64,000 nt of DNA from a virus. The stretch spans positions 1 to 64,000 of IMG/VR virus record IMGVR_UViG_3300039310_000050; one strand, given 5' to 3'. Below the pieces are notes generated by a model. It did no database searches, was not told where the DNA came from, and saw nothing but the letters and a program-made list of their open reading frames with translations. Below are positions 1 through 64,000 of the stretch, one piece after another (position 1 is the first letter of the stretch; every line of letters begins with the position of its first letter). The position numbers were made by a program, and so were the translations under genes.

Positions 1-321
1 TTCTCTTTCTGTTAAAACGGTTTCTTCTTCTCGATTGGATCCAAGAGAATGAGAATAAACAGCATTTTTGGAAGCAACCAAAGCACGCCGAAAGGATTCT
101 GATTGATTAAACATTTCACGATAGGCTTTATGCAATAATTTCTGATATTCTGGTCCATCACGCTTATAAGTTTTGCCGTTCCACCAAAGAATTTGTTGTT
201 TTTGCCAAGCTTTATTTCTTTTTTTACCACGAAATTTAGCTGCCCGTCCTACAAGTTTACAAACTTCTATTTGAATATGGATCTTATCAAATTTTAATGA
301 TTGTAATAAGAAAGTGGCCAA
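1..321 (-). CDS. NADAR-like hypothetical protein, partial
   Basis: An open frame runs off the left edge of the window, so the C-terminus is missing. The only possible start after the upstream in-frame TGA is TTG at 319-321, inside the 3' end of the next gene. The protein has KLVGRAAKFRGKKRN, ILWWNGKTYKRDG and a SHSLG...ETVLTERE segment, which recalls the C-terminal half of NADAR/YbiA-type N-glycosidase proteins (inference from memory, not searched). The usual N-terminal half of that family is not encoded upstream in this frame, so this may be a 5'-truncated gene. A 72-residue frame in another phase over the same DNA is a shadow. Confidence 0.45.
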   Translation of the reverse strand, partial: MATFLLQSLKFDKIHIQIEVCKLVGRAAKFRGKKRNKAWQKQQILWWNGKTYKRDGPEYQKLLHKAYREMFNQSESFRRALVASKNAVYSHSLGSNREEETVLTERE

Positions 322-587
322 TCATTATGAGCTAAATCATAACCTTCCAAAAAGAAATGATTTTCCAGTTCTTCCAAATCTTTAAATTCACCTAAAATAT
401 CTTTTTGTCCCGCTTTAAATCCTTGAAGCCTAGCTTCTTTTATAAATCTATCTCCATCCCCACCTTCCATCCATACATATCCAAAATCTGGATGTAAAGC
501 TTGTGTTAATTCATCTTCAATAAGATCTTTACAAAACCAAAAATCAAATTCATGCCATAAATGTTTTAATTTATTCCACATTTTCAT
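294..587 (-). CDS. hypothetical protein, 97 aa
   Basis: An acidic protein rich in Trp, Phe and Tyr, with no motif I recognise. It starts with ATG inside the end of the upstream zinc-ribbon gene (17-nt overlap), so the two are probably translated together from the promoter at 799-827. Its last residues NDWPLSY also occur in gp53, but nothing else is shared. Function unknown. Confidence 0.6.
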   Translation of the reverse strand: MKMWNKLKHLWHEFDFWFCKDLIEDELTQALHPDFGYVWMEGGDGDRFIKEARLQGFKAGQKDILGEFKDLEELENHFFLEGYDLAHNDWPLSYYNH

Positions 588-792
588 CTCTCAAAAATTC
601 CATACTTTGTTTATAAACAGCATAGAATATATCTTTTTTAGGATAGTGGTCATAATCTTTTGGACACCCATAAGCACAACCACCAGTTTCTCCGACTAAA
701 AATCCACATTCTTTACAAATGGGATATTTTATTTCTTTTATAATTATATCTCCTGGAATTGGCCTAGGAGTTTGATTTTTATATTCATCCAC
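571..792 (-). CDS. small zinc-ribbon protein, GTG start
   Basis: A 73-residue protein with four cysteines in CKECG...GGCAYGC order, suggesting a small structural zinc site. The start codon is GTG at 790-792. There is no ribosome binding site because the -10 box of a perfect sigma70 promoter ends only 6 nt upstream. The mRNA should therefore begin at the GTG, the same leaderless arrangement seen at several other promoters in this window. Function unknown. Confidence 0.55.
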   Translation of the reverse strand: MDEYKNQTPRPIPGDIIIKEIKYPICKECGFLVGETGGCAYGCPKDYDHYPKKDIFYAVYKQSMEFLRDENVE

Positions 793-798
793 GATTTT

Positions 799-827
799 AT
801 TATATCATAAAAAGAATAGATTGTCAA
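799..827 (-). promoter_or_regulatory. sigma70-type promoter, leaderless
   Basis: Minus strand TTGACA, 17-nt spacer, TATAAT: a perfect match to consensus. The gap to the GTG of the zinc-ribbon gene is 6 nt. Confidence 0.85.
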
Positions 828-834
828 GTTCTAT

Positions 835-2097
835 TTATGGATAAGCTTTAAAAATTGAATCTTTTACCAATTCTAAATGTGTTACATATTTAGCTTTGTT
901 AATTGTATGACGTACCCCTACAACCAAATATCGATCGGTTAAATAATCTTCTAATTGTAATTGATCTTCAACTAAAGCTTCAGGTGAAGGTAAAGTAACA
1001 GAAACCAAATCTCCTACACGCCGAAGGCTATCTCCAGGAATAGTGACATATAAACGGATATTTTGAAGCTGTTGCATTTGAGATAATCTTGGCTGCATCC
1101 AATCTGCCACATGATTTTCTTGTCCTGGTAAACCAATGGGATATAATTTACATTCACCATATACATTAGTATTAAAATCTGATTTTGAAGTCCATAGATA
1201 AGATAATCCACCTTTTACATTATTAGGTTCAATATGTTGAAAATTTGGATAAGAATTAGGATAATCAAAATCATTAATTCCAAATTGTTTTCTTTGTATA
1301 TCATGCCATATAAGGCGGTTGGTATACATCCCATTTGTAATATTTTCCAATGTATCTAAATTATTTGCAAATTTATAGGATTCTAAAGCTATTTGATCTA
1401 AATCAACTGTTCGTGGTTTATATCCTTCAGGAATATCTTTACGGACATTAGCTGTTTGAAAAATATAATTTTGAACTGGAGGATAAGTATCACAAAGACT
1501 TTCGATTGATTCAAAATTAAAACCATCTACAGTTTGATAATAAACATAATTTGATCCAACATATTTTTGACTATTTGCTCGTGATGCCAAAAAATTTAAA
1601 GTTTTAATAGGAGTCCAATATGGAGGAATAATATGGAAAAGATTCTTTGTTGGTTCAATCGAAATAAAAGAAGAAGAAAGAAAATTGGTTTGAATATCAT
1701 TAGCAATATCAGAAATTAACATCCCTTTATAAGATTTACTTATTCTGGTTTGAGCATTGATAAATTCTATATTATCGATACACCGTAAAATATAAAATTG
1801 TCTTCTTTCTTTTTCTAATTCTCTTGCATCAATTTTATAAACTCTTAAATGTAATTGGATAAAATTTGGGTTTCCTGGTGTTTTAAATGAAAATCTAATC
1901 CATTCATGTCCTGTAATAGGTAAATTTTTAATTGTATTTAATGCATCGTTAATTACAAAATCTGCTGTTATGGAAGAATTAAAAAGGTTTTCATAAACAT
2001 TAATTTCAGTAACCAATAATACTAAATCAATATTATCTCCAGTAATACTTTCCAATACAACTTCTTTTAATTCAAAATCTGTAGCATGTCTGTCCAT
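835..2097 (-). CDS. 27: baseplate hub subunit, gp27-like
   Basis: A 420-residue protein close to the size of T4 gp27 (391). The N-terminus has a beta-rich pattern (LVTEINVYENLFNSS) and the C-terminus VGVRHTINKAKYVTHLELV resembles the terminal strand of gp27-type hub proteins, which form the ring under the tail tube and bind the central spike. It lies directly downstream of gp53 in a baseplate block, with only 1 nt between the genes. The assignment rests on context and end patterns; a related hub or spike protein is possible. Confidence 0.6.
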   Translation of the reverse strand: MDRHATDFELKEVVLESITGDNIDLVLLVTEINVYENLFNSSITADFVINDALNTIKNLPITGHEWIRFSFKTPGNPNFIQLHLRVYKIDARELEKERRQFYILRCIDNIEFINAQTRISKSYKGMLISDIANDIQTNFLSSSFISIEPTKNLFHIIPPYWTPIKTLNFLASRANSQKYVGSNYVYYQTVDGFNFESIESLCDTYPPVQNYIFQTANVRKDIPEGYKPRTVDLDQIALESYKFANNLDTLENITNGMYTNRLIWHDIQRKQFGINDFDYPNSYPNFQHIEPNNVKGGLSYLWTSKSDFNTNVYGECKLYPIGLPGQENHVADWMQPRLSQMQQLQNIRLYVTIPGDSLRRVGDLVSVTLPSPEALVEDQLQLEDYLTDRYLVVGVRHTINKAKYVTHLELVKDSIFKAYP

Positions 2098-2098
2098 A

Positions 2099-2638
2099 TT
2101 ATTGTGATGGAGGAACCATCAATGCATCCAATTCATTTTCGATTATTGTTATATATTGAGGATCCACTAATTGTATATTTTTCTTTTCTTCATTCAAGGT
2201 AGTTTCATAATCATAAGAATAAACTTTTATACTACCTTGTGCAAATGTGGCATTATATGTGGCTAAATCAATCCAAGCACCTAAATTGTCTTCATAATGA
2301 TCTATCGTTGATTGAGCCACTTGGACCGATCCATATTTTTTATTTAAATATGCAATAAATTGGTCATAAGAAAGTGGCCAATCATTCCAAATATCAAAAA
2401 TATTATTTGCAAACATTACTACCCAATAATACATGGAAGATCCATATAATTTTTCAGCAATAATATCTGGTGTTTCTCCTTCTTTAATATGATAAGGATA
2501 AAAAACGATTATATTTTTTCGAACAATCTCAAGAAATTTGGCTCTATGAATAATATCTGTAATAAAACGGACATTTGTTCCAGTATTATCTATATCATAT
2601 ATGGTAGTTGGAAATTTTGAAAAATAGGATGTTGGCAT
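2099..2638 (-). CDS. 53: baseplate wedge protein gp53
   Basis: About 179 residues, against 196 in T4. The central LysM-like part carries VFYPYHIKEGETPDIIAEKLYGS and then YYWVVMFANNIFDIWNDWPLS, typical of the gp53 family, which joins baseplate wedges around the hub. The ATG at 2636-2638 overlaps the stop of the inserted GIY-YIG gene (TAATG), and an AGAGG lies about 9 nt upstream. An earlier ATG at 2647 would leave no room for this ribosome binding site. The homing endonuclease has inserted exactly upstream of this start. Confidence 0.85.
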   Translation of the reverse strand: MPTSYFSKFPTTIYDIDNTGTNVRFITDIIHRAKFLEIVRKNIIVFYPYHIKEGETPDIIAEKLYGSSMYYWVVMFANNIFDIWNDWPLSYDQFIAYLNKKYGSVQVAQSTIDHYEDNLGAWIDLATYNATFAQGSIKVYSYDYETTLNEEKKNIQLVDPQYITIIENELDALMVPPSQ

Positions 2639-3363
2639 TAAATACATACCTCTAATTTTCTTTTACCTAATTTTGTTTGGCGCATTTTTTCAATTGTTTC
2701 TTTTGGCCATTTTTTACCTTTATTCCAAGATGGTTTTCCTTTTTTGGCAAAAGACATCTTTTGCCGAGTTTCCGGAGACATATTTTGAAGGTGATGTATT
2801 CTTTTTTTACGAGTTTCAGGATTTTTCCAAGTCTTTTTAGATCCTTGACCAATTTTCTTTTTCGTTTCTTCTGTCATTTGTAAATGAGAATTTGACATTT
2901 TTTCAATAGATGCTTGAGAATGTTTTTTCCCTTTCATAGGATGTTTTTCTGGATGTTCTTTAAAATATTTCTTCTGGAATTCTGACATTTTCTTTTTAAT
3001 TTCAGGTCGAGACATAGCCAATTTAGTTGCTTGACTTATTTTCTTTTTTATTTTTTCAGACATAGTATATTTTTGCCTGCCAGATCCACCTAAATTCATA
3101 TTATAACCATTATAATAAGTGTTATACTTGGCAATCATTTCAATTTCTAATTTCTTGGCTTCTTCCAAAGTTAAGATATTATCTATAAGGATTTCGTGGT
3201 CCCAAAATTGATAGGGAATTTGTTTGATTGCTTGACTAAATTTCCATTCTTGTTTTAAAGACGATTTTATATGTGCTTTCCAACGATTTTCAATGGTTTG
3301 GCAAGTATAACCAATATAAGCCAAATCATTAATTATATTAGTGTGTTTGTAAATGATATACAT
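2638..3363 (-). CDS. GIY-YIG homing endonuclease with NUMOD3 repeats
   Basis: The N-terminus has YIIYKHTNIINDLAYIGYT, the GIY-YIG catalytic fold of Seg-type endonucleases, with Arg (ENRW) and Glu (EIEMIAKY) in the expected places. The rest is a run of basic NUMOD3-like DNA-binding repeats (SQASIEKMS, TEETKKKIG, SPETRQKMS, PKETIEKMR). It sits between gp48 and gp53, a typical intergenic insertion in T4-like phages. A late promoter TATAAATA lies 5 nt before its ATG, so it is probably a leaderless late mRNA. Confidence 0.9.
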   Translation of the reverse strand: MYIIYKHTNIINDLAYIGYTCQTIENRWKAHIKSSLKQEWKFSQAIKQIPYQFWDHEILIDNILTLEEAKKLEIEMIAKYNTYYNGYNMNLGGSGRQKYTMSEKIKKKISQATKLAMSRPEIKKKMSEFQKKYFKEHPEKHPMKGKKHSQASIEKMSNSHLQMTEETKKKIGQGSKKTWKNPETRKKRIHHLQNMSPETRQKMSFAKKGKPSWNKGKKWPKETIEKMRQTKLGKRKLEVCI

Positions 3364-3368
3364 AAAAG

Positions 3369-3376
3369 TATTTATA
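3369..3376 (-). promoter_or_regulatory. T4-type late promoter (TATAAATA)
   Basis: An exact TATAAATA on the minus strand, 5 nt before the ATG of the GIY-YIG gene. Confidence 0.75.
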
Positions 3377-3408
3377 CATCATATCATAACTTATTGAAAA
3401 TAAAGAAG

Positions 3409-4389
3409 TTAGTAACCCTCATATATACGATTTTTGGTAATAACTTCAAGTTCTTGGAATGTTAATGAAAGATTTGTTTCAACTGCCATACCATTAATAT
3501 TAGTTCCTGGTCTAAATGCTGACCATGCACCCGATGCCATAGGATCAACTGTCATTGATGTAAGAGCACAGGTAGATATTTTATTTAAGAAATTATTTTG
3601 TTTTCCATTACTCCAAAATTCAATATCAAATTCAGAAGGATAAATTAAAAATTTAGCTGTATTTTTATCCGATCTAACCTCTGGAGCAGAATAAAATTTA
3701 AATGCACTAATAATATTTGCAACTGTAAGAGCTTCTTGTTCAGATCTAGGAGTAAATTTAAATTGGAATTGAAAAGTTCTAAATCCAATTCCTCGGAATA
3801 ACATTTCTAAATGAGGATTAATAGCAGTTTTAGTTATAAAAGTTCCAGCTTCTAAAAGTGGAGCATTTAATCCTATATGTTTAGATATTACATCTTCAAG
3901 ATCCTTTACAGCACCTACACCTATTTGAAGACCAAATTCTTCAATTGCTCTTTGTATGGAAGAATTTCCTCCTGCAAGAGCTTTACCTATAGCACCAAAT
4001 TGTCCAAATTCTTGTTGTCCCCAATCTGTTGCATATGTGGTTTGAAAAGAAGGTATATATAAAGCAATTAATGTCGAAACTCTATTAATATTATTTTTAT
4101 TATATGTAGTTGTATTACTATTTGAATTTACCTGTGGTGTTGCAGGATTTCCATTTGAATCTACAGGTGTACCACCATTTGTTGCATATTGTGAACCACT
4201 AACACCTAAAGTTGATTTTATAGTATTAATATAAAATAAAACCATATGTTGTTCTCCAGGATCGCTTGTTAAATCTATTGGATAAGTAAAACTGGATACA
4301 TTATATCCATTTGATTCTAATTTAGCTAAAGGATTAGATGTATTAGGTGGTAAAACTGACCCCGTTGAAGTTGGAATAGATGGCATCAT
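3409..4389 (-). CDS. 48: baseplate tail-tube cap gp48-like
   Basis: A 326-residue protein. The N-terminus reads SFTYPIDLTSDPGEQHMVLF and the C-terminus SLTFQELEVITKNRIYEGY, both characteristic of gp48-like tube-cap proteins of marine T4-like phages. Gp48 sits on the hub and, with gp54, starts tail-tube polymerisation. A Gly/Asn/Thr-rich loop lies around residues 65-100. Start is ATG at 4389 or the adjacent ATG at 4386. A TATAAATA late promoter lies 13 nt upstream, divergent from gp4. Confidence 0.75.
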   Translation of the reverse strand: MMPSIPTSTGSVLPPNTSNPLAKLESNGYNVSSFTYPIDLTSDPGEQHMVLFYINTIKSTLGVSGSQYATNGGTPVDSNGNPATPQVNSNSNTTTYNKNNINRVSTLIALYIPSFQTTYATDWGQQEFGQFGAIGKALAGGNSSIQRAIEEFGLQIGVGAVKDLEDVISKHIGLNAPLLEAGTFITKTAINPHLEMLFRGIGFRTFQFQFKFTPRSEQEALTVANIISAFKFYSAPEVRSDKNTAKFLIYPSEFDIEFWSNGKQNNFLNKISTCALTSMTVDPMASGAWSAFRPGTNINGMAVETNLSLTFQELEVITKNRIYEGY

Positions 4390-4402
4390 ATTGTCTAAAT
4401 AT

Positions 4403-4410
4403 TATTTATA
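4403..4410 (-). promoter_or_regulatory. T4-type late promoter for gp48
   Basis: An exact minus-strand TATAAATA, in the short gap between the divergent gp48 and gp4 genes. Confidence 0.75.
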
Positions 4411-4412
4411 CT

Positions 4413-4847
4413 ATGCCTTATAAAGGAAAATTCACACTTATACATCCTGAAAAATATAAAGGAAACCCACATAATATTATTTATCGTTCTATTTGGGAAC
4501 GAAATTGTATGAGAACTTTTGATTCTAGTTCAAATGTTTTAGCTTGGGCTTCAGAAGAATCATTTATTCCTTATGTATCTCCAGTTGATCAAAAAGTTCA
4601 TAAATATTTTCCTGATTTTCTTGTAAAAGTTTTGGATAAAAATAAACAAGAAAAGAAATATATGATTGAAGTTAAACCATATAAATTTACTCAACCACCT
4701 AAAATTCCTAAAAGAAAAACCAAATCATATTATAATGCGGTAGAAAGATATGCTATAAATTTATCTAAATGGGAAGCCGCCAAAAATTGGTGTATTGCTC
4801 ATGATTATATTTTTAAACTCATGACTGAAACGGAATGCATGAGATAA
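4413..4847 (+). CDS. 4: head completion protein gp4
   Basis: A 144-residue protein that aligns well by eye with T4 gp4 (150): YKGNPHNIIYRSIWERNCMRTFD, ASEESFIPYVSPVD, YFPDFLVKV, MIEVKPYKFTQPPKIPKRKT and LSKWEAAKNWC match the gp4 pattern. D...EVK inside this region is the PD-(D/E)XK-like nuclease core proposed for this family. In T4 it acts late in head maturation before tail joining. The start at 4413 (MPYKGKF) is preferred over upstream ATGs because homology begins there. Confidence 0.9.
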   Translation: MPYKGKFTLIHPEKYKGNPHNIIYRSIWERNCMRTFDSSSNVLAWASEESFIPYVSPVDQKVHKYFPDFLVKVLDKNKQEKKYMIEVKPYKFTQPPKIPKRKTKSYYNAVERYAINLSKWEAAKNWCIAHDYIFKLMTETECMR

Positions 4848-4850
4848 ATA
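4843..4850 (+). promoter_or_regulatory. late promoter-like box (GATAAATA)
   Basis: One mismatch from TATAAATA, overlapping the gp4 stop codon and ending 5 nt before the next ATG. Confidence 0.45.
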
Positions 4851-4855
4851 TCTAT

Positions 4856-5593
4856 ATGGCATATATTTCTATTTTAGATCGTGTTCGTGAAAAACTTCAG
4901 AAAGAACCATTTTCAAATACTCAAGCTGGTTCTATAAAATGGTATAGAAATCAAATTAGAAAATTAAGTGAAAGTCCTACAGGACATTTTTATCGAGGAG
5001 ATACTTTACGTCCTCATTTATTAGCCGATCCTAATAGAAGTACGGAAAATATTTTACCTGGTTTAATGTATTTGTTTTATTATGATCCAAAATATAAAAA
5101 GGTTCTTCCATATTATGATAGATTTCCTTTAGTTTTCCCCATTGATTATAATCGAGAAGGTTTTATAGGATTAAATTTACATTATCTTGGATATAATACT
5201 CGATTAGAACTTTTCCGACAATTAGAATTAATGTCAAATAGAAATCAAAATGATCCACGGGCCCGTATTCAAATAGCATATAGAATGTTAAAAGGTTTTT
5301 CTAGATTTAAAGCTTTTAAACCTTGTTTGAAAAAATATTTATTTCAACATGTAAGATCACATTATGTAAGGATTAATTCACCTGATTGGGAAACTGCATT
5401 ATTTCTTCCAGTTGAACAATTTGTTAAACGGAGCAAAACATTTGTTTGGGCTGATTCAGAAAGAATTATTTCTGGAGAACAGAAAGGGCCGACAGGATTA
5501 CCTAAAACAACAAATATACCACATACTCCAACAGTGACAACCTCTCCGGTTCAAAAAACAGTTAATACAAATGGATTACCACATAAGATATAA
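4856..5593 (+). CDS. T4-like virion protein, unknown role
   Basis: A 245-residue protein with LMYLFYYDPKYKKVLPYYD, RFPLVFPI and GFIGLNLHYLGYNTRLELF, a pattern I associate with a conserved structural protein of marine T4-like phages. It sits between gp4 and the tube-initiator gene. A DNA end-protector role (gp2-like) is conceivable from the neighbourhood but not shown. The start at 4856 has no ribosome binding site; a GATAAATA box ends 5 nt upstream, so it may be a leaderless late gene. An alternative start at 4835 would overlap gp4. Confidence 0.6.
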   Translation: MAYISILDRVREKLQKEPFSNTQAGSIKWYRNQIRKLSESPTGHFYRGDTLRPHLLADPNRSTENILPGLMYLFYYDPKYKKVLPYYDRFPLVFPIDYNREGFIGLNLHYLGYNTRLELFRQLELMSNRNQNDPRARIQIAYRMLKGFSRFKAFKPCLKKYLFQHVRSHYVRINSPDWETALFLPVEQFVKRSKTFVWADSERIISGEQKGPTGLPKTTNIPHTPTVTTSPVQKTVNTNGLPHKI

Positions 5594-5596
5594 ATA
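5589..5596 (+). promoter_or_regulatory. T4-type late promoter (TATAAATA)
   Basis: An exact TATAAATA overlapping the end of the previous gene, 6 nt before the ATG of the gp54-like gene; predicts a leaderless transcript. Confidence 0.75.
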
Positions 5597-5602
5597 TATT
5601 AT

Positions 5603-6403
5603 ATGCCAATCGCTTCCACAATTTCCCAGGTATCATCTTACGTAACTTCATTACTAAGATCTGGTAGTCCTACATCGGGTATTCAAGAAATAATTTCTCA
5701 AATAATGGATGCTGGTGGAGTTTCAAGAACAAATAGATTTTCAGTTCAAATTGTTCCACCAAGAATAGTTTCTAATGTGGCTTCAAATAGTTTATCACCA
5801 CAAGCACAACAAAATATACAAGGATATGCTCAATTACAAGGGCAAAGTCCGCAATCATTAGGAATTGTACAAGATTATTTTACAATAATGGGATTATCTG
5901 CTTCTAATTCTCCTGATAGATTAGATATAATGTGTTGCCGTGTTGAATTACCTGGAAAACAATTTTCTGCTACAGATGCTAAAACATATGGTGCTATTTT
6001 CCAAATGCCTAATGTAGATGTTTATTCTAATATTACATTATATTTTATTGTTGGAAGAGATATGTTTGAGCGAGATTTTTTTGATGCATGGTCTTATACA
6101 ATTCAAGATCCATCATCTTCTGATTTTAATTATGTGAATGAATATGCCACTACGGTTGATATTCTTCAAATGGATGAATATAATAATAGCAATTATGGGG
6201 TAAGATTATTTCAGGCATGGCCTATCAATATTGGAGAATTGAAATTAGAATATGCCGATATGAATTCTTACCATGTTTTACCTGTCACATTTACATATCG
6301 TAAATGGATAAATTTGAAAGTGAATACAGGAACACCAACTAGTATCCAACCAAGAGGGGCCCCTCCAACACCTTTTAGAAATACTATTTCGGTATCCAAA
6401 TAA
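5603..6403 (+). CDS. 54: tail-tube initiator gp54-like (tube fold)
   Basis: 266 residues. After an N-terminal SQIMDAGGVSRTNRFSVQI, the core has CRVELPGKQFSA, YSNITLYFIVGRDMFERDFF, WSYTIQDP and LPVTFTYRKW. These are hallmarks of the tail-tube fold shared by gp19 and gp54. The neighbourhood of baseplate genes favours gp54, which caps the baseplate and starts tube assembly. A second gp19-type tube protein cannot be excluded. Confidence 0.65.
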   Translation: MPIASTISQVSSYVTSLLRSGSPTSGIQEIISQIMDAGGVSRTNRFSVQIVPPRIVSNVASNSLSPQAQQNIQGYAQLQGQSPQSLGIVQDYFTIMGLSASNSPDRLDIMCCRVELPGKQFSATDAKTYGAIFQMPNVDVYSNITLYFIVGRDMFERDFFDAWSYTIQDPSSSDFNYVNEYATTVDILQMDEYNNSNYGVRLFQAWPINIGELKLEYADMNSYHVLPVTFTYRKWINLKVNTGTPTSIQPRGAPPTPFRNTISVSK

Positions 6404-6409
6404 GGAAAT

Positions 6410-7222
6410 ATGAGTCTACCAAAAATTAAATTACCAATACATTCATTAATTCTTCCTTCAACAGGAGAAAAAGTTCTTTTTACTCCTTTTACTGTAAAGG
6501 AAGAAAAATTATTATTACTAGCGGCGGATGATGATGAAGAAGTTCAAATTAGAACTTTACGCCAAATTTTAAATAATTGTATTTTACCAAATGAAGCTGG
6601 TAAAAAAATAAATGTTGAAAAATTACCATTATTTGACCTTGATTATCTTTGGTTAAAAATTCGTCGGTGGTCAGTTGAAGAAATTGTAACTGTACCTTTT
6701 GAATGCCGGCAACCTTTACCAGAAGGGCAAATATTAACCGATTCTGAAGGAAATAAAAGAAATTATTGTGGACAAATAGTAAATGTCCCTATTAATTTAG
6801 ATAAAGTAGAAGTTACAAAAGATCCTACAAATGATCCAAAAATTTCTTTATTAGAAGGAATTACAGTTGTATTATGTTATCCTACAATCGAAACTCTTCA
6901 ACATTTATTAAAAGTAAAAAATGAAAATGATATTGAAGGAAATTTATCTGTTGTGGCTGAATGTATTACTTTAATTTATGATTCTACAGATAATAAAACT
7001 TATGAAAAACAACATTTAGAAAAAACCGAAGTGATTGAATTTTTAGAATCTCTTCCACAATTAGAATTTGTTAAAATTATGAAATTTTTTGAAACTTTAC
7101 CTAAAATTAAAGTAGAAGTTAAATTCCATTGTCCTAGATGTAAACATGAAGCTAATATTGTTATTGAAGGGACTAAAAGTTTTTTAGCCTCGGCCTCAGC
7201 CACGAAACCCTTCCAAACTTAA
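6410..7222 (+). CDS. 26: baseplate hub assembly protein gp26-like
   Basis: 270 residues in the zero frame. The N-terminus LPSTGEKVLFTPFTVKEEKLLLLA and the later FDLDYLWLKIRRWSVEEIV match the gp26 family of T4-like phages. The C-terminal part carries FHCPRCKHEANIVIEG, a zinc-ribbon-like end. A slippery heptamer near codon 258 lets a fraction of ribosomes continue in the -1 frame into the gp51-like tail. Start ATG follows AAGGAAAT, a reasonable ribosome binding site. Confidence 0.8.
   Translation: MSLPKIKLPIHSLILPSTGEKVLFTPFTVKEEKLLLLAADDDEEVQIRTLRQILNNCILPNEAGKKINVEKLPLFDLDYLWLKIRRWSVEEIVTVPFECRQPLPEGQILTDSEGNKRNYCGQIVNVPINLDKVEVTKDPTNDPKISLLEGITVVLCYPTIETLQHLLKVKNENDIEGNLSVVAECITLIYDSTDNKTYEKQHLEKTEVIEFLESLPQLEFVKIMKFFETLPKIKVEVKFHCPRCKHEANIVIEGTKSFLASASATKPFQT
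7180..7186 (+). promoter_or_regulatory. programmed -1 frameshift site (T TTT TTA)
   Basis: Within gp26 the zero-frame codons are AGT TTT TTA, giving the canonical X XXY YYZ heptamer T TTT TTA. The -1 frame is closed by stops until just before this point (last TAA at 7174-7176) and is open from here to 7377. Slippage here replaces the last 11 residues of gp26 with a 63-residue tail. Confidence 0.8.
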
Positions 7223-7377
7223 TATTATGGAATCACGAATTAATGATGCATCAAAAATATTCGTTGACTGAGTTAGAAAATATGATTCCTTGGGAACGTA
7301 AAATATATACAGAATTAGTAATTAAATGGATTAAAGAAGAAAACGAAAGATTGGAGAAAAAATATGGTCCCAGATAA
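7186..7377 (+). CDS. 51: gp51-like -1 frame extension of gp26
   Basis: Read in the -1 frame after T TTT TTA, this encodes 63 residues containing LILWNHELMMHQKYSLTE and LENMIPWERKIYTELVIKW. This pattern belongs to the small gp51-like protein encoded after gp26 in marine T4-like phages. The fusion would be about 322 residues. Independent initiation at ATG 7243 or 7246 (44 residues) is the alternative, but coding-like sequence (SLGLSHETLPN) extends upstream to the slip site, and no strong ribosome binding site precedes 7243. Confidence 0.75.
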   Translation, partial: SLGLSHETLPNLILWNHELMMHQKYSLTELENMIPWERKIYTELVIKWIKEENERLEKKYGPR

Positions 7378-7585
7378 TGAAACTTTAATACCATCTAAAG
7401 ACAATGTTAATTGGATTTATAAGTTTTTTGAAGCATTGAGTTTAAGTGGTGCAATTATTGTAATGTTATTCTCATTAACTGTTTATGGTATTGCTTCTCA
7501 CCAAAAAGAAGTATATCAAAGTTTTGGTACTGCTTTTTGTACCTTTGTAACTGGAAAACAATTAGGAAAAATAGAAGGAAAATAA
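7364..7585 (+). CDS. small single-pass membrane protein
   Basis: 73 residues with one hydrophobic segment (about residues 26-47, LSGAIIVMLFSLTVYGIAS) and short polar ends. The ATG overlaps the end of the gp51 frame by 14 nt. A GGAG 10 nt upstream fits a ribosome binding site. It stands between the hub-assembly gene and the tape-measure-like gene. Function unknown; virion membrane protein or holin-like function are both possible. Confidence 0.65.
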   Translation: MVPDNETLIPSKDNVNWIYKFFEALSLSGAIIVMLFSLTVYGIASHQKEVYQSFGTAFCTFVTGKQLGKIEGK

Positions 7586-7600
7586 TTTAAAGGAAAAGTT

Positions 7601-10393
7601 ATGGCATTATCACAAGATCCTACATTAAATACAAGACAAATAGATGCCAGTATATCTGCCATAACTGCCAGAATCCAAAAATCTTTAGGTAACCTTGAAA
7701 AAACTTTGGGTCATTTTGAAGTATCAATGTTAGATCTTCAAAATAATATGAAACTTTCCCAAATATCTGGAAAAGTACCTGGTCAACCAGGAAGAAATGA
7801 ACTAGGTAGTTTTTTTGATAAAAGATTTGAACAAATTGCCAATAGTATTAAAGAATCTTCAATTTTTGAATTAAAAACCAATAAAAAAAGATTAGAAAAC
7901 CTTGAAGGAATGGCCAAAGAAACATTAGGACTTTCTAAACAAGGTCAAAGTGTTTATGAACAATATGGCCTTATGGCCAATAAATTAAATGAAGAAATTA
8001 AATCTCGGTCTAAATTAGGGCATAAAATTGGCGATTTTTTAAAACGTAATGAAATTGATGCTATTAGTATTACCGCAGCATTAACTTCAAGAAATCCTAT
8101 TATTGGTCTTGGTATTAAATATATCCTTGAAAAAAGAAAAGAATCAAAAGAAGCGGCTAAAAAACAAGAACACCAACCACTTATAGATTCATTAGCATAT
8201 CGTGATTTATTAAATCGTCAAAAACAAAGAAATATAAAACCAAAGAAATTTGGTCAAAAACTATCAACTAAAGAAACTAAAAATCGAAAAACAAAAGAAA
8301 CACCACAAACATCTGAAGAATTTGTAAATGAAGAAGTTCCAGAAATATTAACTCCTGAAATATTACCACCTCTTCCAAGATTATTAAAAGCACCATATCA
8401 AGAAGAAGAATCTCCTATTATTGATGCTGAATATATGGATTTAGGTCCTCGACAATTAGAACGTGGAGCTTATCAAATGCCACCTTCTGAACCTAAAAGA
8501 CTAGAAGCACCAAATATGCAGAATTATAGAAATCGTGAAGGAGGAAGATTTGTATCTGGATATGGTATAACTCCTTCGGTTAAAGATTTACAAGGGCAAC
8601 CAATGATCCTTGATAAGATTGAAAAACCTTTAGAGGATATTAAAGTTTCTGCAATTGGTATTAGTAAAGAAATAGCTCTTTATCATCGAGAAAATAAAGA
8701 ACAAACCGATGAACAACTTGATGCTGAAGAAAAGAAAAAAGAAGATGAAGAAAAAAGACAAAAAGAATTAATTGATTCCATTGAATCACTTAAAGGTAAA
8801 AAATCTGATAAGACACAAGCAGCAGGTGGACATGGTATATTTGGTGGGTTATTAGGTGGTTTATTTGGTGGTTTATTATCTAAATTTGGTGGAATAGGAT
8901 CTTTATTAGCTAGTGCTGGACCTATTGCAATGGTTGGTGGTTCTATTTTACTTTTAGCGGTTGATTCTATATTAGGATATTTTAAATCAAGTGAATGGGG
9001 AGTTTCTAAAGTAGCTGGTACTTTAGGTGGAATGTTAGGTGGTTCTATCAAAAATAAAATGTTAAATACCTTTACTCAAATGGGTAAATGGGCTTTAATT
9101 GGAGCTACTATAGGTTCTTTTGTTCCTGTAATAGGAACATTAGCTGGTGGGCTTTTAGGAGCAGCAATTGGTGGAATATTAGGATGGATTGGTGGAGAAA
9201 ATATAGCTAAATTTTTCCAAAGTTCTGGAGAAAAAATAGGCAAATTATTTAAATCAATTACAGCATCATTAGAAATTGCTTTTTATAATTTTGCCGCTTC
9301 TTTATTAGATTGGGTTCCAGGTGCTTGGGCTTCTCATAAAGCAAGTGAATTTAGAAAAAAGGCTAGAGAAAAGGAAAAAGAATCTGAAATTCCCGCAGAA
9401 CCTTTACCACCAGAAAAAATTGAAACTGGTATTGATACAGGAAATATTCATATTGCTGTTCCTGGAGAAAATACTAATCTTGGAGAAAATGCAGGAACTG
9501 AAACAAATAAAAAAGAAACAAATAATATTTCTGTAACAACTGGACCAAAACAACCCCTTGAACTACAACAGTCTCCAATTAATCAACAATTGGTTCCATC
9601 TGAAGGAATCCCAACAATGATATCTCTTGGCATACCTGGAGTTAATGAAAATGTGGTTGATATCCAAGATATGCACCTAGATGATAATGGATATAAAAAA
9701 ATTAAAGGAAGTGAAGCTAGTAATAAATTCCATCCAACACCTTATTGGGATGTAGATGGGTATTCAATTGGTTTTGGCCATAAAATTTTACCTAATGAAC
9801 ATTTTACAAAAATCACCAAATCTGATGCAGAAAATTTATTAGTGCATGATGCCCAAAAAGCAGAAAACTTAGTTAAAAAATATGTGCATACTCCTGTTAC
9901 TCAAAAAATGTTCGATTCTTTGGTTGATTTTGCATATAATGTGCCTTCTGGTATTCCTAATATTGCCGAAAATATGAATGTAGGTGATTTTAGAGGGGCT
10001 GCTAAAAGGATGAAATTATATACAAAAGCCAAAGACCCTCAAGGAAAATTTGTAAATAAGAAAACAGGTGAAAGATATTCTGAATTACCTGGATTAGTTG
10101 CAAGACGTAAGGAAGATGCAGATTTATTAACATCTGATTTAATACCAGATTCAAATAATATTAGACAATTAACACCGCCACCACCTCAATCTGGTGTAGC
10201 TATAATGGCTATGACTAAACAAAATGAAGATCTGAAAGCTACGCAATCTACTTCTGGAACAAATTCTACAGTTATAATTCCTTCTAATACAAATTTAAAT
10301 ACAACTGCGGTTTTATCTCAACAACAAGATCCAAATAATTTAGATAATACTTATAGAGATACAAGAAGATTAAATGCTTTTGGTGGTGGATAA
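7601..10393 (+). CDS. tape-measure-like protein with C-terminal lysozyme
   Basis: 930 residues, preceded by AAAGGAAAAG. Residues 1-120 are helical and coiled-coil-like. Residues 210-400 are Lys/Glu/Pro-rich. Residues 407-540 are a long Gly-rich hydrophobic stretch (GGLLGGLFGGLLSKFGG and on), as found in tail tape-measure proteins. Residues about 687-845 form a GH24/T4-lysozyme-like domain (YSIGFGHKI, FDSLVDFAYNVP, GLVARRKEDADLL). Position after gp26/gp51 matches gp29, but T4 gp29 lacks a lysozyme, which in T4 is in gp5. It likely both sets tail length and cuts peptidoglycan during entry. A hub/lysozyme role is the alternative. Confidence 0.65.
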   Translation: MALSQDPTLNTRQIDASISAITARIQKSLGNLEKTLGHFEVSMLDLQNNMKLSQISGKVPGQPGRNELGSFFDKRFEQIANSIKESSIFELKTNKKRLENLEGMAKETLGLSKQGQSVYEQYGLMANKLNEEIKSRSKLGHKIGDFLKRNEIDAISITAALTSRNPIIGLGIKYILEKRKESKEAAKKQEHQPLIDSLAYRDLLNRQKQRNIKPKKFGQKLSTKETKNRKTKETPQTSEEFVNEEVPEILTPEILPPLPRLLKAPYQEEESPIIDAEYMDLGPRQLERGAYQMPPSEPKRLEAPNMQNYRNREGGRFVSGYGITPSVKDLQGQPMILDKIEKPLEDIKVSAIGISKEIALYHRENKEQTDEQLDAEEKKKEDEEKRQKELIDSIESLKGKKSDKTQAAGGHGIFGGLLGGLFGGLLSKFGGIGSLLASAGPIAMVGGSILLLAVDSILGYFKSSEWGVSKVAGTLGGMLGGSIKNKMLNTFTQMGKWALIGATIGSFVPVIGTLAGGLLGAAIGGILGWIGGENIAKFFQSSGEKIGKLFKSITASLEIAFYNFAASLLDWVPGAWASHKASEFRKKAREKEKESEIPAEPLPPEKIETGIDTGNIHIAVPGENTNLGENAGTETNKKETNNISVTTGPKQPLELQQSPINQQLVPSEGIPTMISLGIPGVNENVVDIQDMHLDDNGYKKIKGSEASNKFHPTPYWDVDGYSIGFGHKILPNEHFTKITKSDAENLLVHDAQKAENLVKKYVHTPVTQKMFDSLVDFAYNVPSGIPNIAENMNVGDFRGAAKRMKLYTKAKDPQGKFVNKKTGERYSELPGLVARRKEDADLLTSDLIPDSNNIRQLTPPPPQSGVAIMAMTKQNEDLKATQSTSGTNSTVIIPSNTNLNTTAVLSQQQDPNNLDNTYRDTRRLNAFGGG

Positions 10394-10411
10394 GGGCAAC
10401 TATAGTGCCCT
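10393..10411. terminator. bidirectional hairpin between convergent genes
   Basis: AGGGCA and TGCCCT pair across a 7-nt loop, in the 23-nt gap between the convergent tape-measure gene and the 10417 gene. There is no long U-tract, so termination strength is uncertain. Confidence 0.5.
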
Positions 10412-10416
10412 CTAAA

Positions 10417-10668
10417 TTACCGATTATCAACAAATTTACGGAGTTTTTGAGCAATATCAAGAACATCTTCTACAGAATATTTGTGATATTCAACTATCTC
10501 TTTATTTTGTATTCTTGCCGCCCATTCTTTATTTAAATTGTTGGTCAAAATATCATGGGCTAATTGTAATAAATCTAATCTAATTTTAAATGGTGTGTGA
10601 TTTCCATCCCAACCTCGAAGATTGCCCTCTTGGATAGTATTTTGTATGGTTTTTTGTTTATCATCCAT
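10417..10668 (-). CDS. conserved T4-like small protein
   Basis: 83 residues from the ATG at 10668, which follows AGAGGACAC. It contains LRGWDGNHTPFKIRLDLLQL and YSVEDVLDIAQKLRKFV, a pattern I recall from unnamed small proteins near gp32 in T4-like phages. No catalytic motif is visible. It lies just downstream of gp32 but is separated from it by two perfect hairpins, so read-through is probably reduced. Confidence 0.65.
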   Translation of the reverse strand: MDDKQKTIQNTIQEGNLRGWDGNHTPFKIRLDLLQLAHDILTNNLNKEWAARIQNKEIVEYHKYSVEDVLDIAQKLRKFVDNR

Positions 10669-10694
10669 ATGTGTCCTCTTTCTGTGTGTAATTT

Positions 10695-10721
10695 GAGGGC
10701 ATTTGCTGGACAAATGCCCTC
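10695..10721 (-). terminator. perfect 11-bp hairpin downstream of gp32
   Basis: GAGGGCATTTG and CAAATGCCCTC flank a 5-nt loop. On the gp32 transcript it is followed by AAATTAC rather than a U-run, so it could be a terminator, a processing site or an mRNA-stability hairpin. Confidence 0.55.
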
Positions 10722-10725
10722 TGCA

Positions 10726-10755
10726 TATTCCGTTTACCTCGAGGTAAACGGAATA
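10726..10755. repeat. perfect 30-bp palindrome
   Basis: Two 15-nt arms with no spacer, centred on CTCGAG at 10738-10743. It lies 29 nt beyond the gp32 stop and 4 nt from the 11-bp hairpin. As RNA it would form a 13-14-bp hairpin; as DNA it could be an operator or a target for a dimeric protein. Confidence 0.7.
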
Positions 10756-10784
10756 AGATCTTTTTCTACGCTTGGTAGATAAGA

Positions 10785-11753
10785 CTAATCTAATAATTTC
10801 TCATAATCATTTAAAGAATCTTCATTTTCAACTACTACTTCTGAATCAGTAGTTATTTCTTTCTTTTTCTTGGAAGGTTTTCTTACAGCTTCTTCCCAAG
10901 GGGCTTTAGTTTCTTTTTCTTCTTTAGCATTTTTAGATGGTGATTTTTTGGCTACATCTTCCGCAAGTTTAGTTTCACCAAATAATTCATCAGCTTTCTT
11001 TTGAATCTTTCCTTTAACTCCATTAACTGTATCATTAAATTTCTTTTCTAATTCCTCATAAGATTTAAATTTAGATTCTTCAACAAATGGTTGTAATTTA
11101 TAAAGTTGTTTATAAATCTTTTCCATTTTGGTTTCATCTCCACTACAGGCAAGTGAAGAGGTACGGAATTTACTGTCATCATAATTACGATATCCTGCAA
11201 CCTTTTTGATATCGAGATTAAAATCTGCACCTTCCCAAAAATCAAATACATTAATTGCGGGATCTTCTTCATCCTTGGGTTTTAAAGCACCTTTAATTTT
11301 TTCGAAAATTTTCTGACCATATTGATATAAAAATACTTTATCTTCGTTTTCGGGTGTTTCTTTATCTTTTAATACCAAAATATTAGAAACATACCGCAAT
11401 TGGCGTTTACGCTTTTTTACAATATTTCTATTTTCATCCAATTCGGTCTTCCATAAAACTCCATTCGCTTTACAAACGGGGCATTCACGACCAAGTGTAG
11501 TAGGACACAATTCAATATAATAATTTCCATCTACATCAAAATTATGTTCGTAATATTGGATCCAGGGAAGATCTTCCCCTTCAGGAGCAGGTAGAAAACG
11601 AATTTTAGCAGAACCCGTACCAGCTTTATCTACGGTAGGTTTCCAAAATCGAGAATCTTTAAATTTATTTTTATTTCCTTCTGAAATCTCTTCTACTCTT
11701 TTATTTATTTTAGTTAAATCTGTTCTATTTTTTTTATATGTGGCAAAACTCAT
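10785..11753 (-). CDS. 32: single-stranded DNA-binding protein gp32
   Basis: 322 residues. The N-terminal basic LAST-like segment and Lys-rich region, the zinc-binding YEHNFD...CPTTLGRECPVC motif (His plus three Cys) and the acidic C-terminal tail (ENEDSLNDYEKLLD) match T4 gp32 (301 residues). It coats ssDNA and organises gp59, gp41, gp43 and UvsX. It is preceded by a sigma70 promoter, an overlapping late promoter and a folded 5' leader, consistent with expression through infection and translational autoregulation as in T4. Confidence 0.95.
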   Translation of the reverse strand: MSFATYKKNRTDLTKINKRVEEISEGNKNKFKDSRFWKPTVDKAGTGSAKIRFLPAPEGEDLPWIQYYEHNFDVDGNYYIELCPTTLGRECPVCKANGVLWKTELDENRNIVKKRKRQLRYVSNILVLKDKETPENEDKVFLYQYGQKIFEKIKGALKPKDEEDPAINVFDFWEGADFNLDIKKVAGYRNYDDSKFRTSSLACSGDETKMEKIYKQLYKLQPFVEESKFKSYEELEKKFNDTVNGVKGKIQKKADELFGETKLAEDVAKKSPSKNAKEEKETKAPWEEAVRKPSKKKKEITTDSEVVVENEDSLNDYEKLLD

Positions 11754-11815
11754 ATGCTTATATTATTTTTCCTTTTATTTTCTTGTCCACATGAGTCATA
11801 ATGAAAGTAGTTATA

Positions 11816-11864
11816 TAGGTAATCCGTCCGGGTAACAACTCTTTCCGGCAGCCCCGATTACCTA
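11816..11864 (-). ncRNA. structured 5' leader of gp32 mRNA
   Basis: A 9-bp helix (TAGGTAATC with GATTACCTA) encloses a GC-rich segment in which CCGG and GGGG/CCCG runs could form an inner stem or pseudoknot. It starts just downstream of the promoters and ends about 60 nt before the gp32 ATG; the gap to the ATG is AU-rich and unstructured. T4 gp32 mRNA uses a 5' pseudoknot plus an unstructured region for autoregulation; this may be its analogue. Confidence 0.55.
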
Positions 11865-11868
11865 CTAT

Positions 11869-11876
11869 TATTTATA
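11869..11876 (-). promoter_or_regulatory. T4-type late promoter for gp32
   Basis: An exact TATAAATA overlapping the -10 region of the sigma70 promoter next to it. Confidence 0.65.
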
Positions 11877-11904
11877 TTATAACATAAATTACCGAGAATG
11901 TCAA
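11876..11904 (-). promoter_or_regulatory. perfect sigma70-type promoter for gp32
   Basis: TTGACA, 17 nt, TATAAT on the minus strand, overlapping the extreme 3' end of the small upstream gene. Confidence 0.85.
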
Positions 11905-11907
11905 GTG

Positions 11908-12060
11908 CTAGGTTTGTTCATTGAGGTTAATAGGATAAAGTTTATCCATAACAGTTTCAGTTGTGGTTAATTTATAATCATGAGATTTTAATAAAATTTC
12001 ATTAATTTCTTTTACTAAATCTATATCATTGGTTTCAATTTTCAATTCATATGTTCGCAT
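11908..12060 (-). CDS. small protein, 50 aa
   Basis: Begins MRTYELKIETNDIDLVKEIN and is acidic with an even amphipathic pattern. Its ATG overlaps the end of the upstream coiled-coil gene by 14 nt, so it is likely translated in the gp59 operon. No family recognised. Confidence 0.55.
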   Translation of the reverse strand: MRTYELKIETNDIDLVKEINEILLKSHDYKLTTTETVMDKLYPINLNEQT

Positions 12061-12229
12061 GTTTTAACTCCGAAATTTCTCGATAAGTGCGGATTAATTC
12101 TTCTTTCAATGTGGCAATTTCTATTTCTAAACAACCTCGTTTAGCAATTTCATCATTAGCTTTTTCTACCGCTTGATTAAATTTTTTACAAATGATGTTA
12201 TAACTATTTTGAAGTTCCGCATATTGCAT
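12047..12229 (-). CDS. small coiled-coil protein, 60 aa
   Basis: Almost entirely helical with heptad-like spacing (YNIICKKFNQAVEKANDEIA, LEIEIATLKEELIRTYREI). Its start overlaps the gp59 stop region by 26 nt. It sits between gp59 and gp32 genes; function unknown. Confidence 0.55.
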   Translation of the reverse strand: MQYAELQNSYNIICKKFNQAVEKANDEIAKRGCLEIEIATLKEELIRTYREISELKHANI

Positions 12230-12839
12230 ATTTGTATTCCCGTTTTATTTTTTCACGGAGTAGTTTTTTACATTTCTCCAAATTGATATTTATAAAGGGG
12301 GAATATTTACAAATTTTCATCCAAAAATCTTTCCAAATTATATCTGTTAATCGTTTATTAAAATTAAAACCACATCCTAATATACGATCTAAAATAATAA
12401 ATGTTTCTAAACTAATAATTCTCTGTAATACCATTCTAACAATAATTGGATGATTTCCTTCTTTAATCCGAAATAAATCATTAAATGTATATCCATTTAT
12501 TTCAGCCCATTCCAATAAACCGGTGCATTCTTCTGAAAAATGATATGTAAGACTTTCAATCTTTTTTAACCATTCAATGTAAATTGCTTCCGAAGTTTCA
12601 TCTAATAAATCACCAATCCATAAATTTGGATTATCTACAAAATTGGCTACAAATAAATCAATTAATTTGGCTTTGGAATATTTTTTACAAATACGGTAGA
12701 AAAATGCTTTATCTTCCCGCTTATCAAATGAATTGGGTGTTAATCTGGTTTTACCATTGAATTTATGGAAATCAAAACTTGGACTATTAAAATGTGTTTT
12801 TACGGCAATATATAATTCAAAAGCATCATAGGGAGACAT
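12204..12839 (-). CDS. 59: helicase loader gp59
   Basis: 211 residues, T4 gp59 has 217. Shared pattern in order: LYIAVKTHFN near the start, RLTPNSFDKREDKAFFYRI, KLIDLFVANFVDNPNLWIGD, and IISLETFIILDRIL. Gp59 binds gp32-coated forks and loads the gp41 helicase. The 32-59-33 gene order also matches T4. Start ATG follows TTAAGGAGATTCA, a strong ribosome binding site. Confidence 0.9.
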   Translation of the reverse strand: MSPYDAFELYIAVKTHFNSPSFDFHKFNGKTRLTPNSFDKREDKAFFYRICKKYSKAKLIDLFVANFVDNPNLWIGDLLDETSEAIYIEWLKKIESLTYHFSEECTGLLEWAEINGYTFNDLFRIKEGNHPIIVRMVLQRIISLETFIILDRILGCGFNFNKRLTDIIWKDFWMKICKYSPFININLEKCKKLLREKIKREYKYAICGTSK

Positions 12840-12918
12840 TGAATCTCCTTAAATGAGATTCTCGTATTTTTATTTTATGTTCCTCCGATTTAGTAATCCC
12901 TTTACGAGATTTACTCAT
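12826..12918 (-). CDS. 30-aa NUMOD3-like peptide, possible remnant
   Basis: MSKSRKGITKSEEHKIKIRE followed by SHLRR carries a single NUMOD3-like DNA-binding motif, as found repeated in GIY-YIG endonucleases. It overlaps the gp59 start by 14 nt and contains the gp59 ribosome binding site. It may be the stub of a lost homing endonuclease or a genuine micro-protein. Confidence 0.4.
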   Translation of the reverse strand: MSKSRKGITKSEEHKIKIRESHLRRFNVSL

Positions 12919-12950
12919 CTTCTCTTTATTTGATAAAAATAAAAGCATAA

Positions 12951-13295
12951 TTATACTTTTAATAATCTCCTTTCTATTGCAACCATTTCTAATTTTTCTT
13001 TCATTGTTTTGGTTAACAATTTAGGAACAGATTCATATTCAATTTCATATTTCTCACATAATTTCATTAATGCATCAAAATAATCTAATCGTTCTCTACG
13101 AACTACATCTTCAATTTCTAATGAAAATGCTGTTGGGGTTATTTGATATAATGGATGATCTATAAATAAAATGTCTACCGATTCATCTATTTTCTTTTTC
13201 TTCATACATGGTTTTCTTCTCCAATGTTCATATAATGGATTGGAGCATACATCACATTTTTCTATTCGTTCTTCCCAATCATCTATATAACTCAT
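12951..13295 (-). CDS. 33: late-transcription co-activator gp33-like
   Basis: 114 residues, as T4 gp33 (112). The C-terminal two thirds match the gp33 pattern: IEDVVRRERLDYFDALMKLC, EKYEIEYESVPKLLTKT and MKEKLEMVAIERRLL. The N-terminus differs and has CDVCSNPLYEHWRRKPC, perhaps a zinc knuckle. Gp33 links sliding clamp and RNA polymerase for TATAAATA promoters, which are present here. Gene order after gp59 supports it. Confidence 0.7.
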   Translation of the reverse strand: MSYIDDWEERIEKCDVCSNPLYEHWRRKPCMKKKKIDESVDILFIDHPLYQITPTAFSLEIEDVVRRERLDYFDALMKLCEKYEIEYESVPKLLTKTMKEKLEMVAIERRLLKV

Positions 13296-13374
13296 GCTTC
13301 ATAATCTAATTACTAAAACTTGATTCCAATCATATAATTAAAATCATGCATAATAAATTTTACCTTTCAATTAT

Positions 13375-13403
13375 ATTATAACACAATTCAAATAGGATAG
13401 CAA
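13375..13403 (-). promoter_or_regulatory. sigma70-type promoter upstream of gp33
   Basis: TTGCTA, 17 nt, TATAAT; an 80-nt leader separates it from the gp33 ATG. Confidence 0.7.
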
Positions 13404-13404
13404 G

Positions 13405-13824
13405 TTATTTAAAGAAGATATGATCTTGAATACGGATTGTCCTATGATAGGCCCATTTTGGATTAACATAATATGCATGGAAATATAAAGCACATTTAGT
13501 AGGATCTTTATAATTATTTAAATTCCAATACATATCTTGAGCTATTTGGTAAGATGTTATATATTGTTTCCAACATTTAATTGGACCAGATTTCCAAGTG
13601 AATTGTTTTAAATTACCAATTTTTTGGTTAATTACTTCACAAGGAGTTAAATTATATTTTTGTACTCGATTAAATATTACAAACGCAACCGCTTCTTTTC
13701 CTAATGTCTTTTGATTTCCAGCTTCATAATAGATAGCTTGAGTAATACAAGTTATCTGTTTTTCTATGAGCGGTTGACTACGGAGGGGTAAGAATAAAAA
13801 CACTAATAGGAATATAAGTTTCAT
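13405..13824 (-). CDS. SleB-type cell-wall hydrolase with signal peptide
   Basis: From the ATG at 13824 the protein begins MKLIFLLVFLFLPLRSQP, an export signal. It continues CITQAIYYEAGNQKTLGKEA and VAFVIFNRVQ, the signature of the Hydrolase_2/SleB family (cortex-lytic or cell-wall amidase/transglycosylase-like), with the catalytic Glu in YYEA. It could act as an exported endolysin beside the cytoplasmic lysozyme at 51.2 kb. An upstream ATG at 13845 would add seven residues. Confidence 0.8.
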   Translation of the reverse strand: MKLIFLLVFLFLPLRSQPLIEKQITCITQAIYYEAGNQKTLGKEAVAFVIFNRVQKYNLTPCEVINQKIGNLKQFTWKSGPIKCWKQYITSYQIAQDMYWNLNNYKDPTKCALYFHAYYVNPKWAYHRTIRIQDHIFFK

Positions 13825-13859
13825 GGATATATTTAGGGAATTCATTTCTTTTTAGTAGA

Positions 13860-13912
13860 CCAATATATGATTTTCATGAAGGACTAGTATGTTTATAAAC
13901 AATATAATTCAT
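13860..13912 (-). pseudogene. GIY-YIG endonuclease fragment
   Basis: Translates as MNYIVYKHTSPS, stop, KSYIG. The intact GIY-YIG gene at 35988 has IYLIYKHTSPSGKSYIGYT in the same place, and the DNA differs by a G-to-T change that turns GGA into TGA (13874-13876). Nothing of the rest of the endonuclease remains. It lies directly downstream of the tmRNA coding piece. Confidence 0.7.
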
Positions 13913-13921
13913 TTAATTTTA

Positions 13922-14190
13922 TTCCTGGGATTCTGTTCCAAGGCTCCCAGGATGCCCGCTGCGTAACCGTTTTAGGCGGCCATTGGCAAATAGTCGAATG
14001 TTTCATCGGCTGTTATTGTTTTATTCCGATTTACGAGAGTTTCTGCTCGTGCTGTCCTATATCCTGATATACACCAATCGATACCTTGACGCCCCCATAA
14101 TATAAAACTATGGAGAAGTTGGTGGAGGCGGGGGTAATCGAAACCCCGTCTTGTTTGCAATCCCAATACAAGTCTTTATACAGCAATATT
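13922..14190 (-). ncRNA. ssrA: circularly permuted (two-piece) tmRNA
   Basis: Read on the minus strand, the gene first gives an acceptor piece: a T-arm (ACGGGG, TTTCGAT loop, CCCC) and the 3' acceptor strand CGCCTCC, then A and CCA ending at 14120. A 23-nt intervening segment (14119-14097) follows. Then comes the 5' acceptor strand GGGGGCG (14096-14090), which pairs with all seven bases of CGCCTCC (one G-U), a TCGAT-containing D-like region, the tag frame, and a terminal 8-bp hairpin (TCCTGGGA/TCCCAGGA). This order is that of the permuted tmRNAs of alphaproteobacteria and some cyanobacteria. The 5' limit of the acceptor piece is uncertain. The product would rescue stalled ribosomes. Confidence 0.85.
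13972..14010 (-). other. tmRNA proteolysis-tag reading frame
   Basis: After an A-rich stretch, the frame GCC...TAA encodes ADETFDYLPMAA. With the alanine carried by tmRNA the full tag would be A-ADETFDYLPMAA. It starts with Ala-Asp-Glu and ends in Ala-Ala like known tags, but has Met where Leu or Val is usual (LAA/VAA). Confidence 0.8.
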
Positions 14191-14193
14191 TTT

Positions 14194-14303
14194 AGATACT
14201 TGACGTACTATGCTACGCCCTCTCTTAAATCCCAATACCTATTTCATAAAGGCCTTTATAAAATAAGTATTGAAGTATCCTCACTTACTAGACGAAAGTA
14301 TCT
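14194..14303 (-). ncRNA. folded RNA upstream of the tmRNA acceptor piece
   Basis: An 8-bp helix (AGATACTT at 14303-14296 with AAGTATCT at 14201-14194, minus-strand sense) closes the element. Inside is a 12-bp stem (CAATACTTATTT with AAATAGGTATTG) capped by the self-complementary ATAAAGGCCTTTAT. It may be the 5' part of the pre-tmRNA or a separate small RNA. It begins 8 nt after the stop of the 14311 gene. Confidence 0.55.
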
Positions 14304-14310
14304 AAAACCC

Positions 14311-14502
14311 TTAATCCAAATAGCCAGTGGTTAAAATAACTTCCATGGCTTCATCATATTTTTCTTTTTTCAATAGTTCTTTTGTTATTCTCCGTAATGA
14401 ACGTTTCAATTGACCAACTTTGATATGTCCAAAAACAGAATGTAATCCTCTACGACATTGAGAACAACTGCAACCATTGAGAATACTTTTTCTTTTTGCC
14501 AT
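14311..14502 (-). CDS. small zinc-finger-like phage protein
   Basis: 63 residues: GCSCSQCRRGLHS near the N-terminus (three clustered Cys plus His), then a basic helical region. Small proteins of this design occur in many T4-like phages; function is unknown to me. A GTTAGGAGCGTCAA ribosome binding site precedes the ATG. A three-codon frame (ATG ACG TAT TAA) with its own strong AGGAGGTG site ends just upstream. Confidence 0.65.
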   Translation of the reverse strand: MAKRKSILNGCSCSQCRRGLHSVFGHIKVGQLKRSLRRITKELLKKEKYDEAMEVILTTGYLD

Positions 14503-14560
14503 TTGACGCTCCTAACTTAATACGTCATAATGACACCTCCTATTTAAAATGTTTCAGGTA

Positions 14561-14647
14561 CCTGGTCGTTGCTGTCCGAAAACCCACCAGGAATCACCAC
14601 TCCTATGTTGGTGTATTATCACATACACCTTCTCTATCGGCCGATAG
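14561..14647 (-). ncRNA. three-hairpin RNA in the tRNA-Pro/tmRNA transcript
   Basis: Three successive stems on the minus strand: a 14-bp self-complementary CTATCGGCCGATAG (14634-14647), GGTGTAT/ATACACC (14610-14629) and CCTGGT/ACCAGG (14561-14591). It lies between tRNA-Pro and the 14311 gene, in a 180-nt stretch with no gene. No known class recognised. Confidence 0.45.
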
Positions 14648-14683
14648 ATAGTGGCGGCTTAAACTTTTGCCTATACCTAAATT

Positions 14684-14760
14684 TGGTCGGAAATGGTGGA
14701 TTCGAACCACCGACCCTCGGTTCCCAAAACCGATGCTCTACCAGACTGAGCCAATTTCCG
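14684..14760 (-). tRNA. tRNA-Pro (UGG)
   Basis: Acceptor CGGAAAT/ATTTCCG, A73 and encoded CCA. Anticodon stem TCGGT/ACCGA with loop TTTGGGA gives UGG. T-arm has GGTTCGAATCC. Confidence 0.95.
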
Positions 14761-14763
14761 AAT

Positions 14764-14904
14764 TTAAAATGTAACTGATCCTGTTATCACTGCACCTGCA
14801 AACCAATAAATACAATGTCTCCAATCCTTCACAAATCCATACACGATTGAAGCACTCAACATTTCTATAATCAAAATGGTTGGAAATAAATATTTATAAT
14901 TCAT
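14764..14904 (-). CDS. 46-aa two-helix membrane protein
   Basis: MNYKYLFPTILIIEMLSASI begins one hydrophobic helix, then a short KDWRHC polar turn, then a second helix ending in TGSVTF. Tiny proteins of this pattern (hydrophobic, DWR, hydrophobic) are common in marine T4-like phages. AAAGAG precedes the ATG. Stop is at 14764-14766, next to tRNA-Pro. Confidence 0.65.
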   Translation of the reverse strand: MNYKYLFPTILIIEMLSASIVYGFVKDWRHCIYWFAGAVITGSVTF

Positions 14905-14913
14905 CACTCTTTA

Positions 14914-14942
14914 ATATTATCACACTACAACTTCGGTGTCAA
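14914..14942 (-). promoter_or_regulatory. sigma70-type promoter for the small-protein/tRNA-Pro/tmRNA unit
   Basis: TTGACA, 17 nt, TAATAT (or 16 nt and ATAATA). It overlaps the 3' end of the SprT-like gene and points at the membrane protein, tRNA-Pro and the tmRNA. Confidence 0.6.
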
Positions 14943-15339
14943 GTATTTTCTTTCGGTGATATTCTTTATGTAATGGAATACCTTGTTCTAATAATTTTTC
15001 TTTCCATTGAAAGAATGTCTTTCCGTGGGTCATTTTCCCTTTAATTACCCATTGCCAAGCATGAATCATTTCATGTGCTAATATAACAATAAAACTTTTA
15101 AAATCTGGAAAACTACTATCTATTTGTAAATTTGCCTCTCTTATATCATCATCATTTTTCCATCCCATTGGATCACATGCGGCTAATTGTCCAGATATTT
15201 TCTGAATTTTTATATGACGAAATTTCGGAATAACACCGTTAAAACAAGATTCATTTAAAATCCCTGCCCAAGTACGAATATCTTTCAATGTTGGATTATA
15301 TTCACCTGGTTCATGTATTTTTTGTAAAATCGGAAGCAA
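14920..15339 (-). CDS. SprT-like zinc metalloprotease
   Basis: 139 residues. IVILAHEMIHAWQW carries the HExxH zinc motif, followed by a Gly-His (TH GKTFFQWKEKL) and a C-terminal HKEYH. This is the SprT-like domain design also found in Spartan, which cleaves DNA-bound proteins. The first half has GILNESCFNGVIP, typical of the family. It lacks an obvious DNA-binding tail. Confidence 0.8.
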   Translation of the reverse strand: MLPILQKIHEPGEYNPTLKDIRTWAGILNESCFNGVIPKFRHIKIQKISGQLAACDPMGWKNDDDIREANLQIDSSFPDFKSFIVILAHEMIHAWQWVIKGKMTHGKTFFQWKEKLLEQGIPLHKEYHRKKILDTEVVV

Positions 15340-15400
15340 AATAGTATTCTCCTTAAAAGAGGATCAATAACTATTTATCTATATTAGTTTATTGGTATAT

Positions 15401-15868
15401 TTACTTCATCCATTCGGCCCACATATTTATTTTTGGCCACAGAGATAATACCAATTCTTTAGTTAATAATGGAATTTCAAGATTATGTTTAAAAATTTGT
15501 CCTACTAAAACAGCTTCAGAAGGATGAATCGATTCTAAAAGCTGGATAAGTAATTCTGTTTTCTTCTTTAATGGAATCTTTTTCCAATCCAAAAAAATAT
15601 ATAACTTACGCATTTCATTATATAAATTATTTGGACTCATTCCAATTGGCCCTAAATCAGGTTTATATTCTGGAAGTTCCTTGAAAGAAAAAATAGCTTT
15701 AGGATGCCAAATATATTGAAACATCATTCTCATTGCAGGTGATTGATTTTTCCATAAAACTGTTTTTACTTCATCTTCAGTCTTACATTTCCGCACTTCA
15801 ACCAGAATTTCTGGCAATATTTTAGTCATTGTTAGTTGCTCCATAGTTTTCATTGAATTTTCATACAT
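15401..15868 (-). CDS. conserved T4-like protein (DUF6433-like)
   Basis: 155 residues, mostly helical. Its ending, IHPSEAVLVGQIFKHNLEIP followed by LLTKELVLSLWP, recalls a family of unknown function common next to replication genes in marine T4-like phages. Starts at 15868 or at the Met five residues later. Lies downstream of RNase H. Confidence 0.65.
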   Translation of the reverse strand: MYENSMKTMEQLTMTKILPEILVEVRKCKTEDEVKTVLWKNQSPAMRMMFQYIWHPKAIFSFKELPEYKPDLGPIGMSPNNLYNEMRKLYIFLDWKKIPLKKKTELLIQLLESIHPSEAVLVGQIFKHNLEIPLLTKELVLSLWPKINMWAEWMK

Positions 15869-15927
15869 TTATAAGTATATAATTTATTATCTGGATCATA
15901 ATATTTCAGTTCATTTTTCGGATATGA

Positions 15928-16827
15928 TTAAAATTCCTGAATATGATCCATCAAATTAACTAATTTGTATTTCAGGAAATAATTAAATAAATTTTTTCTA
16001 CTTTCTTTAAATGGTTGCTCCCACACTTCTATAATTTTCTTTTGAATTTCTTTAGGGATAAATTCAAAATCAATTAATTGTTGATTTCTTTTATACCCAT
16101 GAAGCATTTTAATATCACAAAAATTTTCAGGTTTAGATTCTTTTATCCAACGTTCCAAATTATCCTTGCGAATGGATTTTTGTCTTATATGTTTAACTTT
16201 GGAATCATTACTTGAACAAAAATTTGGAATATCATCATCTCCAGCTATCATTATATGTTCTCGAAGATCTTCTATTGGATTTTTACTTACCAAAAATTGT
16301 TTTTGAATTGGTGCATATTGTACTATATTTGGGTATTTTTGTAATTGTGTAAAATCTTTATCACCCGAAAGAATTAAAATTTTTTCAGCCGTATGTTCTC
16401 GTTTGGCAATTACTGCAATAATATCATCGGCTTCTGCACCATCAACTTCTATAACTCTATAAGGAAAATATTGAATTAATTCATCTTTAAGTTTATTCAA
16501 TGTTTCAAAAATTAAATGCCAATTTAAAACAGAAGTTTCTCTTTTTTCTTTTCGTAATCCTTTATAATATGGGAAAACATCTTTACGCCAATATTGTTTA
16601 CTATCACAACAAATAATTATTTTCCCATAAATTTCACCAAATTTCATTTTATATGAACGAATGGTATTTAAAACCATATGGCGAATTAAATCTTCATTTA
16701 TAACCGTTTTCGTTCCAGGAAGACCAGGAATTTCATGTTCTGGTTCTTTTTTATCATCTTTTTGGAGTTGACTGATATTAACAATTAGGTTAGAAATAAC
16801 CACCTGCGAAAAATCAATTAAAATCAT
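15928..16827 (-). CDS. rnh: RNase H / 5'-3' exonuclease
   Basis: 299 residues, T4 RNase H has 305. Acidic active-site residues are visible in MILIDFSQ, IICCDSK, VDGAEADDIIA and LSGDKDFTQLQ, the FEN/RNase H family pattern, followed by IAGDDDIPNF. It removes RNA primers during lagging-strand synthesis. A TTGACA-N17-TACAAT promoter precedes it. Confidence 0.92.
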   Translation of the reverse strand: MILIDFSQVVISNLIVNISQLQKDDKKEPEHEIPGLPGTKTVINEDLIRHMVLNTIRSYKMKFGEIYGKIIICCDSKQYWRKDVFPYYKGLRKEKRETSVLNWHLIFETLNKLKDELIQYFPYRVIEVDGAEADDIIAVIAKREHTAEKILILSGDKDFTQLQKYPNIVQYAPIQKQFLVSKNPIEDLREHIMIAGDDDIPNFCSSNDSKVKHIRQKSIRKDNLERWIKESKPENFCDIKMLHGYKRNQQLIDFEFIPKEIQKKIIEVWEQPFKESRKNLFNYFLKYKLVNLMDHIQEF

Positions 16828-16845
16828 AAATTTTACTCAATAATT

Positions 16846-16874
16846 ATTGTATCATAAAAAATTTCAAATGTCAA
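16846..16874 (-). promoter_or_regulatory. sigma70-type promoter for RNase H
   Basis: TTGACA, 17 nt, TACAAT, with an 18-nt leader to the ATG. Confidence 0.75.
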
Positions 16875-16889
16875 GCTTATATAAACACG

Positions 16890-17005
16890 AGTCTAAACAT
16901 AAAAAGCTAATAAGCGTACAGCACAATAAGCTTATATATCTACAATAGCTCTATTTCGCGTAGGCAGACGCTAGGTTGCATCAGCCGAGTTCAATTGATA
17001 ATATA
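16890..17005 (-). ncRNA. possible folded RNA between 17009 gene and RNase H promoter
   Basis: A gene-free stretch of about 135 nt. It holds a GCGT-CTGCCT-ACGC hairpin (16958-16971), the repeated/inverted elements AATAAGC and GCTTATT, and ends in AGCTTTTT on the minus strand, which may act as a terminator. No coding frame. The CTGCCT loop is reminiscent of the TGCCT loop in the primase leader hairpin; this may be chance. Confidence 0.35.
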
Positions 17006-17008
17006 TGC

Positions 17009-17257
17009 TCAATCAAATGAAATAATCGATTTTTCTTCATTAAAACGAAAATTTACATAACCACGCGTCCATCCATATTTACATTTTCCATTACATACAA
17101 ATGGCTCATGCCAATATTTCATCACTGAAGTTCCATCTATTTGAATTTTACGGAATGTGGTAAGAATACATTCAGGTTCACCACACCATAATCCATTTGG
17201 AATAGGTATAAATAATACTTCTATAATAGCTTTCAGTTGTTTAAATAATTTTAGCAT
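17009..17257 (-). CDS. hypothetical protein, 82 aa
   Basis: Contains IPNGLWCGEPECILTTFRKI and EPFVCNGKCKYGW: four Cys in two pairs may bind zinc. Its start lies inside the end of the upstream gene (17-nt overlap). No family recognised. Confidence 0.55.
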   Translation of the reverse strand: MLKLFKQLKAIIEVLFIPIPNGLWCGEPECILTTFRKIQIDGTSVMKYWHEPFVCNGKCKYGWTRGYVNFRFNEEKSIISFD

Positions 17258-17723
17258 TACTAGATCTCCTATACTTATAAATTAAAGTTTTGGAATTTAA
17301 TTCTTCATTAGAAATAATAGATGCAGGATAATATTCATACATTGGATATATTTGGTTTATACTTGTTATAGTTTTACCACTTGCATCTTTTGTAGAAACT
17401 TTTTTTGTAATTTTTAATAAGTCTTCAACCTTTTTCCGCATTTCATAATCAATTGGATAAACAATTACCCTAGGAAATTCTCTATCACAAGCGGCCTGGG
17501 ACATTAAAGAAGCAAGAATTTCAGGAGTATCTCCAGGTTGTGGTTCAATAACTTCTTTATGTTCTCGAACCAAACTTTCATAAACATCATAATTTATTTC
17601 TGGTTCTACTATAGTATTTAATTGACGATCCCAGGTAGGAGCAACTAAAGTAAGGCGGAGTAATTTATATTTTTTAGATTTATGAAATAGATTTTTCAGG
17701 AATTGTATCATTTGCATTATCAC
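17241..17723 (-). CDS. hypothetical protein, 160 aa
   Basis: Basic N-terminus, then a mixed alpha/beta pattern with PGDTPEILASLMSQAACDRE and FPRVIVYPIDYEMRKKVEDL. No motif I can assign. The start overlaps the end of the upstream gene by 44 nt; an internal Met (residue 3 or 5) would shorten the overlap slightly. Confidence 0.55.
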   Translation of the reverse strand: MIMQMIQFLKNLFHKSKKYKLLRLTLVAPTWDRQLNTIVEPEINYDVYESLVREHKEVIEPQPGDTPEILASLMSQAACDREFPRVIVYPIDYEMRKKVEDLLKITKKVSTKDASGKTITSINQIYPMYEYYPASIISNEELNSKTLIYKYRRSSNAKII

Positions 17724-17940
17724 TAGGTGTTTTATCTTCTACATTTTTATTTATATAAAGCAACCAAAAATTTTTGGCTTCTTTTTGGAGATATTCATGA
17801 TTAACTTTTTCAGGATCGATAACCAAATATAAAAATCTTGTATGTTTATCTATTAATATACCACGACCAGAAATAACTCCATTATCTTTTGCATCTTGTA
17901 TAATCTCTAAAGATTCAGCTTTTAAATTCTTCTTCATCAT
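17680..17940 (-). CDS. hypothetical protein, 86 aa
   Basis: Small alpha/beta protein (SGRGILIDKHTRFLYLVIDP) with a polar tail. Two adjacent ATGs give starts at 17940 or 17937, inside the acidic zinc-ribbon gene's 3' end. Function unknown. Confidence 0.5.
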   Translation of the reverse strand: MMKKNLKAESLEIIQDAKDNGVISGRGILIDKHTRFLYLVIDPEKVNHEYLQKEAKNFWLLYINKNVEDKTPSDNANDTIPEKSIS

Positions 17941-18118
17941 TATCCTTTGGATCTATATAATCATATCCTGGTCTTAAATCAAAATAATCATCAAAAATAT
18001 CATCATCCCAAAAATTATCCACATAATCATGATTTTCATTTGGGCAAAAACCATCTTCATCTAATCTAGATCCACACATAGAACAATAAATCAAATCATA
18101 TTCATCATCTAAATCCAT
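17915..18118 (-). CDS. very acidic zinc-ribbon-like protein, 67 aa
   Basis: CSMCGSRLDEDGFCPNENH gives a CxxC...C...H zinc-like site. The remainder is dominated by Asp, Glu and Tyr (net charge strongly negative), which can mimic DNA. Function unknown. Confidence 0.55.
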   Translation of the reverse strand: MDLDDEYDLIYCSMCGSRLDEDGFCPNENHDYVDNFWDDDIFDDYFDLRPGYDYIDPKDNDEEEFKS

Positions 18119-18122
18119 AATA

Positions 18123-18322
18123 TTACCTCATAAAAAATTTTATTACACCTTCAAACCCAAGAGTATCCATCTCCCAAGAATCATGACATTTTGGGAATTC
18201 ATAACCAAATTCAAAATATAATCGGTATTTATCATCGCATAATTTATGAACTAAAGGTTTATTAAAATTAATTGGTTGATAAACACCCCTTTATAGAATT
18301 TAACATCTCCACTTTTGGTCAT
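18123..18322 (-). pseudogene. small gene with a single-base frameshift
   Basis: An ATG overlapping the upstream stop (ATGA) begins MTKSGDVKFYKG, then the frame shifts at a run of four G (18286-18289) and continues VYQPINFNKPLVHKLCDD... to FEGVIKFFMR and a stop at 18123. One more G, or two fewer, restores one frame of about 66 residues. The downstream frame has no start of its own. It is a decayed gene, a sequence error, or an unusual recoding site. Confidence 0.6.
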
Positions 18323-18564
18323 TGATGCCTCCAATAACTAAAACTAAAATAATCTCCTAATTCTGAAAGAGCCTGATCTACTGCATGTTCAGCCCATTTA
18401 TGATATTGAACTTTTGTTGCCTTAGGAAATATTTTTTCATAATATTCCATCATATATTGAATCCAAGTACTTCTAGGTTTTTTAAATTGGCATAATTCTG
18501 AATGGCAGGTTCCAATACCTTCATCAAGAGGATATCTTAAACTATCATTATAATAAATTTTCAT
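18319..18564 (-). CDS. hypothetical protein, 81 aa
   Basis: Aromatic-rich, with YHKWAEHAVDQALSELGDYF near the end. 4-nt overlaps with both neighbours show it is translated within the 19748 operon. No family recognised. Confidence 0.55.
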   Translation of the reverse strand: MKIYYNDSLRYPLDEGIGTCHSELCQFKKPRSTWIQYMMEYYEKIFPKATKVQYHKWAEHAVDQALSELGDYFSFSYWRHQ

Positions 18565-19748
18565 TTTAATGCTCTTAACAATAATACAGTTTCATTAATT
18601 CTACTCTTTATTGGAGATTCAACTGCTCGAATTTTTTCCATTACATGTTTTAAAGCTACTTTACCAGCAGTTAAAATTTGTGGAACAATTTCTTTTGGTT
18701 TCCGAATTTTCTTTTGAATACTAATTTTTTCATCATAATTAATAATTGATTTCCGAGATACACTTAAAGTTTTACCTTCTTGAGAATAATAAACACCAAG
18801 TTTTCTTGTTTTGGTATTAAAAACCCAAAGTTGGGTAGAATCAATAATATGTTCTGGTTCAATTGAATTAAATTTTAATTCCTCATCAGATTTTTGATAA
18901 ACAAATAATTTCAATAATTGTGCCGCAGTTTTAACTTTTTTCCTTCTTGGTTTTCTTTGTTTTTTAATTGATGCCAAGAGTTCCTTATTTGGTTCACCTG
19001 TTAACCAATCACACAATTTTAACCAAGTTTCTAATGGTTGATTACTATATGCTTCTTCCAAATATTCATCTTTTTTACCTGAATTTAATGCAACCAAATT
19101 AGAAACAAAATTTGAAAAATGGTAATTAATTTGAGTTAATTGAGCCTTAGAAGCACCACGTTTTAAAATTGTATCTACCATACAAGGATCAGAAAATTTT
19201 ATCTTTCCTTTTTGCTTTAAATAATAATCGATAATATTTTCCACGATGGAGATATATTCAACAACTTTGGTATCACGGGCCCGTTTACGTTCAGGTTGAT
19301 TTTTTTCCTTTTCATCCAATTTAACTATATCTTGAATGAATTGGTTTAAACGTCCTTGATTATCAAAGGCATCATATTGTAATGGTGCACCTCTTAAAAT
19401 ACAACGAGCAACCATAGCCATTACATGAGGTTTCCCACATACAAATGATTTTTCTGGCATTTTTTCAATAACATAGACAATTTCGGGGAAAAATTTCTCA
19501 GTATATTCAATTAAATATTTTTTCTTTTTTGCTTCCGAAGAATAAACATTATACCAATTACAATGTTTTCCCAATTGGAGTTGGAATTCTAATTGAGATT
19601 CTTTTTCGGACAACAATTTACTAGGCATAATCCATTCAGGTTCTGAACCACCCATAATGGTTTTGGATAGTTTATTAGTTTTCCTAATTTTCTTTTCGGT
19701 AACATCAAGCCCTGCGAAAATTGTTCGTTCTTTTTTATGTCTTCCCAT
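18561..19748 (-). CDS. conserved T4-like protein, about 395 aa
   Basis: Starts MGRHKKERTIFAGLDVTEKK at 19748; this places the ATG exactly 6 nt after the -10 box. Central basic patch KKQRKPRRKKVK. The C-terminus IEPEHIIDSTQLWVFNTKTR...LTAGKVALKHVMEKI resembles a conserved unnamed protein of marine T4-like phages whose end pattern (AGKVAL, RINE, LLRA) I recall. No catalytic motif seen. A further upstream ATG would add six residues but lies within the promoter. Confidence 0.65.
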   Translation of the reverse strand: MGRHKKERTIFAGLDVTEKKIRKTNKLSKTIMGGSEPEWIMPSKLLSEKESQLEFQLQLGKHCNWYNVYSSEAKKKKYLIEYTEKFFPEIVYVIEKMPEKSFVCGKPHVMAMVARCILRGAPLQYDAFDNQGRLNQFIQDIVKLDEKEKNQPERKRARDTKVVEYISIVENIIDYYLKQKGKIKFSDPCMVDTILKRGASKAQLTQINYHFSNFVSNLVALNSGKKDEYLEEAYSNQPLETWLKLCDWLTGEPNKELLASIKKQRKPRRKKVKTAAQLLKLFVYQKSDEELKFNSIEPEHIIDSTQLWVFNTKTRKLGVYYSQEGKTLSVSRKSIINYDEKISIQKKIRKPKEIVPQILTAGKVALKHVMEKIRAVESPIKSRINETVLLLRALK

Positions 19749-19754
19749 GATTAT

Positions 19755-19783
19755 AGTATGACACAAATCAAAATAAATGTCAA
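19755..19783 (-). promoter_or_regulatory. sigma70-type promoter, leaderless
   Basis: TTGACA, 17 nt, CATACT; the ATG of the minus-strand gene is 6 nt from the -10 box. Confidence 0.6.
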
Positions 19784-19792
19784 GAAGAATTA

Positions 19793-19800
19793 TATAAATA
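19793..19800 (+). promoter_or_regulatory. T4-type late promoter
   Basis: An exact TATAAATA pointing right at the FmdB-like gene, divergent from the sigma70 promoter beside it. Confidence 0.65.
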
Positions 19801-19823
19801 TTTTTGAGGTAATTTTTAAAACA

Positions 19824-20177
19824 ATGCCGAATTATGAATATAAGTGCAATAAATGCGAAATGATTTTTGAAACCAATTTAAAAATAGCTGATGTTGATTA
19901 TCCTGAAACTCAAACTTGCCCAGAATGTGGTGCTGAAAAAAGTCTCCATTGGTGGTTAAGTTCTGCTCCAGCGATTGGTGATCCCATTAAATTAGGAATC
20001 ACTCGCCCACCAGATGCGTTTCTCCATGGTATTCTTGGAAGAATGCAAAATTCAGTACCAGATGGTGGAGTTGAAAAAGGACCAGATGGTCACATCAAAT
20101 TAGATTCTACTGGAAAACCTAAAAGAAAATATGTAAATTTTAATAATAAACGATATAGTCCTGGTAGATTAATTTAA
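19824..20177 (+). CDS. FmdB-like zinc-ribbon protein
   Basis: 117 residues from MPNYEYKCNKCEMIFE; CNKC and CPECG form the four-Cys ribbon of the FmdB family. The rest is Gly/Pro-rich (DGGVEKGPDGHIKLDSTG). One of the few plus-strand genes here, with its own late promoter, suggesting a late or virion-related role. A second FmdB-like gene is at 60279-60503. Upstream ATGs are ignored because the family starts at MPxYEYxC. Confidence 0.8.
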   Translation: MPNYEYKCNKCEMIFETNLKIADVDYPETQTCPECGAEKSLHWWLSSAPAIGDPIKLGITRPPDAFLHGILGRMQNSVPDGGVEKGPDGHIKLDSTGKPKRKYVNFNNKRYSPGRLI

Positions 20178-20408
20178 TCCCCAAATGATTCCAGTACCAT
20201 TACATGCATGGCATTGAGCCCACATTTCTCCGTATATCCCATGTGTCATTTTTCCATTACCATTACAAACTGGACATTTATATGGTATAATTGAGGGATA
20301 ATAATAAGTTGAAGGAAGATAAATATTATTACCATGAATAGGACAACCCATTGTTCCACCACTTCCACTACATCCTGCACAACCAACAATAGGTATTGCA
20401 TTATGCAT
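20169..20408 (-). CDS. DnaJ-type zinc-finger protein
   Basis: 79 residues with CPVCNGNGKM and CHACNGTGI, two CxxCxGxG motifs as in DnaJ cysteine-rich domains, plus CAGCSGSGG near the start. It overlaps the convergent FmdB-like gene by 9 nt. Role unknown; perhaps a small chaperone-like or nucleic-acid-binding protein. Confidence 0.65.
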   Translation of the reverse strand: MHNAIPIVGCAGCSGSGGTMGCPIHGNNIYLPSTYYYPSIIPYKCPVCNGNGKMTHGIYGEMWAQCHACNGTGIIWGLN

Positions 20409-20706
20409 ATAAAATCTCTCTTAAAGAAATACTTTTTAAATTTTCCATATAAAAATTCCGCCATCCTTTAGAACCTAAATCAAAATAATGAACTAAACCA
20501 GAATATTCTATATTTTTTTCTGTTTGATCTAATGGACTAGATATTTCAGATTTTGGAAGAAACTCTGGTGGAATTAAATCTCTTTTTAAAGTTCCTGAAG
20601 CTACTCTTACATCACCATTAAGTTTATAATAAACCAAAAAACATTCACCAAGACGGAGAATATCTAAGATTTCATTTTTATAATTTTGTTTTTCTGTTAA
20701 TGTCAT
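20401..20706 (-). CDS. SH3-barrel-like small protein
   Basis: About 101 residues from the ATG at 20706, which follows AGAGGAATTTTAAA. Contains FLVYYKLNGDVRVASGTLKR and VHYFDLGSKGWRNFYMENLK, the pattern of the 'SH3 beta-barrel fold' proteins common in marine T4-like phages. Function unknown. An earlier ATG at 20724 is possible. Confidence 0.65.
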   Translation of the reverse strand: MTLTEKQNYKNEILDILRLGECFLVYYKLNGDVRVASGTLKRDLIPPEFLPKSEISSPLDQTEKNIEYSGLVHYFDLGSKGWRNFYMENLKSISLREILYA

Positions 20707-20707
20707 T

Positions 20708-20885
20708 TTAAAATTCCTCTCCATTACCTACATTAAATACTGGAAGCCCCATAGATTTCCATAATCGTATTACTCGTGGTCTAAATAACCAAAACTTCTG
20801 GAAATTCTTGTTTCAGAAATTCTTTCATTTTTCCAAAGTTCTTGGATTCATATATGTGTTATCCAAGATCACATCATTACCATCT
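20708..20885 (-). pseudogene. relic of a polynucleotide kinase/phosphatase
   Basis: Three broken frames in order: KDGNDVILDNTYMNPRTLEK then stop; MKEFLKQEFPEVLVI then stop; and PRVIRLWKSMGLPVFNVGNG-EEF then stop. The first resembles the T4 PseT kinase segment VVISDTNLNPERRRKW, and the last its C-terminus (QVVEMWRRIGVECWQV-GDF). Most of the ~300-residue protein is absent, so an internal deletion plus small indels are needed. The relic sits right after the stop of the 20886 gene. Confidence 0.6.
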
Positions 20886-21110
20886 TTAAGGCTTTACGCT
20901 TTTGATTTTAACCATTTCTTCTAATTGTTGGCGAACAGCTTCAACAATATATCGACAAAAAAGAATTTCTTTTTCCAATTCCTTTTTTTCTGAAAGAGTA
21001 TCTAAAGTGGTTAAAATGATTTTAAGAACATCTGCACCACCACGATCATACCCTTCATTGACTTTTTCAATAATATCGTTATATGTAATTTTTTTATTAT
21101 TAACTATCAT
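20886..21110 (-). CDS. helical hypothetical protein, 74 aa
   Basis: Helical, Glu/Lys-rich (LKIILTTLDTLSEKKELEKE). No motif. Small operon with the two genes upstream. Confidence 0.5.
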   Translation of the reverse strand: MIVNNKKITYNDIIEKVNEGYDRGGADVLKIILTTLDTLSEKKELEKEILFCRYIVEAVRQQLEEMVKIKSVKP

Positions 21111-21113
21111 TTT

Positions 21114-21302
21114 CTATCCTATATTAGGTAATCTAATTGCATCATATAAAGGACACTCAGGAGGAATACCATGAATTGAAACAAAAGCTAAAGTTTCAAT
21201 TCTACACCTATGGTCATATAAATCATTTCCATAATCAAAAAATGGACAAGCACCACAATCCGAAATTTTAATTTCTCTTTTCTTTAATGGGAGTATTTTC
21301 AT
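21114..21302 (-). CDS. small Cys-rich protein, 62 aa
   Basis: DCGACPFFDY, HRCRIE and PPECPLYD give five Cys in a pattern seen in small phage zinc or Fe-S-like proteins. 4-nt overlap with the upstream gene. Function unknown. Confidence 0.55.
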   Translation of the reverse strand: MKILPLKKREIKISDCGACPFFDYGNDLYDHRCRIETLAFVSIHGIPPECPLYDAIRLPNIG

Positions 21303-21520
21303 GTTACATTTCCTTCCTCAGTATAATTAATACTAATTTTAAGAATTGATGTTGGAGGAAAATAATCTTTTAAAGAACCGTTCGCATTTTCTGTATATAC
21401 TCCATCCCATTTTAAATCATCAATACAATCTTGAAATTTATAATGATTTGGAAATTCTTTTTCAAAACAATTATATCCTTTTGGACTTAACGATTCTATT
21501 ACGTATACCCAAACTTTCAT
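21299..21520 (-). CDS. hypothetical protein, 73 aa
   Basis: Starts MKVWVYVIESLSPKGYNCFE. No recognised family. Between this gene and the exonuclease gene there are about 70 nt without a convincing frame. Confidence 0.5.
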   Translation of the reverse strand: MKVWVYVIESLSPKGYNCFEKEFPNHYKFQDCIDDLKWDGVYTENANGSLKDYFPPTSILKISINYTEEGNVT

Positions 21521-21591
21521 AATCCATTTACCTCTTTATTTCCTTCTTTTGGTGTATTTCCTAATTCATTTCTTCGCTTCTTTTCGAGTCA

Positions 21592-22257
21592 TTAAATACC
21601 AAACTTTTTATAATAATCTTCACGTATATCTTTTAATTGTTGCCACCAATTCCAAGGATATTCAATATATTCTTCCGCAAGACCAATTTCATTTGCCATT
21701 AAAATAACATTTTGTTTTATTTTATATCGAGTCCGTTCATAATATGCGGCTGCATAAAATGCAGTTTGGATAAAATAATCTGTAATCCATTCTCGCTTTT
21801 TAGATCTTTTAGATCCTTTAAAATCTATAATAGATAATTTTCCATCATATTCAGCAATTAAATCAACTCTTCCAGCAGTTCTAAATTTATCCGAATATAA
21901 TACTGTTTCTTGACAATGGATATTATCTATTTTTCGGATATAAGGCATCAAATCTTCAATGAGCATTCGGATCAATAATGGATGTCCTTTAAGACTTTTA
22001 TTTTGTACCAATTCTTCACATGCTAAATGTAAAGCGGTTCCTCTTCCTTTTCCCCAATTTGATTCAGCATCTGCAACTTTATCACCAACTCTTTCTCTCC
22101 ATTGAGTTAAAATTTCTTCTTTTAAAGGAGCCAAAATTGTAGTAATTGATGGATATATCTTTCCCTCTGGTGTTTGATATAATCTTTTACCAGTACCATC
22201 TGGAGAAATTTGTTTAGCATGTTGTGGAACAATAATATTTAAATGGTTAAATTTCAT
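21592..22257 (-). CDS. PD-(D/E)XK exonuclease
   Basis: 221 residues. GKGRGTALHLACEEL (His-containing RecB motif), then GRVDLIAEYDGKLSIIDFKG with D...D-K core, then the QTAFYAAAY helix. This is the RecB/Cas4/MGME1-like nuclease domain; T4-like phages often carry one. It may process DNA ends or degrade host DNA. Overlaps the MazG-like gene by 4 nt. Confidence 0.82.
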   Translation of the reverse strand: MKFNHLNIIVPQHAKQISPDGTGKRLYQTPEGKIYPSITTILAPLKEEILTQWRERVGDKVADAESNWGKGRGTALHLACEELVQNKSLKGHPLLIRMLIEDLMPYIRKIDNIHCQETVLYSDKFRTAGRVDLIAEYDGKLSIIDFKGSKRSKKREWITDYFIQTAFYAAAYYERTRYKIKQNVILMANEIGLAEEYIEYPWNWWQQLKDIREDYYKKFGI

Positions 22258-22682
22258 TGATTAATTTTATCTTCTGTATCATATTTAAATGGTTGGTGAT
22301 CTTTAGGGAATTTTAATTTATCTATATTTTTTGGAATATACGGACAATTTATAGTTGCCTTATTATAATCATTCAACCGTTGTTGGAGTTTATTTATAGC
22401 CGTATCTAAAGCGTCTTTAATGGAAATATCCATCATTTTACATAACACAATTATAAGAAATAAAATATCACCAAGTTCTTCACAAATATGGTCCAATGTG
22501 GCCACTTTCTCTGGAGAATATTGTCTTCCAAAGAAAGAACGGGAAGTACCATGAAATTCACCAATCTCTTTTACCAAATGAGCCACAATTTTGGACATAT
22601 TAGCTTTAGATTTTTCTTTATTCTCTGGGAACATTTCAAAATCTAGTTTAAGTATTTTCTCTATCTGTTTTTGGAGATTCAT
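22254..22682 (-). CDS. mazG: MazG-like nucleotide pyrophosphohydrolase
   Basis: 142 residues. KEIGEF and ICEELGDILFLIIVLCKM form the ExxE...EExGD metal-binding helices of the MazG/dUTPase-like all-alpha NTP pyrophosphatase fold, in the central part of the protein. Such enzymes hydrolyse nucleotides and, in marine phages, have been proposed to alter ppGpp or dNTP levels. Coupled to the exonuclease gene. Confidence 0.85.
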   Translation of the reverse strand: MNLQKQIEKILKLDFEMFPENKEKSKANMSKIVAHLVKEIGEFHGTSRSFFGRQYSPEKVATLDHICEELGDILFLIIVLCKMMDISIKDALDTAINKLQQRLNDYNKATINCPYIPKNIDKLKFPKDHQPFKYDTEDKINQ

Positions 22683-22725
22683 AATCTATAACTTTTAACT
22701 CTTTCTGAATAAATTTCTTTTTCCA

Positions 22726-23025
22726 TTAATGTCTTCTCCAAACTTCATAAGTTGATACTACTTCAGGACCAGTAAATTCATGACGTACAATCGCATAACC
22801 AGAAGAATCTTGTGAATTATAATACCAAATTTCATCATTTGGACGAATAGAACTATAAAAAGTCCAAATTTTATCTCTAATATTTTGAGGAATTCCTCGA
22901 ACAAGACTTTCCGAATCTACTCTTTTATATAAAGAAATATTTTGAGGACATTTTATATCTACCGGACTTAATTGTCTCCGTTGCGGCCCCTTCTTTTTAA
23001 CCGAAATTAATGGATTTTCCATCAT
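22726..23025 (-). CDS. hypothetical protein, about 99 aa
   Basis: Contains IWYYNSQDSSGYAIVRHEF and a final VVSTYEVWRRH, with a beta-rich look. Two adjacent ATGs. Overlaps the upstream gene by 4 nt. No family recognised. Confidence 0.5.
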   Translation of the reverse strand: MMENPLISVKKKGPQRRQLSPVDIKCPQNISLYKRVDSESLVRGIPQNIRDKIWTFYSSIRPNDEIWYYNSQDSSGYAIVRHEFTGPEVVSTYEVWRRH

Positions 23026-23729
23026 TCTTCTGTCCCTCTTCCGATATATTCAGTTATTTGAACTTGTATAAATTGTGTTTCTTTAATTCCTGTTTTTGTA
23101 TTAGGTTCTTGTTTTTTGGGTGTGGCTCTCATTTCAAAACAATCCCAAAGTTCCATATCACTCTTTTCATTTTTAAAAAATAATCCCATATTACCCAATC
23201 GATCCGATACTCGATATAAGAAAAATGTTTCTTTTTCTCCGGTTGTATTACTGATTTTAGTCATTTCAACAATATCAACCACTTTAACTATAAAAATATC
23301 CCGAATACCAATTGTTCCTATATAAGAACTTTGGGAATATTTTTGGGCTATATTCATTAATTTGTTAGCTCTTCCTAAAGTATGTTCATACATATTAGGA
23401 AGAGCTACAATAAACCCTATCATCTTTTCAGAGACAGTTCTTATTTGCATCAATTCATAAACTTTTTTCAAAAAATCATCATTTGGATCTTTAGGAACTA
23501 CCGAAAAATAGGCCTGCATTTCTTCAGCTTTTTCTGAAAATTTAGCCATTTCAACCGTTTTATCTAAACCATTTTTTAAATATTGAATTACAAAATGAGA
23601 AGTGGGTGTTTCTCCATTATTTTTACTAGATTTTTGAGAAATATATTCACCTCTATCCTCCATAACTTTCAAAGTAGCTTCAAGGACTTCTAAAATTTCA
23701 AAAAAGGTTTTCGTATAACTCATACACAT
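23022..23729 (-). CDS. hypothetical protein, 235 aa
   Basis: N-terminal half helical, C-terminal half beta-rich with FIVKVVDIVEMTKISNTTGE. Starts inside the end of the phosphoesterase gene (10-nt overlap) or two residues later. No recognised motif. Confidence 0.55.
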   Translation of the reverse strand: MCMSYTKTFFEILEVLEATLKVMEDRGEYISQKSSKNNGETPTSHFVIQYLKNGLDKTVEMAKFSEKAEEMQAYFSVVPKDPNDDFLKKVYELMQIRTVSEKMIGFIVALPNMYEHTLGRANKLMNIAQKYSQSSYIGTIGIRDIFIVKVVDIVEMTKISNTTGEKETFFLYRVSDRLGNMGLFFKNEKSDMELWDCFEMRATPKKQEPNTKTGIKETQFIQVQITEYIGRGTEE

Positions 23730-24433
23730 TCAATATGGACTGTGCCATCATCTTCCAAAATAGCTATATGTACCAAATATTGTCCATTTTCATTCTTAAA
23801 ATCAATACAAAAATTCTGAGAATCATCAATATGTTTTTGCCAAATTCCTGGATTATGAGTATGCCCCACAATTTGATTTACACCAGGCGTAGGAACAAAT
23901 TCTCTAAAATCATGCCAAGTGCAACCACCCCAACGATGAAGACCACCACGATATTCTCCCGCCTGGAGAATATCATCTACTTTGGCTCCATATAAGTTTT
24001 CCAAAGCCGCATTACAAAGATTTGTCAAATTTCCTTTTGTTATCGGAGCAAAACAAGGATGAAATCCAGCATGACTTAAAAGCCATTCTTTTTTATTGAG
24101 AGTTTCCCATTGAAAAAGTTTTATTTTCTTCCAATTAACTTTTATATACATTCTTTTCCAACCACGATGCCCAGAACATGATAATTCATAAATACCCGGA
24201 AAAGCATAAGGCATATCATGATTCCCAAAAAGACAAATATGGTCTGGATTTTCAACAAAATCTGAATGCATTTTGGATGTTTCAACTACAGAATCAACAT
24301 TATATTCACCTTTTACATAACTATCATACCAATCTCCTAAAGAGATTTTTTTGGAAATATAGTTGTATTTGGTTAAAATTTTTTGTAATTGTTCTGTTTC
24401 TTCATGAATATCTGGAATTATAAGTATCGACAT
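23720..24433 (-). CDS. calcineurin-like metallophosphoesterase
   Basis: 237 residues. The canonical metal-ligand motifs are all present: IPDIHEE (DxH), LGDWYDS (GD), LFGNHD (GNHD), LLSHAG and VGHTHNP. Likely a phosphatase or 2',3'-phosphodiesterase; substrate unknown. The ATG is 6 nt from the -10 of a sigma70 promoter, so the mRNA is probably leaderless. Confidence 0.88.
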   Translation of the reverse strand: MSILIIPDIHEETEQLQKILTKYNYISKKISLGDWYDSYVKGEYNVDSVVETSKMHSDFVENPDHICLFGNHDMPYAFPGIYELSCSGHRGWKRMYIKVNWKKIKLFQWETLNKKEWLLSHAGFHPCFAPITKGNLTNLCNAALENLYGAKVDDILQAGEYRGGLHRWGGCTWHDFREFVPTPGVNQIVGHTHNPGIWQKHIDDSQNFCIDFKNENGQYLVHIAILEDDGTVHIECV

Positions 24434-24439
24434 ACTTAA

Positions 24440-24468
24440 AGTATATCACAAAGATATTAAAATGTCAA
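24440..24468 (-). promoter_or_regulatory. sigma70-type promoter, leaderless
   Basis: TTGACA, 17 nt, TATACT; 6 nt to the ATG. Confidence 0.8.
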
Positions 24469-24549
24469 GCGGCCATTAACAATATCTTTATGGAAATATT
24501 TGCCAAGAATGTTACCATTATGAGCATACTTACAATTCCTGATGTGCAC
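24457..24549 (-). pseudogene. 30-codon frame after the SegE-like gene
   Basis: After the endonuclease TAA the same frame continues without a stop: VHIRNCKYAHNGNILGKYFH then KDIVNGRLTF. It has coding character but only GTG or TTG starts and no ribosome binding site. It may be the tail of a gene displaced by the endonuclease. The TTG ACA near its end is the -35 box of the next promoter. Confidence 0.35.
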
Positions 24550-24558
24550 CAAATAAAA

Positions 24559-25497
24559 TTATTTTAATAAAACTTTAAAGCATCTAAATCCTTTATGATA
24601 ATCTTGTTTTCCTTGAGAAACACGGATCATATTACTAGATTGTAAATCATTATCTCTACAAAATTGGTTAAGATTTTTAATTTGTTTTTCTTCACCATTA
24701 GGATAAATTATTTTCCAATCTTCAGCCTGAACAACTTTTTGGATCTTACTTTGTTTTTCTTTATATTCTGGTGTATTTCTAATTTTTATAAATGTTTCTA
24801 TTCGTTTTTCTTTAGCAACAGGATCTTTCCAATGATCCGAATTTTTCTTACCAATATTTTTTTTAGTTTCTTCTGTATGAATTACACCAACATGACCCTT
24901 CAGGGCTTTACTCATTTTCTTACAATATTCCGGATCTTTATAAAGTTTATGTATTGCCAAACTATGTTTCTTTTTAGTTTCTTTGGATTGAGATTTTTGG
25001 TGCTGTTTTTCTTTGTGTGCTGGATTCTTCCACAATTTAATAGCGGCTTCAGACATTTTTTGTCTAGTTTCTTCTGATTTAAAATTCGGTTGAACAAACC
25101 AGCGAGAAAGTATATTTTTATTATAAAATTTCCTAGTTCCATCTGGAAGCAAGGCCGTTAATACATCCAATTTTATTTGAATTTCTACTTCACCAAAAGT
25201 CAAATCTCTTTTCATTGGACACATTCGGATAATTTCCCGAGTAAAATTTTCTTGCCCAAATTTTTCAATATCGGCTTTTACATCTTCAGAACTTGACCAA
25301 TATTCTTTCCAATCCGATTCAGATACTATATGTTTTCTATTTTTCTTCCCAGGAACCTTTTTAGAACGATTAGACCAAAACTGTTTTTTGCCAATATATT
25401 GACGCCCATTTAAATTACATTTGATATTATAAACAAAACCAAATATTCCTTCTGGAGGAATTGTTATCGGTTCGCCATTATAGATCCAAGGAATCAC
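24559..25497 (-). CDS. SegE-like GIY-YIG homing endonuclease
   Basis: 312 residues, GTG start. FGFVYNIKCNLNGRQYIGKK is the variant GIY-YIG of the SegE subgroup, then KEYWSSSEDVKADIEKFGQE. Several NUMOD3-like repeats follow (SEETRQKMSEAA, TEETKKNIGKK) and a NUMOD-type end (IKNLNQFCRDNDLQSSNMIR). A TATAAATA late promoter lies 6 nt before the GTG. Confidence 0.88.
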   Translation of the reverse strand: MIPWIYNGEPITIPPEGIFGFVYNIKCNLNGRQYIGKKQFWSNRSKKVPGKKNRKHIVSESDWKEYWSSSEDVKADIEKFGQENFTREIIRMCPMKRDLTFGEVEIQIKLDVLTALLPDGTRKFYNKNILSRWFVQPNFKSEETRQKMSEAAIKLWKNPAHKEKQHQKSQSKETKKKHSLAIHKLYKDPEYCKKMSKALKGHVGVIHTEETKKNIGKKNSDHWKDPVAKEKRIETFIKIRNTPEYKEKQSKIQKVVQAEDWKIIYPNGEEKQIKNLNQFCRDNDLQSSNMIRVSQGKQDYHKGFRCFKVLLK

Positions 25498-25503
25498 ATA
25501 AAA

Positions 25504-25511
25504 TATTTATA
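25504..25511 (-). promoter_or_regulatory. T4-type late promoter
   Basis: An exact minus-strand TATAAATA, 6 nt before the GTG of the SegE-like gene. Confidence 0.7.
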
Positions 25512-25527
25512 AGTCCATATTAAATTA

Positions 25528-25544
25528 CTTATCTGGTGGATAAG
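25528..25544 (-). terminator. 6-bp hairpin after the 25547 gene
   Basis: CTTATC and GATAAG across a 5-nt loop, 3 nt beyond the stop codon; no clear U-tract. Confidence 0.4.
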
Positions 25545-25546
25545 AA

Positions 25547-25765
25547 TCAATATTCTTTCTCCAAATGCCAAGTGCCCTCTTTAGCGATTTCTTCCAATTT
25601 ATTCAATTTAATTCGGCTTTTATGAATCCAATGTTTATATTCATTTTTCTGAGATCCAGAAGGCGCGTGTTTCAAGTTACGGTTAAATTCATTAATTTTA
25701 TCCCGTGTATCTTGAATTAATTTCCGAATATCTTTATTCGTTAATTTCTTTAAAGTTTTCTTCAT
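25547..25765 (-). CDS. basic helical protein, 72 aa
   Basis: From MKKTLKKLTNKDIRKLIQDT; strongly basic, helical, with SRIKLNKLEEIAKEG. Could bind nucleic acid. Starts inside the previous gene (overlap about 30 nt). Longer upstream frame reads over the neighbour and is discarded. Confidence 0.5.
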   Translation of the reverse strand: MKKTLKKLTNKDIRKLIQDTRDKINEFNRNLKHAPSGSQKNEYKHWIHKSRIKLNKLEEIAKEGTWHLEKEY

Positions 25766-25862
25766 ACCAAAATATAACCTCATCCAGATCGGCCTCTGTT
25801 GGTGGAGCCGGATCCACCGGCTCCACATAATTATTTTTTAGAAGATCCCACAAACTCATCAT
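25734..25862 (-). CDS. 42-aa acidic protein
   Basis: MMSLWDLLKNNYVEPVDPAP continues to EEVIFWYEENFK-like acidic helix and ends ...KEINE. GCGGAG precedes the double ATG. It overlaps both neighbours, as usual in this operon. Small but coding-like. Confidence 0.5.
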   Translation of the reverse strand: MMSLWDLLKNNYVEPVDPAPPTEADLDEVIFWYEENFKEINE

Positions 25863-26070
25863 ACTCCGCATTTTCATCTTCATCCATAACATCAGCAATA
25901 CTATCAAGTGCATTTGCAATATTATCTAAAGTTAATACTACCGAATCCAAAACACCTGTTACATAAGCTGAATTTTCTTCATCCAATCCATCAATAGGTA
26001 CTTTATTATTAAAATCAGACAAATCAGTTGAAATATCATCCAACTTTTCAATATATTTTCGAATCTTCAT
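25831..26070 (-). CDS. acidic helical protein, 79 aa
   Basis: MKIRKYIEKLDDISTDLSDF start, then long amphipathic helices (LDSVVLTLDNIANALDSIAD) and an acidic end. Coiled-coil-like. Expressed from the promoter at 26091-26119. Unknown role. Confidence 0.55.
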   Translation of the reverse strand: MKIRKYIEKLDDISTDLSDFNNKVPIDGLDEENSAYVTGVLDSVVLTLDNIANALDSIADVMDEDENAEYDEFVGSSKK

Positions 26071-26090
26071 TTTTATATACTCCCGCAATT

Positions 26091-26119
26091 ATAATAGCAT
26101 AAAAATGTTAAATTGTCAA
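26091..26119 (-). promoter_or_regulatory. sigma70-type promoter
   Basis: TTGACA, 17 nt, TATTAT; 20 nt to the ATG of the 26070 gene. Confidence 0.75.
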
Positions 26120-26121
26120 AT

Positions 26122-26781
26122 CTATAATTCGCATGAATTTCCTACGCAGGCAAAGTCTTTAGAATGAACAGTTTGATCATCTAATTCATATTTGGTTATT
26201 TGTGACCAATCAATATTTTTAGGCATTTTATCTAATGCTTCATTATATTGTTGTTCCGTTATTTCTTCATAGGGCGCTTGACGATATGATCCATTATCAA
26301 ATGGTAAAAATGCTACTCCACTTAATTCATCAAAATTTTTATAGACATAGGCGCCAACTTCTAACCATTCCGATTCACGAACATATACCGTTATAGATGT
26401 TTTATGTTCGCACCAATTTTTTTGATAAATCATAGCCAAACGCAATTGGTCTAAAGCACTTAAATCATTCCGTAAAATAGCAGTATCAGGAGATTTCATA
26501 GGGAATGAAAATACATCCGTTTGATCGGGATGTGTTACATCATCTTCAACTGGCACTCCAGCATTTCTCATTAATTTAGAAACTGGATCTTTTTTATCTG
26601 CGCGCGCGCGTCTAATATAAAATTGAGAATATCTTGGATGAATACCACTTGCTGAATCTACTAATTGTGAAACCGTATTATGTGATATAATTCCATTAGA
26701 TAATTGATAACAGTGAGAATTTTCAACTTCAATATCTACTGTAAAATCTTTTTCCACTTTATGTATTGAAACTATTTTCAT
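26122..26781 (-). CDS. nrdJ: split intein C-part plus NrdJ C-extein
   Basis: 219 residues. The first 35 form an intein C-terminal fragment: FTVDIEVENSHCYQLSNGII then SHN (block F and block G, penultimate His, terminal Asn). From Thr36 the sequence TVSQLVDSASGIHPRYSQF is the continuation of a class II ribonucleotide reductase after the invariant PSG. The rest includes DVTHPDQTDVFSFPMKSP and the C-terminal FACVGNSCEL. Overlaps the HNH gene by 4 nt (ATGA). Confidence 0.93.
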   Translation of the reverse strand: MKIVSIHKVEKDFTVDIEVENSHCYQLSNGIISHNTVSQLVDSASGIHPRYSQFYIRRARADKKDPVSKLMRNAGVPVEDDVTHPDQTDVFSFPMKSPDTAILRNDLSALDQLRLAMIYQKNWCEHKTSITVYVRESEWLEVGAYVYKNFDELSGVAFLPFDNGSYRQAPYEEITEQQYNEALDKMPKNIDWSQITKYELDDQTVHSKDFACVGNSCEL

Positions 26782-27413
26782 TTTCTACCTTTTCTAAATT
26801 GAGGATTTAATTTTAAAAATTTATCAAATGATAATGATTCTTGTTCTTTTTTAGTGTATTTAAAATTATTAATTCCATTACTATACCATTTAAATCCTTT
26901 ATTTTTTGGACCACCAATTTTTCCAAATTTACTTTGATTTTTAGAATCTTTAAATACTGGTGAAGACTTTCCTCCCATTGAACATATTTCTAAATGTTTT
27001 TCTTTATCAAAATGATAATATTTATGAAATCCTAAACCCAATTCAGATTGAATTTTACCACCAACTTTACCACCCATTGATGCCCATAATTTTCTTTTAT
27101 TTTTATTTGTGGTACATATTCCAATTTTTAATTTTTTAACTTTGGCACCACCTATTTTACCACCTTCACCAGATGATATTTTATGTGCTTCAGTAAAATT
27201 ATAACCTATCATATAAAAAGAACATAAATCTTTAAAATTTCCATATCGTATATAACGAAATAGGTGTTCCAATTTATGTTCTTCTTTAGTAAATGCTACC
27301 AAATTTTCAATATCATTGGTGCCACCATCAAACGATGGTTTAATATGATGAACTTCCATTTTATTCGGAAGAATTATATTATAATAATTTTCATATATTT
27401 TTCTTGCGGTCAT
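26778..27413 (-). CDS. HNH homing endonuclease between split-intein halves
   Basis: 211 residues. NKMEVHHIKPSFDGGTNDIE then NLVAFTKEEHKLEH gives the HH...N...H active site of HNH nucleases. Later parts are Gly/Lys-rich repeats (GGKIGGAK, SMGGKVGGK, KIGGPKNKG) of NUMOD-like DNA-binding type. Free-standing, it overlaps both intein halves by 4 nt, so one mRNA makes all three proteins. It probably drives homing of the whole fractured locus. Confidence 0.9.
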   Translation of the reverse strand: MTARKIYENYYNIILPNKMEVHHIKPSFDGGTNDIENLVAFTKEEHKLEHLFRYIRYGNFKDLCSFYMIGYNFTEAHKISSGEGGKIGGAKVKKLKIGICTTNKNKRKLWASMGGKVGGKIQSELGLGFHKYYHFDKEKHLEICSMGGKSSPVFKDSKNQSKFGKIGGPKNKGFKWYSNGINNFKYTKKEQESLSFDKFLKLNPQFRKGRK

Positions 27414-29137
27414 AATTCTATCAATTCATCATCCACAGTTAATTCATCTACTCTTTTCCAACCAGTTTTAGTTAATAATTTATGGTTTGGAGTAAATTTA
27501 TATTTTTTACCATCTATACATTCAATTTCATATAAATCATCAATACCATTAATATATAATTTAGTTATTTCTTGTTCATTATTATTATCATCAAATACAT
27601 TTATTTTTACTTTTGGTATAATCCATTTTTCTTGACAAGTTTTTATATATGATAATGAATAACCATTTTTCATAAAAATTTCTAATAAAGATAATTCACC
27701 ATATTTAGTTTTAATAATTGTATCTAATGTAGTACATCCAGAAGGTTTAACACACGTGACCGCTACTGATTGATTAATACCTAAAAATTCAGCCCATATT
27801 TTATTAGTATCAACAGCCACTTGTCGAAATTCCTGTAATACTTCACTTAACTTATAATCTTTATTTTGTCCAGAAAGAATAGCATTATCTAAAATACCAG
27901 TAAGAGAAACACCAAGTAATCTTTCTTCTTCTGTATTCTCTTTCCATTTATCTGACAAATAACGGAACTTTGTAAGTGTAGATTGTAAAGTTCCTAATAT
28001 TGTGGCATATTTTATTTTTTGTTTAATGGATTCTACCGTGTCATTAGATCGGATAACAACCTCCGATAAATTACAAAACTGTTTATTACGGAGAATAATT
28101 TCACCACACGGATTCGTGCTAAATAAAATAGGTGTTTTATCATCATTTAAAACTTTTCTTCTTCCATTTTTACCAGCATGTTTTGTTAAAGCCGCTCTAT
28201 TTAAAATACCGCGCTCACCAGAATTACTTTTGAATAATGAGGACCATTCCTCCATAAACACTCCCATTGGAGGTTTTTCTGTATAAATTGCGCTATTATT
28301 TGCCAAGCGTCTATGTGGATTTGTTTTCCACCAATCACCTGATTTACAATCGCGCATACGCATATCTTCTAAATCTGATAATGAAATTAATGCAGATCTA
28401 CGAACACCGCCACTCACAACAATTTCGGCAATTTTACATACAATATCGTGACATTCAAGAGTAGTTAATTTTCTACCAGCAGCATTCTTAAATGTGGCCA
28501 CAGTAAATCGGAAAAGTTCTTCTAATGGCCCAGGTCCACTTGCTCTACCTCCAAATATTTTGAGGCGCGCGCCCATAGGTCGTAAAAGACTTGTATCCCA
28601 TTTAGGAACTTTACCCGTCCATAATAAAGCAAGCAATTCACGATAAGCAGTTGCCCATCCAATTTTAGAATCATCAACCACAATAGTTGTATTTGTCGGA
28701 TACATTTTAGGTGCTATTGTGGGCAGTTGACTTACATATTGTTTTTCTACTGAAAGCCCACAACCGGTTCCGCACATTAAAATGAACATCATTTCATCAA
28801 ATGTATGTGGATGATCTATACCTATAAAAGCACAATTATATCCTGCGCTGTTATCTTTTTCTAATGCTTCACCTGCGGTCATTAGGGCCCGCATGGACGG
28901 CATCACTTCAAGGTTCAATACGGCCTTATGGGCCTCTTGGAATTGGATTTCAAAAGGGCTTTGTTCATTTTCTCGGCTGCTATCTACAAATTTATCTTCT
29001 AATCTCTTTCCAAAAAAATCAAAATATCGTTCTACTGTTTCTAACCAATTTTCTCTCCTTTGTAAATCATCGCGCCAACGGGCATATCTTGAAAGATGAA
29101 TATATTCCTGGTAATCTGTAGGTAGATAATTCTGCAT
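27410..29137 (-). CDS. nrdJ: NrdJ N-extein plus split intein N-part
   Basis: 575 residues. Residues 1-467 are the N-terminal part of an adenosylcobalamin-dependent (class II) ribonucleotide reductase: GYNCAFIGIDHP, FILMCGTGCGLSVEKQ, GGVRRSALISLSD, LFSTNPCGEIIL and VAVTCVKPSG. From Cys468 an intein N-fragment of 108 residues begins (CTTLDTIIKTKYGELSLLEI), with block B TPNHKLLTKTGW and ending VDDELIEL. Splicing with the 26122 product would give a 651-residue reductase making dNTPs from NTPs. Confidence 0.94.
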   Translation of the reverse strand: MQNYLPTDYQEYIHLSRYARWRDDLQRRENWLETVERYFDFFGKRLEDKFVDSSRENEQSPFEIQFQEAHKAVLNLEVMPSMRALMTAGEALEKDNSAGYNCAFIGIDHPHTFDEMMFILMCGTGCGLSVEKQYVSQLPTIAPKMYPTNTTIVVDDSKIGWATAYRELLALLWTGKVPKWDTSLLRPMGARLKIFGGRASGPGPLEELFRFTVATFKNAAGRKLTTLECHDIVCKIAEIVVSGGVRRSALISLSDLEDMRMRDCKSGDWWKTNPHRRLANNSAIYTEKPPMGVFMEEWSSLFKSNSGERGILNRAALTKHAGKNGRRKVLNDDKTPILFSTNPCGEIILRNKQFCNLSEVVIRSNDTVESIKQKIKYATILGTLQSTLTKFRYLSDKWKENTEEERLLGVSLTGILDNAILSGQNKDYKLSEVLQEFRQVAVDTNKIWAEFLGINQSVAVTCVKPSGCTTLDTIIKTKYGELSLLEIFMKNGYSLSYIKTCQEKWIIPKVKINVFDDNNNEQEITKLYINGIDDLYEIECIDGKKYKFTPNHKLLTKTGWKRVDELTVDDELIEL

Positions 29138-29145
29138 TATTCCTT

Positions 29146-29277
29146 CTATTCTAAATTTCTAATTTTTCTTGTTATTAAAAAATCTATTGCTTCTGTCCAA
29201 CTCCAAAAAATATGAAGACTCCCAGATATTAGGAGATTCCATCGATTTTCTCTTTTGAAAATTTTGGGTTTCAACAT
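29146..29277 (-). CDS. 43-aa basic protein
   Basis: MLKPKIFKRENRWNLLISGS continues LHIFWSWTEAIDFLITRKIR. The ATG overlaps the primase stop and the gene ends just before the NrdJ gene. It looks like the short 'FxxxNRW...SG...WxxAxxF' proteins of T4-like phages. Role unknown. Confidence 0.55.
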   Translation of the reverse strand: MLKPKIFKRENRWNLLISGSLHIFWSWTEAIDFLITRKIRNLE

Positions 29278-30281
29278 CGTTTCCAATCTGCTAATGTAAT
29301 ATTCGCATTTAATCCCTGATAGGTATTATTTTCTATAATTTGTTCTGGATTCCTACCAGCTAATACCATATTGTTAATATCTTTTTCTTGAATTGTATCT
29401 GGCCAGATACAAATTTTTCTGCCTTCATTAATAACTTTTTCCATTTGTTTAACTATTTCCTTTGATCTCTTTTCATTATCAAAAATAAAAACACTATCTT
29501 TAAATTCCAATTCTTTGGATGCCAAATTAGATCCTGCGGTTGCTATTGCATTTGAAAGGAACATAGAATCAAAAGGTCCTTCAACAACGTAAACACATTT
29601 ATCTAAATTCACCCTATCTAATCCATAAATTTTTGGAGCTTCTTTATCAACTTTAATAGTTATATATCGCATTCCAGTTTTATTAAATGAGCGACCTTGG
29701 AAAGCAATAAGTTTATTTTCTTTATTATAAAATGGAATAACAAGTCTTGGATCTTGTTCTTTTAATCCATATTCATTTTCTGGTTCTATTTTGTTTACTA
29801 ATTGCTTAAAATTTGGAATAAAGAATATGCTTCGCCAAAAAAATTCTGGTATTTTCCTTTTAATGAGATATTCTTTAGCAAAATGATTGGAAGGTAACTT
29901 ATCAATACAATCGTAACTATCCAGAATAGAATCAGATTCGTCATGTGGTATTTGATGAAATTCTGTAGTGGTTTTAAATTCTGAAAAATCTTCATGGTCT
30001 TTTTTTACATCCTTATACTTTTCAAATGTATATTGTTCATACAAATTTTGGTCAATTTCTTTTAAGAAGTGACCTAATGTCCAATTTTTATGACAATTAT
30101 GGCAACAAAAAAATATATCATTATTTTTTACATAAAAGTAACCACGGGCTTTAATTTTACTTTTAGCTGAATCACCACAAATAGGACAACGAAAATTATA
30201 GGTTTTTTGATTTTTACGTTTGAATCGTTCTAATTGAGGAGAAATAAATGCAACGTATTTATGGTCAATATAAAGAGACAT
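29271..30281 (-). CDS. 61: DNA primase gp61
   Basis: 336 residues, T4 gp61 has 342. Zinc finger CPICGDSAKSKIKARGYFYV...FCCHNC at residues about 35-65, then the TOPRIM region with YVVEGPFDSMFLSNAIAT and VFIFDNEKRSKEIV, and RKICIWP. It makes RNA primers with gp41 helicase. The leader upstream is long and highly folded and no ribosome binding site is evident before the ATG. Confidence 0.93.
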   Translation of the reverse strand: MSLYIDHKYVAFISPQLERFKRKNQKTYNFRCPICGDSAKSKIKARGYFYVKNNDIFFCCHNCHKNWTLGHFLKEIDQNLYEQYTFEKYKDVKKDHEDFSEFKTTTEFHQIPHDESDSILDSYDCIDKLPSNHFAKEYLIKRKIPEFFWRSIFFIPNFKQLVNKIEPENEYGLKEQDPRLVIPFYNKENKLIAFQGRSFNKTGMRYITIKVDKEAPKIYGLDRVNLDKCVYVVEGPFDSMFLSNAIATAGSNLASKELEFKDSVFIFDNEKRSKEIVKQMEKVINEGRKICIWPDTIQEKDINNMVLAGRNPEQIIENNTYQGLNANITLADWKRC

Positions 30282-30292
30282 TTAGAATTCGC

Positions 30293-30432
30293 GGGGCAGT
30301 TCAAAAATTAAGAAATCAACCGCATAAAAGCCATACGAACAACACGGTCCAAAGAATGCTTAACTTGACGACCAAGTCTGATTTCACCAGAAATCTACGC
30401 AGGCAGCGTAGCTCTTGTTTTTTAAACTGCCC
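30293..30432 (-). ncRNA. highly structured leader RNA of the primase gene
   Basis: The transcript from the promoter at 30443-30471 begins near 30436 and immediately gives GGGCAGTTTAAAAA, which pairs with TTTTTGAACTGCCC 110 nt later (8 bp, one mismatch, 5 bp). Inside, in order: CTACGC-TGCCT-GCGTAG, ATTTC-TGGTG-AAAT-type, CTTG-GTCGT-CAAG, and ACCG...CGGT enclosing CGTAT/ATGCG. The closing helix ends 12 nt before the primase ATG. Could be a riboswitch-like or protein-bound regulator, or a separate small RNA. Confidence 0.65.
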
Positions 30433-30442
30433 TTATTCTTCT

Positions 30443-30471
30443 ATTATATCAAATGTTGTATGGAATGTCAA
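30443..30471 (-). promoter_or_regulatory. perfect sigma70-type promoter
   Basis: TTGACA, 17 nt, TATAAT, driving the structured RNA and primase. It begins inside the end of the 30475 gene's downstream flank. Confidence 0.85.
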
Positions 30472-30474
30472 GTA

Positions 30475-30684
30475 TTATTTTAAAATTTTATTACATCCAG
30501 GGCAAGTCATTTCACCTTCCTTTAAACGCATAGGAAGCATACATTCTTCACAAACACCTAAAGATTTATAAACATTCCATGGTTTTACTTGGCGTCTTGT
30601 TCCACCTAACATTGGATCATACATAGCCATTCCAGCCCCAGTTGAAAGTCCTATATCTTCTTTGAGTTGTTTAAATTTTTTCAT
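30475..30684 (-). CDS. zinc-ribbon protein, 69 aa
   Basis: C-terminal CEECMLPMRLKEGEMTCPGC gives a CxxC...CxxC ribbon; N-terminus has a Gly-rich MYDPMLGGTRRQVKPWNVY. Overlaps the upstream gene by 4 nt. Role unknown, possibly virion-associated with the block that follows. Confidence 0.6.
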   Translation of the reverse strand: MKKFKQLKEDIGLSTGAGMAMYDPMLGGTRRQVKPWNVYKSLGVCEECMLPMRLKEGEMTCPGCNKILK

Positions 30685-31232
30685 ACATCATCCGAAATAT
30701 CATCTGTTGATACTAACAATTTTTGATTTTTATATTCTACTTCAAAAATTGGTTTATTAAATAAAACCATTTGTGGTTTTTGATCTATTGGTACAGTTAT
30801 AAAATTTCCTTTTTTAACTATCTTACCTTTATTATCCAACATATCATTTATTAATCGATATATTCCTTTATATAAAATTGTTTTAGATATTAATAAATCT
30901 TCCTCAAAAGCTTCATTAATATTCATATTACCAAATTCTTCTATAAACATTGAATCCATCGTATCTTCAGATTCTTTGAATAAAGCATAAATTGTTAAAT
31001 ATTTGGCTAATTTTGTTTTCCCACCAGGAAGAGATTCTATAAAACGTCGTAAATTAAAACAAAATTTTTGAAATGTTCCGTATGCAACTTTTTCAGTAGC
31101 GGTTTTTAATTGATGAGTTTTCTTTAATACTTTTCCACGAGCATCAATTATACCAAGCTTATACGCTGGCATTTCTGTCCAGGGTTTAACAAGTAAATTA
31201 ATCATTTGGAGCATCAAATAATATTCTAACAT
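30681..31232 (-). CDS. conserved T4-like protein, 183 aa
   Basis: Contains LVKPWTEMPAYKLGIIDARG near the start, then FQKFCFNLRRFIESLPGGKT and LAKYLTIYALFKE, a pattern conserved in marine T4-like phages beside virion genes. Exact role unknown. Overlaps the upstream gene by 7 nt. Confidence 0.65.
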   Translation of the reverse strand: MLEYYLMLQMINLLVKPWTEMPAYKLGIIDARGKVLKKTHQLKTATEKVAYGTFQKFCFNLRRFIESLPGGKTKLAKYLTIYALFKESEDTMDSMFIEEFGNMNINEAFEEDLLISKTILYKGIYRLINDMLDNKGKIVKKGNFITVPIDQKPQMVLFNKPIFEVEYKNQKLLVSTDDISDDV

Positions 31233-31642
31233 AATTTCCCCAAAGTTTTTAATCTTTCTAAGATATCATCATGAATAATAATTTTTTTGGATACAATATC
31301 TTTCCCATTAATTCCATGAACTATTGCAGGTTGATAATTTAAGAAAATTAAAAAAGTTTTTAGTATAGGATAAAGAGCAGGTTCTAATTTAAAAAATAAA
31401 ATTCTTGTGGCCACTTGAATGGGAAACAAATTATAAAAAACAATCAAATGATTTAATGCCAATCTAAGCCTTGCATCATCAATTTCCCCAATTTCGTTAT
31501 ATTTTCGAAACAGGCGTTTCAAATATTTGATTTTTAATAAATCATAATAAAATTCTGATATGCCACGCCAACAAAAATGGATATATGAAGACATGGCATA
31601 TTCAAGAAAGTTATTATTAGTTAAATTCTCTTTATCAATCAT
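31226..31642 (-). CDS. conserved T4-like protein, 138 aa
   Basis: Helical; has FYYDLLKIKYLKRLFRKYNE, LRLALNHLIVFYNLFPIQV and LKTFLIFLNYQPA, matching an unnamed family conserved in marine T4-like phages. Start region overlaps nothing upstream. No enzymatic motif. Confidence 0.65.
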   Translation of the reverse strand: MIDKENLTNNNFLEYAMSSYIHFCWRGISEFYYDLLKIKYLKRLFRKYNEIGEIDDARLRLALNHLIVFYNLFPIQVATRILFFKLEPALYPILKTFLIFLNYQPAIVHGINGKDIVSKKIIIHDDILERLKTLGKLC

Positions 31643-31660
31643 TCATAATTATTTAGTACA

Positions 31661-32179
31661 TTAAGCAATTGTTCCTTTAGGAAGATCGGGGGCCGGAACA
31701 ATTTCAACATTTATATACCATAATGTTTTACTTTTTAAATATTGGACTTTAAGTACCAACCCATGAGGAAATTTATTTAAATACCCATTATCAATTACAT
31801 CTCCACCGGGAGCAGGCGCATGTGTATGAACTCCTGGACTTGTTGTTTGATCATTAGTGGTTCTAAATGCAGGAGTAGCAGCATTTAAATTATTATGAGG
31901 AACTAATACTTTTTCAAATGACCCAACTTCTTTTAAAAACCAAACATCGTCAAATGTTAATCCTAATGCCAATTTCAAACGTTCTCTTACCCGATCTAAT
32001 TGATAATATGGATTAATTGATGGTGCTTCAGCAATGCCAACCAATACACTATTAATATGCCGTAATAAAGCTTCTTGTTCAGAAGTATTCAATCCCGTCA
32101 CCACATTGCCAGGTGACGGGATTGAAGGATTTGTATTATCTTCTTTTAAAAAAGATTGGAATTTTTTATTTAAATTCAT
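31661..32179 (-). CDS. probable virion protein, 172 aa
   Basis: Pro/Asn/Thr-rich, with LLRHINSVLVGIAEAPSINP and a His-containing loop TSPGVHTHAPAPGGDVID; ends in a beta-rich LVLKVQYLKSKTLWYINVEI. Between unknown virion genes and the Ig-like repeat protein. No family recognised. Confidence 0.55.
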   Translation of the reverse strand: MNLNKKFQSFLKEDNTNPSIPSPGNVVTGLNTSEQEALLRHINSVLVGIAEAPSINPYYQLDRVRERLKLALGLTFDDVWFLKEVGSFEKVLVPHNNLNAATPAFRTTNDQTTSPGVHTHAPAPGGDVIDNGYLNKFPHGLVLKVQYLKSKTLWYINVEIVPAPDLPKGTIA

Positions 32180-32188
32180 ATTTCACCC

Positions 32189-33721
32189 TTAATTTACGTA
32201 ATCATTAGTAGTTGCAGGAGGAGTAAATATTAATGAAGTTGGAGCATTTCCAGCATCATCAAGAATTGATGCTCCACCATGTAACAATACTGGTGAAACA
32301 ACATCAACTCCACCAGCCGTTGCTTTATCACTACCAGTAATTGTATAATTGAATGTTAATATGGTTGTATTACTGATACCAGATGTTCCAGCACTTGCAA
32401 ATCTAGTTTGTATGGTTTCAGCACCGGTTCCACTTGAAGAATGGAATTGTAATTCAATACCTGTGGTTCCTGCACTACCAAGTATTAATGTAACTGGTTT
32501 ATTAAATGTGGCAATAACTGAAGCCGCAGCCATACCGGCTGTTCCAGATGTTCCACCATTTGTAAAATGGATACCATCTTCAAGTGTTATTGCAAATGTT
32601 GGTACAGAACCATCAATAATTTGAGAAGCGATACCTGCCGGTTGTGTAAATGTTAATGAAGGTGCTAAACTACTAGCATCCAATAATGTTCCACCATTTA
32701 AATTAATTGGAGATACTAATGAAACTGTTCCTGGAGATCCATGGTCACCAGATACAACAGTATAATTAAATACTAATGCATCGGTTGTAGAACCAGAAGC
32801 ATAACCAGCAGTCCGAGCAGAACCATTAACATTAATTACAATATTAGGAGTGCCTGTTACTGTAATTGGACGATCAAATGTGGCTGTAAGAACAACTTGA
32901 GCACCTAAATCATATGCAGAGGCCCCAAATGCCACTGAACAATTACCTGGAACTGTTGATGAAATTGTGATATCAGATAATTGTGTATTTGTTGCATTTA
33001 ATATACCACTAGCACTTGTTGTAATATCCTGAATACCAGCAGTTCCACTAGTTGAAAATGTTCCTGCCGTTTCAACTACAATAAGTGTACCTGAAGTTGA
33101 AGAAGATGGTGTATAACCTACAACATATCCTTGTGCAGAACCAATACCACATGACATAGCATTATTTACAGCAAAATGTCCTTGAACACCCGATAATGAT
33201 AATAAAAGTGTTCTTGGAATTCCAGTTATTGTAACTGGAGTTGTTGTCCCAAGCTTATAAATATGACCACTTAAATGTATTTGACTATCTACACTAATAT
33301 TTCCTGGTGTAGCTGCATCGGAAGATTGTAATTGATATACAAATAATAATGTAGCAGTATTAAGTCCAAAACTCGTTTGAACATATACAGCATTTCTTAC
33401 AACACCATTAATTGTTACTTCAAGATATGGTGAACCAACATCCGGAACTACTGTTACTTGTGCATCAAATCTTACTGCAAAAGTTAAATAATCTCCTGTA
33501 TGAAAACTTGTTCGTAAATCTGGTAATACATCACCAGAAGCCGCAATAAATGCTCTATAAAGAACACAGGATTCTATAACAGGTGATGCTATTGGTGAAG
33601 GTTTATTTGATGATCCAAATGTTTCTAATATTTCATTTGTTACGGGATGTACCCAACCATCAATCCCTGGAACTGCATGTGGCGCAAATTTTGGTGCGCT
33701 AGTTTTTGTCCAAAGTGACAT
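32189..33721 (-). CDS. Ig-like repeat virion surface protein
   Basis: 510 residues. After an N-terminal SLWTKTSAPKFAPHAVPGID, four or five repeats of about 95 residues recur with pattern 'ltaTFdrPvtVtGtP.i.inVNG..R.A.Y.sGst...l.FnYtV.sGD..spG.vs..s.i.L.gg'. These resemble SwmB/bacterial Ig-like domains. The Thr/Ser/Gly-rich, Cys-poor composition suits an extracellular beta protein such as a head decoration or fibre. Receptor or carbohydrate binding is inference. Confidence 0.7.
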   Translation of the reverse strand: MSLWTKTSAPKFAPHAVPGIDGWVHPVTNEILETFGSSNKPSPIASPVIESCVLYRAFIAASGDVLPDLRTSFHTGDYLTFAVRFDAQVTVVPDVGSPYLEVTINGVVRNAVYVQTSFGLNTATLLFVYQLQSSDAATPGNISVDSQIHLSGHIYKLGTTTPVTITGIPRTLLLSLSGVQGHFAVNNAMSCGIGSAQGYVVGYTPSSSTSGTLIVVETAGTFSTSGTAGIQDITTSASGILNATNTQLSDITISSTVPGNCSVAFGASAYDLGAQVVLTATFDRPITVTGTPNIVINVNGSARTAGYASGSTTDALVFNYTVVSGDHGSPGTVSLVSPINLNGGTLLDASSLAPSLTFTQPAGIASQIIDGSVPTFAITLEDGIHFTNGGTSGTAGMAAASVIATFNKPVTLILGSAGTTGIELQFHSSSGTGAETIQTRFASAGTSGISNTTILTFNYTITGSDKATAGGVDVVSPVLLHGGASILDDAGNAPTSLIFTPPATTNDYVN

Positions 33722-33732
33722 TCTAATTCTCC

Positions 33733-34314
33733 TTAAATTTTTGTAATTTTATCCGGCTCAGCTATTTTTTCAGGTTCAACAACCGGATTAAAGGTGATTT
33801 TTTCTCTTTTTTTACCACCTTTTTCTTCTTTTTCTTTTTCTCTATCATTAGGATCAAATTCATTAAAATCTTTTAAAGTCTTTTTTTCTTCTTCCAATTC
33901 TTCCTCTAAAGCTTCATTATGCATTTTCCAAGCCTTACTATAGAGAACTTCTTTTCCTTTTTCGGCTCCATATTCCTTTTCAAATCTTCCTTTATTAGAC
34001 TTAATCCAATGTTCTATTTTAGGATCGGGGGGAGAAACTTCATTCATGATAGATTCTTGGATTTTTTTCTCTTTTTCTAATTCCTCATTATGCATTGTCC
34101 AGGCTTTAGCATAAAGGACTTCTTTTCCCTTTTCAGCCCCATATTCTTTTTCAAATCTTCCTTTATTAGCTTTAATCCATTTTTCAATTTTTGGATTAGG
34201 AGGTGAAACTTCATTTAAAGGATTTTTTCCTTCTAAAATATTTTGAACTTTTTTAACTAATGATTCTGATAATGAAAAATCATCATAATTACCAGTAATA
34301 TCTGTTACATACAT
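33733..34314 (-). CDS. protein with two tandem 48-residue repeats
   Basis: From MYVTDITGNYDDFSLSESLV at 34314. Two near-identical units follow: NEVSPPNPKIEKWIKANKGR / FEKEYGAEKGKEVLYAKAW and NEVSPPDPKIEHWIKSNKGR / FEKEYGAEKGKEVLYSKAW, separated by about 10 residues, then a Lys/Glu-rich tail. This SPP...W-IK...F...YG...G..VLYA.AW motif recurs in phage structural proteins. The start inside the ParB-like gene gives a 10-nt overlap. Confidence 0.65.
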   Translation of the reverse strand: MYVTDITGNYDDFSLSESLVKKVQNILEGKNPLNEVSPPNPKIEKWIKANKGRFEKEYGAEKGKEVLYAKAWTMHNEELEKEKKIQESIMNEVSPPDPKIEHWIKSNKGRFEKEYGAEKGKEVLYSKAWKMHNEALEEELEEEKKTLKDFNEFDPNDREKEKEEKGGKKREKITFNPVVEPEKIAEPDKITKI

Positions 34315-34793
34315 AACATCTTCCCCTTTAAAGTATTTATGATTCCACAATGTTCATCAATTGTTTTATAAGTGATTTTATCAAATAATTTAATTTCCTT
34401 TAATAAATCTTCCATTTCTAATCCTAAAATCCAAGAATCAATTGAAGCATTTTCATCACGATTTAAAATAGCTAACCAAGTATGATTTCCATCCAATACA
34501 TATAAATCAGATGAAACTAATAGAGGTTTTTCACGGGCTTCAATAGGCATAGAAACCATCCATTCTTTTACTTTATCATGGTTGATTTCATTTTGAGCGG
34601 CAAGAAGTTGATTTGCAGGAATTTTTACTCTTTGAATAGAAATATTACGAAGATCTAATAAACGCAAAAATTCTGGATAATTTTCTTTCTTGATTTGGGG
34701 CATTTGAAATCGTGGAATATTTAAATGCCCACGCGGAATAATAAGGTCTTTAGATTCAAGGATTATTTCCCGAATCCTTGATAAAGTTTTCAT
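34305..34793 (-). CDS. ParB/Srx-like fold protein
   Basis: 162 residues. REKPLLVSSDLYVLDGNHTW is the ParB N-terminal (Srx) signature (pllv..d..vldGnHr), with IPANQLLAAQNEINHDKV before it. ParB-like domains in phages can act as nucleases, CTPases or ADP-ribosyl-related enzymes; which applies is unknown. The same motif is at the N-terminus of the 40506 protein. Between virion-associated genes. Confidence 0.7.
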   Translation of the reverse strand: MKTLSRIREIILESKDLIIPRGHLNIPRFQMPQIKKENYPEFLRLLDLRNISIQRVKIPANQLLAAQNEINHDKVKEWMVSMPIEAREKPLLVSSDLYVLDGNHTWLAILNRDENASIDSWILGLEMEDLLKEIKLFDKITYKTIDEHCGIINTLKGKMLCM

Positions 34794-35855
34794 TTAATGT
34801 CTTACACATTCCTTAATTAATTGGACAGTTTCATGAAGACCTAATTTATCTAAAGGATATGCAGGTGGAGGGTTATTATTATTTTCTTCATGATATCCAC
34901 TTCGCATATGTTGTTTGGCTTTTTTACGAGCTACAGCATCACGTAATGACATATCTGAAGAACCTGGTTTATAAATTCCATTACCAGTCGTATGAGATCC
35001 ATTAAGGCCTAAATGTCCAGCGGTTCTTTCAGCATCTTTTTGGTTTGTAAATTCATAAGGAAGAAGCTTTTTAGTTTCTCTTTCTTTTTCTTCCGCTTTC
35101 TTTTTATCGGCAGCTTTTTTCTTCTTTTCATATTGTAACCGATTATCATTTTGTTTTTGACCAGAAGCTTTTTGTTCTTGAGATTTTTGGTCTTTTGTTT
35201 CTGATGATTGTTGTCGGTTATAATCAGATGGTTGGTTTGCTTCTTCAATCCTTTTTTCTTTATCAGTTTCACCTTCACGATCAGGCGCACCAGGAAGGAT
35301 TGCTTGTTCCCAATGTGTTTTCCAAGGATTCCCACCACCATCTTCTTTGAGGTGTTTAAAGTATTCAACCTGCGCCTCTCTCTTTTTGGCTCCAGCTTTA
35401 GAATGATAAGTACCAAGATTTTTTCCAGATTTTTTGGATTTTAATTCAAATGAAGAACCTTTTTTAACAATATGTTCATCAAGAGAATCTTTTACATCTT
35501 TACTTCCATCATTGTATGGACAACACACTGGGCATTGAACCAGATGGTATCCATCTTCAGAAGGAGTATCTACTTCAGCTTGTACCCAAAGTGAATGCAG
35601 TGGTTCAACCATACAAGCTTTAGATACGGGGCACCAACCTGTTCCTTCGCAATAATCACAACCATTATGAGTTCCGAAAACCACTTCCCGATCTTCAGAT
35701 AAATTAAATTCATCTTGAAAATATTTGTGCTGTTTTTCTTTTTCCTTCATTTCGCAATAATGGGAAAATGAATAAGATGGAGCGGTATGAATGTTCTCCA
35801 TTACATGTTCATTTGCCAATCTATCCCCGAAATTTGTATCTCGTGCCAATTTCAT
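34794..35855 (-). CDS. hypothetical protein with zinc clusters, 353 aa
   Basis: N-terminal part has CDYCEGTGWCPVSKAC and LVQCPVCCPYND, two possible zinc sites. The middle (residues ~190-260) is a low-complexity Lys/Gln/Glu segment. The C-terminus has an Asn/Pro-rich linker and a short helix LGLHETVQLIKECVRH. ATG at 35853-35855 follows AGGAGAACTCTC. Possibly a virion or scaffold protein; no function assigned. Confidence 0.55.
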   Translation of the reverse strand: MKLARDTNFGDRLANEHVMENIHTAPSYSFSHYCEMKEKEKQHKYFQDEFNLSEDREVVFGTHNGCDYCEGTGWCPVSKACMVEPLHSLWVQAEVDTPSEDGYHLVQCPVCCPYNDGSKDVKDSLDEHIVKKGSSFELKSKKSGKNLGTYHSKAGAKKREAQVEYFKHLKEDGGGNPWKTHWEQAILPGAPDREGETDKEKRIEEANQPSDYNRQQSSETKDQKSQEQKASGQKQNDNRLQYEKKKKAADKKKAEEKERETKKLLPYEFTNQKDAERTAGHLGLNGSHTTGNGIYKPGSSDMSLRDAVARKKAKQHMRSGYHEENNNNPPPAYPLDKLGLHETVQLIKECVRH

Positions 35856-35886
35856 GAGAGTTCTCCTACTTCTATGATTACACTAC

Positions 35887-35919
35887 TATTTATCAATTCT
35901 CAATATTCAATAAATAGTA
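35887..35919. promoter_or_regulatory. inverted ATAAATAGT boxes between divergent genes
   Basis: ACTATTTAT and ATAAATAGT form an inverted pair, each close to the TATAAATA late box, in the 130-nt gap between the minus-strand 35855 gene and the plus-strand GIY-YIG gene. They could be a divergent pair of late promoters. Confidence 0.4.
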
Positions 35920-35987
35920 ATAGGACCAAGTAGTGTCATTAGCACCACATGGTCCCTAAACAAAGCAATAGAAAGGTTCTATCGCAT

Positions 35988-36617
35988 ATGTCTAAAAATA
36001 TTTATCTCATTTACAAACATACAAGTCCTTCAGGAAAATCTTATATCGGATATACGTATAAAACAATTGAAGAAAGATGGAAAATACATCTAAATGATTC
36101 AAAGCGGGGATTAAGAAAATTTCATAAAGCAATCCTAAAATACCCCAATGAAAATCAATGGCTTCATAAAGTCCTAATTAATAATATTCTGACCCTACAA
36201 GAAGCCAAGAAATTAGAAATTGAAATGATTGCGAAGTATGATACTTATCATAACGGATATAATATGACTCCTGGTGGAGATGGTTCGGGACATATATCCG
36301 AAAAAACAAAACAAAAAATGTCAGAAATACATAAAGGTAAAATTCCCTGGAATAAAGGAAAGAAAGGATTACAAATGGCTTGGAATAAAGGAATAAAATG
36401 TTCTAAAGAAACAAGAAAAAAAATTTCAAAATCTTTAATTGGAAATAAAAGAAATGTTGGACGAAAACATTCTCAAGAAAGTAGAAAGAATATGTCTTTG
36501 GCCGCTATGGGGAATAAAAGTCATTTAGGATTTAAACATTCAAAAGAAACCAAACAAAAAATGTCTCAATCACATTATATTTACTTATCCAGGAGACCAG
36601 AAACGGTATCCAAGTAA
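35988..36617 (+). CDS. GIY-YIG homing endonuclease
   Basis: From MSKNIYLIYKHTSPSGKSYI GYT; GIY-YIG fold with Arg (EERWKIHL) and Glu (EIEMIAKY). NUMOD3 repeats follow (SEKTKQKMSEIHKGK, SKETRKKISKSLIG, SQESRKNMSLAAMG, SKETKQKMSQSHY). The C-terminus overlaps the convergent nucleotidyltransferase gene by 37 nt, suggesting it inserted at that gene's end. Confidence 0.9.
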   Translation: MSKNIYLIYKHTSPSGKSYIGYTYKTIEERWKIHLNDSKRGLRKFHKAILKYPNENQWLHKVLINNILTLQEAKKLEIEMIAKYDTYHNGYNMTPGGDGSGHISEKTKQKMSEIHKGKIPWNKGKKGLQMAWNKGIKCSKETRKKISKSLIGNKRNVGRKHSQESRKNMSLAAMGNKSHLGFKHSKETKQKMSQSHYIYLSRRPETVSK

Positions 36618-37138
36618 AGTGACCTATTTTGTTCCAAATTGGTCCCCAATACAATGGAATTGAAAGTCTCAAAGTCACCGGCTTTAGCGGCCTCTCGTGC
36701 TTGAGTGGCATTCATATCATTCACAGGACCACGAGGTAATCCAAATTGACGGAAAATTAATTCTTGAACACCGGGAATCCTTTTCTTTGGATCTTTATGA
36801 TTGATATATTGTTTCCATGTTTCATATTTCTTCAATTGATCTGAACCACAATAAAAAATTACTCTTTCATAACCAGCATCTCCTAATTGGCAAACTGCAA
36901 GAAATGGATTATTTACAGGATTTACTCCTCTCGAAATTGTAAGACCACATTTCCACAAATAATCTTGACGAGCTTGAAAAGAAAGAGGATTATTTTTATG
37001 ATCTTGCTTAGGAGAAATGAAAATACTAACAGGACAATTCCATATTTTATCAGCTTCAGTTTGCATTGCCCAAAATAATTCACCATGAGCACGTGTAGGT
37101 GGTTGGAATCTTCCATAAGTGACTACAATAGTTTTCAT
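36581..37138 (-). CDS. NMN adenylyltransferase-like nucleotidyltransferase
   Basis: 185 residues from MKTIVVTYGRFQPPTRAHGE, the GRFxPxxxGH-type cytidylyl/adenylyltransferase motif (His replaced by HGE arrangement as in phage homologues). FISPKQDHKNNPLSF, VIFYCGSDQ and LPRGPVNDMNATQAREA follow the family order, the last near the ISSTxxR position. Likely NMN/nicotinate or similar nucleotidyl transfer; perhaps NAD salvage. The exact substrate is not determinable. Confidence 0.75.
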   Translation of the reverse strand: MKTIVVTYGRFQPPTRAHGELFWAMQTEADKIWNCPVSIFISPKQDHKNNPLSFQARQDYLWKCGLTISRGVNPVNNPFLAVCQLGDAGYERVIFYCGSDQLKKYETWKQYINHKDPKKRIPGVQELIFRQFGLPRGPVNDMNATQAREAAKAGDFETFNSIVLGTNLEQNRSLYLDTVSGLLDK

Positions 37139-37140
37139 GA

Positions 37141-37296
37141 TTAATTCTCGTATGTAGTCCACTTTTCATTTAATTTAAATTCCCGCTCATCAATTACCTT
37201 TTTCAACCAAATAGCCAATTGATATTCATTATCTGTCAACGGGCGCCTTAATATTTCAATACTACGTAACATACTTCGGAGCTTTTCAATTTTCAT
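37141..37296 (-). CDS. 51-aa hypothetical protein
   Basis: MKIEKLRSMLRSIEILRRPL then an acidic/basic helix DNEYQLAIWLKKVIDEREF. ATG overlaps the upstream TGA (ATGA). Unknown function. Confidence 0.5.
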   Translation of the reverse strand: MKIEKLRSMLRSIEILRRPLTDNEYQLAIWLKKVIDEREFKLNEKWTTYEN

Positions 37297-38396
37297 TTTC
37301 TTTTCCATTCCATATCATAATTAAAATTTGCTTTGGAAAACGTATAACGATCTACCAATTTAATTGTATATCCCAATGACTTTACTACATACCCTTCATG
37401 GCCACATGGTGTTCCATCAGGTAAATAAATATTAACAGATATATTTAATTTATCTAATTCTCGAACCAATATTACTTTCAACCTCATTAAATCCAAATAA
37501 TAATTGAAAATATCACCACAATATACTAGTAATCCGGCCATATATTTGGTCATTTTTTCAAAAACAACATTTTTTCCTTTTTCTGTTTTTAAAGTTTCTT
37601 GATGTTTTGTATAATCCCTAATTACAAAAGACAGAAATTCATTACTATATGGAAGTTTATCATTTCGGATACAATCATTAATATACAATTGGAATAAATC
37701 ATTAGATCCTAAAGTAGCTAATGCAGTTTTAGAAATATCAATTGCTCTATGACGTAATGAAGAAATTGCAGTTTCAATTTTTCCCCAATCTCCGGGAGCT
37801 ATCATTTCTTCTTCTGGAAGTTCTGGTTCAAAACAATAAATTTGTTCTTGAAATGCATTTTCTGGAGCATTTGCTCCAAAATTAGCTTCCATATCTTTTA
37901 TTTTATTTCCAGTATATGTGGTATGAAATACACAACCAATTTGACAAGACCGTATATATTTCGAAATTATGAAATGATGAGGAATTTTATAATTTAAAGT
38001 ATTTGGTTGAAATGAAATTTCACCACCTGTGCGGTACTTTGTCCAAAGAACATCTCCTTGAATAATTTGTGGAATATCACAATACCATAATCTATCATAA
38101 AGTTCCATTAAAGTAATTTGAAGTCCTTTTGATTCATGGTTTTCTAAAATATCAGCATGACAATAATTTATTTTCCCTGAAAATACACTTTTTGTTCCTA
38201 CAAAAAATCTTTGATTTTCAGGATTTTTCCCACAAATAAAAGCCGGAGCACCATCCCATTTAACTGATATTCTGGTATTAGAAGTGTTTATACCACATAA
38301 AAAGTGATATACTTGTTCCAAAATATTCAATGGAATAAATGGATCAGCTTTTGTAAAACATAAATCTTCTACATGCTGCAAATGAATATTCTTCAT
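37293..38396 (-). CDS. ligase-like nucleotidyltransferase (DUF6267-like)
   Basis: 367 residues. ISVKWDGAPAFICGKN resembles motif I of the ATP-dependent ligase superfamily (K-x-D-G, lysine nucleotidylated); FFVGTKSVF and IIQGDVLW could be motifs Ia/III, and GHEGYVVKS with KLVDRYTF motifs IV/V. No C-terminal OB domain is obvious. Known in marine T4-like phages as a family of unknown function. RNA or DNA end sealing is inference. ATG is 6 nt from the -10 box, predicting a leaderless mRNA. Confidence 0.65.
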   Translation of the reverse strand: MKNIHLQHVEDLCFTKADPFIPLNILEQVYHFLCGINTSNTRISVKWDGAPAFICGKNPENQRFFVGTKSVFSGKINYCHADILENHESKGLQITLMELYDRLWYCDIPQIIQGDVLWTKYRTGGEISFQPNTLNYKIPHHFIISKYIRSCQIGCVFHTTYTGNKIKDMEANFGANAPENAFQEQIYCFEPELPEEEMIAPGDWGKIETAISSLRHRAIDISKTALATLGSNDLFQLYINDCIRNDKLPYSNEFLSFVIRDYTKHQETLKTEKGKNVVFEKMTKYMAGLLVYCGDIFNYYLDLMRLKVILVRELDKLNISVNIYLPDGTPCGHEGYVVKSLGYTIKLVDRYTFSKANFNYDMEWKRK

Positions 38397-38402
38397 ACTT
38401 AC

Positions 38403-38431
38403 ATATTATCAGATTTTTTCATTAATGTCAA
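38403..38431 (-). promoter_or_regulatory. sigma70-type promoter, leaderless
   Basis: TTGACA, 17 nt, TAATAT; 6 nt to the ATG. Confidence 0.65.
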
Positions 38432-40506
38432 GTGGCTTTACGAATATTTTCTAATGTATAATTTGGAGAAACATATTGTTTTGCAGTTTGTGCTTCTTGA
38501 TTTTCTAAAAGAATATGGCGTTTAGCTATAGTTTTCTTTGTTACAGCCAATACACCTAATCCTTTTAATAGGTATTTTGGATTTTTATTTTCAAAATTTC
38601 TAATTTGAAAAAATGGATAATCTTCAAAAGGAACATCATTTAAATTTTGAATAATGGTTTTACATTCTAAAATTAATGTATTAAACCTATAATCCCAATC
38701 AAAATATCTTGTTTCCCAAGTTTGTTTAATAACCGCACCATGTTTATAAATATCATCACCAAAAATTACATCTTGAGCTTCTTGGGAAGAAGTTTGAATA
38801 TCTATTTCTGGATCCAAATTATATATACCATTCTTATTTTTTAATTTCACCAATTTTGGATAAGTATCTAATACATATTCAAATACATGTTGAGTAATTT
38901 CTCCCCAATATGTTTCTGGTGATTCCCATCCAGGCGCATCAGCTTGTTTGATTGAAATTGGAACTATACCTCGATACGTAACCAAATTCATATTACTTTT
39001 TAAACGTTCTTTAGTTTTTTTGGTACTTACATCAATAATATCAGTAATATTTTTAACAAAAAAATCTGTTCGTCCATTAACTTGGAATTCAATATTAATA
39101 TTTTTATATACTTCCAAATATTCATGAATTGCATTATAAAAATCTAATTCATTTTTTCTTCCTGCAGACATTGTAGGTAATTTAATTGTATCTTTAATTC
39201 TTGCAAAAATTTTAAAATCTCCTACTTCAATATACCGATATTCTGGTAAGTAAGGACCTTCATGTTCTAATTCTTTCATTTTAGGATTATAAATTCTTAA
39301 AGCATCAAAAATAGGTTTAACAAAATTAATAATTTCTTTTTTATTTTTAACCATAATATAAAATGCTTTAGGAATACCTATAAGAGGTTCATTTAAAACA
39401 TCTTTATATCCTAATTTAGTTATAATTTGTTTTATGGTAGCTGAAGATAATTTGGCAGTAGGTGAAACTGGGAGTCTAAGAGAAATAAGATGAGTTTTTT
39501 TATTAAATTCAAATTGGCTACCCAATACTTCTGTTTTTGGATCTAATATATAATTATATAAATCTAATATCCATTTTTCAAATGATTTATGAAAAATTTT
39601 CCCACAAAAAACTTCAGCCACAAATTCTGTAGAATTTACCGCAGCATATTCACTAACTTTATCTTCTATATCTCGTTTCAATTTAAGAGAAAATGAAGTC
39701 TCTTTTGAAAATGTTTTACTTTGTGTTTTTTCATGATAAATATGTCCTAATTCATGCCATATTAAAGCTTCTTTATCATTATCAATTACATAAGAATGGG
39801 TAATTGTAGGATTTAAAAATAATCCTGTATTAATTCCCATAAAATGATCAATATGATCATAATAAGCATATAATTCCATTGAATTATCAACTTTAATTTC
39901 AGGAGGTAATTTCAAATTTTTTTGTTTAGCTTTTTTAAAAACACCTAAAATTATATCCAGAATTTTAATAGAACAATCATTTTTTAAAAATTCTCCATTT
40001 CTTGGATGATCTGAAAAAGATATAACAACACCTAATTTTTTAAATTCAGCAATTAATCTATCAGGAGAATTATCTGGTAAATGATCTAAATCTAAAAGTT
40101 TCCCAGAAACATTTGTTTTACCAAATAAAATCATTGCAGCTATTCTATGATTTCCATCAATAATATATTTTTGATTATGATATTGGATTACATAAACGGC
40201 ATCTTCTCCACTTGTTGATGTTCGTAATTGTCCTTTTTGAATGATTCTTACCAATCGTTCAAAATTACTATAGGATAATACATCTTGTAAAGATAATAAG
40301 TTACTAAAATTGATTTGGGTAGGTTTCGCAAATTCGAATCCAATATCTTCGAATTCTTTAGTAGGAGTAGGAAAATTTCTTTGGAGGATTTCTGTTATAT
40401 CTTCAAGGATGGAACCAGCATTACTGGGTTGTTTAATAAAATTTTCAAACAACCCATTATAACTTTTAGTTTTTATTTCTGCGAGTTTAGTATCAATATC
40501 TAGCAT
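38428..40506 (-). CDS. ParB-like / metalloprotease / nuclease-like protein
   Basis: 692 residues with three regions. Residues about 85-150: a ParB/Srx-like motif, KYIIDGNHRIAAMILFGKT. Residues about 240-300: zincin motif ALIWHELGHIYHE (HExxH) with a downstream EFVAEVF Glu. Residues about 440-560: AGRKNELDFYNAI...RTDFFVKNI...VPISIKQADAPGWESPETYW, a possible PD-(D/E)XK-type nuclease core. Such a modular protein could be an injected effector or processing enzyme; this is inference. The promoter of the next gene overlaps its stop. Confidence 0.6.
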   Translation of the reverse strand: MLDIDTKLAEIKTKSYNGLFENFIKQPSNAGSILEDITEILQRNFPTPTKEFEDIGFEFAKPTQINFSNLLSLQDVLSYSNFERLVRIIQKGQLRTSTSGEDAVYVIQYHNQKYIIDGNHRIAAMILFGKTNVSGKLLDLDHLPDNSPDRLIAEFKKLGVVISFSDHPRNGEFLKNDCSIKILDIILGVFKKAKQKNLKLPPEIKVDNSMELYAYYDHIDHFMGINTGLFLNPTITHSYVIDNDKEALIWHELGHIYHEKTQSKTFSKETSFSLKLKRDIEDKVSEYAAVNSTEFVAEVFCGKIFHKSFEKWILDLYNYILDPKTEVLGSQFEFNKKTHLISLRLPVSPTAKLSSATIKQIITKLGYKDVLNEPLIGIPKAFYIMVKNKKEIINFVKPIFDALRIYNPKMKELEHEGPYLPEYRYIEVGDFKIFARIKDTIKLPTMSAGRKNELDFYNAIHEYLEVYKNINIEFQVNGRTDFFVKNITDIIDVSTKKTKERLKSNMNLVTYRGIVPISIKQADAPGWESPETYWGEITQHVFEYVLDTYPKLVKLKNKNGIYNLDPEIDIQTSSQEAQDVIFGDDIYKHGAVIKQTWETRYFDWDYRFNTLILECKTIIQNLNDVPFEDYPFFQIRNFENKNPKYLLKGLGVLAVTKKTIAKRHILLENQEAQTAKQYVSPNYTLENIRKAT

Positions 40507-40516
40507 TCTTTAATAT

Positions 40517-41971
40517 TTAGACTTTAAAATCGGAGAATGTTTTCTTTCCACGCAACCCAAATTTCCTGGTTTGTAGATTTTTATAACCAGGTTCATATGG
40601 TTGGCTTCCATGTCTCTTGGATACATCACGCTTCATTTGTTGTTCATCTTGTTCAGGGGGATCATCTTCTCTTGTTTGGCCACGTTGTTCTACATCATAC
40701 CAACGGAATTTCTTACGATCTAATCCAATAAAAAATCTTTTGTTTTCACTTGCATCTTTATATCTATTCTTGTGCTGAATAATCTTCATTTGTCCTAATT
40801 CACGCAATTTATCGGTACAAATTAAAAACCATGCAAGATCAACAGTTGCTAATAAACCAACTTTACTACCAGCTACTTGAGTAATTGTAGGATCTGTAGA
40901 TTCAATTCCAGCGGCATCAAGTTGCGTTGCGCTCCAAATAGGAACATTATATTCTTGGGCTAATGCCCTTACTTCTTCAGCAATTGCCAAAATTGTAATG
41001 TGTGTTTTATCGCTTGCTTTAATACGGCAAGATGCCATCAAGTTCATTGAATCAATGATAATAACATCTGGAATAAATTGTTTTTTTAATTTCAATTCTC
41101 CTAATAATGCTCGAATATTATTTACATGGATTGAACCTGCTGGATATTCTTTAGTTTCTAATTTACCTGGAGTACTTTCACGTGCCTTTTGTATCTTCTT
41201 TAAGAAAATTTCCTTCGGAAGATCTTCAATAGTATCAATTGAAGTATCCAATAAATTACAATCAATTCTCAAATTGATATTTACTTCTGAAACTTCTAAA
41301 GTAATATAAAGAACATTCTTTCCCGCGCACATATAGGATTTTGCAAGATGACAAAGACCTAATGTTTTACCAACATAAATTCCACCAACCAAAAGATTGA
41401 GAGTTTTGGAAGGTACTCCACCTTTTGTTACCTTATTACAATATGAAACATCAAAAGGTAATTTATATTCATCCGCATGTAATGTATCATATCGGAATTC
41501 TGCATCATTAAAATAATCATGACCAATGGAAGGATCAAATGAAACTGCTAAAGCGTTTTCAAAAATATGTGGAATCGCACCTGAATCTAGTTTTTTATCT
41601 TTCCCTTCCAAAATCGCAACAGATCTATAAGCAGCGCAAACAAGTGCCTTATCTTTACAGAATTTCTCGGTCTCATCTATTAACCAATCTAATTCAAATT
41701 TTTCACTATCATCTTCCAATTCTGTTAAAGTTTCCAATACTTCTTTATATGTTTCTTCAACTACATTTTCCTTTTCAATCGATACAGCAATAACTGAAAT
41801 TGTTGGAAGTTTATTGTATTCGGCAATATAATTTACGGTATGAGTAAAAATTAATTTCTCGTGAGTCTGTTTAAAATATTCCTCTTTTAAATAAGGAATA
41901 ATTTTACGAGTATATTCCTCATTATGAAATAGTTGGCGGAGGATAATTGTTTCTATTCTAGTGTCTGACAT
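40517..41971 (-). CDS. 41: replicative DNA helicase gp41
   Basis: 484 residues, T4 gp41 has 475. DnaB-family motifs: LLVGGIYVGKTLGLCHLAK (Walker A GxxxxGKT), VLYITLEVSE (H1a), PDVIIIDSMNL (Walker B), VPIWSATQLD (H3) and an arginine-containing IIQHKNRY. Unwinds DNA ahead of gp43 and stimulates gp61. No intein is present, unlike some phage gp41 genes. Confidence 0.94.
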   Translation of the reverse strand: MSDTRIETIILRQLFHNEEYTRKIIPYLKEEYFKQTHEKLIFTHTVNYIAEYNKLPTISVIAVSIEKENVVEETYKEVLETLTELEDDSEKFELDWLIDETEKFCKDKALVCAAYRSVAILEGKDKKLDSGAIPHIFENALAVSFDPSIGHDYFNDAEFRYDTLHADEYKLPFDVSYCNKVTKGGVPSKTLNLLVGGIYVGKTLGLCHLAKSYMCAGKNVLYITLEVSEVNINLRIDCNLLDTSIDTIEDLPKEIFLKKIQKARESTPGKLETKEYPAGSIHVNNIRALLGELKLKKQFIPDVIIIDSMNLMASCRIKASDKTHITILAIAEEVRALAQEYNVPIWSATQLDAAGIESTDPTITQVAGSKVGLLATVDLAWFLICTDKLRELGQMKIIQHKNRYKDASENKRFFIGLDRKKFRWYDVEQRGQTREDDPPEQDEQQMKRDVSKRHGSQPYEPGYKNLQTRKFGLRGKKTFSDFKV

Positions 41972-42284
41972 TGTTCTCCTGAGGAGTTAATTTCCAACCT
42001 TCTTCTTGTTCGCAAACCAATTCAAGTGCTATAGCTGCTACTATCCGAGAAAGTGCTTTCGATTTTTCACATTCTCTAGGATTATGCCCTGCATAATGTA
42101 GAATTCTATAATCATAACAAAACTGTGGTTGTCCTGGTCTATAATCCATTTCTTTTACAGGTATAATTTTAATTTTCTCTGCGACCTGGATTTTAAGTCC
42201 TTTATAAGGCCCCATATTTAATGTTACGAGATAAGGATTTGATTCATTATTGGTATAATATCCTTCTGGTAATATTCTTTTCAT
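41958..42284 (-). CDS. hypothetical protein, 108 aa
   Basis: Beta-rich N-terminus (YLVTLNMGPYKGLKIQVAEK), then FCYDYRILHYAGHNPRECEK. Starts 4 nt inside the upstream stop and overlaps gp41 by 14 nt, so it is part of the helicase operon. No family recognised. Confidence 0.55.
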   Translation of the reverse strand: MKRILPEGYYTNNESNPYLVTLNMGPYKGLKIQVAEKIKIIPVKEMDYRPGQPQFCYDYRILHYAGHNPRECEKSKALSRIVAAIALELVCEQEEGWKLTPQENNVRH

Positions 42285-42868
42285 TTACTACACCTCGCAA
42301 GTCTTGCACGCCAATTAATACGGCATTTCTCCATATCGTGGCGGTTTTCTTGGATTATTTTATCTTTTTGGTGTTCTGATATTGATGGAGCCAACGGGCC
42401 GAATAATTTATAGGACTTCTCAATAGGAAACTTTTTGAGATATAAACCATCGTCAGCATCTACAATATATTTTTTAGCAGCATCTTTATTTACCAGAATA
42501 CCACACTGTTCCTCAAGTACCATAATAAATTGGGAATAGTCTTCAGGCAAAACATTGTAATGATTATTCCCACGGAACTTCATTAACTGGATTCCCTTAA
42601 TACATTCTCTCCAACCAGTCTTACCATATAAAGCATGAGAACTGTATTTCACTTCAACATATAAATCAAATTTAGGAACATAAAGATCTCGTCCTTGTTC
42701 ATCTTTAAACTGGATCTTTCCGTTACTAAAATCAGCAATACTATGTTCTAATTCATCTGCTTTCAGGAAATGACCTTTATTGGTATTATAGATCAATGGA
42801 TCTAATGTATAATTGTTATTCACATACATCTGCCAATTTACACCCTTCTCAATATAATTTTCCACCAT
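42281..42868 (-). CDS. hypothetical protein, possible nuclease fold, 195 aa
   Basis: KFDLYVEVKYSSHALYGKTG has a D...ExK pattern that could be part of a PD-(D/E)XK core, followed by FIMVLEEQCG. The C-terminus is basic (INWRARLARCSK). The function is uncertain. Overlaps the next gene by 4 nt. Confidence 0.5.
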   Translation of the reverse strand: MVENYIEKGVNWQMYVNNNYTLDPLIYNTNKGHFLKADELEHSIADFSNGKIQFKDEQGRDLYVPKFDLYVEVKYSSHALYGKTGWRECIKGIQLMKFRGNNHYNVLPEDYSQFIMVLEEQCGILVNKDAAKKYIVDADDGLYLKKFPIEKSYKLFGPLAPSISEHQKDKIIQENRHDMEKCRINWRARLARCSK

Positions 42869-42915
42869 GTCATATCATAGGTCACATTAGACATTATATA
42901 GGCACCTTTCACAAT

Positions 42916-43224
42916 TTATTCAGCATTTAAATGAAAATCAATTACAATCATAGCAATTCTATTTCCTTTACCTGAAACATCTTTTTCAAGTAAAGCATGA
43001 ACCGGATAAAATCCATCACCATATCCTGTAGAAACACAAACTCCTAATCCTTCATGGCCCGCTTCATAGTTGAAACTTTTCATATATGGGCCTTTTTCAT
43101 TACTAACATCCAATTCTGGTAATCCATCACCAATATAACATGGATCACCTATCCAACACATTCCTGAATCTACACCAATATGGCCCACTAACTTCCAATT
43201 TTCTTTTACTGGTTTCTTTTTCAT
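42916..43224 (-). CDS. conserved small protein, 102 aa
   Basis: GHIGVDSGMCWIGDPCYIGD and VCVSTGYGDGFYPVHALLEK form a beta-sandwich-like pattern (VDSG...DPCY...GDG.Y.V) common in bacterial and phage proteins of unknown function. Two nt before the 43227 gene stop. Confidence 0.6.
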   Translation of the reverse strand: MKKKPVKENWKLVGHIGVDSGMCWIGDPCYIGDGLPELDVSNEKGPYMKSFNYEAGHEGLGVCVSTGYGDGFYPVHALLEKDVSGKGNRIAMIVIDFHLNAE

Positions 43225-43226
43225 AT

Positions 43227-43514
43227 TTACTCCGTTGTATGTAATTCGTTTTGAATTTGTTTCACCATAAATCCTAATTTATCTTTATCCAAACCCAATT
43301 CTTTTATAGAAACACCTCCCATTAAAGATTTTACAAAATTTTGTTGTGGAGAAGTTAATTTCTTCATCATATCTTCTCTGCGCATATTTTGTTCCACTTG
43401 TTCAAATGGCTCATAATAGAAATCTACACCAGCACCATTAAATGGTTTTAGTTTAGATACTCCGCATTCATGGAAGGCTTTCTCAAGTTTAAACTTCTTC
43501 AATTCTTTTCTCAT
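43227..43514 (-). CDS. hypothetical protein, 95 aa
   Basis: From MRKELKKFKLEKAFHECGVS at 43514. C-terminus is a compact helical region LTSPQQNFVKSLMGGVSIKE. The ATG is 6 nt from a sigma70 -10 box (leaderless). Upstream codons of the longer frame lie within the promoter. Confidence 0.6.
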   Translation of the reverse strand: MRKELKKFKLEKAFHECGVSKLKPFNGAGVDFYYEPFEQVEQNMRREDMMKKLTSPQQNFVKSLMGGVSIKELGLDKDKLGFMVKQIQNELHTTE

Positions 43515-43520
43515 AACACC

Positions 43521-43550
43521 ATTATAACACAAAGGGCGCGTGGATAGCAA
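43521..43550 (-). promoter_or_regulatory. sigma70-type promoter, leaderless
   Basis: TTGCTA, 18 nt, TATAAT; 6 nt to the ATG of the 43514 gene. Confidence 0.7.
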
Positions 43551-43551
43551 C

Positions 43552-44298
43552 CTACTTGAAGAATTTGTCTATATCTATAGGTTTATCCTTAATGGCTTGT
43601 TTTATGCGTTTATCGGCACCAATATAAATTTTCTTATCCTTCTCTATACCTGTAAATTTTCTATTGGTATTCACACACGCGACGCCAGTAGTACCAGATC
43701 CCATACAACAATCTAATACCATATCACCAGGATTTGAATATGTGTTAATTAAATATTCCATTAAGGCCACGGGTTTTTGAGTTGGGTGTAATCCACGATC
43801 TTGTGAAAATTCTAAAACTGATATGGGATATCTGGTTCCTTCATTATCAATAGGAGTTTCTTTAGTTTGTTTTATTGATCCCGCTTCCCCACCAGAACGC
43901 TTACTATTCCATTTATATGGTTTTCCTTCTCTCATTTGAGGATTATATGTCGGTTGTTTATCATAAAATACCACAACATCTTCGTGGCACTTCATTGGCA
44001 TATATTTGGCTTGATATGGACTTGTACCATTAGGTTTTTGCCAAACTAAACAATATTTAAACCATTTCAAATTACTATTGATAAGCGTAGTTGTAAAAGG
44101 TTGTTGTGCTGTAAAAACATATGCCGCATTTGACTTGGCTACTAATTTCAATTCTTTCCACAATTTATCCAAAGGTAAAATAGAATCCCAAGGACATGCA
44201 GTTGTACCATATGGAAGATCAATCAAAACCAAATCCACAGAATGTTTTTCTATTTTGGTAAAACTTTTAAAACAATCTTCGTTATATAATGTGCCCAT
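43552..44298 (-). CDS. beta-class DNA methyltransferase (N6A or N4C)
   Basis: 248 residues from MGTLYNEDCFKSFTKIEKHS. Motif IV DLPYGTTACPWDS comes first and motif I MVLDCCMGSGTTGVAC last, the beta-class order. HPTQKPVALMEYLI is the typical linker. It could protect phage DNA or pair with the nuclease-like gene upstream, whose end it overlaps by 17 nt. Target sequence unknown. Confidence 0.88.
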   Translation of the reverse strand: MGTLYNEDCFKSFTKIEKHSVDLVLIDLPYGTTACPWDSILPLDKLWKELKLVAKSNAAYVFTAQQPFTTTLINSNLKWFKYCLVWQKPNGTSPYQAKYMPMKCHEDVVVFYDKQPTYNPQMREGKPYKWNSKRSGGEAGSIKQTKETPIDNEGTRYPISVLEFSQDRGLHPTQKPVALMEYLINTYSNPGDMVLDCCMGSGTTGVACVNTNRKFTGIEKDKKIYIGADKRIKQAIKDKPIDIDKFFK

Positions 44299-44818
44299 AC
44301 AAATATTTATGCAAATCTTTTTTAATAACCTCATTGTTCAACTCTCCATAACAAAATTCAATTCCCTTTTTATGTGTCACTGTCGCTCGAAAATAAGGTA
44401 CTAATAAACCTCCAAATTTTGGAATAAATTCATTAACAAGTTTTTTAGATTTCTTTATATATTCCAACCAAATAATATAATCATCAATTTTACTAATATG
44501 TTCTCCCAAAAAAGCAACAGAAAAATCTGGAGTTATATAAGTATATAATGCGTCATCTTCTTTTTTTACAAAATGACCGTTATACATTGGTTTTACATGG
44601 ATCCCATGTTTTTTATTTGATTTTTCTTCTATCCGAAAACAGCATTTTCCTTCTTTAAAAATATTTTCAACAGGATCAAAATCTGGAAAATTTTGACTAC
44701 CTTTTGGTTGTTCTATAAAGTCAGCATCACATTTTATTAAATATTTCTTTGTTGCTACTCCAGGATGTTTATCATATTTTAAATCAAATAATCCATTAAC
44801 AAAATCATCTATAGTCAT
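44282..44818 (-). CDS. putative restriction-type nuclease beside the methylase
   Basis: 178 residues. Around residues 40-75, FPDFDP ... FRIEEKSNKKHG shows a PD-x(n)-ExK pattern, the core of type II restriction enzymes. The remaining sequence gives no family. Its coding overlap with a DNA methyltransferase and a shared promoter are what one expects of a restriction-modification pair, but this is inference. Confidence 0.5.
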   Translation of the reverse strand: MTIDDFVNGLFDLKYDKHPGVATKKYLIKCDADFIEQPKGSQNFPDFDPVENIFKEGKCCFRIEEKSNKKHGIHVKPMYNGHFVKKEDDALYTYITPDFSVAFLGEHISKIDDYIIWLEYIKKSKKLVNEFIPKFGGLLVPYFRATVTHKKGIEFCYGELNNEVIKKDLHKYLYGHII

Positions 44819-44843
44819 AAAATATTTTTCGTCACATCAATCC

Positions 44844-44873
44844 ATTATATACTTAAACCACCTTTCATTTCAA
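44844..44873 (-). promoter_or_regulatory. sigma70-type promoter for nuclease/methylase
   Basis: TTGAAA, 18 nt, TATAAT. Confidence 0.55.
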
Positions 44874-44893
44874 TTCAAAAAGTCAAACAATTC

Positions 44894-46138
44894 TTAATCT
44901 TCCTCAACCTCACTCGCTACTTCCTCCGGCATTTCAACCGTCATACCATAATTGAATTCTTTACCGGCAAATACATCAAGCGCCTTCAGCACTTCATCGG
45001 TAAAATATACCTCTGGGTTTGCTTCGATCTGTTTTTCAGTTGCTACCTTATCACCAATTCTAATTTTACCACCCTTCTTTGCTTTCTCTTTACCTTCTTT
45101 CAGTTTCGCAAATCCTTCTGTTGCTGTTTTCTCTTTCTTCTCTTTTACTCTCTTGAATAGTTCATACTTCAATCCAAGTTCCAGTAATCCATAATACTTA
45201 TCTAATCCGCCCGCATAATCCAGAGATACATCAATCAATGTATTCTCTTTCGTCAAGCGGCCCTTTTCTAACTTACAGTGTAAAATAACTCCAACTACTT
45301 CAGTTCCTTCTTTATCTTTACTCTTACTCAAGAATACTGAAAGCGAATTGGCATATTGTGGCCCACTGCCACCCGATTGGACTGTGTGAGAAAATAGATC
45401 TTGAGTCTTATATACATGATTCGTAATAAAGAATGGAATATTTAATAAACCCATTTTCAATGTAATAGTTCTGAATGCTGATTTAATCAACCGGGTTCTG
45501 GTCATATCTTGTTTCTCACTACCCGATTCAGCATCTTCCATTTCTTTCTGTGTAGAAAGATTTCCCAAAGAGTCGCATACAAACATCAATTCTTGCCGCT
45601 CTGAAGGTTTTGTTTCTTTCACTACGCGCAACATCTTAAGTGATTGAGTCCGGAATTCTTGAACCGTTTCGATAGGAATCACATATACACGAGATACATC
45701 AATTCCTCTTGACACCATCATATCTTTTGTAATCGCACCTTCAGTTTCAAAGAACATGATCCCCGATCCCGGGTGCGTATCCAAGAAATGTTTAACCAAT
45801 GCTAAAATGAAATAGGTCTTACCTGTAGCAGATGGTCCTGCGAAAACAACAATCTTGTTGTTAGGTGCTCCACCAAATAATGAACCACTCCATTGAGCGT
45901 TCAATAGATATACACCCGTATCAATCCAACCCGTTACATCGCCTGATATAATTCCATTTGAAGCCGCTTGAGCAAGGTCATTTCCTGTTGCTTTGGCTAT
46001 CTTTTCAAAAAAGGCGATATTGGCCGTTTGCTTTACTTTCTTTTCCCGTACCTTCTTTTCTCTTACAGGTTTAGGTGCTCTTGGTTTCTTTACCCGTTGA
46101 ATTTTGTTTGCTGCTTTAATTTTCTTTGGACGCGCCAT
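44894..46138 (-). CDS. uvsX: recombinase UvsX (RecA family)
   Basis: 414 residues. N-terminal Lys/Arg-rich extension (residues 1-40), Walker A VVFAGPSATGKTYF, IMFFETEGAI with catalytic-type Glu, Walker B LMFVCDSLGNLST, and FFITNHVYKTQDLF. Catalyses strand exchange in recombination-dependent replication with gp32 and loaders. The C-terminus is acidic (EMPEEVASEVEED). GC content is visibly higher than neighbours. Confidence 0.94.
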   Translation of the reverse strand: MARPKKIKAANKIQRVKKPRAPKPVREKKVREKKVKQTANIAFFEKIAKATGNDLAQAASNGIISGDVTGWIDTGVYLLNAQWSGSLFGGAPNNKIVVFAGPSATGKTYFILALVKHFLDTHPGSGIMFFETEGAITKDMMVSRGIDVSRVYVIPIETVQEFRTQSLKMLRVVKETKPSERQELMFVCDSLGNLSTQKEMEDAESGSEKQDMTRTRLIKSAFRTITLKMGLLNIPFFITNHVYKTQDLFSHTVQSGGSGPQYANSLSVFLSKSKDKEGTEVVGVILHCKLEKGRLTKENTLIDVSLDYAGGLDKYYGLLELGLKYELFKRVKEKKEKTATEGFAKLKEGKEKAKKGGKIRIGDKVATEKQIEANPEVYFTDEVLKALDVFAGKEFNYGMTVEMPEEVASEVEED

Positions 46139-46817
46139 TCATTCTCTCCATTTGTAAGAAATCTTCATCAGTGGCTATTGATAGTTTCACACCATTTAAT
46201 TCTAAAAACCGTTTAATATACATCGCTTTGGCAGTTACAGGAGGCCAACAAAAAAATCTTGGAATCATAGGTTTATCTAATCCCTCTTGTGACAATCTTT
46301 CCGTTACCCAATCTGGAATAGGTTTAAATAGATAATATCCTTCAGCCATCAAGGCCATATCATCTGCCCATTTAACATCTTGTACCATTGGATATGGTAA
46401 CCCAAATTTCTCATTGATTACTCGTTCTAATTTAGCTTCGACTTCACGATAACCTTCAAGTGCTTTACTATATTTAACAGGTCGGGCAATATCACTTAAA
46501 TATGCTTCTGAAGCATCATGGAGCAATCCAGCTAAAGCATTTTCTGGTTGAACTAATTCGCTTACTATTACACAATGTTGTGCCACGGAATAAAATTGAT
46601 TCACATGACCAGTATATCGGCAGTTATTTCCCAATGCATGGGCAATATCTTGAATATCAATTTCATTAGGATCTGGATTAATTGGGAAAATTTTATGTCC
46701 TCTATAAGTACCTATCCAAGATCCTTTTTCATAATTACCTTGGCGATTACTTGCTTTACTATCCGACACTTCACGATCATAAATTTCTTGACCAGTTAAT
46801 TCTTTAATTTGTTCCAT
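46116..46817 (-). CDS. HD-domain nucleotide phosphohydrolase
   Basis: 233 residues. The HD pattern appears as HVNQFYSVAQHC (H), ALAGLLHDASEAYLSD (HD) and VKWADDMALMAEG (D): the YfbR/5'-deoxynucleotidase-like family. It likely dephosphorylates dNMPs, feeding nucleotide salvage. The C-terminus overlaps the uvsX start by 23 nt. N-terminal segment GSWIGTYRGHKIFPINPDPN is typical of the phage version. Confidence 0.82.
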   Translation of the reverse strand: MEQIKELTGQEIYDREVSDSKASNRQGNYEKGSWIGTYRGHKIFPINPDPNEIDIQDIAHALGNNCRYTGHVNQFYSVAQHCVIVSELVQPENALAGLLHDASEAYLSDIARPVKYSKALEGYREVEAKLERVINEKFGLPYPMVQDVKWADDMALMAEGYYLFKPIPDWVTERLSQEGLDKPMIPRFFCWPPVTAKAMYIKRFLELNGVKLSIATDEDFLQMERMNGASKEN

Positions 46818-47348
46818 TTACTTCCTACGATTCTTATTTTGTTCACTTCTTGTAGACCATTTAACATTTCCTGGTTTATAATTACCATCATTATCTATAC
46901 GATCAATTGAATATTCAGGTCCAGGTCTTTTACCAACATCTTTAATAAAATTTTCAAAAGATTTTCTCCATCTACTACAAACAGAAATACCTCTTCCACC
47001 ATAATTTTTATAACCTTTGGCATTTGGTTCATAGCATCTTTTCAACATATTAATATATGAACCATATGTTATATTATTTCTTTGTGTTGGTATTTCTCTA
47101 TGGTTATATCTTGAAAAATATCCATGTTTTAAATGTGCTTTTCTATAATTTTCAATATTTTTACATCCACAAGAAATAGTTTTTCTCTTTCTTCTAAACA
47201 AAACCAGTGGTAAAATTATTTCTTTCTGACAACCATTACAAAAACATTTCCACCAAGAACAAACTTTATCATTATATGGTTTATAATAACAAAATTCTTT
47301 AACAATTAAATATCCAAATTTTCTGCAGGAATATTCAACATACGCCAT
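46818..47348 (-). CDS. HNH/AP2-like homing endonuclease
   Basis: 176 residues. CSWWKCFCNGC and SCGCKN zinc-like start, then YGGRGISVCSRWRKSFENFI, GPEYSIDRIDNDGNYKPGNV and KWSTRSEQNKNRRK: the standard phage HNH endonuclease pattern (D-R-I-D-N-D...N). It separates the HD gene and the dGTPase-like gene with overlaps, suggesting recent insertion. Confidence 0.88.
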   Translation of the reverse strand: MAYVEYSCRKFGYLIVKEFCYYKPYNDKVCSWWKCFCNGCQKEIILPLVLFRRKRKTISCGCKNIENYRKAHLKHGYFSRYNHREIPTQRNNITYGSYINMLKRCYEPNAKGYKNYGGRGISVCSRWRKSFENFIKDVGKRPGPEYSIDRIDNDGNYKPGNVKWSTRSEQNKNRRK

Positions 47349-47811
47349 TTTTTAATTTTTCCTTCAATAACTCATGCAAATATCCTTGTGCATTAAATAT
47401 AATAGCACATAATGCAGTTTCTTTATTTACTGGTTTACCAGTTTTTTTATCAATTGTAGGATATCCTCTATGTAATTTCCATAAATCCCAAACATGTCGT
47501 AACAAAGATTTAATATATGAATTAAAAGTTATACCTAACTGCCAATTATCTCCAGGTCTTTTGGATCCATCCGCTTGTACACTACAACTTAACATATATT
47601 CTCCAAATGCTTCTAATACAATTGGAGATAAACAAGCTTCATAATCAATCTTTGATATATCTAAATCTCTGGTTGCTCCAGTTTCAAATTCTCTAACCAA
47701 TGAAAGTCCTCTAGTCATAGTACCCATTACTGTATGAGATTTATTATCACCTTCTAATGTTTTATATTTCGGATATTCATTATTTTCTTCTATCATTTCT
47801 TCTGTATTCAT
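47335..47811 (-). CDS. dGTP/dATP diphosphohydrolase-like (DUF5664)
   Basis: 158 residues. GATRDLDISKIDYEACLSPI, RPGDNWQLGITFNSYIKSLL, RHVWDLWKLHRGY and ETALCAIIFNAQGYLHELLK follow a phage family annotated as the N-terminal domain of dATP/dGTP diphosphohydrolases. It is located directly upstream of DNA polymerase, with a 4-nt overlap. Likely acts on dNTP pools or on the modified-base pathway. Confidence 0.75.
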   Translation of the reverse strand: MNTEEMIEENNEYPKYKTLEGDNKSHTVMGTMTRGLSLVREFETGATRDLDISKIDYEACLSPIVLEAFGEYMLSCSVQADGSKRPGDNWQLGITFNSYIKSLLRHVWDLWKLHRGYPTIDKKTGKPVNKETALCAIIFNAQGYLHELLKEKLKNGVC

Positions 47812-50471
47812 ACGAAAAATTTATCCATATCTTCTATTTTTTCTGTACTCCACCCAATTGGGTCTAAAATTTTCTCAATTGGATTTATAAAAGTCTTTTC
47901 ATACATTTTTTCATAATCAACATACTTATGCAATCCAAATTCTGGTGGTAATTTACCATTAAAAGCAATTACTTGATCATCAATTGGATTAGGTTGTTTC
48001 AAATATACATACTTGATTCTTTCAGATGATGTAATTGGAGGATATTTTTTCTGCAACTTTTTATCCTCTAAACATTTATTATAAATTAAAACGGCTTTAA
48101 CTCCAATATCTGTTCCTTTTTTATAAGTGTCTGCTTCATCTTCCCATTTTTTTAAATTATTCACTCCTCGAGGGCGGGCAATATCTTCAACTGGTAATTT
48201 CATAAACTTTTGTCGAAATGTTTCTATGAAATCTGCCATTTCAAATTGTGTTCCTGTCATCATAATTTGGACAGCTTTTCTCATTGCATCTCGGCAATAT
48301 TGTGGGGTACTTGATTTAACAAGATCAAATCCCATAATTTTCAATTTAGAAACTCGTTTAGTATTTTTACTTTTACAATCATTACAAGGTGGTGCTTTTT
48401 CAGAAGGACCAGAAAACTCATTATGGCAAGCATTACATTCAAAATAATTATCACCTTCTGAATTCCATACTTGTAAAGCGTAGTGCTTCTTGGATGCCCA
48501 AATGCCGCGGTCTGCTAATACTTCCCGTTTCATACTTAAGATCGGCTTTTCAAGTTTCATCCCATTGATAAGGTCATTTGTAATTTGAGAAAACAATTGA
48601 TCAATCAATGGTTCTAATTTAGTCTTACAAACTTTATCCAAGAAACTAATCAATGTCTCAATATCTGGTTTCTTTCCTTTAAACACATGCTGAATCAATT
48701 TATCCAAACTTACATAAACTGAATCTGTATCTGAATAAATCACAAAATCTAAATTTTCAGTCTTATATAGGTCATTAAAATACCGATTCAATTCACGCGC
48801 AATATATTGGATGATGAATTGCCCAGTCATTGTGACCGCTTCAGCATTGTCCAAATCATACCAACGAAAATAAGGATTTCCATAAGCACCGTAAAGTGAA
48901 TTGAGCAAAATTTTAGTTGCTTTTTGTTTTACATCTAATTTGGAAACCAAATTCTCTAATTCTATTTTTCTCTTTGGATCGGTACATCTTTCTAATTCTT
49001 TTTTAGCTGCTTTCAGATCCGCTTGATATTTCTTCCGTTTAGTAAAAATAGTTTCAACCATGCGACTATAGAAACTTTGTTTCTCCTTACTATAGAAAAC
49101 TCCATTAGAAGCACTAGTACAATTATTACTTGTCGCTCTACCAAAAGCCTCTTCCCATTTATCATTTTCCGCCAACACATCATCAGAATTTAAATTCATT
49201 TTCAGGTCGGTTAATTTAACTTCAGGACCAATATTCAGTACGCGAATAATATTAGGATACAGTGAAGCTACGTCAAACGATACTACACTTTCATAAACTC
49301 CCGGATTAGGTGGTTTAACATATGCACCTACATATTGATCCTTTTTCTCTTGATATTCTTTTTGTGGGATTACAATCTTCTCTTGATGAAGCCAATTAAA
49401 GATCAATACATCCCATGTTCTTACTTGCGCGAGAACATCCATAAAATTCACTTTAGCCAAATAAGCTACATCAACAGTTAACGCAATCAGATTTACTTTC
49501 TTTTCCAATTGTTCAATCAAATTCACATCTTGGATATTATATTCAGTAAACCATTGAAAATCTTTTTCATAAAATTCTTTCATAGTTTCATATTTTTCTC
49601 GCCAATCAACTTTTCCTTCACCTTTCAATTCTGTTTTGGCAATATAATCCAATTTATAATTTTCTCTTGGATCTTTGATATTTTTAACATAGATCTGATA
49701 ATAATCGATTTGAGATATCCCATAAATCTCATAACATTGCCATTCTCTATGATTGAAATCTACTGAAACCGCTTGGACAATTCCCCATGTTGATAATTTC
49801 TTTGCGGTCTTTTCATCAAACAAATTCATTAAACGATTATACAAATATGGGATATCAAAGAATCTTGAATTCCATCCTGTGATAATATCAGGGTCTAATT
49901 TATTCCAGAATTCAAGGAACCCCAAAAGCATTTCTTTTTCACTTTCAAATTCATAATGCTTAATGTTCTTTGATTTTGGAACAAAATGATTCTTCTTATT
50001 ATATTTCTTTCCATCTACGAATGTGAAAACATGGAAGATATCAACATTGAATTCTTTAACAGTCAGAACATTGATTCGTTCACGCGCTATCTTCGCATCA
50101 TCCTGTGTAAATCCTTGTTCGTTCTCATGCTCTAAATCGAGAGAAACAATACAAAGAGCATTCAATGAATATTCAAGGTCATGTTCTGGATATTCTTCAG
50201 CAATAAAACTATATTGAAATTGTGAATTCCCATAGATGGGATACTGATCATTTTCGGCATGATCTTTGATAAATTCCCGCGCTTCTTTGATTTCATTGAA
50301 ATGTATGGGTTCAACCGGATCTCCGACTAATGTATGCCATTCTGAATTAGATTTTCCTGGGACATATAAGGTCGGGTGATATTTTATCCGGTACCGTTTT
50401 CTTTTCCCGTTATCAAATTCCTTTAATAGTACATTTGAACCATAACAACATACATTGGTGTAAAATTTCAT
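47808..50471 (-). CDS. 43: family B DNA polymerase gp43
   Basis: 887 residues, T4 gp43 has 898. 3'-5' exonuclease motifs: IVSLDLEHE, GWNSRFFDIPYL and YNIQDVNLIEQL. Polymerase motifs: SFDVASLYPNIIR (A), ILLNSLYGAYGNPYFRW (B) and VIYSDTDSVYVS (C). An unusual zinc-ribbon-like insertion, CNACHNEF...PPCNDCKSKN, lies around residues 680-710, in the region after motif C. No intein. Start ATG is preceded by AGGAATTC. Confidence 0.95.
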   Translation of the reverse strand: MKFYTNVCCYGSNVLLKEFDNGKRKRYRIKYHPTLYVPGKSNSEWHTLVGDPVEPIHFNEIKEAREFIKDHAENDQYPIYGNSQFQYSFIAEEYPEHDLEYSLNALCIVSLDLEHENEQGFTQDDAKIARERINVLTVKEFNVDIFHVFTFVDGKKYNKKNHFVPKSKNIKHYEFESEKEMLLGFLEFWNKLDPDIITGWNSRFFDIPYLYNRLMNLFDEKTAKKLSTWGIVQAVSVDFNHREWQCYEIYGISQIDYYQIYVKNIKDPRENYKLDYIAKTELKGEGKVDWREKYETMKEFYEKDFQWFTEYNIQDVNLIEQLEKKVNLIALTVDVAYLAKVNFMDVLAQVRTWDVLIFNWLHQEKIVIPQKEYQEKKDQYVGAYVKPPNPGVYESVVSFDVASLYPNIIRVLNIGPEVKLTDLKMNLNSDDVLAENDKWEEAFGRATSNNCTSASNGVFYSKEKQSFYSRMVETIFTKRKKYQADLKAAKKELERCTDPKRKIELENLVSKLDVKQKATKILLNSLYGAYGNPYFRWYDLDNAEAVTMTGQFIIQYIARELNRYFNDLYKTENLDFVIYSDTDSVYVSLDKLIQHVFKGKKPDIETLISFLDKVCKTKLEPLIDQLFSQITNDLINGMKLEKPILSMKREVLADRGIWASKKHYALQVWNSEGDNYFECNACHNEFSGPSEKAPPCNDCKSKNTKRVSKLKIMGFDLVKSSTPQYCRDAMRKAVQIMMTGTQFEMADFIETFRQKFMKLPVEDIARPRGVNNLKKWEDEADTYKKGTDIGVKAVLIYNKCLEDKKLQKKYPPITSSERIKYVYLKQPNPIDDQVIAFNGKLPPEFGLHKYVDYEKMYEKTFINPIEKILDPIGWSTEKIEDMDKFFV

Positions 50472-50503
50472 AATGAATTCCTAAAACATTTATATCCTTT
50501 ATG

Positions 50504-51097
50504 TTATTTGTGTTTTCCTTCCGAAACTTTATACATACAATCATAATTGAGTTTATGAATCTTACAAAATTTATATAAATTATTAACAATTCGCATTTTA
50601 AAATCCGGATAAACTATTTTCCAATTTTTGGAATGTAATTCAGAATTTTGTTTTAGAAATCTTTTGGAACGCTTAAGTCCTAATTGATTATTTGGCTTAC
50701 CAATTTTAGATTCCGATAAATGTATCTTATGTTCTTCTGATTTCTTTTTTCCAGAAAGAGATTTTGATATTTTTATATTTGTCTTTTTGGAATTTTTTCC
50801 ATGACCACCTCCACCAACAGTATAATTATAACCGTGTTTATAGGTATCAAAATAAAATATACAAAGTATTTCCAAATTTAAGGCTTCTTTTAAAGTAGGA
50901 ATATTATCAATTAAAATTTGGTGAATCCATTGATTTTCTTTTGTATATTTTCTTATAGCGTAATCTATTTTCAATTTATGGTTTTCATTTTTAGAGTGTT
51001 TAATTTCTTCTTTCCAACGGACCATCATTGGTTTATAAGTATATCCAATATATGCTTTCTTGGAAATTTTACAAGTATGTTTATAAATTAGATACAT
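50504..51097 (-). CDS. GIY-YIG homing endonuclease
   Basis: 197 residues. YLIYKHTCKISKKAYIGYTY gives the GIY-YIG core, MVRWKEEIKH the Arg and ALNLEILCIFYFDTYKHG the Glu. Two NUMOD3-like repeats (ISKSLSGKKKSEE, LSESKIGKPNN) and an end YKFCKIHKLNYDCMYKVSEG follow. It sits immediately upstream of the polymerase gene, separating it from the endolysin. Confidence 0.88.
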   Translation of the reverse strand: MYLIYKHTCKISKKAYIGYTYKPMMVRWKEEIKHSKNENHKLKIDYAIRKYTKENQWIHQILIDNIPTLKEALNLEILCIFYFDTYKHGYNYTVGGGGHGKNSKKTNIKISKSLSGKKKSEEHKIHLSESKIGKPNNQLGLKRSKRFLKQNSELHSKNWKIVYPDFKMRIVNNLYKFCKIHKLNYDCMYKVSEGKHK

Positions 51098-51111
51098 AGC
51101 TCTATTTACAT

Positions 51112-51141
51112 ATTATATCATAATTTGCTATTGTTTGTCAA
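51112..51141 (-). promoter_or_regulatory. sigma70-type promoter for GIY-YIG/polymerase
   Basis: TTGACA, 18 nt, TATAAT; 14 nt to the GIY-YIG ATG. Abuts the late promoter of the divergent endolysin gene. Confidence 0.75.
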
Positions 51142-51149
51142 TATAAATA
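51142..51149 (+). promoter_or_regulatory. T4-type late promoter for endolysin
   Basis: An exact TATAAATA 5 nt before the endolysin ATG; predicts a leaderless late mRNA. Confidence 0.75.
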
Positions 51150-51154
51150 TTAAC

Positions 51155-51601
51155 ATGAACGTATCACAAAATGGATTAAACCGAATCGAACATTCTGAAG
51201 GATTTGTCGATCATGCTTATCCCGATGCAGGTGGATTATCTATTGGATATGGCACAAATCTTAATACACCAGAATTACTTGCCAAATATAATGTACCCGG
51301 AGTGACCATCACTCAAGCGGAAGCTGTGGAACTAATGATGGTTAAAATTGCGGCTATTGAGGCCGCATTCGCTGCGAGTATTATTGTTCCACTCACACAG
51401 AACCAATATGATGCTTTAGCCAGTTTTACTTATAATATGGGTATAGCATCTTTTGAAACATCTACTTTATTGAAACTTCTAAATCAGAAAAATTACCAAG
51501 GTGCTGCGGATCAATTATTGCGTTGGGTATATTCTCAAGGTAAAGTGAGTACTGGACTAACTTACCGCAGACAAGAGGAAAGAACTTTGTTTCTTACTTA
51601 A
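51155..51601 (+). CDS. e: endolysin, T4-lysozyme family (GH24)
   Basis: 148 residues. LNRIEHSEGFVDHAYPDAGG then LSIGYGTNL follows the E...D...T/S catalytic arrangement of T4 lysozyme (Glu in EHSEG, Asp in YPDAG). Later NQYDALASFTYNMGIASF and GLTYRRQEERTLF are family marks. No signal peptide, so it needs a holin; the two-helix gene at 62981-63163 is a candidate. The only plus-strand gene in the region. Confidence 0.9.
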   Translation: MNVSQNGLNRIEHSEGFVDHAYPDAGGLSIGYGTNLNTPELLAKYNVPGVTITQAEAVELMMVKIAAIEAAFAASIIVPLTQNQYDALASFTYNMGIASFETSTLLKLLNQKNYQGAADQLLRWVYSQGKVSTGLTYRRQEERTLFLT

Positions 51602-51734
51602 CCTGTTCTAAAACTTTAGCAACAATTTCCTTATCAATCTCTTCCATAATAGATTCTGGAGAAATTCCAAAGAAATGCATTATACCTTCAGGAACTTCTT
51701 GAAAATTAGAATTAACATATACAAGATGGATCAT
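51594..51734 (-). CDS. 46-aa hypothetical protein
   Basis: MIHLVYVNSNFQEVPEGIMH then FFGISPESIMEEIDKEIVAK. ATG overlaps the dUTPase stop (TAATG), and the gene overlaps the convergent endolysin by 8 nt. Unknown function. Confidence 0.5.
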   Translation of the reverse strand: MIHLVYVNSNFQEVPEGIMHFFGISPESIMEEIDKEIVAKVLEQVK

Positions 51735-52258
51735 TAAAATATTCCAGTTGAATTAAATCCACCTGTTCTTTGAGTTTTCTTACCAGGTGGTTGGTAAAGT
51801 TCTTCCAAAACACTATGGATTTTACGTTCTAATTTCGCTTGTGCTATACGTTCTCCATTTTGAATGGTAATAGAATTTTCTGTAGTATTCATTACACAAA
51901 TAAAAAGTTCATTTACATAATCCCAATCAATGATCCCAGTTGAATTACAAAGGATTAATCCCGTTTTAAAAGCAGTCCCACCACGCAGATTTACATCAAC
52001 TCTATATCCTTCAGGTATATCAAGAATTAAACCAGTAGGAATTTTATAACGCCAGTTTGGCCATAAAATCAATTCAGGATTTATAAGTGGTACATATTGA
52101 AATGCAACTTCATTATTATCTCTATAACATTCAATTGAAGATCCATCTAAAAATACCCGCAAATCAAAAGCGGCCGCCCCATCAGTGGCATATGTAGGTA
52201 TTTGAACTTCTTTGGATAATCTATAAAATTTCAAAATATTATTTACATTTTCTAGCAT
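51734..52258 (-). CDS. dut: dUTPase (trimeric)
   Basis: 174 residues with the five dUTPase motifs: GAAAFDLRVFL (1), RGGTAFKTGL (2), CNSTGIIDWDYVNELFICVM (3), GERIAQAKLE (4) and RTGGFNSTG (5). Hydrolyses dUTP to dUMP, preventing uracil in DNA. An insertion between motifs 1 and 2 makes it slightly longer than usual. Starts inside the end of the upstream gene. Confidence 0.93.
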   Translation of the reverse strand: MLENVNNILKFYRLSKEVQIPTYATDGAAAFDLRVFLDGSSIECYRDNNEVAFQYVPLINPELILWPNWRYKIPTGLILDIPEGYRVDVNLRGGTAFKTGLILCNSTGIIDWDYVNELFICVMNTTENSITIQNGERIAQAKLERKIHSVLEELYQPPGKKTQRTGGFNSTGIF

Positions 52259-52592
52259 TCACCTTTTTTTCAACTTCCTTTTTATCTTTTTTAACTTTAG
52301 CTTTTTTACGGGAAGCTTCCATTCTAGCATCACAATCTGCAATAGCTTCTTGAACTGCTAATTTAGCAGAATATAGACTAATATATGATCCAAATTCTTC
52401 ATCATTTACTTCTACTTCCCAAATAAAATTTTCATCTCCATCTTCATCATCATAACTAGTGAAGACTATAGCCAATACTTTGTTATTTTCATCAACAAGC
52501 GAATGGCATTGTTTATTAACTCGGATCCACTGAGTAGTTTCTAACATAGGAAATCCTTTTTTATTTCGGATTCCATAATCTAATTCTGTCAT
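52239..52592 (-). CDS. hypothetical protein, 117 aa
   Basis: Acidic middle part (SYDDEDGDENFIWEVEVND) and strongly basic C-terminus (RKKAKVKKDKKEVEKKVNAR). A second Met (residue 16) is possible as start. Unknown function. Confidence 0.55.
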   Translation of the reverse strand: MTELDYGIRNKKGFPMLETTQWIRVNKQCHSLVDENNKVLAIVFTSYDDEDGDENFIWEVEVNDEEFGSYISLYSAKLAVQEAIADCDARMEASRKKAKVKKDKKEVEKKVNARKCK

Positions 52593-52610
52593 TCAATTAT
52601 CCTCAAAATA

Positions 52611-53396
52611 TTATGGTCGGGATGAAAGAAATGATGCTCCTGTTAAAGCAATACTTGTTACTGGATTTAAATTTCGATAAATTACTGCCGCATTTAACCC
52701 ATAACCGATAAGCCGGTCATACCATTTAGGATTAGTCAATCTTCTAAAATTCCCTGTAATCGCATCTACATTATTTGTAATACTTCCAGCATCTTTCATC
52801 AAACTTGGAAAACCTGCATTAAAAGTTTTTGTCATATCACTAATATCACGCCCTGTATAACGGAAATTAGCTAATACATCTGTTGTCATGTTTTGCCAAC
52901 ATAAACCATTTGTAGTACAATCTGTTTGTTGATTAAATCTTTCCCCAACTTGTGCCGGAAGAGCAGCATATACTGTTGTCACTTGATCTATATTTTTATT
53001 TAATTCCGTTTCCTGTTCATTCAAATTTGCATTAAAAGTACCTAATTGCGTATTAACATTTGCTGATAAAATATCTACCGTTTCCGTAAATTTATCCACA
53101 CGGGCGAATACATCGGTTTTAAAACTCTGTTTAGGTCCTAATAAAGCGTCCTGGATATTCCCAACTCTCTTATCCGTTTTATCAAATAATTGCGTAGTCA
53201 ATTCCTGAAAACTATCAGCACGTTTATTTACCAATGCAATTGTATCTGTTCTTAATACATTCATTTGTATTGTAGCATTATTTTGTAAGGAAGTCAACTG
53301 AGAATTGATAATAAATGGGAGAGTAAAAAATGCACCTGCTATGGCACAATACATTAGAATTTTAGAATATATTAAAAGCCTTTTTTCTACTAACAT
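52611..53396 (-). CDS. membrane-anchored coiled-coil protein
   Basis: 261 residues. One transmembrane helix near the N-terminus (ILMYCAIAGAFFTLPFII), then a long helical region with heptad-like repeats (VDILSANVNTQLGTFNANLN, EQETELNKNIDQ), and a hydrophobic C-terminal end. Could be a spanin-like, virion or envelope protein; undetermined. Confidence 0.55.
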   Translation of the reverse strand: MLVEKRLLIYSKILMYCAIAGAFFTLPFIINSQLTSLQNNATIQMNVLRTDTIALVNKRADSFQELTTQLFDKTDKRVGNIQDALLGPKQSFKTDVFARVDKFTETVDILSANVNTQLGTFNANLNEQETELNKNIDQVTTVYAALPAQVGERFNQQTDCTTNGLCWQNMTTDVLANFRYTGRDISDMTKTFNAGFPSLMKDAGSITNNVDAITGNFRRLTNPKWYDRLIGYGLNAAVIYRNLNPVTSIALTGASFLSSRP

Positions 53397-53713
53397 GAAA
53401 AATTTCCTCCAAATAGGAGAGATAATTCATTATCATTAGTGCAATGAATTGCCGCACCCACCAATCTTCCATTTTTAAAAGCATAGATATCTGGCAAATT
53501 CCTAACAGAGAATTTTTCAACCAATTCTCTTTCAGTATCATAATCAACTGAATAAACTTTAACAATATGTAAATTGGATTCATTCACCGTTTCTAAATAA
53601 TTACGTGTTTGAATTCCTATAGTATCCCAAGTAGCTGTAAAATATACAATAACTGGGCATAAAGCTTCAATAACTTTAGATTGGAAATCTTTAAATGTAA
53701 GATTTTCTATCAT
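53390..53713 (-). CDS. thioredoxin-fold protein lacking CxxC
   Basis: 107 residues. CPVIVYFTATWDTIGIQTRN occupies the place of the thioredoxin active site, with WDTIG instead of WCGPC; LVEKFSVRNLPDIYAFKNGR matches the cis-Pro strand (usually ...TxPT...FK.G). The fold is likely kept, but disulfide reductase activity is not expected. It might serve as a structural partner. Overlaps the coiled-coil gene by 7 nt. Confidence 0.7.
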   Translation of the reverse strand: MIENLTFKDFQSKVIEALCPVIVYFTATWDTIGIQTRNYLETVNESNLHIVKVYSVDYDTERELVEKFSVRNLPDIYAFKNGRLVGAAIHCTNDNELSLLFGGNFSC

Positions 53714-54177
53714 TATAACCTCGATATTTCATTAACAATATCTGTTAAGAAATGTTGATAATCGGCATGTGGTTTAATACCGTATCTTTGGCAAGTTACA
53801 TCAATATTATCAAATCGAAAATATGATGGAGGACAATATACTATCACTTCTTTATGACTACCTAAACACTGTCCTAATTCTAAAAGTGAAATTGGACTTT
53901 GTTTAGATGGATCAAAATAGAAAACTACAATAGTCGCTAATTTAATTGCCTCTTGTTCCCAAGTAATTTGTTTACGTAATTGAGATCCGCCAAGATTAGG
54001 ATTCCAATTCTTCCGGCGAGGATTAAGAACCACAATATAATCGAAACGATCTAATTCTTTGGCTAATTTATCTTGCCAATCGATAGCAGTCCCATTAGCA
54101 ATAGATCCAGCCAGAAAAATACTAAATCTATTATTAGCTATTCCAAATTCGTGTGGTGCTTCTATTACTGTGGCCAT
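53713..54177 (-). CDS. nucleoside 2-deoxyribosyltransferase-like
   Basis: 154 residues. SIFLAGSIANGTAIDWQDKL, VVLNPRRKNWNP, QITWEQEAIKLATIVVFYFD and SPISLLELGQCLGSHKEVIV carry the GSI, D/E and SLLELG motifs of the deoxyribosyltransferase family. Role in nucleotide salvage or in modified nucleosides. 1-nt overlap with the thioredoxin-like gene. Confidence 0.85.
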   Translation of the reverse strand: MATVIEAPHEFGIANNRFSIFLAGSIANGTAIDWQDKLAKELDRFDYIVVLNPRRKNWNPNLGGSQLRKQITWEQEAIKLATIVVFYFDPSKQSPISLLELGQCLGSHKEVIVYCPPSYFRFDNIDVTCQRYGIKPHADYQHFLTDIVNEISRL

Positions 54178-54188
54178 TTTATTCCTTT

Positions 54189-54264
54189 TGGCAGGGGTGG
54201 GGAGACTCGAACTCCCGTCTTACAGTTTTGGAGACTGCCATCCTTCCCATTAAACGACACCCCT
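54189..54264 (-). tRNA. tRNA-Trp (CCA)
   Basis: Acceptor AGGGGTG/CACCCCT, encoded CCA, anticodon loop CTCCAAA. Confidence 0.95.
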
Positions 54265-54282
54265 ATTAGTGGCGTTATACAA

Positions 54283-54567
54283 TTATTTATCGCTTTCTAA
54301 TTCTAATAAAATATCATTAGGGATATTATCTTTAGACAAAATCATAAATGGTGCCACAAAAAGAGTTACTGTTTTTACTTTCCAAGTTTTTGCTCTTCCA
54401 ATTCTATAATCCCATTTATCTTCTATACGAGCCCGAATAGAAATATTACCATTTTCTGTAATGTTGACAACTCTTCCAACTCTTAAATGTGTTCCTTTAT
54501 ATTTACTAGAAGTGGGAGCAGCGATATAATCTCCAATTTTAATTTCACGTTCAAAAATATCTTTCAT
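54283..54567 (-). CDS. KOW/SH3-like small protein, 94 aa
   Basis: IKIGDYIAAPTSSKYKGTHL and RVGRVVNITENGNISIRARI look like a small beta barrel; WDYRIGRAKTWKVKTVTLF follows. Phages commonly carry such SH3-like proteins. 4-nt overlap with the glycosyltransferase-like gene. Confidence 0.55.
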   Translation of the reverse strand: MKDIFEREIKIGDYIAAPTSSKYKGTHLRVGRVVNITENGNISIRARIEDKWDYRIGRAKTWKVKTVTLFVAPFMILSKDNIPNDILLELESDK

Positions 54568-55436
54568 ACTTTTATAATTTTTCCTTTTGAGAAAATAGCA
54601 GCTAAATCCGATAAATTACCAGCATTCTTAACCAAAATACTGGCCATAGAAAACATAACCATCATTGTTATTACCTTTAGTGCCTTTTCATATCCGGATT
54701 GTGGATTAACACAATCGGATATAATATGCATATCAATCGGTGCATGAGGTGGTACTCTATAAAATTCATCCATAATTATTATTTGCGGAAATTGTTTCTG
54801 CATTTTTTCAGCAATTATCTGTTCTTCTGGTTGAAACCAAATTTTATATGTTGGATGTTCTATTAATAAATTCTCTAAAATACCAAAATAATCTTCAATT
54901 GAAACCAATTTCAAACCAGGATTAATTCGTAAATCATTAAATTTATTTGTTCCTCTGTGAGAAACCGCTATTGTTTCTTCTGGAATTAAATTATACCTTT
55001 TAAAAAGTATATTTGCATACTGTTGTACACTTGGACTCCATTTTACAAGTCGTGGTACAATTTCCCTTAATAATTCCATTTCAGATACATTATAAACATC
55101 AATACGACCTAATGTTAAAAGATCATTCAACTTTCGCATATATTCACCCATACCAATAGGGTATGGATATACTTGCGGCCAAATATCATGTGGATTATCT
55201 AAGACTTCATCTAATTCTACTAACGGTTGTTCAAAAAACCAATCCCAAACATTTGGTCCTAATAATATAGGAGCATTTGAATCTTTATATAAACCAATTG
55301 TAGATCCTCGGCGCCAATCAACGGCCGCTTTAATTCCACACAATTCAGCATTTCGGAGCATCAATACATAATTCAATATATGAAATGCTAATGGTGATTC
55401 ATCATCGCTATCACATTGGATTAATGCATAACTCAT
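54564..55436 (-). CDS. putative glycosyltransferase (fucosyltransferase-like)
   Basis: 290 residues. AFHILNYVLMLRNAELCGIK, VWDWFFEQP, AVSHRGTNKFND (compare V-H-x-R-R/G-T-D/K of GT23/NodZ-like enzymes), and YKIWFQPEEQIIAEKM then VKVITMMVMFSMASILV. The GT-B-like pattern suggests transfer of a sugar to DNA or virion proteins. Evidence is moderate: motif order fits, but no search was possible. Confidence 0.45.
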   Translation of the reverse strand: MSYALIQCDSDDESPLAFHILNYVLMLRNAELCGIKAAVDWRRGSTIGLYKDSNAPILLGPNVWDWFFEQPLVELDEVLDNPHDIWPQVYPYPIGMGEYMRKLNDLLTLGRIDVYNVSEMELLREIVPRLVKWSPSVQQYANILFKRYNLIPEETIAVSHRGTNKFNDLRINPGLKLVSIEDYFGILENLLIEHPTYKIWFQPEEQIIAEKMQKQFPQIIIMDEFYRVPPHAPIDMHIISDCVNPQSGYEKALKVITMMVMFSMASILVKNAGNLSDLAAIFSKGKIIKV

Positions 55437-55585
55437 GGTTTAAATTCCGTATCTTTAATAGAACAATTTGAGATTCTTTCTACTGGAAGAAGTCTTTCAA
55501 TAAAATCACAAGCTTCCTCATAAGTATCAGTAGAAACCAATTTCTTTTTAGATTCATAAATAATAAAACGTTTAGTTTTATTCAT
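55433..55585 (-). CDS. 50-aa hypothetical protein
   Basis: MNKTKRFIIYESKKKLVSTD then TYEEACDFIERLLPVERISN. TGA overlaps the next ATG (ATGA). Looks like a small alpha/beta protein; unknown. Confidence 0.5.
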   Translation of the reverse strand: MNKTKRFIIYESKKKLVSTDTYEEACDFIERLLPVERISNCSIKDTEFKP

Positions 55586-55838
55586 TTTTAAGATTTTCCA
55601 AATAAGATCTTTGTTCTAAAAGTTCTTTTCTTTCATCTGCCAAAACCACTAATATAGAACAATCTATACCATATTTTTTCAAATTATCAAGTATATCTTT
55701 CCAATTACTACAGCTTATTGATTCTAATTTATCAGAAATATCTTTCAACATATAAGCAATATCATTAAATTTTCTTGTATTATCTTCTATTTTTCTTGCT
55801 ACTTCTTTTTCTTTTTTAAAATATTCTTTTACTTCCAT
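55578..55838 (-). CDS. helical protein, 86 aa
   Basis: From MEVKEYFKKEKEVARKIEDN with GGAGGGGAAATTTT upstream. Mostly helical with a short beta segment. The longer frame upstream is the antisense of tRNA-Leu and is discarded. Unknown function. Confidence 0.55.
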   Translation of the reverse strand: MEVKEYFKKEKEVARKIEDNTRKFNDIAYMLKDISDKLESISCSNWKDILDNLKKYGIDCSILVVLADERKELLEQRSYLENLKNE

Positions 55839-55863
55839 AAAATTTCCCCTCCCTTCAAAAATT

Positions 55864-55940
55864 TGGTAGCCCGAGAGGGATTCGAACCCACAAAAAATAG
55901 CTCCTAAGGCTACCGCGTCTGCCAATTTCGCCACCGGGCC
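55864..55940 (-). tRNA. tRNA-Leu (UAG)
   Basis: Anticodon stem GTAGC/GCTAT with loop CTTAGGA gives UAG; D-arm GCGAAATTGGCAGACGC is typical of Leu. The variable arm is unusually short for a leucine tRNA. CCA encoded. Confidence 0.88.
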
Positions 55941-55952
55941 AATTTTACTTTT

Positions 55953-56231
55953 CTATAATACTTCCAAAACTGGTTTAGAAATTATTTTAACTTCTTTTAC
56001 CAATTTATAAATACCAAAAATCACTTCTCCATCACCACTATTATTGCGTAATTGTTCATTTAGAAATTCAGTATCTTGTAAATCTTTTTCATTTGAAGAT
56101 ACTATATTTTCATCAATATCACTATATATTAACGTATTTTCCGTTTTATTTCCCTTTCTTTGGTGTAGTAACCAAAACTGCTGAAGGATTAGCAGATAAT
56201 TTATAAGTTCTAACCAATTCATAAACTCCAA
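55953..56231 (-). CDS. small protein, paralog of the next gene, start uncertain
   Basis: The C-terminal part GEVIFGIYKLVKEVKIISKP parallels GQEILVGVYELVRTYKLSAN of the 56146 protein, so the two are likely duplicates. The only ATGs of this frame (56231, 56222) lie deep inside the upstream gene; the coding-like part (KTENTLIYSDIDENI onward) starts after the 56146 stop with no ATG, GTG or TTG. Translation may use ATT or a coupled start. Confidence 0.45.
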   Translation of the reverse strand: MEFMNWLELINYLLILQQFWLLHQRKGNKTENTLIYSDIDENIVSSNEKDLQDTEFLNEQLRNNSGDGEVIFGIYKLVKEVKIISKPVLEVL

Positions 56232-56373
56232 CTAAAATTTCTTGTCCTTCATTAAAATTACTAAGGACATCTTCAACATACTCCTTTTGTTTTACATCAG
56301 ATTCCTTAGTATCCAGATCAAAAGAATCCTTTCCTTCAACAACAACAATCGTTTTTAGTAAATTATGTGACAT
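56146..56373 (-). CDS. small protein, 75 aa
   Basis: MSHNLLKTIVVVEGKDSFDL start; beta-rich C-terminus ILVGVYELVRTYKLSANPSA. AGAGAAAAA upstream. Related to the downstream 55953 frame. Unknown function. Confidence 0.55.
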   Translation of the reverse strand: MSHNLLKTIVVVEGKDSFDLDTKESDVKQKEYVEDVLSNFNEGQEILVGVYELVRTYKLSANPSAVLVTTPKKGK

Positions 56374-56389
56374 TTTTTTTCTCTCTTTT

Positions 56390-56752
56390 CTATAAATATA
56401 AACTTGGTAATTTAACTGCTTCTTCTACTAATCCAACCCAATAATCATCCAAATTATCAATATTAAAATCTTTTTCACCAAAACCATTATCCCTCAAAAA
56501 ATTTCTAATATACATCCCATAACCAAAATGATATTCTGTCCACCATTCTTGTGGGTCATTATCAATCGCTTGACGAATTTTATCTATTGATTCCCGTTTT
56601 AAATGAACTTTTAAAAATTGAACACATTCATTACGTAAATCCGGTCTTAATAAAGCCACTTTATCCGCATGATATTTTTGCCAATTTTCTGGTAAATTCA
56701 AATCGACTTCACCAGTTATTTTCTCCTCGGTTTGTTTCCATATTCTAAACAT
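56390..56752 (-). CDS. hypothetical protein, 120 aa
   Basis: WWTEYHFGYGMYIRNFLRDN followed by a hydrophobic helix resembles the conserved 'hfglGmyIRN..L..' core of DUF6794-like proteins found in many bacteria and phages. Function unknown. Driven by the promoter at 56815-56843. Confidence 0.6.
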   Translation of the reverse strand: MFRIWKQTEEKITGEVDLNLPENWQKYHADKVALLRPDLRNECVQFLKVHLKRESIDKIRQAIDNDPQEWWTEYHFGYGMYIRNFLRDNGFGEKDFNIDNLDDYWVGLVEEAVKLPSLYL

Positions 56753-56814
56753 ATATTACCTTTTAAATGATTGGTTCCACATGTGGATGTAATTCTTCAA
56801 AATAACATAATCTA

Positions 56815-56843
56815 AATATATCACAAATAATTCTGGTTGTCAA
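56815..56843 (-). promoter_or_regulatory. sigma70-type promoter
   Basis: TTGACA, 17 nt, TATATT, 60 nt before the 56752 ATG and just downstream of tRNA-Asn. Confidence 0.7.
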
Positions 56844-56853
56844 GTAAGAAATT

Positions 56854-56928
56854 TGGCTCTGGCCCTTGGATTCGAACCAAGATCCTAAATGTTAACAGCA
56901 TTTCGCTTTACCATTAAGCTAGACCAGA
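56854..56928 (-). tRNA. tRNA-Asn (GUU)
   Basis: Acceptor TCTGGTC/GGCCAGA, anticodon loop CTGTTAA, CCA encoded. Confidence 0.93.
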
Positions 56929-57032
56929 AGATCCTTTAGCTACCCGGGAATGTAATTACTTTCAGAATCTAAAACCAATTCATATTTGAGCAAGTAAAAT
57001 TTATAATTTTCAATATAACATTGGTGGTCTTT

Positions 57033-57171
57033 TTAAATATAAATAATAGCTTGTGTAACATAATCAGGACGTTTGTATAATTTAGCTTTACTTATTTTTT
57101 ATCCACGTATCACGACCACAATAAAATGGCTTAATCCATCCATCATTACGCCGCAAAATATACACATTCAT
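57033..57171 (-). pseudogene. 45-aa gene with a frameshift in an A-run
   Basis: MNVYILRRNDGWIKPFYCGR DTWIK, then a run of six A (57095-57100), after which coding continues in the +1 frame as SKAKLYKRPDYVTQAIIYI and a stop. Removing one A gives an uninterrupted 45-residue frame. Decay, sequence error and recoding are all possible. Confidence 0.55.
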
Positions 57172-57183
57172 AATATTATCCTT

Positions 57184-57258
57184 TGGAGCGAGGTGCGAGG
57201 ATCGAACTCGCATAAACTAGCTTGGAAGGCTAGCGCACAACCATTATACCAACCTCGC
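57184..57258 (-). tRNA. tRNA-Gly (UCC)
   Basis: Acceptor GCGAGGT/ACCTCGC, anticodon stem CTAGC/GCTAG with loop CTTCCAA, CCA encoded. Confidence 0.95.
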
Positions 57259-57278
57259 CACGCTCATCCGAGGCGCCC

Positions 57279-57302
57279 ATTCGCGATTCGCGAATCGCGA
57301 AT
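57279..57302. repeat. perfect 24-bp CG-rich palindrome
   Basis: ATTCGCGATTCG and its exact complement with no spacer, holding TCGCGA twice. It stands out in an AT-rich genome. It lies in a 90-nt gap without a gene, between tRNA-Gly and the 57542 gene; an additional GGATTC/GAATCC pair flanks it. Confidence 0.65.
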
Positions 57303-57350
57303 CCCGAATCTATAATGGTCTCATGGTCTTGAAGCCACAGGATTCCTCGC

Positions 57351-57542
57351 TTATCGAATACGCAATTGATATTGTAACTTTTCTGCCAAAATCATAATAT
57401 CTTCGGCATTTTCGGTACAAACAAATCTTAACCCACTATCCTTACGTATTTCTACATTTTTTAGTATTTCATATATTTCTCCTATTGTTAGATAATCTCT
57501 CAATAGAAAAAATAAAAATAATTTAATTCGTTCTTGATCCAT
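57351..57542 (-). CDS. 63-aa hypothetical protein
   Basis: From MDQERIKLFLFFLLRDYLTI; helical with an acidic C-terminal half ENAEDIMILAEKLQYQLRIR. Upstream codons of the longer frame are antisense to tRNA-Gln. Many phages encode a similar 'ERIKLFLFFLLRD.l..GEI..il..' small protein. Unknown. Confidence 0.55.
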   Translation of the reverse strand: MDQERIKLFLFFLLRDYLTIGEIYEILKNVEIRKDSGLRFVCTENAEDIMILAEKLQYQLRIR

Positions 57543-57563
57543 ACTATTCCTCAATTCAAAATT

Positions 57564-57637
57564 TGGCACCCGGTCAGGGACTCGAACCCCAATTAATGGC
57601 TCCAAAGGCCACTGTCCTACCATTAGACGAACCAGGT
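57564..57637 (-). tRNA. tRNA-Gln (UUG)
   Basis: Acceptor ACCTGGT/ACCGGGT, anticodon stem GTGGC/GCCAT with loop CTTTGGA, CCA encoded. Confidence 0.95.
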
Positions 57638-57638
57638 A

Positions 57639-58001
57639 TTAACCCATAGAACTTGGTGAAGTACCCATAGTATTTACATTAGCATTATAAGGTTCTTCTA
57701 TTTTTGACCGACGAAATTCCTTATTTTTTTCTTCTCGTTCTGTTTTATCTCTATCTTCAGTTATTGGTGTATCTTTCAAAAAATTTTCAAGAGACATATC
57801 ATCCATACGGCCTACTTGGATAACTACACCATCAAGGACAAAATGCCATTCATTTGCTGGAAGATCAAGTAATATTTCTTGCCCTTCATCAAATCGGTAA
57901 GACCAATGTTCATCAGCCCCTTTAACAGGACCTACATAACCATGCATATTTAATAAAATGGTTTGCGTTGCTTGTTTAAAAATTTCTTTATAAGATTTCA
58001 T
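57639..58001 (-). CDS. hypothetical protein, 120 aa
   Basis: N-terminal compact domain (IFKQATQTILLNMHGYVGPV, ILLDLPANEWHFVLDGVVIQ) and a polar, disordered C-terminus ending MGTSPSSMG. One nt after tRNA-Gln. Unknown. Confidence 0.55.
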   Translation of the reverse strand: MKSYKEIFKQATQTILLNMHGYVGPVKGADEHWSYRFDEGQEILLDLPANEWHFVLDGVVIQVGRMDDMSLENFLKDTPITEDRDKTEREEKNKEFRRSKIEEPYNANVNTMGTSPSSMG

Positions 58002-58013
58002 ATTTAATATTTA

Positions 58014-58409
58014 TCAAAATTTCAAAAAACTTTCATGGATTAATATACCTTTTGGTGGTCTTGTTTCACACCTTCCATACCGAGAACTACAATTATATGG
58101 TATATATTTCTCAGTATTAAAAATTGCTTTCTTTCCATTTAAAGGACCACCAATACAAGGAAATTTAGTAGATCCACTTACTCTTTTATAAGAATAACTA
58201 TATTCCCATTTTGATTTGGTTTTTAATTTATAAAATACATCACTAATAAAAACATCTTCCGATCGATTTTCAGTTTCATTATGTATTGTTAACACATCCT
58301 GATCCCATTTTATATCATATTTTTCATAAGAATCATAATCTTTTAAGAAAGCGGGTTGTTTGAATGTTCGTTTTATAACATCAGGGAATTTCGTTTTTCC
58401 TATCCACAT
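58014..58409 (-). CDS. hypothetical protein, 131 aa
   Basis: Beta-rich, with STKFPCIGGPLNGKKAIF, a 'GGPLNGkk' segment found in many small phage proteins, and RYGRCETRPPKGILIHESFL. Overlaps the 28-aa frame upstream. Unknown function. Confidence 0.55.
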   Translation of the reverse strand: MWIGKTKFPDVIKRTFKQPAFLKDYDSYEKYDIKWDQDVLTIHNETENRSEDVFISDVFYKLKTKSKWEYSYSYKRVSGSTKFPCIGGPLNGKKAIFNTEKYIPYNCSSRYGRCETRPPKGILIHESFLKF

Positions 58410-58486
58410 ACTACTACTCCATGTTTAAATAATACACTCGGTTCTATCGTTCCATCATTATACATTGCAACCTTTTCTTCACTCAT
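58400..58486 (-). CDS. 28-aa frame
   Basis: MSEEKVAMYNDGTIEPSVLF KHGVVVCG; GGTGGAAATT precedes the ATG and its end overlaps the next start. Possibly a micro-protein; weak evidence. Confidence 0.35.
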   Translation of the reverse strand: MSEEKVAMYNDGTIEPSVLFKHGVVVCG

Positions 58487-58517
58487 AATTTCCACCAATA
58501 ATATACATGAAATAACA

Positions 58518-59702
58518 TTACATATCCTTCTTATCCCGAAATCCAAGTGCCCTTGGAAACCTTGGAATACCATCTGCTGTTAAATTTTGAAATGCTACTT
58601 TCACCAACTTACCAATATATTTCTTTCCATCTCGGTAATATTCTTCACGTTTTGCCGCCGATGCTTTAGGTGTAGCTTTAAATCTCTTATGATCTTTTGT
58701 TTCACAAATCCAAATGGCTGAATTAGCCATTTTACCAACACCATGTTCGAAATCAACTACCTTATATTCTGCATCTTGGAAAGATTTTACTTTTTGAATA
58801 TCGCTTGATCGGTGGCCAAATAAATATTCACCATCCCAATTACGGACAATACATCCTTCATATCCTTGTTCCACAAATGTTTTTTCAAAATCAAAAATTT
58901 CATCATATTCATATGTAGGTTGTAAACATGCACTACAAACTCCTGCATAATATTTTGGTAATTTAACTACTTGATTTACAATATAAGTTGGTACTAAAAC
59001 CAAATATGCACTTTCATATTTTGGACTAGTAGGGTTTAATTTATGAAAAAATGCTTCAAGATTTTTCAAGCGATTCTTCCAAATATCACGTTTCCCCAAT
59101 TCATTAATTGGCATATCAAATACATGATATTCTAATTGTTCTGTTTCACCTTCATGATATTTCTTTGCCCATGAAGTAAGAGATTCAAAATCAACTCCAT
59201 GAACATATAATTCACCATCCAGAACCATTTCTTGTGGCATTACTTTTTCAAGTTCTTCAATAATATGTTTAGGAGCCGTCCATTCTTTACCACCGCGAGT
59301 CCCTAATACTACACGGCCATCTTCCCAATATGCCATTGCACGAACACCATCCAATTTTGGTTGGAGGTCACATGGATAAACGATTCCGCGGCCTTTCTTT
59401 TTATGAAAATCGTGTGCCAACATAGGTAAAAAGATTTCTTCTTTAGCACCTTCTTTAGTTTCAGAATATTTTCGTTCCCGTTTAAAAGTCCACATTGCTT
59501 GAGCTTCCAAAATTGCTTGTTCTTCCGCAGTTGTGGCATTTGCTTTACCAAAATTTTTTGGAGTAGCTTTTTTGGGTGAAAGTTGTAATTTACCACCAAT
59601 TTGTCCATGGCGGGTAATAATAGTATCACCTTCTGTCCAAATATCCCATTGAACTAAAGCTCCCGTTTTACTTTTATGATATAATGTTGGAAATGTTTTC
59701 AT
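58518..59702 (-). CDS. 30: ATP-dependent DNA ligase with N-terminal WGR domain
   Basis: 394 residues from MKTFPTLYHKSKTGALVQWD. Residues about 5-75 (WDIWTEGDTIITRHGQIGGK) form a WGR-like domain. The ligase core has motif I LQPKLDGVRAMAYW (catalytic Lys), MVLDGELYV (III), GYEGCIVRN (IV) and KVKSFQDAEYKVV (V/VI), then an OB domain. Seals nicks in replication; the WGR domain may bind DNA or direct partners. The longer upstream frame overlaps the 59889 gene and is discarded. Confidence 0.88.
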   Translation of the reverse strand: MKTFPTLYHKSKTGALVQWDIWTEGDTIITRHGQIGGKLQLSPKKATPKNFGKANATTAEEQAILEAQAMWTFKRERKYSETKEGAKEEIFLPMLAHDFHKKKGRGIVYPCDLQPKLDGVRAMAYWEDGRVVLGTRGGKEWTAPKHIIEELEKVMPQEMVLDGELYVHGVDFESLTSWAKKYHEGETEQLEYHVFDMPINELGKRDIWKNRLKNLEAFFHKLNPTSPKYESAYLVLVPTYIVNQVVKLPKYYAGVCSACLQPTYEYDEIFDFEKTFVEQGYEGCIVRNWDGEYLFGHRSSDIQKVKSFQDAEYKVVDFEHGVGKMANSAIWICETKDHKRFKATPKASAAKREEYYRDGKKYIGKLVKVAFQNLTADGIPRFPRALGFRDKKDM

Positions 59703-59703
59703 T

Positions 59704-59889
59704 TTAAAATCCTTGTGAACGGTCATATGCAGCTTCCGCTTGAGCGGCCTTTTTTTCCGACCAATTAACCTCAGCATCAAGGAAAACATTATACTGTTCA
59801 TTTTCAGGCAAATCGTAAAAATCTACACCAAAACGTTCTTCAGCAAGACGTTCTGCTTCCATTTGAATTTCATATTTATAGTCTGACAT
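59704..59889 (-). CDS. 61-aa acidic helical protein
   Basis: MSDYKYEIQMEAERLAEERF then GVDFYDLPENEQYNVFLDAE. Acidic, helical. Ends 1 nt before the ligase ATG. Transcribed from a perfect sigma70 promoter. Unknown function. Confidence 0.6.
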   Translation of the reverse strand: MSDYKYEIQMEAERLAEERFGVDFYDLPENEQYNVFLDAEVNWSEKKAAQAEAAYDRSQGF

Positions 59890-59906
59890 ATTCAACCTCA
59901 ATTACA

Positions 59907-59935
59907 ATTATAGCGTATGTAAGGCCGCTTGTCAA
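59907..59935 (-). promoter_or_regulatory. perfect sigma70-type promoter
   Basis: TTGACA, 17 nt, TATAAT, 17 nt before the ATG. Just downstream of the folded RNA at 59949-60041. Confidence 0.85.
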
Positions 59936-59948
59936 GTGATTTTTAAAG

Positions 59949-60041
59949 ACGCCTAGTGGATTCTTTGCTCACGCGAAAGAACCCTGTAAGGAGGCGAGAT
60001 GATCTTGCTCAAGGACCATCTTCTTGTGGTATGCTAGGCGT
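59949..60041 (-). ncRNA. 93-nt folded RNA in the tRNA region, with anti-SD sequence
   Basis: ACGCCTAG and CTAGGCGT close a three-helix fold. On the minus strand (the tRNA strand) helix 2 is AGATG...CATCT with an inner CTT/AAG, and helix 3 is GGGTTCTTT/AAAGAATCC (9 bp, one G-U). The strand between helices 2 and 3 carries CCTCCTTA (59994-59987), identical to the 16S rRNA anti-Shine-Dalgarno end. On the plus strand the same bases read TAAGGAGG, 4 nt before an ATG opening a 12-codon frame (59999-60037). Resembles in placement the T4 small stable RNAs C and D. Strand is uncertain. Confidence 0.6.
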
Positions 60042-60054
60042 ACCCATACCAAAC

Positions 60055-60131
60055 TGGAGCCGCGGGGGAGAATCGAACTCCCTCTCTGTTGATTACAGGT
60101 CAACCGCTTTCCCGGATTAAGCTACCGTGGC
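60055..60131 (-). tRNA. tRNA-Thr (UGU)
   Basis: Acceptor GCCACGG/CCGCGGC, anticodon stem GTTGA/TCAAC with loop CCTGTAA, CCA encoded. Confidence 0.93.
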
Positions 60132-60203
60132 TAATAACTTTTTCCTTTTATTTTAAAAATAAATCTCCTTCCCTTACCTTTTGTATTTAAAGATCCGAAA
60201 TTA

Positions 60204-60279
60204 TGGCGGGACCGAACGGATTCGAACCGTCAACATCTTGCTCGACAGGCAAGAACTCTAACCATTGAGCTACGGTCCC
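60204..60279 (-). tRNA. tRNA-Asp (GUC)
   Basis: Acceptor GGGACCG/CGGTCCC, anticodon stem CTTGC/GCAAG with loop CTGTCGA, CCA encoded. Confidence 0.95.
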
Positions 60280-60503
60280 TAAACTTTCTTTTTCGGATAA
60301 TCATTCACATAAAATCCAGGGCCCACAAATTTCAATGCGGAAGTAGAAACTTTCCGTTCCAAGTGGCCGCGGCATCTACTTTCTGTCAATTCATAATTTT
60401 CTGCTAAATCACCGTGGGTCAAAACTCTGGCTTCTTCATCCATCTTTTGGAAGATTTCAAAAGTCTTTCCGCATTCACTACACACGTAATCGTAATATGG
60501 CAT
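60279..60503 (-). CDS. FmdB-like zinc-ribbon protein (second copy)
   Basis: 74 residues from MPYYDYVCSECGKTFEIFQK; CSECG and a later CRGHLE give the ribbon, then VSTSALKFVGPGFYVNDYP. It shares the family pattern with 19824-20177. The stop abuts tRNA-Asp. Upstream codons of the longer frame run into the protease gene and are discarded. Confidence 0.78.
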   Translation of the reverse strand: MPYYDYVCSECGKTFEIFQKMDEEARVLTHGDLAENYELTESRCRGHLERKVSTSALKFVGPGFYVNDYPKKKV

Positions 60504-60510
60504 AAAAATC

Positions 60511-61293
60511 CTAATGGTCTTTTTCACCCTGTGTAGCCGCAGGTAATGGAGCATCTGGATCCGATTGATACCATTTATATTTTCCATCTTTTAATAATTT
60601 TCGAAATTTAATTAAACGCGATACTGGCATAGCAATCATACTTGTTTGTGCTACAGTACCAACTATAAAAGCACAAATAGCATGTTGATTCAAACAAATA
60701 ACCGATGAACCACTTGATCCACCATTTATACCAAATTCTTGTAATAATATAGTTCCAGTCCATTGAATGGCATCATCAACAATAGGACGATCAACACTTG
60801 TACTAGAAACAGACCCTAAAAACACTTGTTTACCAATTCCTAATGGACCACCAACATTAATTACTTCATCTAATAAATTAGGATCTTCACCTAATGGAAT
60901 AATAGGAAAACTAAAAGTTTTATCAACTGTTAATAAGAAAAAATCATCACCTTTAGTCCTATATCCGCAACCTTTAGGAATTGCTTTTAAATAAACTTTA
61001 TCCCCAGGAATATCTGGAGATATAAAGAAAAATGTTTTTTCTGGTGTAACTGTCTTTTTTTCCGAATCATCTATACAACCACAATGAGCGGCTGTAACAA
61101 ATGTATATGTAGTTTTATCTTCATCAATAGCTGTAGCGGTGCATTTCATTTCCATTGTACCTTGTGCTGTTTGAGCATATAATAATGTTGTAGCTGGCCA
61201 TAATACTTTATTCACATATAATTTATCGGCATTCGATAACTGTCCGAATATTAATGTTGAAAACATCAACGAAAGAACTATTAATTTCGTCAT
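60511..61293 (-). CDS. secreted trypsin-like serine protease
   Basis: 260 residues. N-terminal signal peptide MTKLIVLSLMFSTLIFGQ. Catalytic triad visible: TFVTAAHCG (His), KGDDFFLLTV (Asp), FGINGGSSGSSVI (Ser, GxSGS-type). This is the trypsin/DegP-like fold without a PDZ domain. Exported from the cell, it could act in lysis, on envelope proteins or on the virion. Unusual cargo in a T4-like genome. TTAAGGAAATTGG precedes the ATG. Confidence 0.85.
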   Translation of the reverse strand: MTKLIVLSLMFSTLIFGQLSNADKLYVNKVLWPATTLLYAQTAQGTMEMKCTATAIDEDKTTYTFVTAAHCGCIDDSEKKTVTPEKTFFFISPDIPGDKVYLKAIPKGCGYRTKGDDFFLLTVDKTFSFPIIPLGEDPNLLDEVINVGGPLGIGKQVFLGSVSSTSVDRPIVDDAIQWTGTILLQEFGINGGSSGSSVICLNQHAICAFIVGTVAQTSMIAMPVSRLIKFRKLLKDGKYKWYQSDPDAPLPAATQGEKDH

Positions 61294-61314
61294 CCAATTT
61301 CCTTAATTTAAATT

Positions 61315-61560
61315 TTAATCTCCTTTTCTTGGATCTTCTTTACTAGCATTTTTAATTTCTATTTCTGTTAATTTTACAGTTAATTCATTTTCATCCATTG
61401 CTTCAAAAAGAGCCATTTCAATAGCAATACCACCCTCTTCTTTTATAGTGGCTGCCCGTTTATTAATTCCGTGTGATACTAATAAATGATCTTTTTCCTT
61501 ATCAGATAATTGATTCATTTGTTTTACAAATTTAAGTGTATTTAATAATGTATGTTGCAT
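61315..61560 (-). CDS. 81-aa acidic protein
   Basis: From MQHTLLNTLKFVKQMNQLSD; helical with a short beta segment and an acidic middle. An upstream ATG at 61572 would add four residues but overlaps the preceding 24-aa frame. Unknown. Confidence 0.5.
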   Translation of the reverse strand: MQHTLLNTLKFVKQMNQLSDKEKDHLLVSHGINKRAATIKEEGGIAIEMALFEAMDENELTVKLTEIEIKNASKEDPRKGD

Positions 61561-61562
61561 AC

Positions 61563-61637
61563 TTATAACCATTCTCTTCCATAATCTTGTTCTTGATCAT
61601 ATCTTATTAATCTTTCAACAAAATCTTTTATTTTCAT
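61563..61637 (-). CDS. 24-aa micro-protein frame
   Basis: MKIKDFVERLIRYDQEQDYG REWL, with AAAGGAAATATC upstream. It overlaps the next gene's start and follows tRNA-His directly. Small phage proteins with 'VERLIRYDqEqdYGRE' recur, supporting translation. Confidence 0.4.
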   Translation of the reverse strand: MKIKDFVERLIRYDQEQDYGREWL

Positions 61638-61655
61638 GATATTTCCTTTAATCTT

Positions 61656-61731
61656 TGGAGGGACGTCAGAGAGTTGAACTCTATCTAATGGTTCCACAGA
61701 CCATCGTGCTTACCGGCAACACTTCCGTCCC
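61656..61731 (-). tRNA. tRNA-His (GUG)
   Basis: Anticodon stem ATGGT/ACCAT with loop CTGTGGA, CCA encoded; abuts tRNA-Tyr with no spacer. Confidence 0.92.
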
Positions 61732-61823
61732 TGGTGTAAGGTAATGGATTTGAACCACTGAGGCCTCCGAAGAGACAAAGGAGCTACAGCCCTTCGCATT
61801 CAACCGAACTCTGCCAACCTTAC
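61732..61823 (-). tRNA. tRNA-Tyr (GUA)
   Basis: 92 nt with a long variable arm; acceptor GTAAGGT/ACCTTAC, anticodon GTA in loop CTGTAGC, CCA encoded. Confidence 0.92.
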
Positions 61824-61827
61824 AAAA

Positions 61828-62208
61828 TTATTCTGCTTTATCTACTTTATTTAAACTTTCCACTTCTGTTCTTGGACGGCAAGCCTCACAAGTTAAAGAA
61901 TTTAATTCTTTAAGTAATTCCGAATTACGATCATAAAGAAAATTAATATCCTCAATCAAATTGTCTACTGCTAAATCAGTTTCCTTAACTCTATCCATTA
62001 AATCCTTTTCAACTTCTTCTAAGGATTCAACTTGTTCAAATAACTCATCATTTTCTTCTTCTAAGTTTTCAACCATTTCATTAGCTTCGTCCAAAGAATA
62101 TTCTAAGTCACGATAGGCTTCATCTAAATCAAAATTTTCTCTTAACAACTCTTTATTATTTTCTTTTAATTCTTTTACTAATTCTTTTAATTGTTTAACC
62201 GTTTTCAT
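61828..62208 (-). CDS. acidic coiled-coil protein, 126 aa
   Basis: From MKTVKQLKELVKELKENNKE, one long coiled coil (LEENDELFEQVESLEEVEKD and similar heptads), ending CEACRPRTEVESLNKVDKAE with a CxxC. No enzymatic motif. Set between tRNA genes. Confidence 0.6.
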   Translation of the reverse strand: MKTVKQLKELVKELKENNKELLRENFDLDEAYRDLEYSLDEANEMVENLEEENDELFEQVESLEEVEKDLMDRVKETDLAVDNLIEDINFLYDRNSELLKELNSLTCEACRPRTEVESLNKVDKAE

Positions 62209-62228
62209 AATTATCCTCATTTCTAATT

Positions 62229-62306
62229 TGGACCACCAGGAGGGACTTGAACCCTCTAAGACCAGTTTTGCAGACCTAGCGCCTCGACCACCTCGGCATC
62301 TAGTGA
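62229..62306 (-). tRNA. tRNA-Cys (GCA), weak anticodon stem
   Basis: Acceptor TCACTAG/CTGGTGG, T-arm GAGGGTTCAAGTCCCTC, anticodon GCA in loop CTGCAAA. The anticodon stem TAGGT/ACTGG has a mismatch and two wobbles, and the D-arm is Leu/Ser-like. CCA encoded. Confidence 0.75.
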
Positions 62307-62309
62307 ATT

Positions 62310-62384
62310 TGGTGGACCCGCCGAGACTCGAACTCGGAACTCAACCTTGCAAAGGTCATATTTTCCCATTAAAACTACAAGCCC
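62310..62384 (-). tRNA. tRNA-Ala (UGC)
   Basis: Anticodon loop TTTGCAA gives UGC; acceptor GGGCTTG/CGGGTCC with wobbles; CCA encoded. Confidence 0.85.
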
Positions 62385-62481
62385 AATTTTCTTTCTTCAT
62401 ACCACTGTTTTCTGTGGCAATTAGCACAAAGAACATCACTCTAAACCATCGTTTTCTATCTTCTGGATTTTTAAATGCCAT
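62375..62481 (-). pseudogene. frameshifted HNH-like remnant
   Basis: MAFKNPEDRKRWFR in one frame, then SDVLCANCHRKQWYEERKLG L in another; the CANCHR element is typical of HNH-type zinc sites. One extra base after TTTAGA would join them into about 35 residues. The end overlaps the 5' end of tRNA-Ala. Confidence 0.5.
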
Positions 62482-62493
62482 TTCTTTTAAAAT

Positions 62494-62569
62494 TGGTAGT
62501 GGATTAGGGAATCGAACCCTACTAAACTTGCTTGTAGAGCAAGTGCCTCAACCAGCCGGCCCATCCACT
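62494..62569 (-). tRNA. tRNA-Val (UAC), unusual C33 and G8
   Basis: Acceptor AGTGGAT/ATCCACT, T-arm TAGGG/CCCTA, anticodon stem CTTGC/GCAAG with loop TCTACAA: UAC with C instead of the near-universal U33, and G at position 8. CCA encoded. Confidence 0.75.
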
Positions 62570-62909
62570 AAACTACATCCGGATCAACTGGCGCCACTAC
62601 CACGCGGGCCGCGCTATCCAAATAACCATATGCTGTAGCCGTCCATTCACGGCTTGGAACAACCCGCAAAGTATGAGTACCCTTTTCAGTACCTTCTCTA
62701 ATTGTTGCCTTATGTTGTTTGGGGATTCTATCCCAACACTTTGAGCAAAACAAATTCTTACCAGATGCCATATTCTTACACTTCGGATAATCAAAACATC
62801 TATGAACACTACCAACCTTTTTCTTGGTTTTAGTAGCACGCCGGATAGCATCCTGGCATTCACTACATTTTTGATCGTTTCTTCCGATACTTGAGCAACC
62901 TGAACACAT
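62568..62909 (-). CDS. zinc-finger protein, 113 aa
   Basis: MCSGCSSIGRNDQKCSECQD, CFDYPKCKNMASGKNLFCSK: nine Cys in CxxC pairs indicate at least two zinc sites, followed by a beta-rich C-terminus. The end overlaps tRNA-Val by 2 nt. Could bind nucleic acid; function unknown. Confidence 0.62.
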   Translation of the reverse strand: MCSGCSSIGRNDQKCSECQDAIRRATKTKKKVGSVHRCFDYPKCKNMASGKNLFCSKCWDRIPKQHKATIREGTEKGTHTLRVVPSREWTATAYGYLDSAARVVVAPVDPDVV

Positions 62910-62928
62910 AAATTTTCAACCTCAATTC

Positions 62929-62957
62929 ATTGTAACACAATTTATTTAGAATGTCAA
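62929..62957 (-). promoter_or_regulatory. sigma70-type promoter
   Basis: TTGACA, 17 nt, TACAAT; its -35 begins where the upstream hairpin ends. Confidence 0.75.
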
Positions 62958-62976
62958 GGGGAATTTTAATTCCCCT
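62957..62976 (-). terminator. perfect 9-bp hairpin after the 62981 gene
   Basis: AGGGGAATT, 2-nt gap, AATTCCCCT, directly after the membrane-protein gene and joined to the next promoter. Confidence 0.6.
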
Positions 62977-62980
62977 ATAT

Positions 62981-63163
62981 TTAAATCAACAAAATCAATT
63001 TGGGTAATAACCACGCGAATAACCAAATTAATAACCCAATAACCAAAATAAAATTAATAACTACTCGAATTCTTTGGTCCATCGTCAAAGTACCCAATAA
63101 ATACCACGCAAGACCAACAAAGGCAAGAACTATACAAGACACAAAAATTAAATGAAGAAGCAT
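62981..63163 (-). CDS. two-helix membrane protein, holin candidate
   Basis: 60 residues with two hydrophobic helices around a short polar turn (TMDQRIRVV). Resembles Thivi_2564-type small membrane proteins; size and topology also fit a class II holin for the endolysin at 51155. A late promoter TATAAATA lies 50 nt upstream and AAGGAGTAAG precedes the ATG. Confidence 0.55.
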   Translation of the reverse strand: MLLHLIFVSCIVLAFVGLAWYLLGTLTMDQRIRVVINFILVIGLLIWLFAWLLPKLILLI

Positions 63164-63211
63164 AAGATATCTTACTCCTTTCTGGAGATACAGACACTTA
63201 TCTCATGTTAG

Positions 63212-63219
63212 TATTTATA
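63212..63219 (-). promoter_or_regulatory. T4-type late promoter
   Basis: An exact minus-strand TATAAATA upstream of the two-helix membrane protein gene. Confidence 0.55.
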
Positions 63220-63222
63220 TTT

Positions 63223-63296
63223 TGGTAGCGGGTGGGGGTATCGATCCCCACTCTATGGCTTATGAGACCATCGTGACACCTGTTCACTTCACCCGC
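63223..63296 (-). tRNA. tRNA-Met (CAU)
   Basis: Anticodon stem ATGGT/GCCAT with loop CTCATAA; T-arm GGGGATCGATACCCC. Elongator rather than initiator, as the anticodon stem lacks three G-C pairs; an Ile-type CAU (lysidine) is not excluded. The exact acceptor end is ambiguous by 1 nt. Confidence 0.85.
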
Positions 63297-63306
63297 ATCA
63301 ACCGTT

Positions 63307-63744
63307 TTAAATAATAACTATAAATCTATCATCCAAAAATTTTAAATGTGGTTTTACATCTTCCCACTTTAAACCACCATTTCCACAACCGACTTTAGGT
63401 AAATAAATTTCATTAATTCTCATTTCATTTACTAAATTTAAAAGTTCTTCTCCACTTTTAATAATTAATGATAAAATTGATTTTTCCCACCATTTATCTT
63501 TAGTTGGAAATGTAAATATATTAAATTCTTTCCAGTAATGGGTTCTATTACCATAATTTTGAATAAATTGGCCTAACATTTTTGATAAATTGGGGAAAGT
63601 ATTTTTAGCTTTAAGAGCAACCCCTTTCCCCATTACAGCATTATCATTTTTATTTAACCAATTATTTACAGTAATTATAATCGGATACCCAAGTTTATGT
63701 ACCGTCCATAAATTATAAACTAAACTTTCTTTTATTTCAACCAT
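63307..63744 (-). CDS. macro-domain protein (ADP-ribose phosphatase-like)
   Basis: 145 residues. VNNWLNKNDNAVMGKGVALK (macro motif around the adenosine pocket), IYLPKVGCGNGGLKWEDVKP (GCGxGGLxW loop) are typical of ALC1/Appr-1''-pase-type macro domains. It may remove ADP-ribose from molecules or reverse host ADP-ribosylation, a common defence. Starts inside the upstream gene (8-nt overlap). Confidence 0.85.
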   Translation of the reverse strand: MVEIKESLVYNLWTVHKLGYPIIITVNNWLNKNDNAVMGKGVALKAKNTFPNLSKMLGQFIQNYGNRTHYWKEFNIFTFPTKDKWWEKSILSLIIKSGEELLNLVNEMRINEIYLPKVGCGNGGLKWEDVKPHLKFLDDRFIVII

Positions 63745-63991
63745 TTTTATTTATCAAGTTAGCAACCGCTTGTTCATCTAATGGTTCAATCAAAAAACTT
63801 TTACCACGAGAATAATAACCAGACATTACTTCACGGGCTGATTCTGTTATAATAGTGTGGGTTGATACTGCTTCCTCAAGTGCCCTAGTTAAAGAAAGAA
63901 CACGTCCCGTTTCTTTTTTATAATTATCAACTGGATGCGTAAATGCTTTTCCAAAAAATTCTACTTCTGGAAGTGTAGGATGTTCTTCCAT
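63737..63991 (-). CDS. hypothetical protein, 84 aa
   Basis: Starts MEEHPTLPEVEFFGKAFTHP 9 nt from the right edge, with helices LSLTRALEEAVSTHTIITES. No family recognised; the start could lie further right, outside the window. Confidence 0.55.
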   Translation of the reverse strand: MEEHPTLPEVEFFGKAFTHPVDNYKKETGRVLSLTRALEEAVSTHTIITESAREVMSGYYSRGKSFLIEPLDEQAVANLINKNG

Positions 63992-64000
63992 ATATCCAAC

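Follow-up and report, generated by a model that had tools for sequence, protein, structure and literature searches.

A circularly permuted tmRNA gene in a conserved position upstream of gp33 in T4-like phages

A tmRNA releases stalled ribosomes and marks the incomplete proteins on them. Among phages, Buchholz et al. counted 402 tmRNA-bearing genomes out of 18,146; two-piece forms numbered 53 among the 133 unique structures, and 50 of them came from marine or aquatic phages (PMC9004378). In the Methylophilales phage Melnitz EXVC044M (MZ577097, 45984-46436), a permuted tmRNA lies directly upstream of gp33 and gp59, followed by gp32, and this copy in the gp33-upstream slot has already been annotated and published (PMC9004378). 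The Pelagibacter phage HTVC008M (KC465899.1, 145161-145370) likewise holds a permuted tmRNA (90.6 bits) between an exonuclease gene and gp33. The locus described here occupies the same slot in a metagenomic virus. The original prediction, which identified it from the letters of the DNA, had called phage-borne tmRNAs rare, a statement that needs qualifying in light of the 402 genomes above and of the present searches: a single IMG/VR pattern scan returned 80 stretches, and permuted tmRNA was found in 22 of the 40 records tested, which were mostly T4-like and related through gp32.

The permuted tmRNA locus and its neighborhood

The window, meaning the whole 64,000-nt stretch of DNA analyzed, is part of a virus record of 101,633 bases. 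A circularly permuted (two-piece) tmRNA is encoded at 13924-14185 on the minus strand of this T4-like phage (Table 1). The 3′ half (14130-14124) precedes the 5′ half (14096-14090) on that strand with a 23-nt spacer between them, and direct reading gave seven of seven acceptor pairs, including G3-U70, together with an encoded ACCA. The G3-U70 pair is an identity element for alanyl-tRNA synthetase (AlaRS). A PK1 stem, the one pseudoknot helix read, stands before the tag frame, which closes with Ala-Ala-stop. The first tag codon is uncertain by one codon; GCC matches the UAANN-resume pattern (UAACA followed by GCC) derived from related tmRNAs. The downstream hairpin is likely the 3′ end of the coding piece, and the alpha_tmRNA model match stops at 13921.

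Table 1. Parts of the permuted tmRNA and neighboring genes in the window
Feature	Coordinates	Strand	Evidence or remark
tRNA-Pro(UGG), upstream of tmRNA	14684..14760	-	Kept in all six distinct relatives
ORF for 63-aa basic protein, directly upstream	14311..14502	-	Present in 7/7 of the lineage
tRNA-like (acceptor) piece: upstream helix strand, T-arm, 3′ acceptor strand, encoded CCA	14120..14185	-	RF04321 match and direct reading
T-arm GGGGT UUCGAUU ACCCC	14147-14131	-	5/5 pairs, read directly
3′ acceptor strand CGCCTCC	14124..14130	-	7/7 pairs with 14090-14096; covariation in 17 phages
Encoded ACCA after 3′ acceptor strand	14123-14120	-	Read directly
Intervening segment, 23 nt, removal expected during processing	14097..14119	-	Predicted
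5′ acceptor strand GGGGGCG	14090..14096	-	Third pair G-U (G3-U70)
PK1-type stem ACGAG/CTCGT, 5′ of tag	14033..14050	-	Read directly; covariation in relatives
Tag frame GCC GAT GAA ACA TTC GAC TAT TTG CCA ATG GCC GCC TAA	13972..14010	-	ADETFDYLPMAA plus stop
7-bp downstream hairpin CCTGGGA-GCCTTGGAACAGAA-TCCCAGG	13924..13951	-	Read directly
Hydrolase_2 cell-wall hydrolase, downstream	13405..13845	-	PF07486, E 3.1e-15
gp33-like late-transcription coactivator	12951..13295	-	PF16805, E 9.5e-20
gp59 helicase loader	12204..12839	-	PF08993/PF08994; phrog_269
gp32 single-stranded DNA-binding protein	10785..11753	-	PF08804, E 8.8e-44

The Rfam model of permuted tmRNAs, RF04321 (tmRNA_permuted), matched 13972-14185 over its full length (1-213) at 114 bits against a cut-off of 47 (E 1.8e-21). 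Among the clade models, RF01850 (beta_tmRNA) scored best in the window at 83.5 bits against a cut-off of 84, with 68-82 bits in relatives, and RF01849 (alpha_tmRNA) reached 66.7 bits against a cut-off of 50. Minimum free energy folding of the whole RNA was unremarkable (z = -0.94) and was set aside as support; since folding energy is uninformative, support comes from the family models and from covariation. ARAGORN did not report the permuted tmRNA of the window and failed on 25 of 82 extracted pattern matches, so pipelines relying on ARAGORN would miss this gene too.

The same-strand gene order reads rnh, DUF6433, SprT-like, tRNA-Pro, 63-aa ORF, tmRNA, cell-wall hydrolase, gp33, gp59, and gp32. 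The genome carrying the locus is that of a T4-like phage, as gp32, gp59, gp33, and RNase H surround the locus. The product of the 63-aa ORF has an early Cys motif, is predicted to be mainly helical with middling confidence (pLDDT 72), and matched no Pfam or PHROG family; its counterparts in the six relatives described below are 37-48% identical to the window's copy. Twelve more tRNA genes are scattered on the minus strand through 54189-63296 of the window. Similarity to isolated phages at the DNA level consisted of a 34-nt match in Caulobacter phages only, with none by megablast. As a separate observation, the Caulobacter phage CcrRogue (JX100814.1, 102546-102864) contains an 88.2-bit permuted tmRNA match with no tmRNA annotated.

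Structure and position in related phages

Searching IMG/VR with gp32 recovered further assemblies of the same species as well as relatives whose gp32 is 63-73% identical. Six distinct near relatives (L030 and L084-L088) carry a permuted tmRNA in the same slot, scoring 108.5 bits (L030) or 68-97 bits (L084-L088) against RF04321, and each keeps the order tRNA-Pro, small ORF, tmRNA, gp33, gp59, gp32; the hydrolase gene is sometimes unrecognizable among relatives. One short contig (L090) gave no permuted tmRNA match. Among 13 long records of about 77-256 kb, 12 have the tmRNA on the strand of gp33 and 0.1-4.7 kb upstream of it; these records are not all independent, some being near-identical, and for G030 the distance was deduced from a nearly identical record. 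Spacer length ranges from 6 to 142 nt among parsed relatives. In one relative (L183, the L084 region), ACCC rather than ACCA is encoded after the acceptor, as in 6 of 52 sampled bacterial permuted tmRNAs. Apart from the tmRNA, a group I intron (RF00028, 77 bits) was found inside the gp32 gene region of a close relative (L088 and L089, 6269-6651), whose gp32 match is stretched to 1381 bases.

Acceptor and T-arm sequences of 17 T4-like phages were placed in register after removal of the spacer, with one T-arm omitted and one gap placed by hand. All 199 of 199 cells were paired, as compared to 74% in shuffled alignments; double changes numbered 45 against a shuffled mean of 11.8, and the covariation score was 0.618 against 0.114. 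Acceptor pairs 1, 2, 3, and 7 were invariant, the third being G-U (G3-U70) in 17 of 17. The downstream hairpin was paired in all seven sequences compared (the window plus its six closest distinct relatives), with all six counted pairs changed on both sides in some sequence, and the PK1 stem was paired in 88.6% of cells, again with both sides changing; both stems were registered by hand, which somewhat favors structure, and slid controls gave 27-47%. The parts are thus shown to be intact, the structure and the tag end to be under selection, and the position to be conserved. The original prediction of a permuted tmRNA in a T4-like phage is borne out by covariance models, T4 core neighbors, covariation, and conserved position in relatives, and its reading of the acceptor strands, permuted order, spacer, and tag agreed with ours in every part.

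Tag sequence and proposed role

Every tag in the T4 slot ends in Ala-Ala-stop, encoded by differing codons, and conservation through synonymous codons argues that the tag frame is translated. Tag ends among phage relatives are MAA, LAA, VAA, or IAA; within the lineage of the window they are PMAA, QMAA, or AMAA, and many phage tags begin without ANDN. The predicted resume codons of relatives are often non-alanine (AAC, AAA, GAC), which counts against a working tmRNA, as does the ACCC end of one relative. As an observation on other viral permuted tmRNAs (L004, L010, L017, and L069), ARAGORN predicts long tags of 22-28 residues, e.g., ANAFKPEVTVPMSVFADQELVAA. The MAA end of the window's tag had been put forward as a phage modification that could change degradation by host ClpXP. 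This idea is not supported, as 5 of 61 parsed bacterial permuted tmRNAs also end in MAA and the phage relatives vary; MAA was therefore rejected as a phage-specific tag end.

Taken as a whole, the locus is very probably a working tmRNA gene, a prediction that draws on comparative sequence evidence. SmpB was found neither in the 101,633-base record nor in 11 other records tested, and neither ClpP nor SspB was found in the six records searched for them, so host factors would be needed. One precursor transcript would be made from the tmRNA locus, and host tRNA-processing enzymes would presumably excise the 23-nt spacer, leaving two pieces held to each other through the acceptor stem and the helix next to it. 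Charging by host AlaRS would proceed through G3-U70, and host SmpB would deliver the phage tmRNA to ribosomes that had stalled on truncated mRNAs in the course of infection. Translation of the tag up to its stop codon would free the ribosome, and the tagged product would probably pass to host proteases. For a viral tmRNA, the authors of the Melnitz study proposed either upkeep of the hijacked machinery or recycling of host proteins (PMC9004378). The former, i.e., ribosome supply during infection, is the role favored here, although the present data do not separate the two.

An improbable alternative to ribosome rescue is that the phage retains the RNA for what its tag does to stalled products, for example sparing them or speeding their degradation. 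Phage tags do depart from the common alphaproteobacterial ANDN...ALAA type, as this explanation would have it; the bacterial MAA tags, phage relatives ending in either MAA or LAA, and the failure to find phage ClpP or SspB in the six records argue against it. Less probable again is a decoy role, in which the RNA would tie up host SmpB, AlaRS, or ribosomes and so inhibit host trans-translation. A tag-less tmRNA-like RNA of mycobacteriophage DS6A is reported to inhibit endogenous tmRNA in E. coli (described in PMC11915505), and a phage without its own SmpB would compete for that of the host. A decoy needs no tag, however, and is made less likely by the conserved tag, since Ala-Ala-stop is constrained in all relatives; PK1 and the downstream hairpin also covary.

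Origin and comparison with known systems

The idea of a recent capture from the host, with the gene carried as a functionless passenger, draws on permuted tmRNAs being common in bacteria and on both the beta_tmRNA and alpha_tmRNA models scoring the window. This reading is very unlikely and has already been largely refuted by the conserved slot: position is conserved, with extensive compensatory change, across phages whose gp32 proteins are 63-73% identical, and the RNA of the window falls outside the sampled alphaproteobacterial clade, with phage sequences as its nearest rows. An assembly chimera or bacterial contamination, conceivable for a metagenomic virus contig, is already refuted by recurrence in independent assemblies, namely, six further stretches from four contigs (L025, L051, L057, L070, L082, and L083) with exactly the same 360 nt, and independent records of up to 180 kb in which the gene order is unchanged.

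A tree of 123 tmRNA cores (158 columns), which is shallow and not settled by bootstrap, grouped the sampled tmRNAs of alphaproteobacterial type as a single clade (99/86), outside which the window falls. Nearest to the window stand L030, L085 (L184), and L088, all from its own phage lineage; Melnitz, HTVC008M, and three further sequences branch basally on the alpha side, where support is uneven. Assignment to the alphaproteobacterial subtype was rejected: the RF01849 cut-off was passed, yet the tree excludes the window from the sampled alpha clade and the T-loop differs. An acceptor pattern requiring CC where bacterial T-stems have CCCG, and therefore blind to ordinary forms, matched no donor bacterium; a looser genome pattern hit mainly groups in which permuted tmRNA is not known, along with some betaproteobacteria. 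The slot is common to these phages, and the RNAs within it may reflect either a single acquisition or replacement in place. As a tentative scenario, the permuted tmRNA could be an old, largely vertical neighbor of rnh, gp33, gp59, and gp32 across a wide T4-like clade, with the window's lineage having drifted to non-alanine resume codons and forming a unit with tRNA-Pro and the 63-aa protein as a possible phage-specific partner.

That the slot is shared and the structure preserved by compensatory change argues that these phages benefit from retaining ribosome rescue, which makes the question of why phages encode tmRNA testable. As compared to bacterial permuted tmRNAs (RF04321; RF01849 alpha, RF01850 beta, and RF01851 cyano), the RNA shares gene order, the G3-U70 acceptor, T-arm, PK1, tag, and downstream hairpin. 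Its acceptor, GGGGGCG/CGCCTCC, is shared by 29 of the 52 bacterial sequences sampled, more than any other, and its T-loop, UUCGAUU, is of the betaproteobacterial type, whereas most alpha forms have GGCGGUA; in the tree, it groups with its phage relatives and inside neither bacterial group. Melnitz differs from the window in its tag (ANDNYVPVDYALAA), alpha-type T-loop, and 142-nt spacer. A glutamine riboswitch was described at the 3′ domain of the Melnitz tmRNA (PMC9004378), unlike the window, which gave no Rfam riboswitch match. HTVC008M differs in its tag end (NEYALAA) and 49-nt spacer, and its record lacks a tmRNA feature at that position. This unannotated copy, together with the ARAGORN failures, indicates that annotation tools overlook some phage tmRNAs. 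A permuted tmRNA in a phage, even in the gp33-upstream slot, is not unprecedented. The present locus adds a well-supported lineage to the known phage tmRNAs, and the analysis contributes synteny conserved more widely, evidence from covariation, and copies that had gone unannotated.
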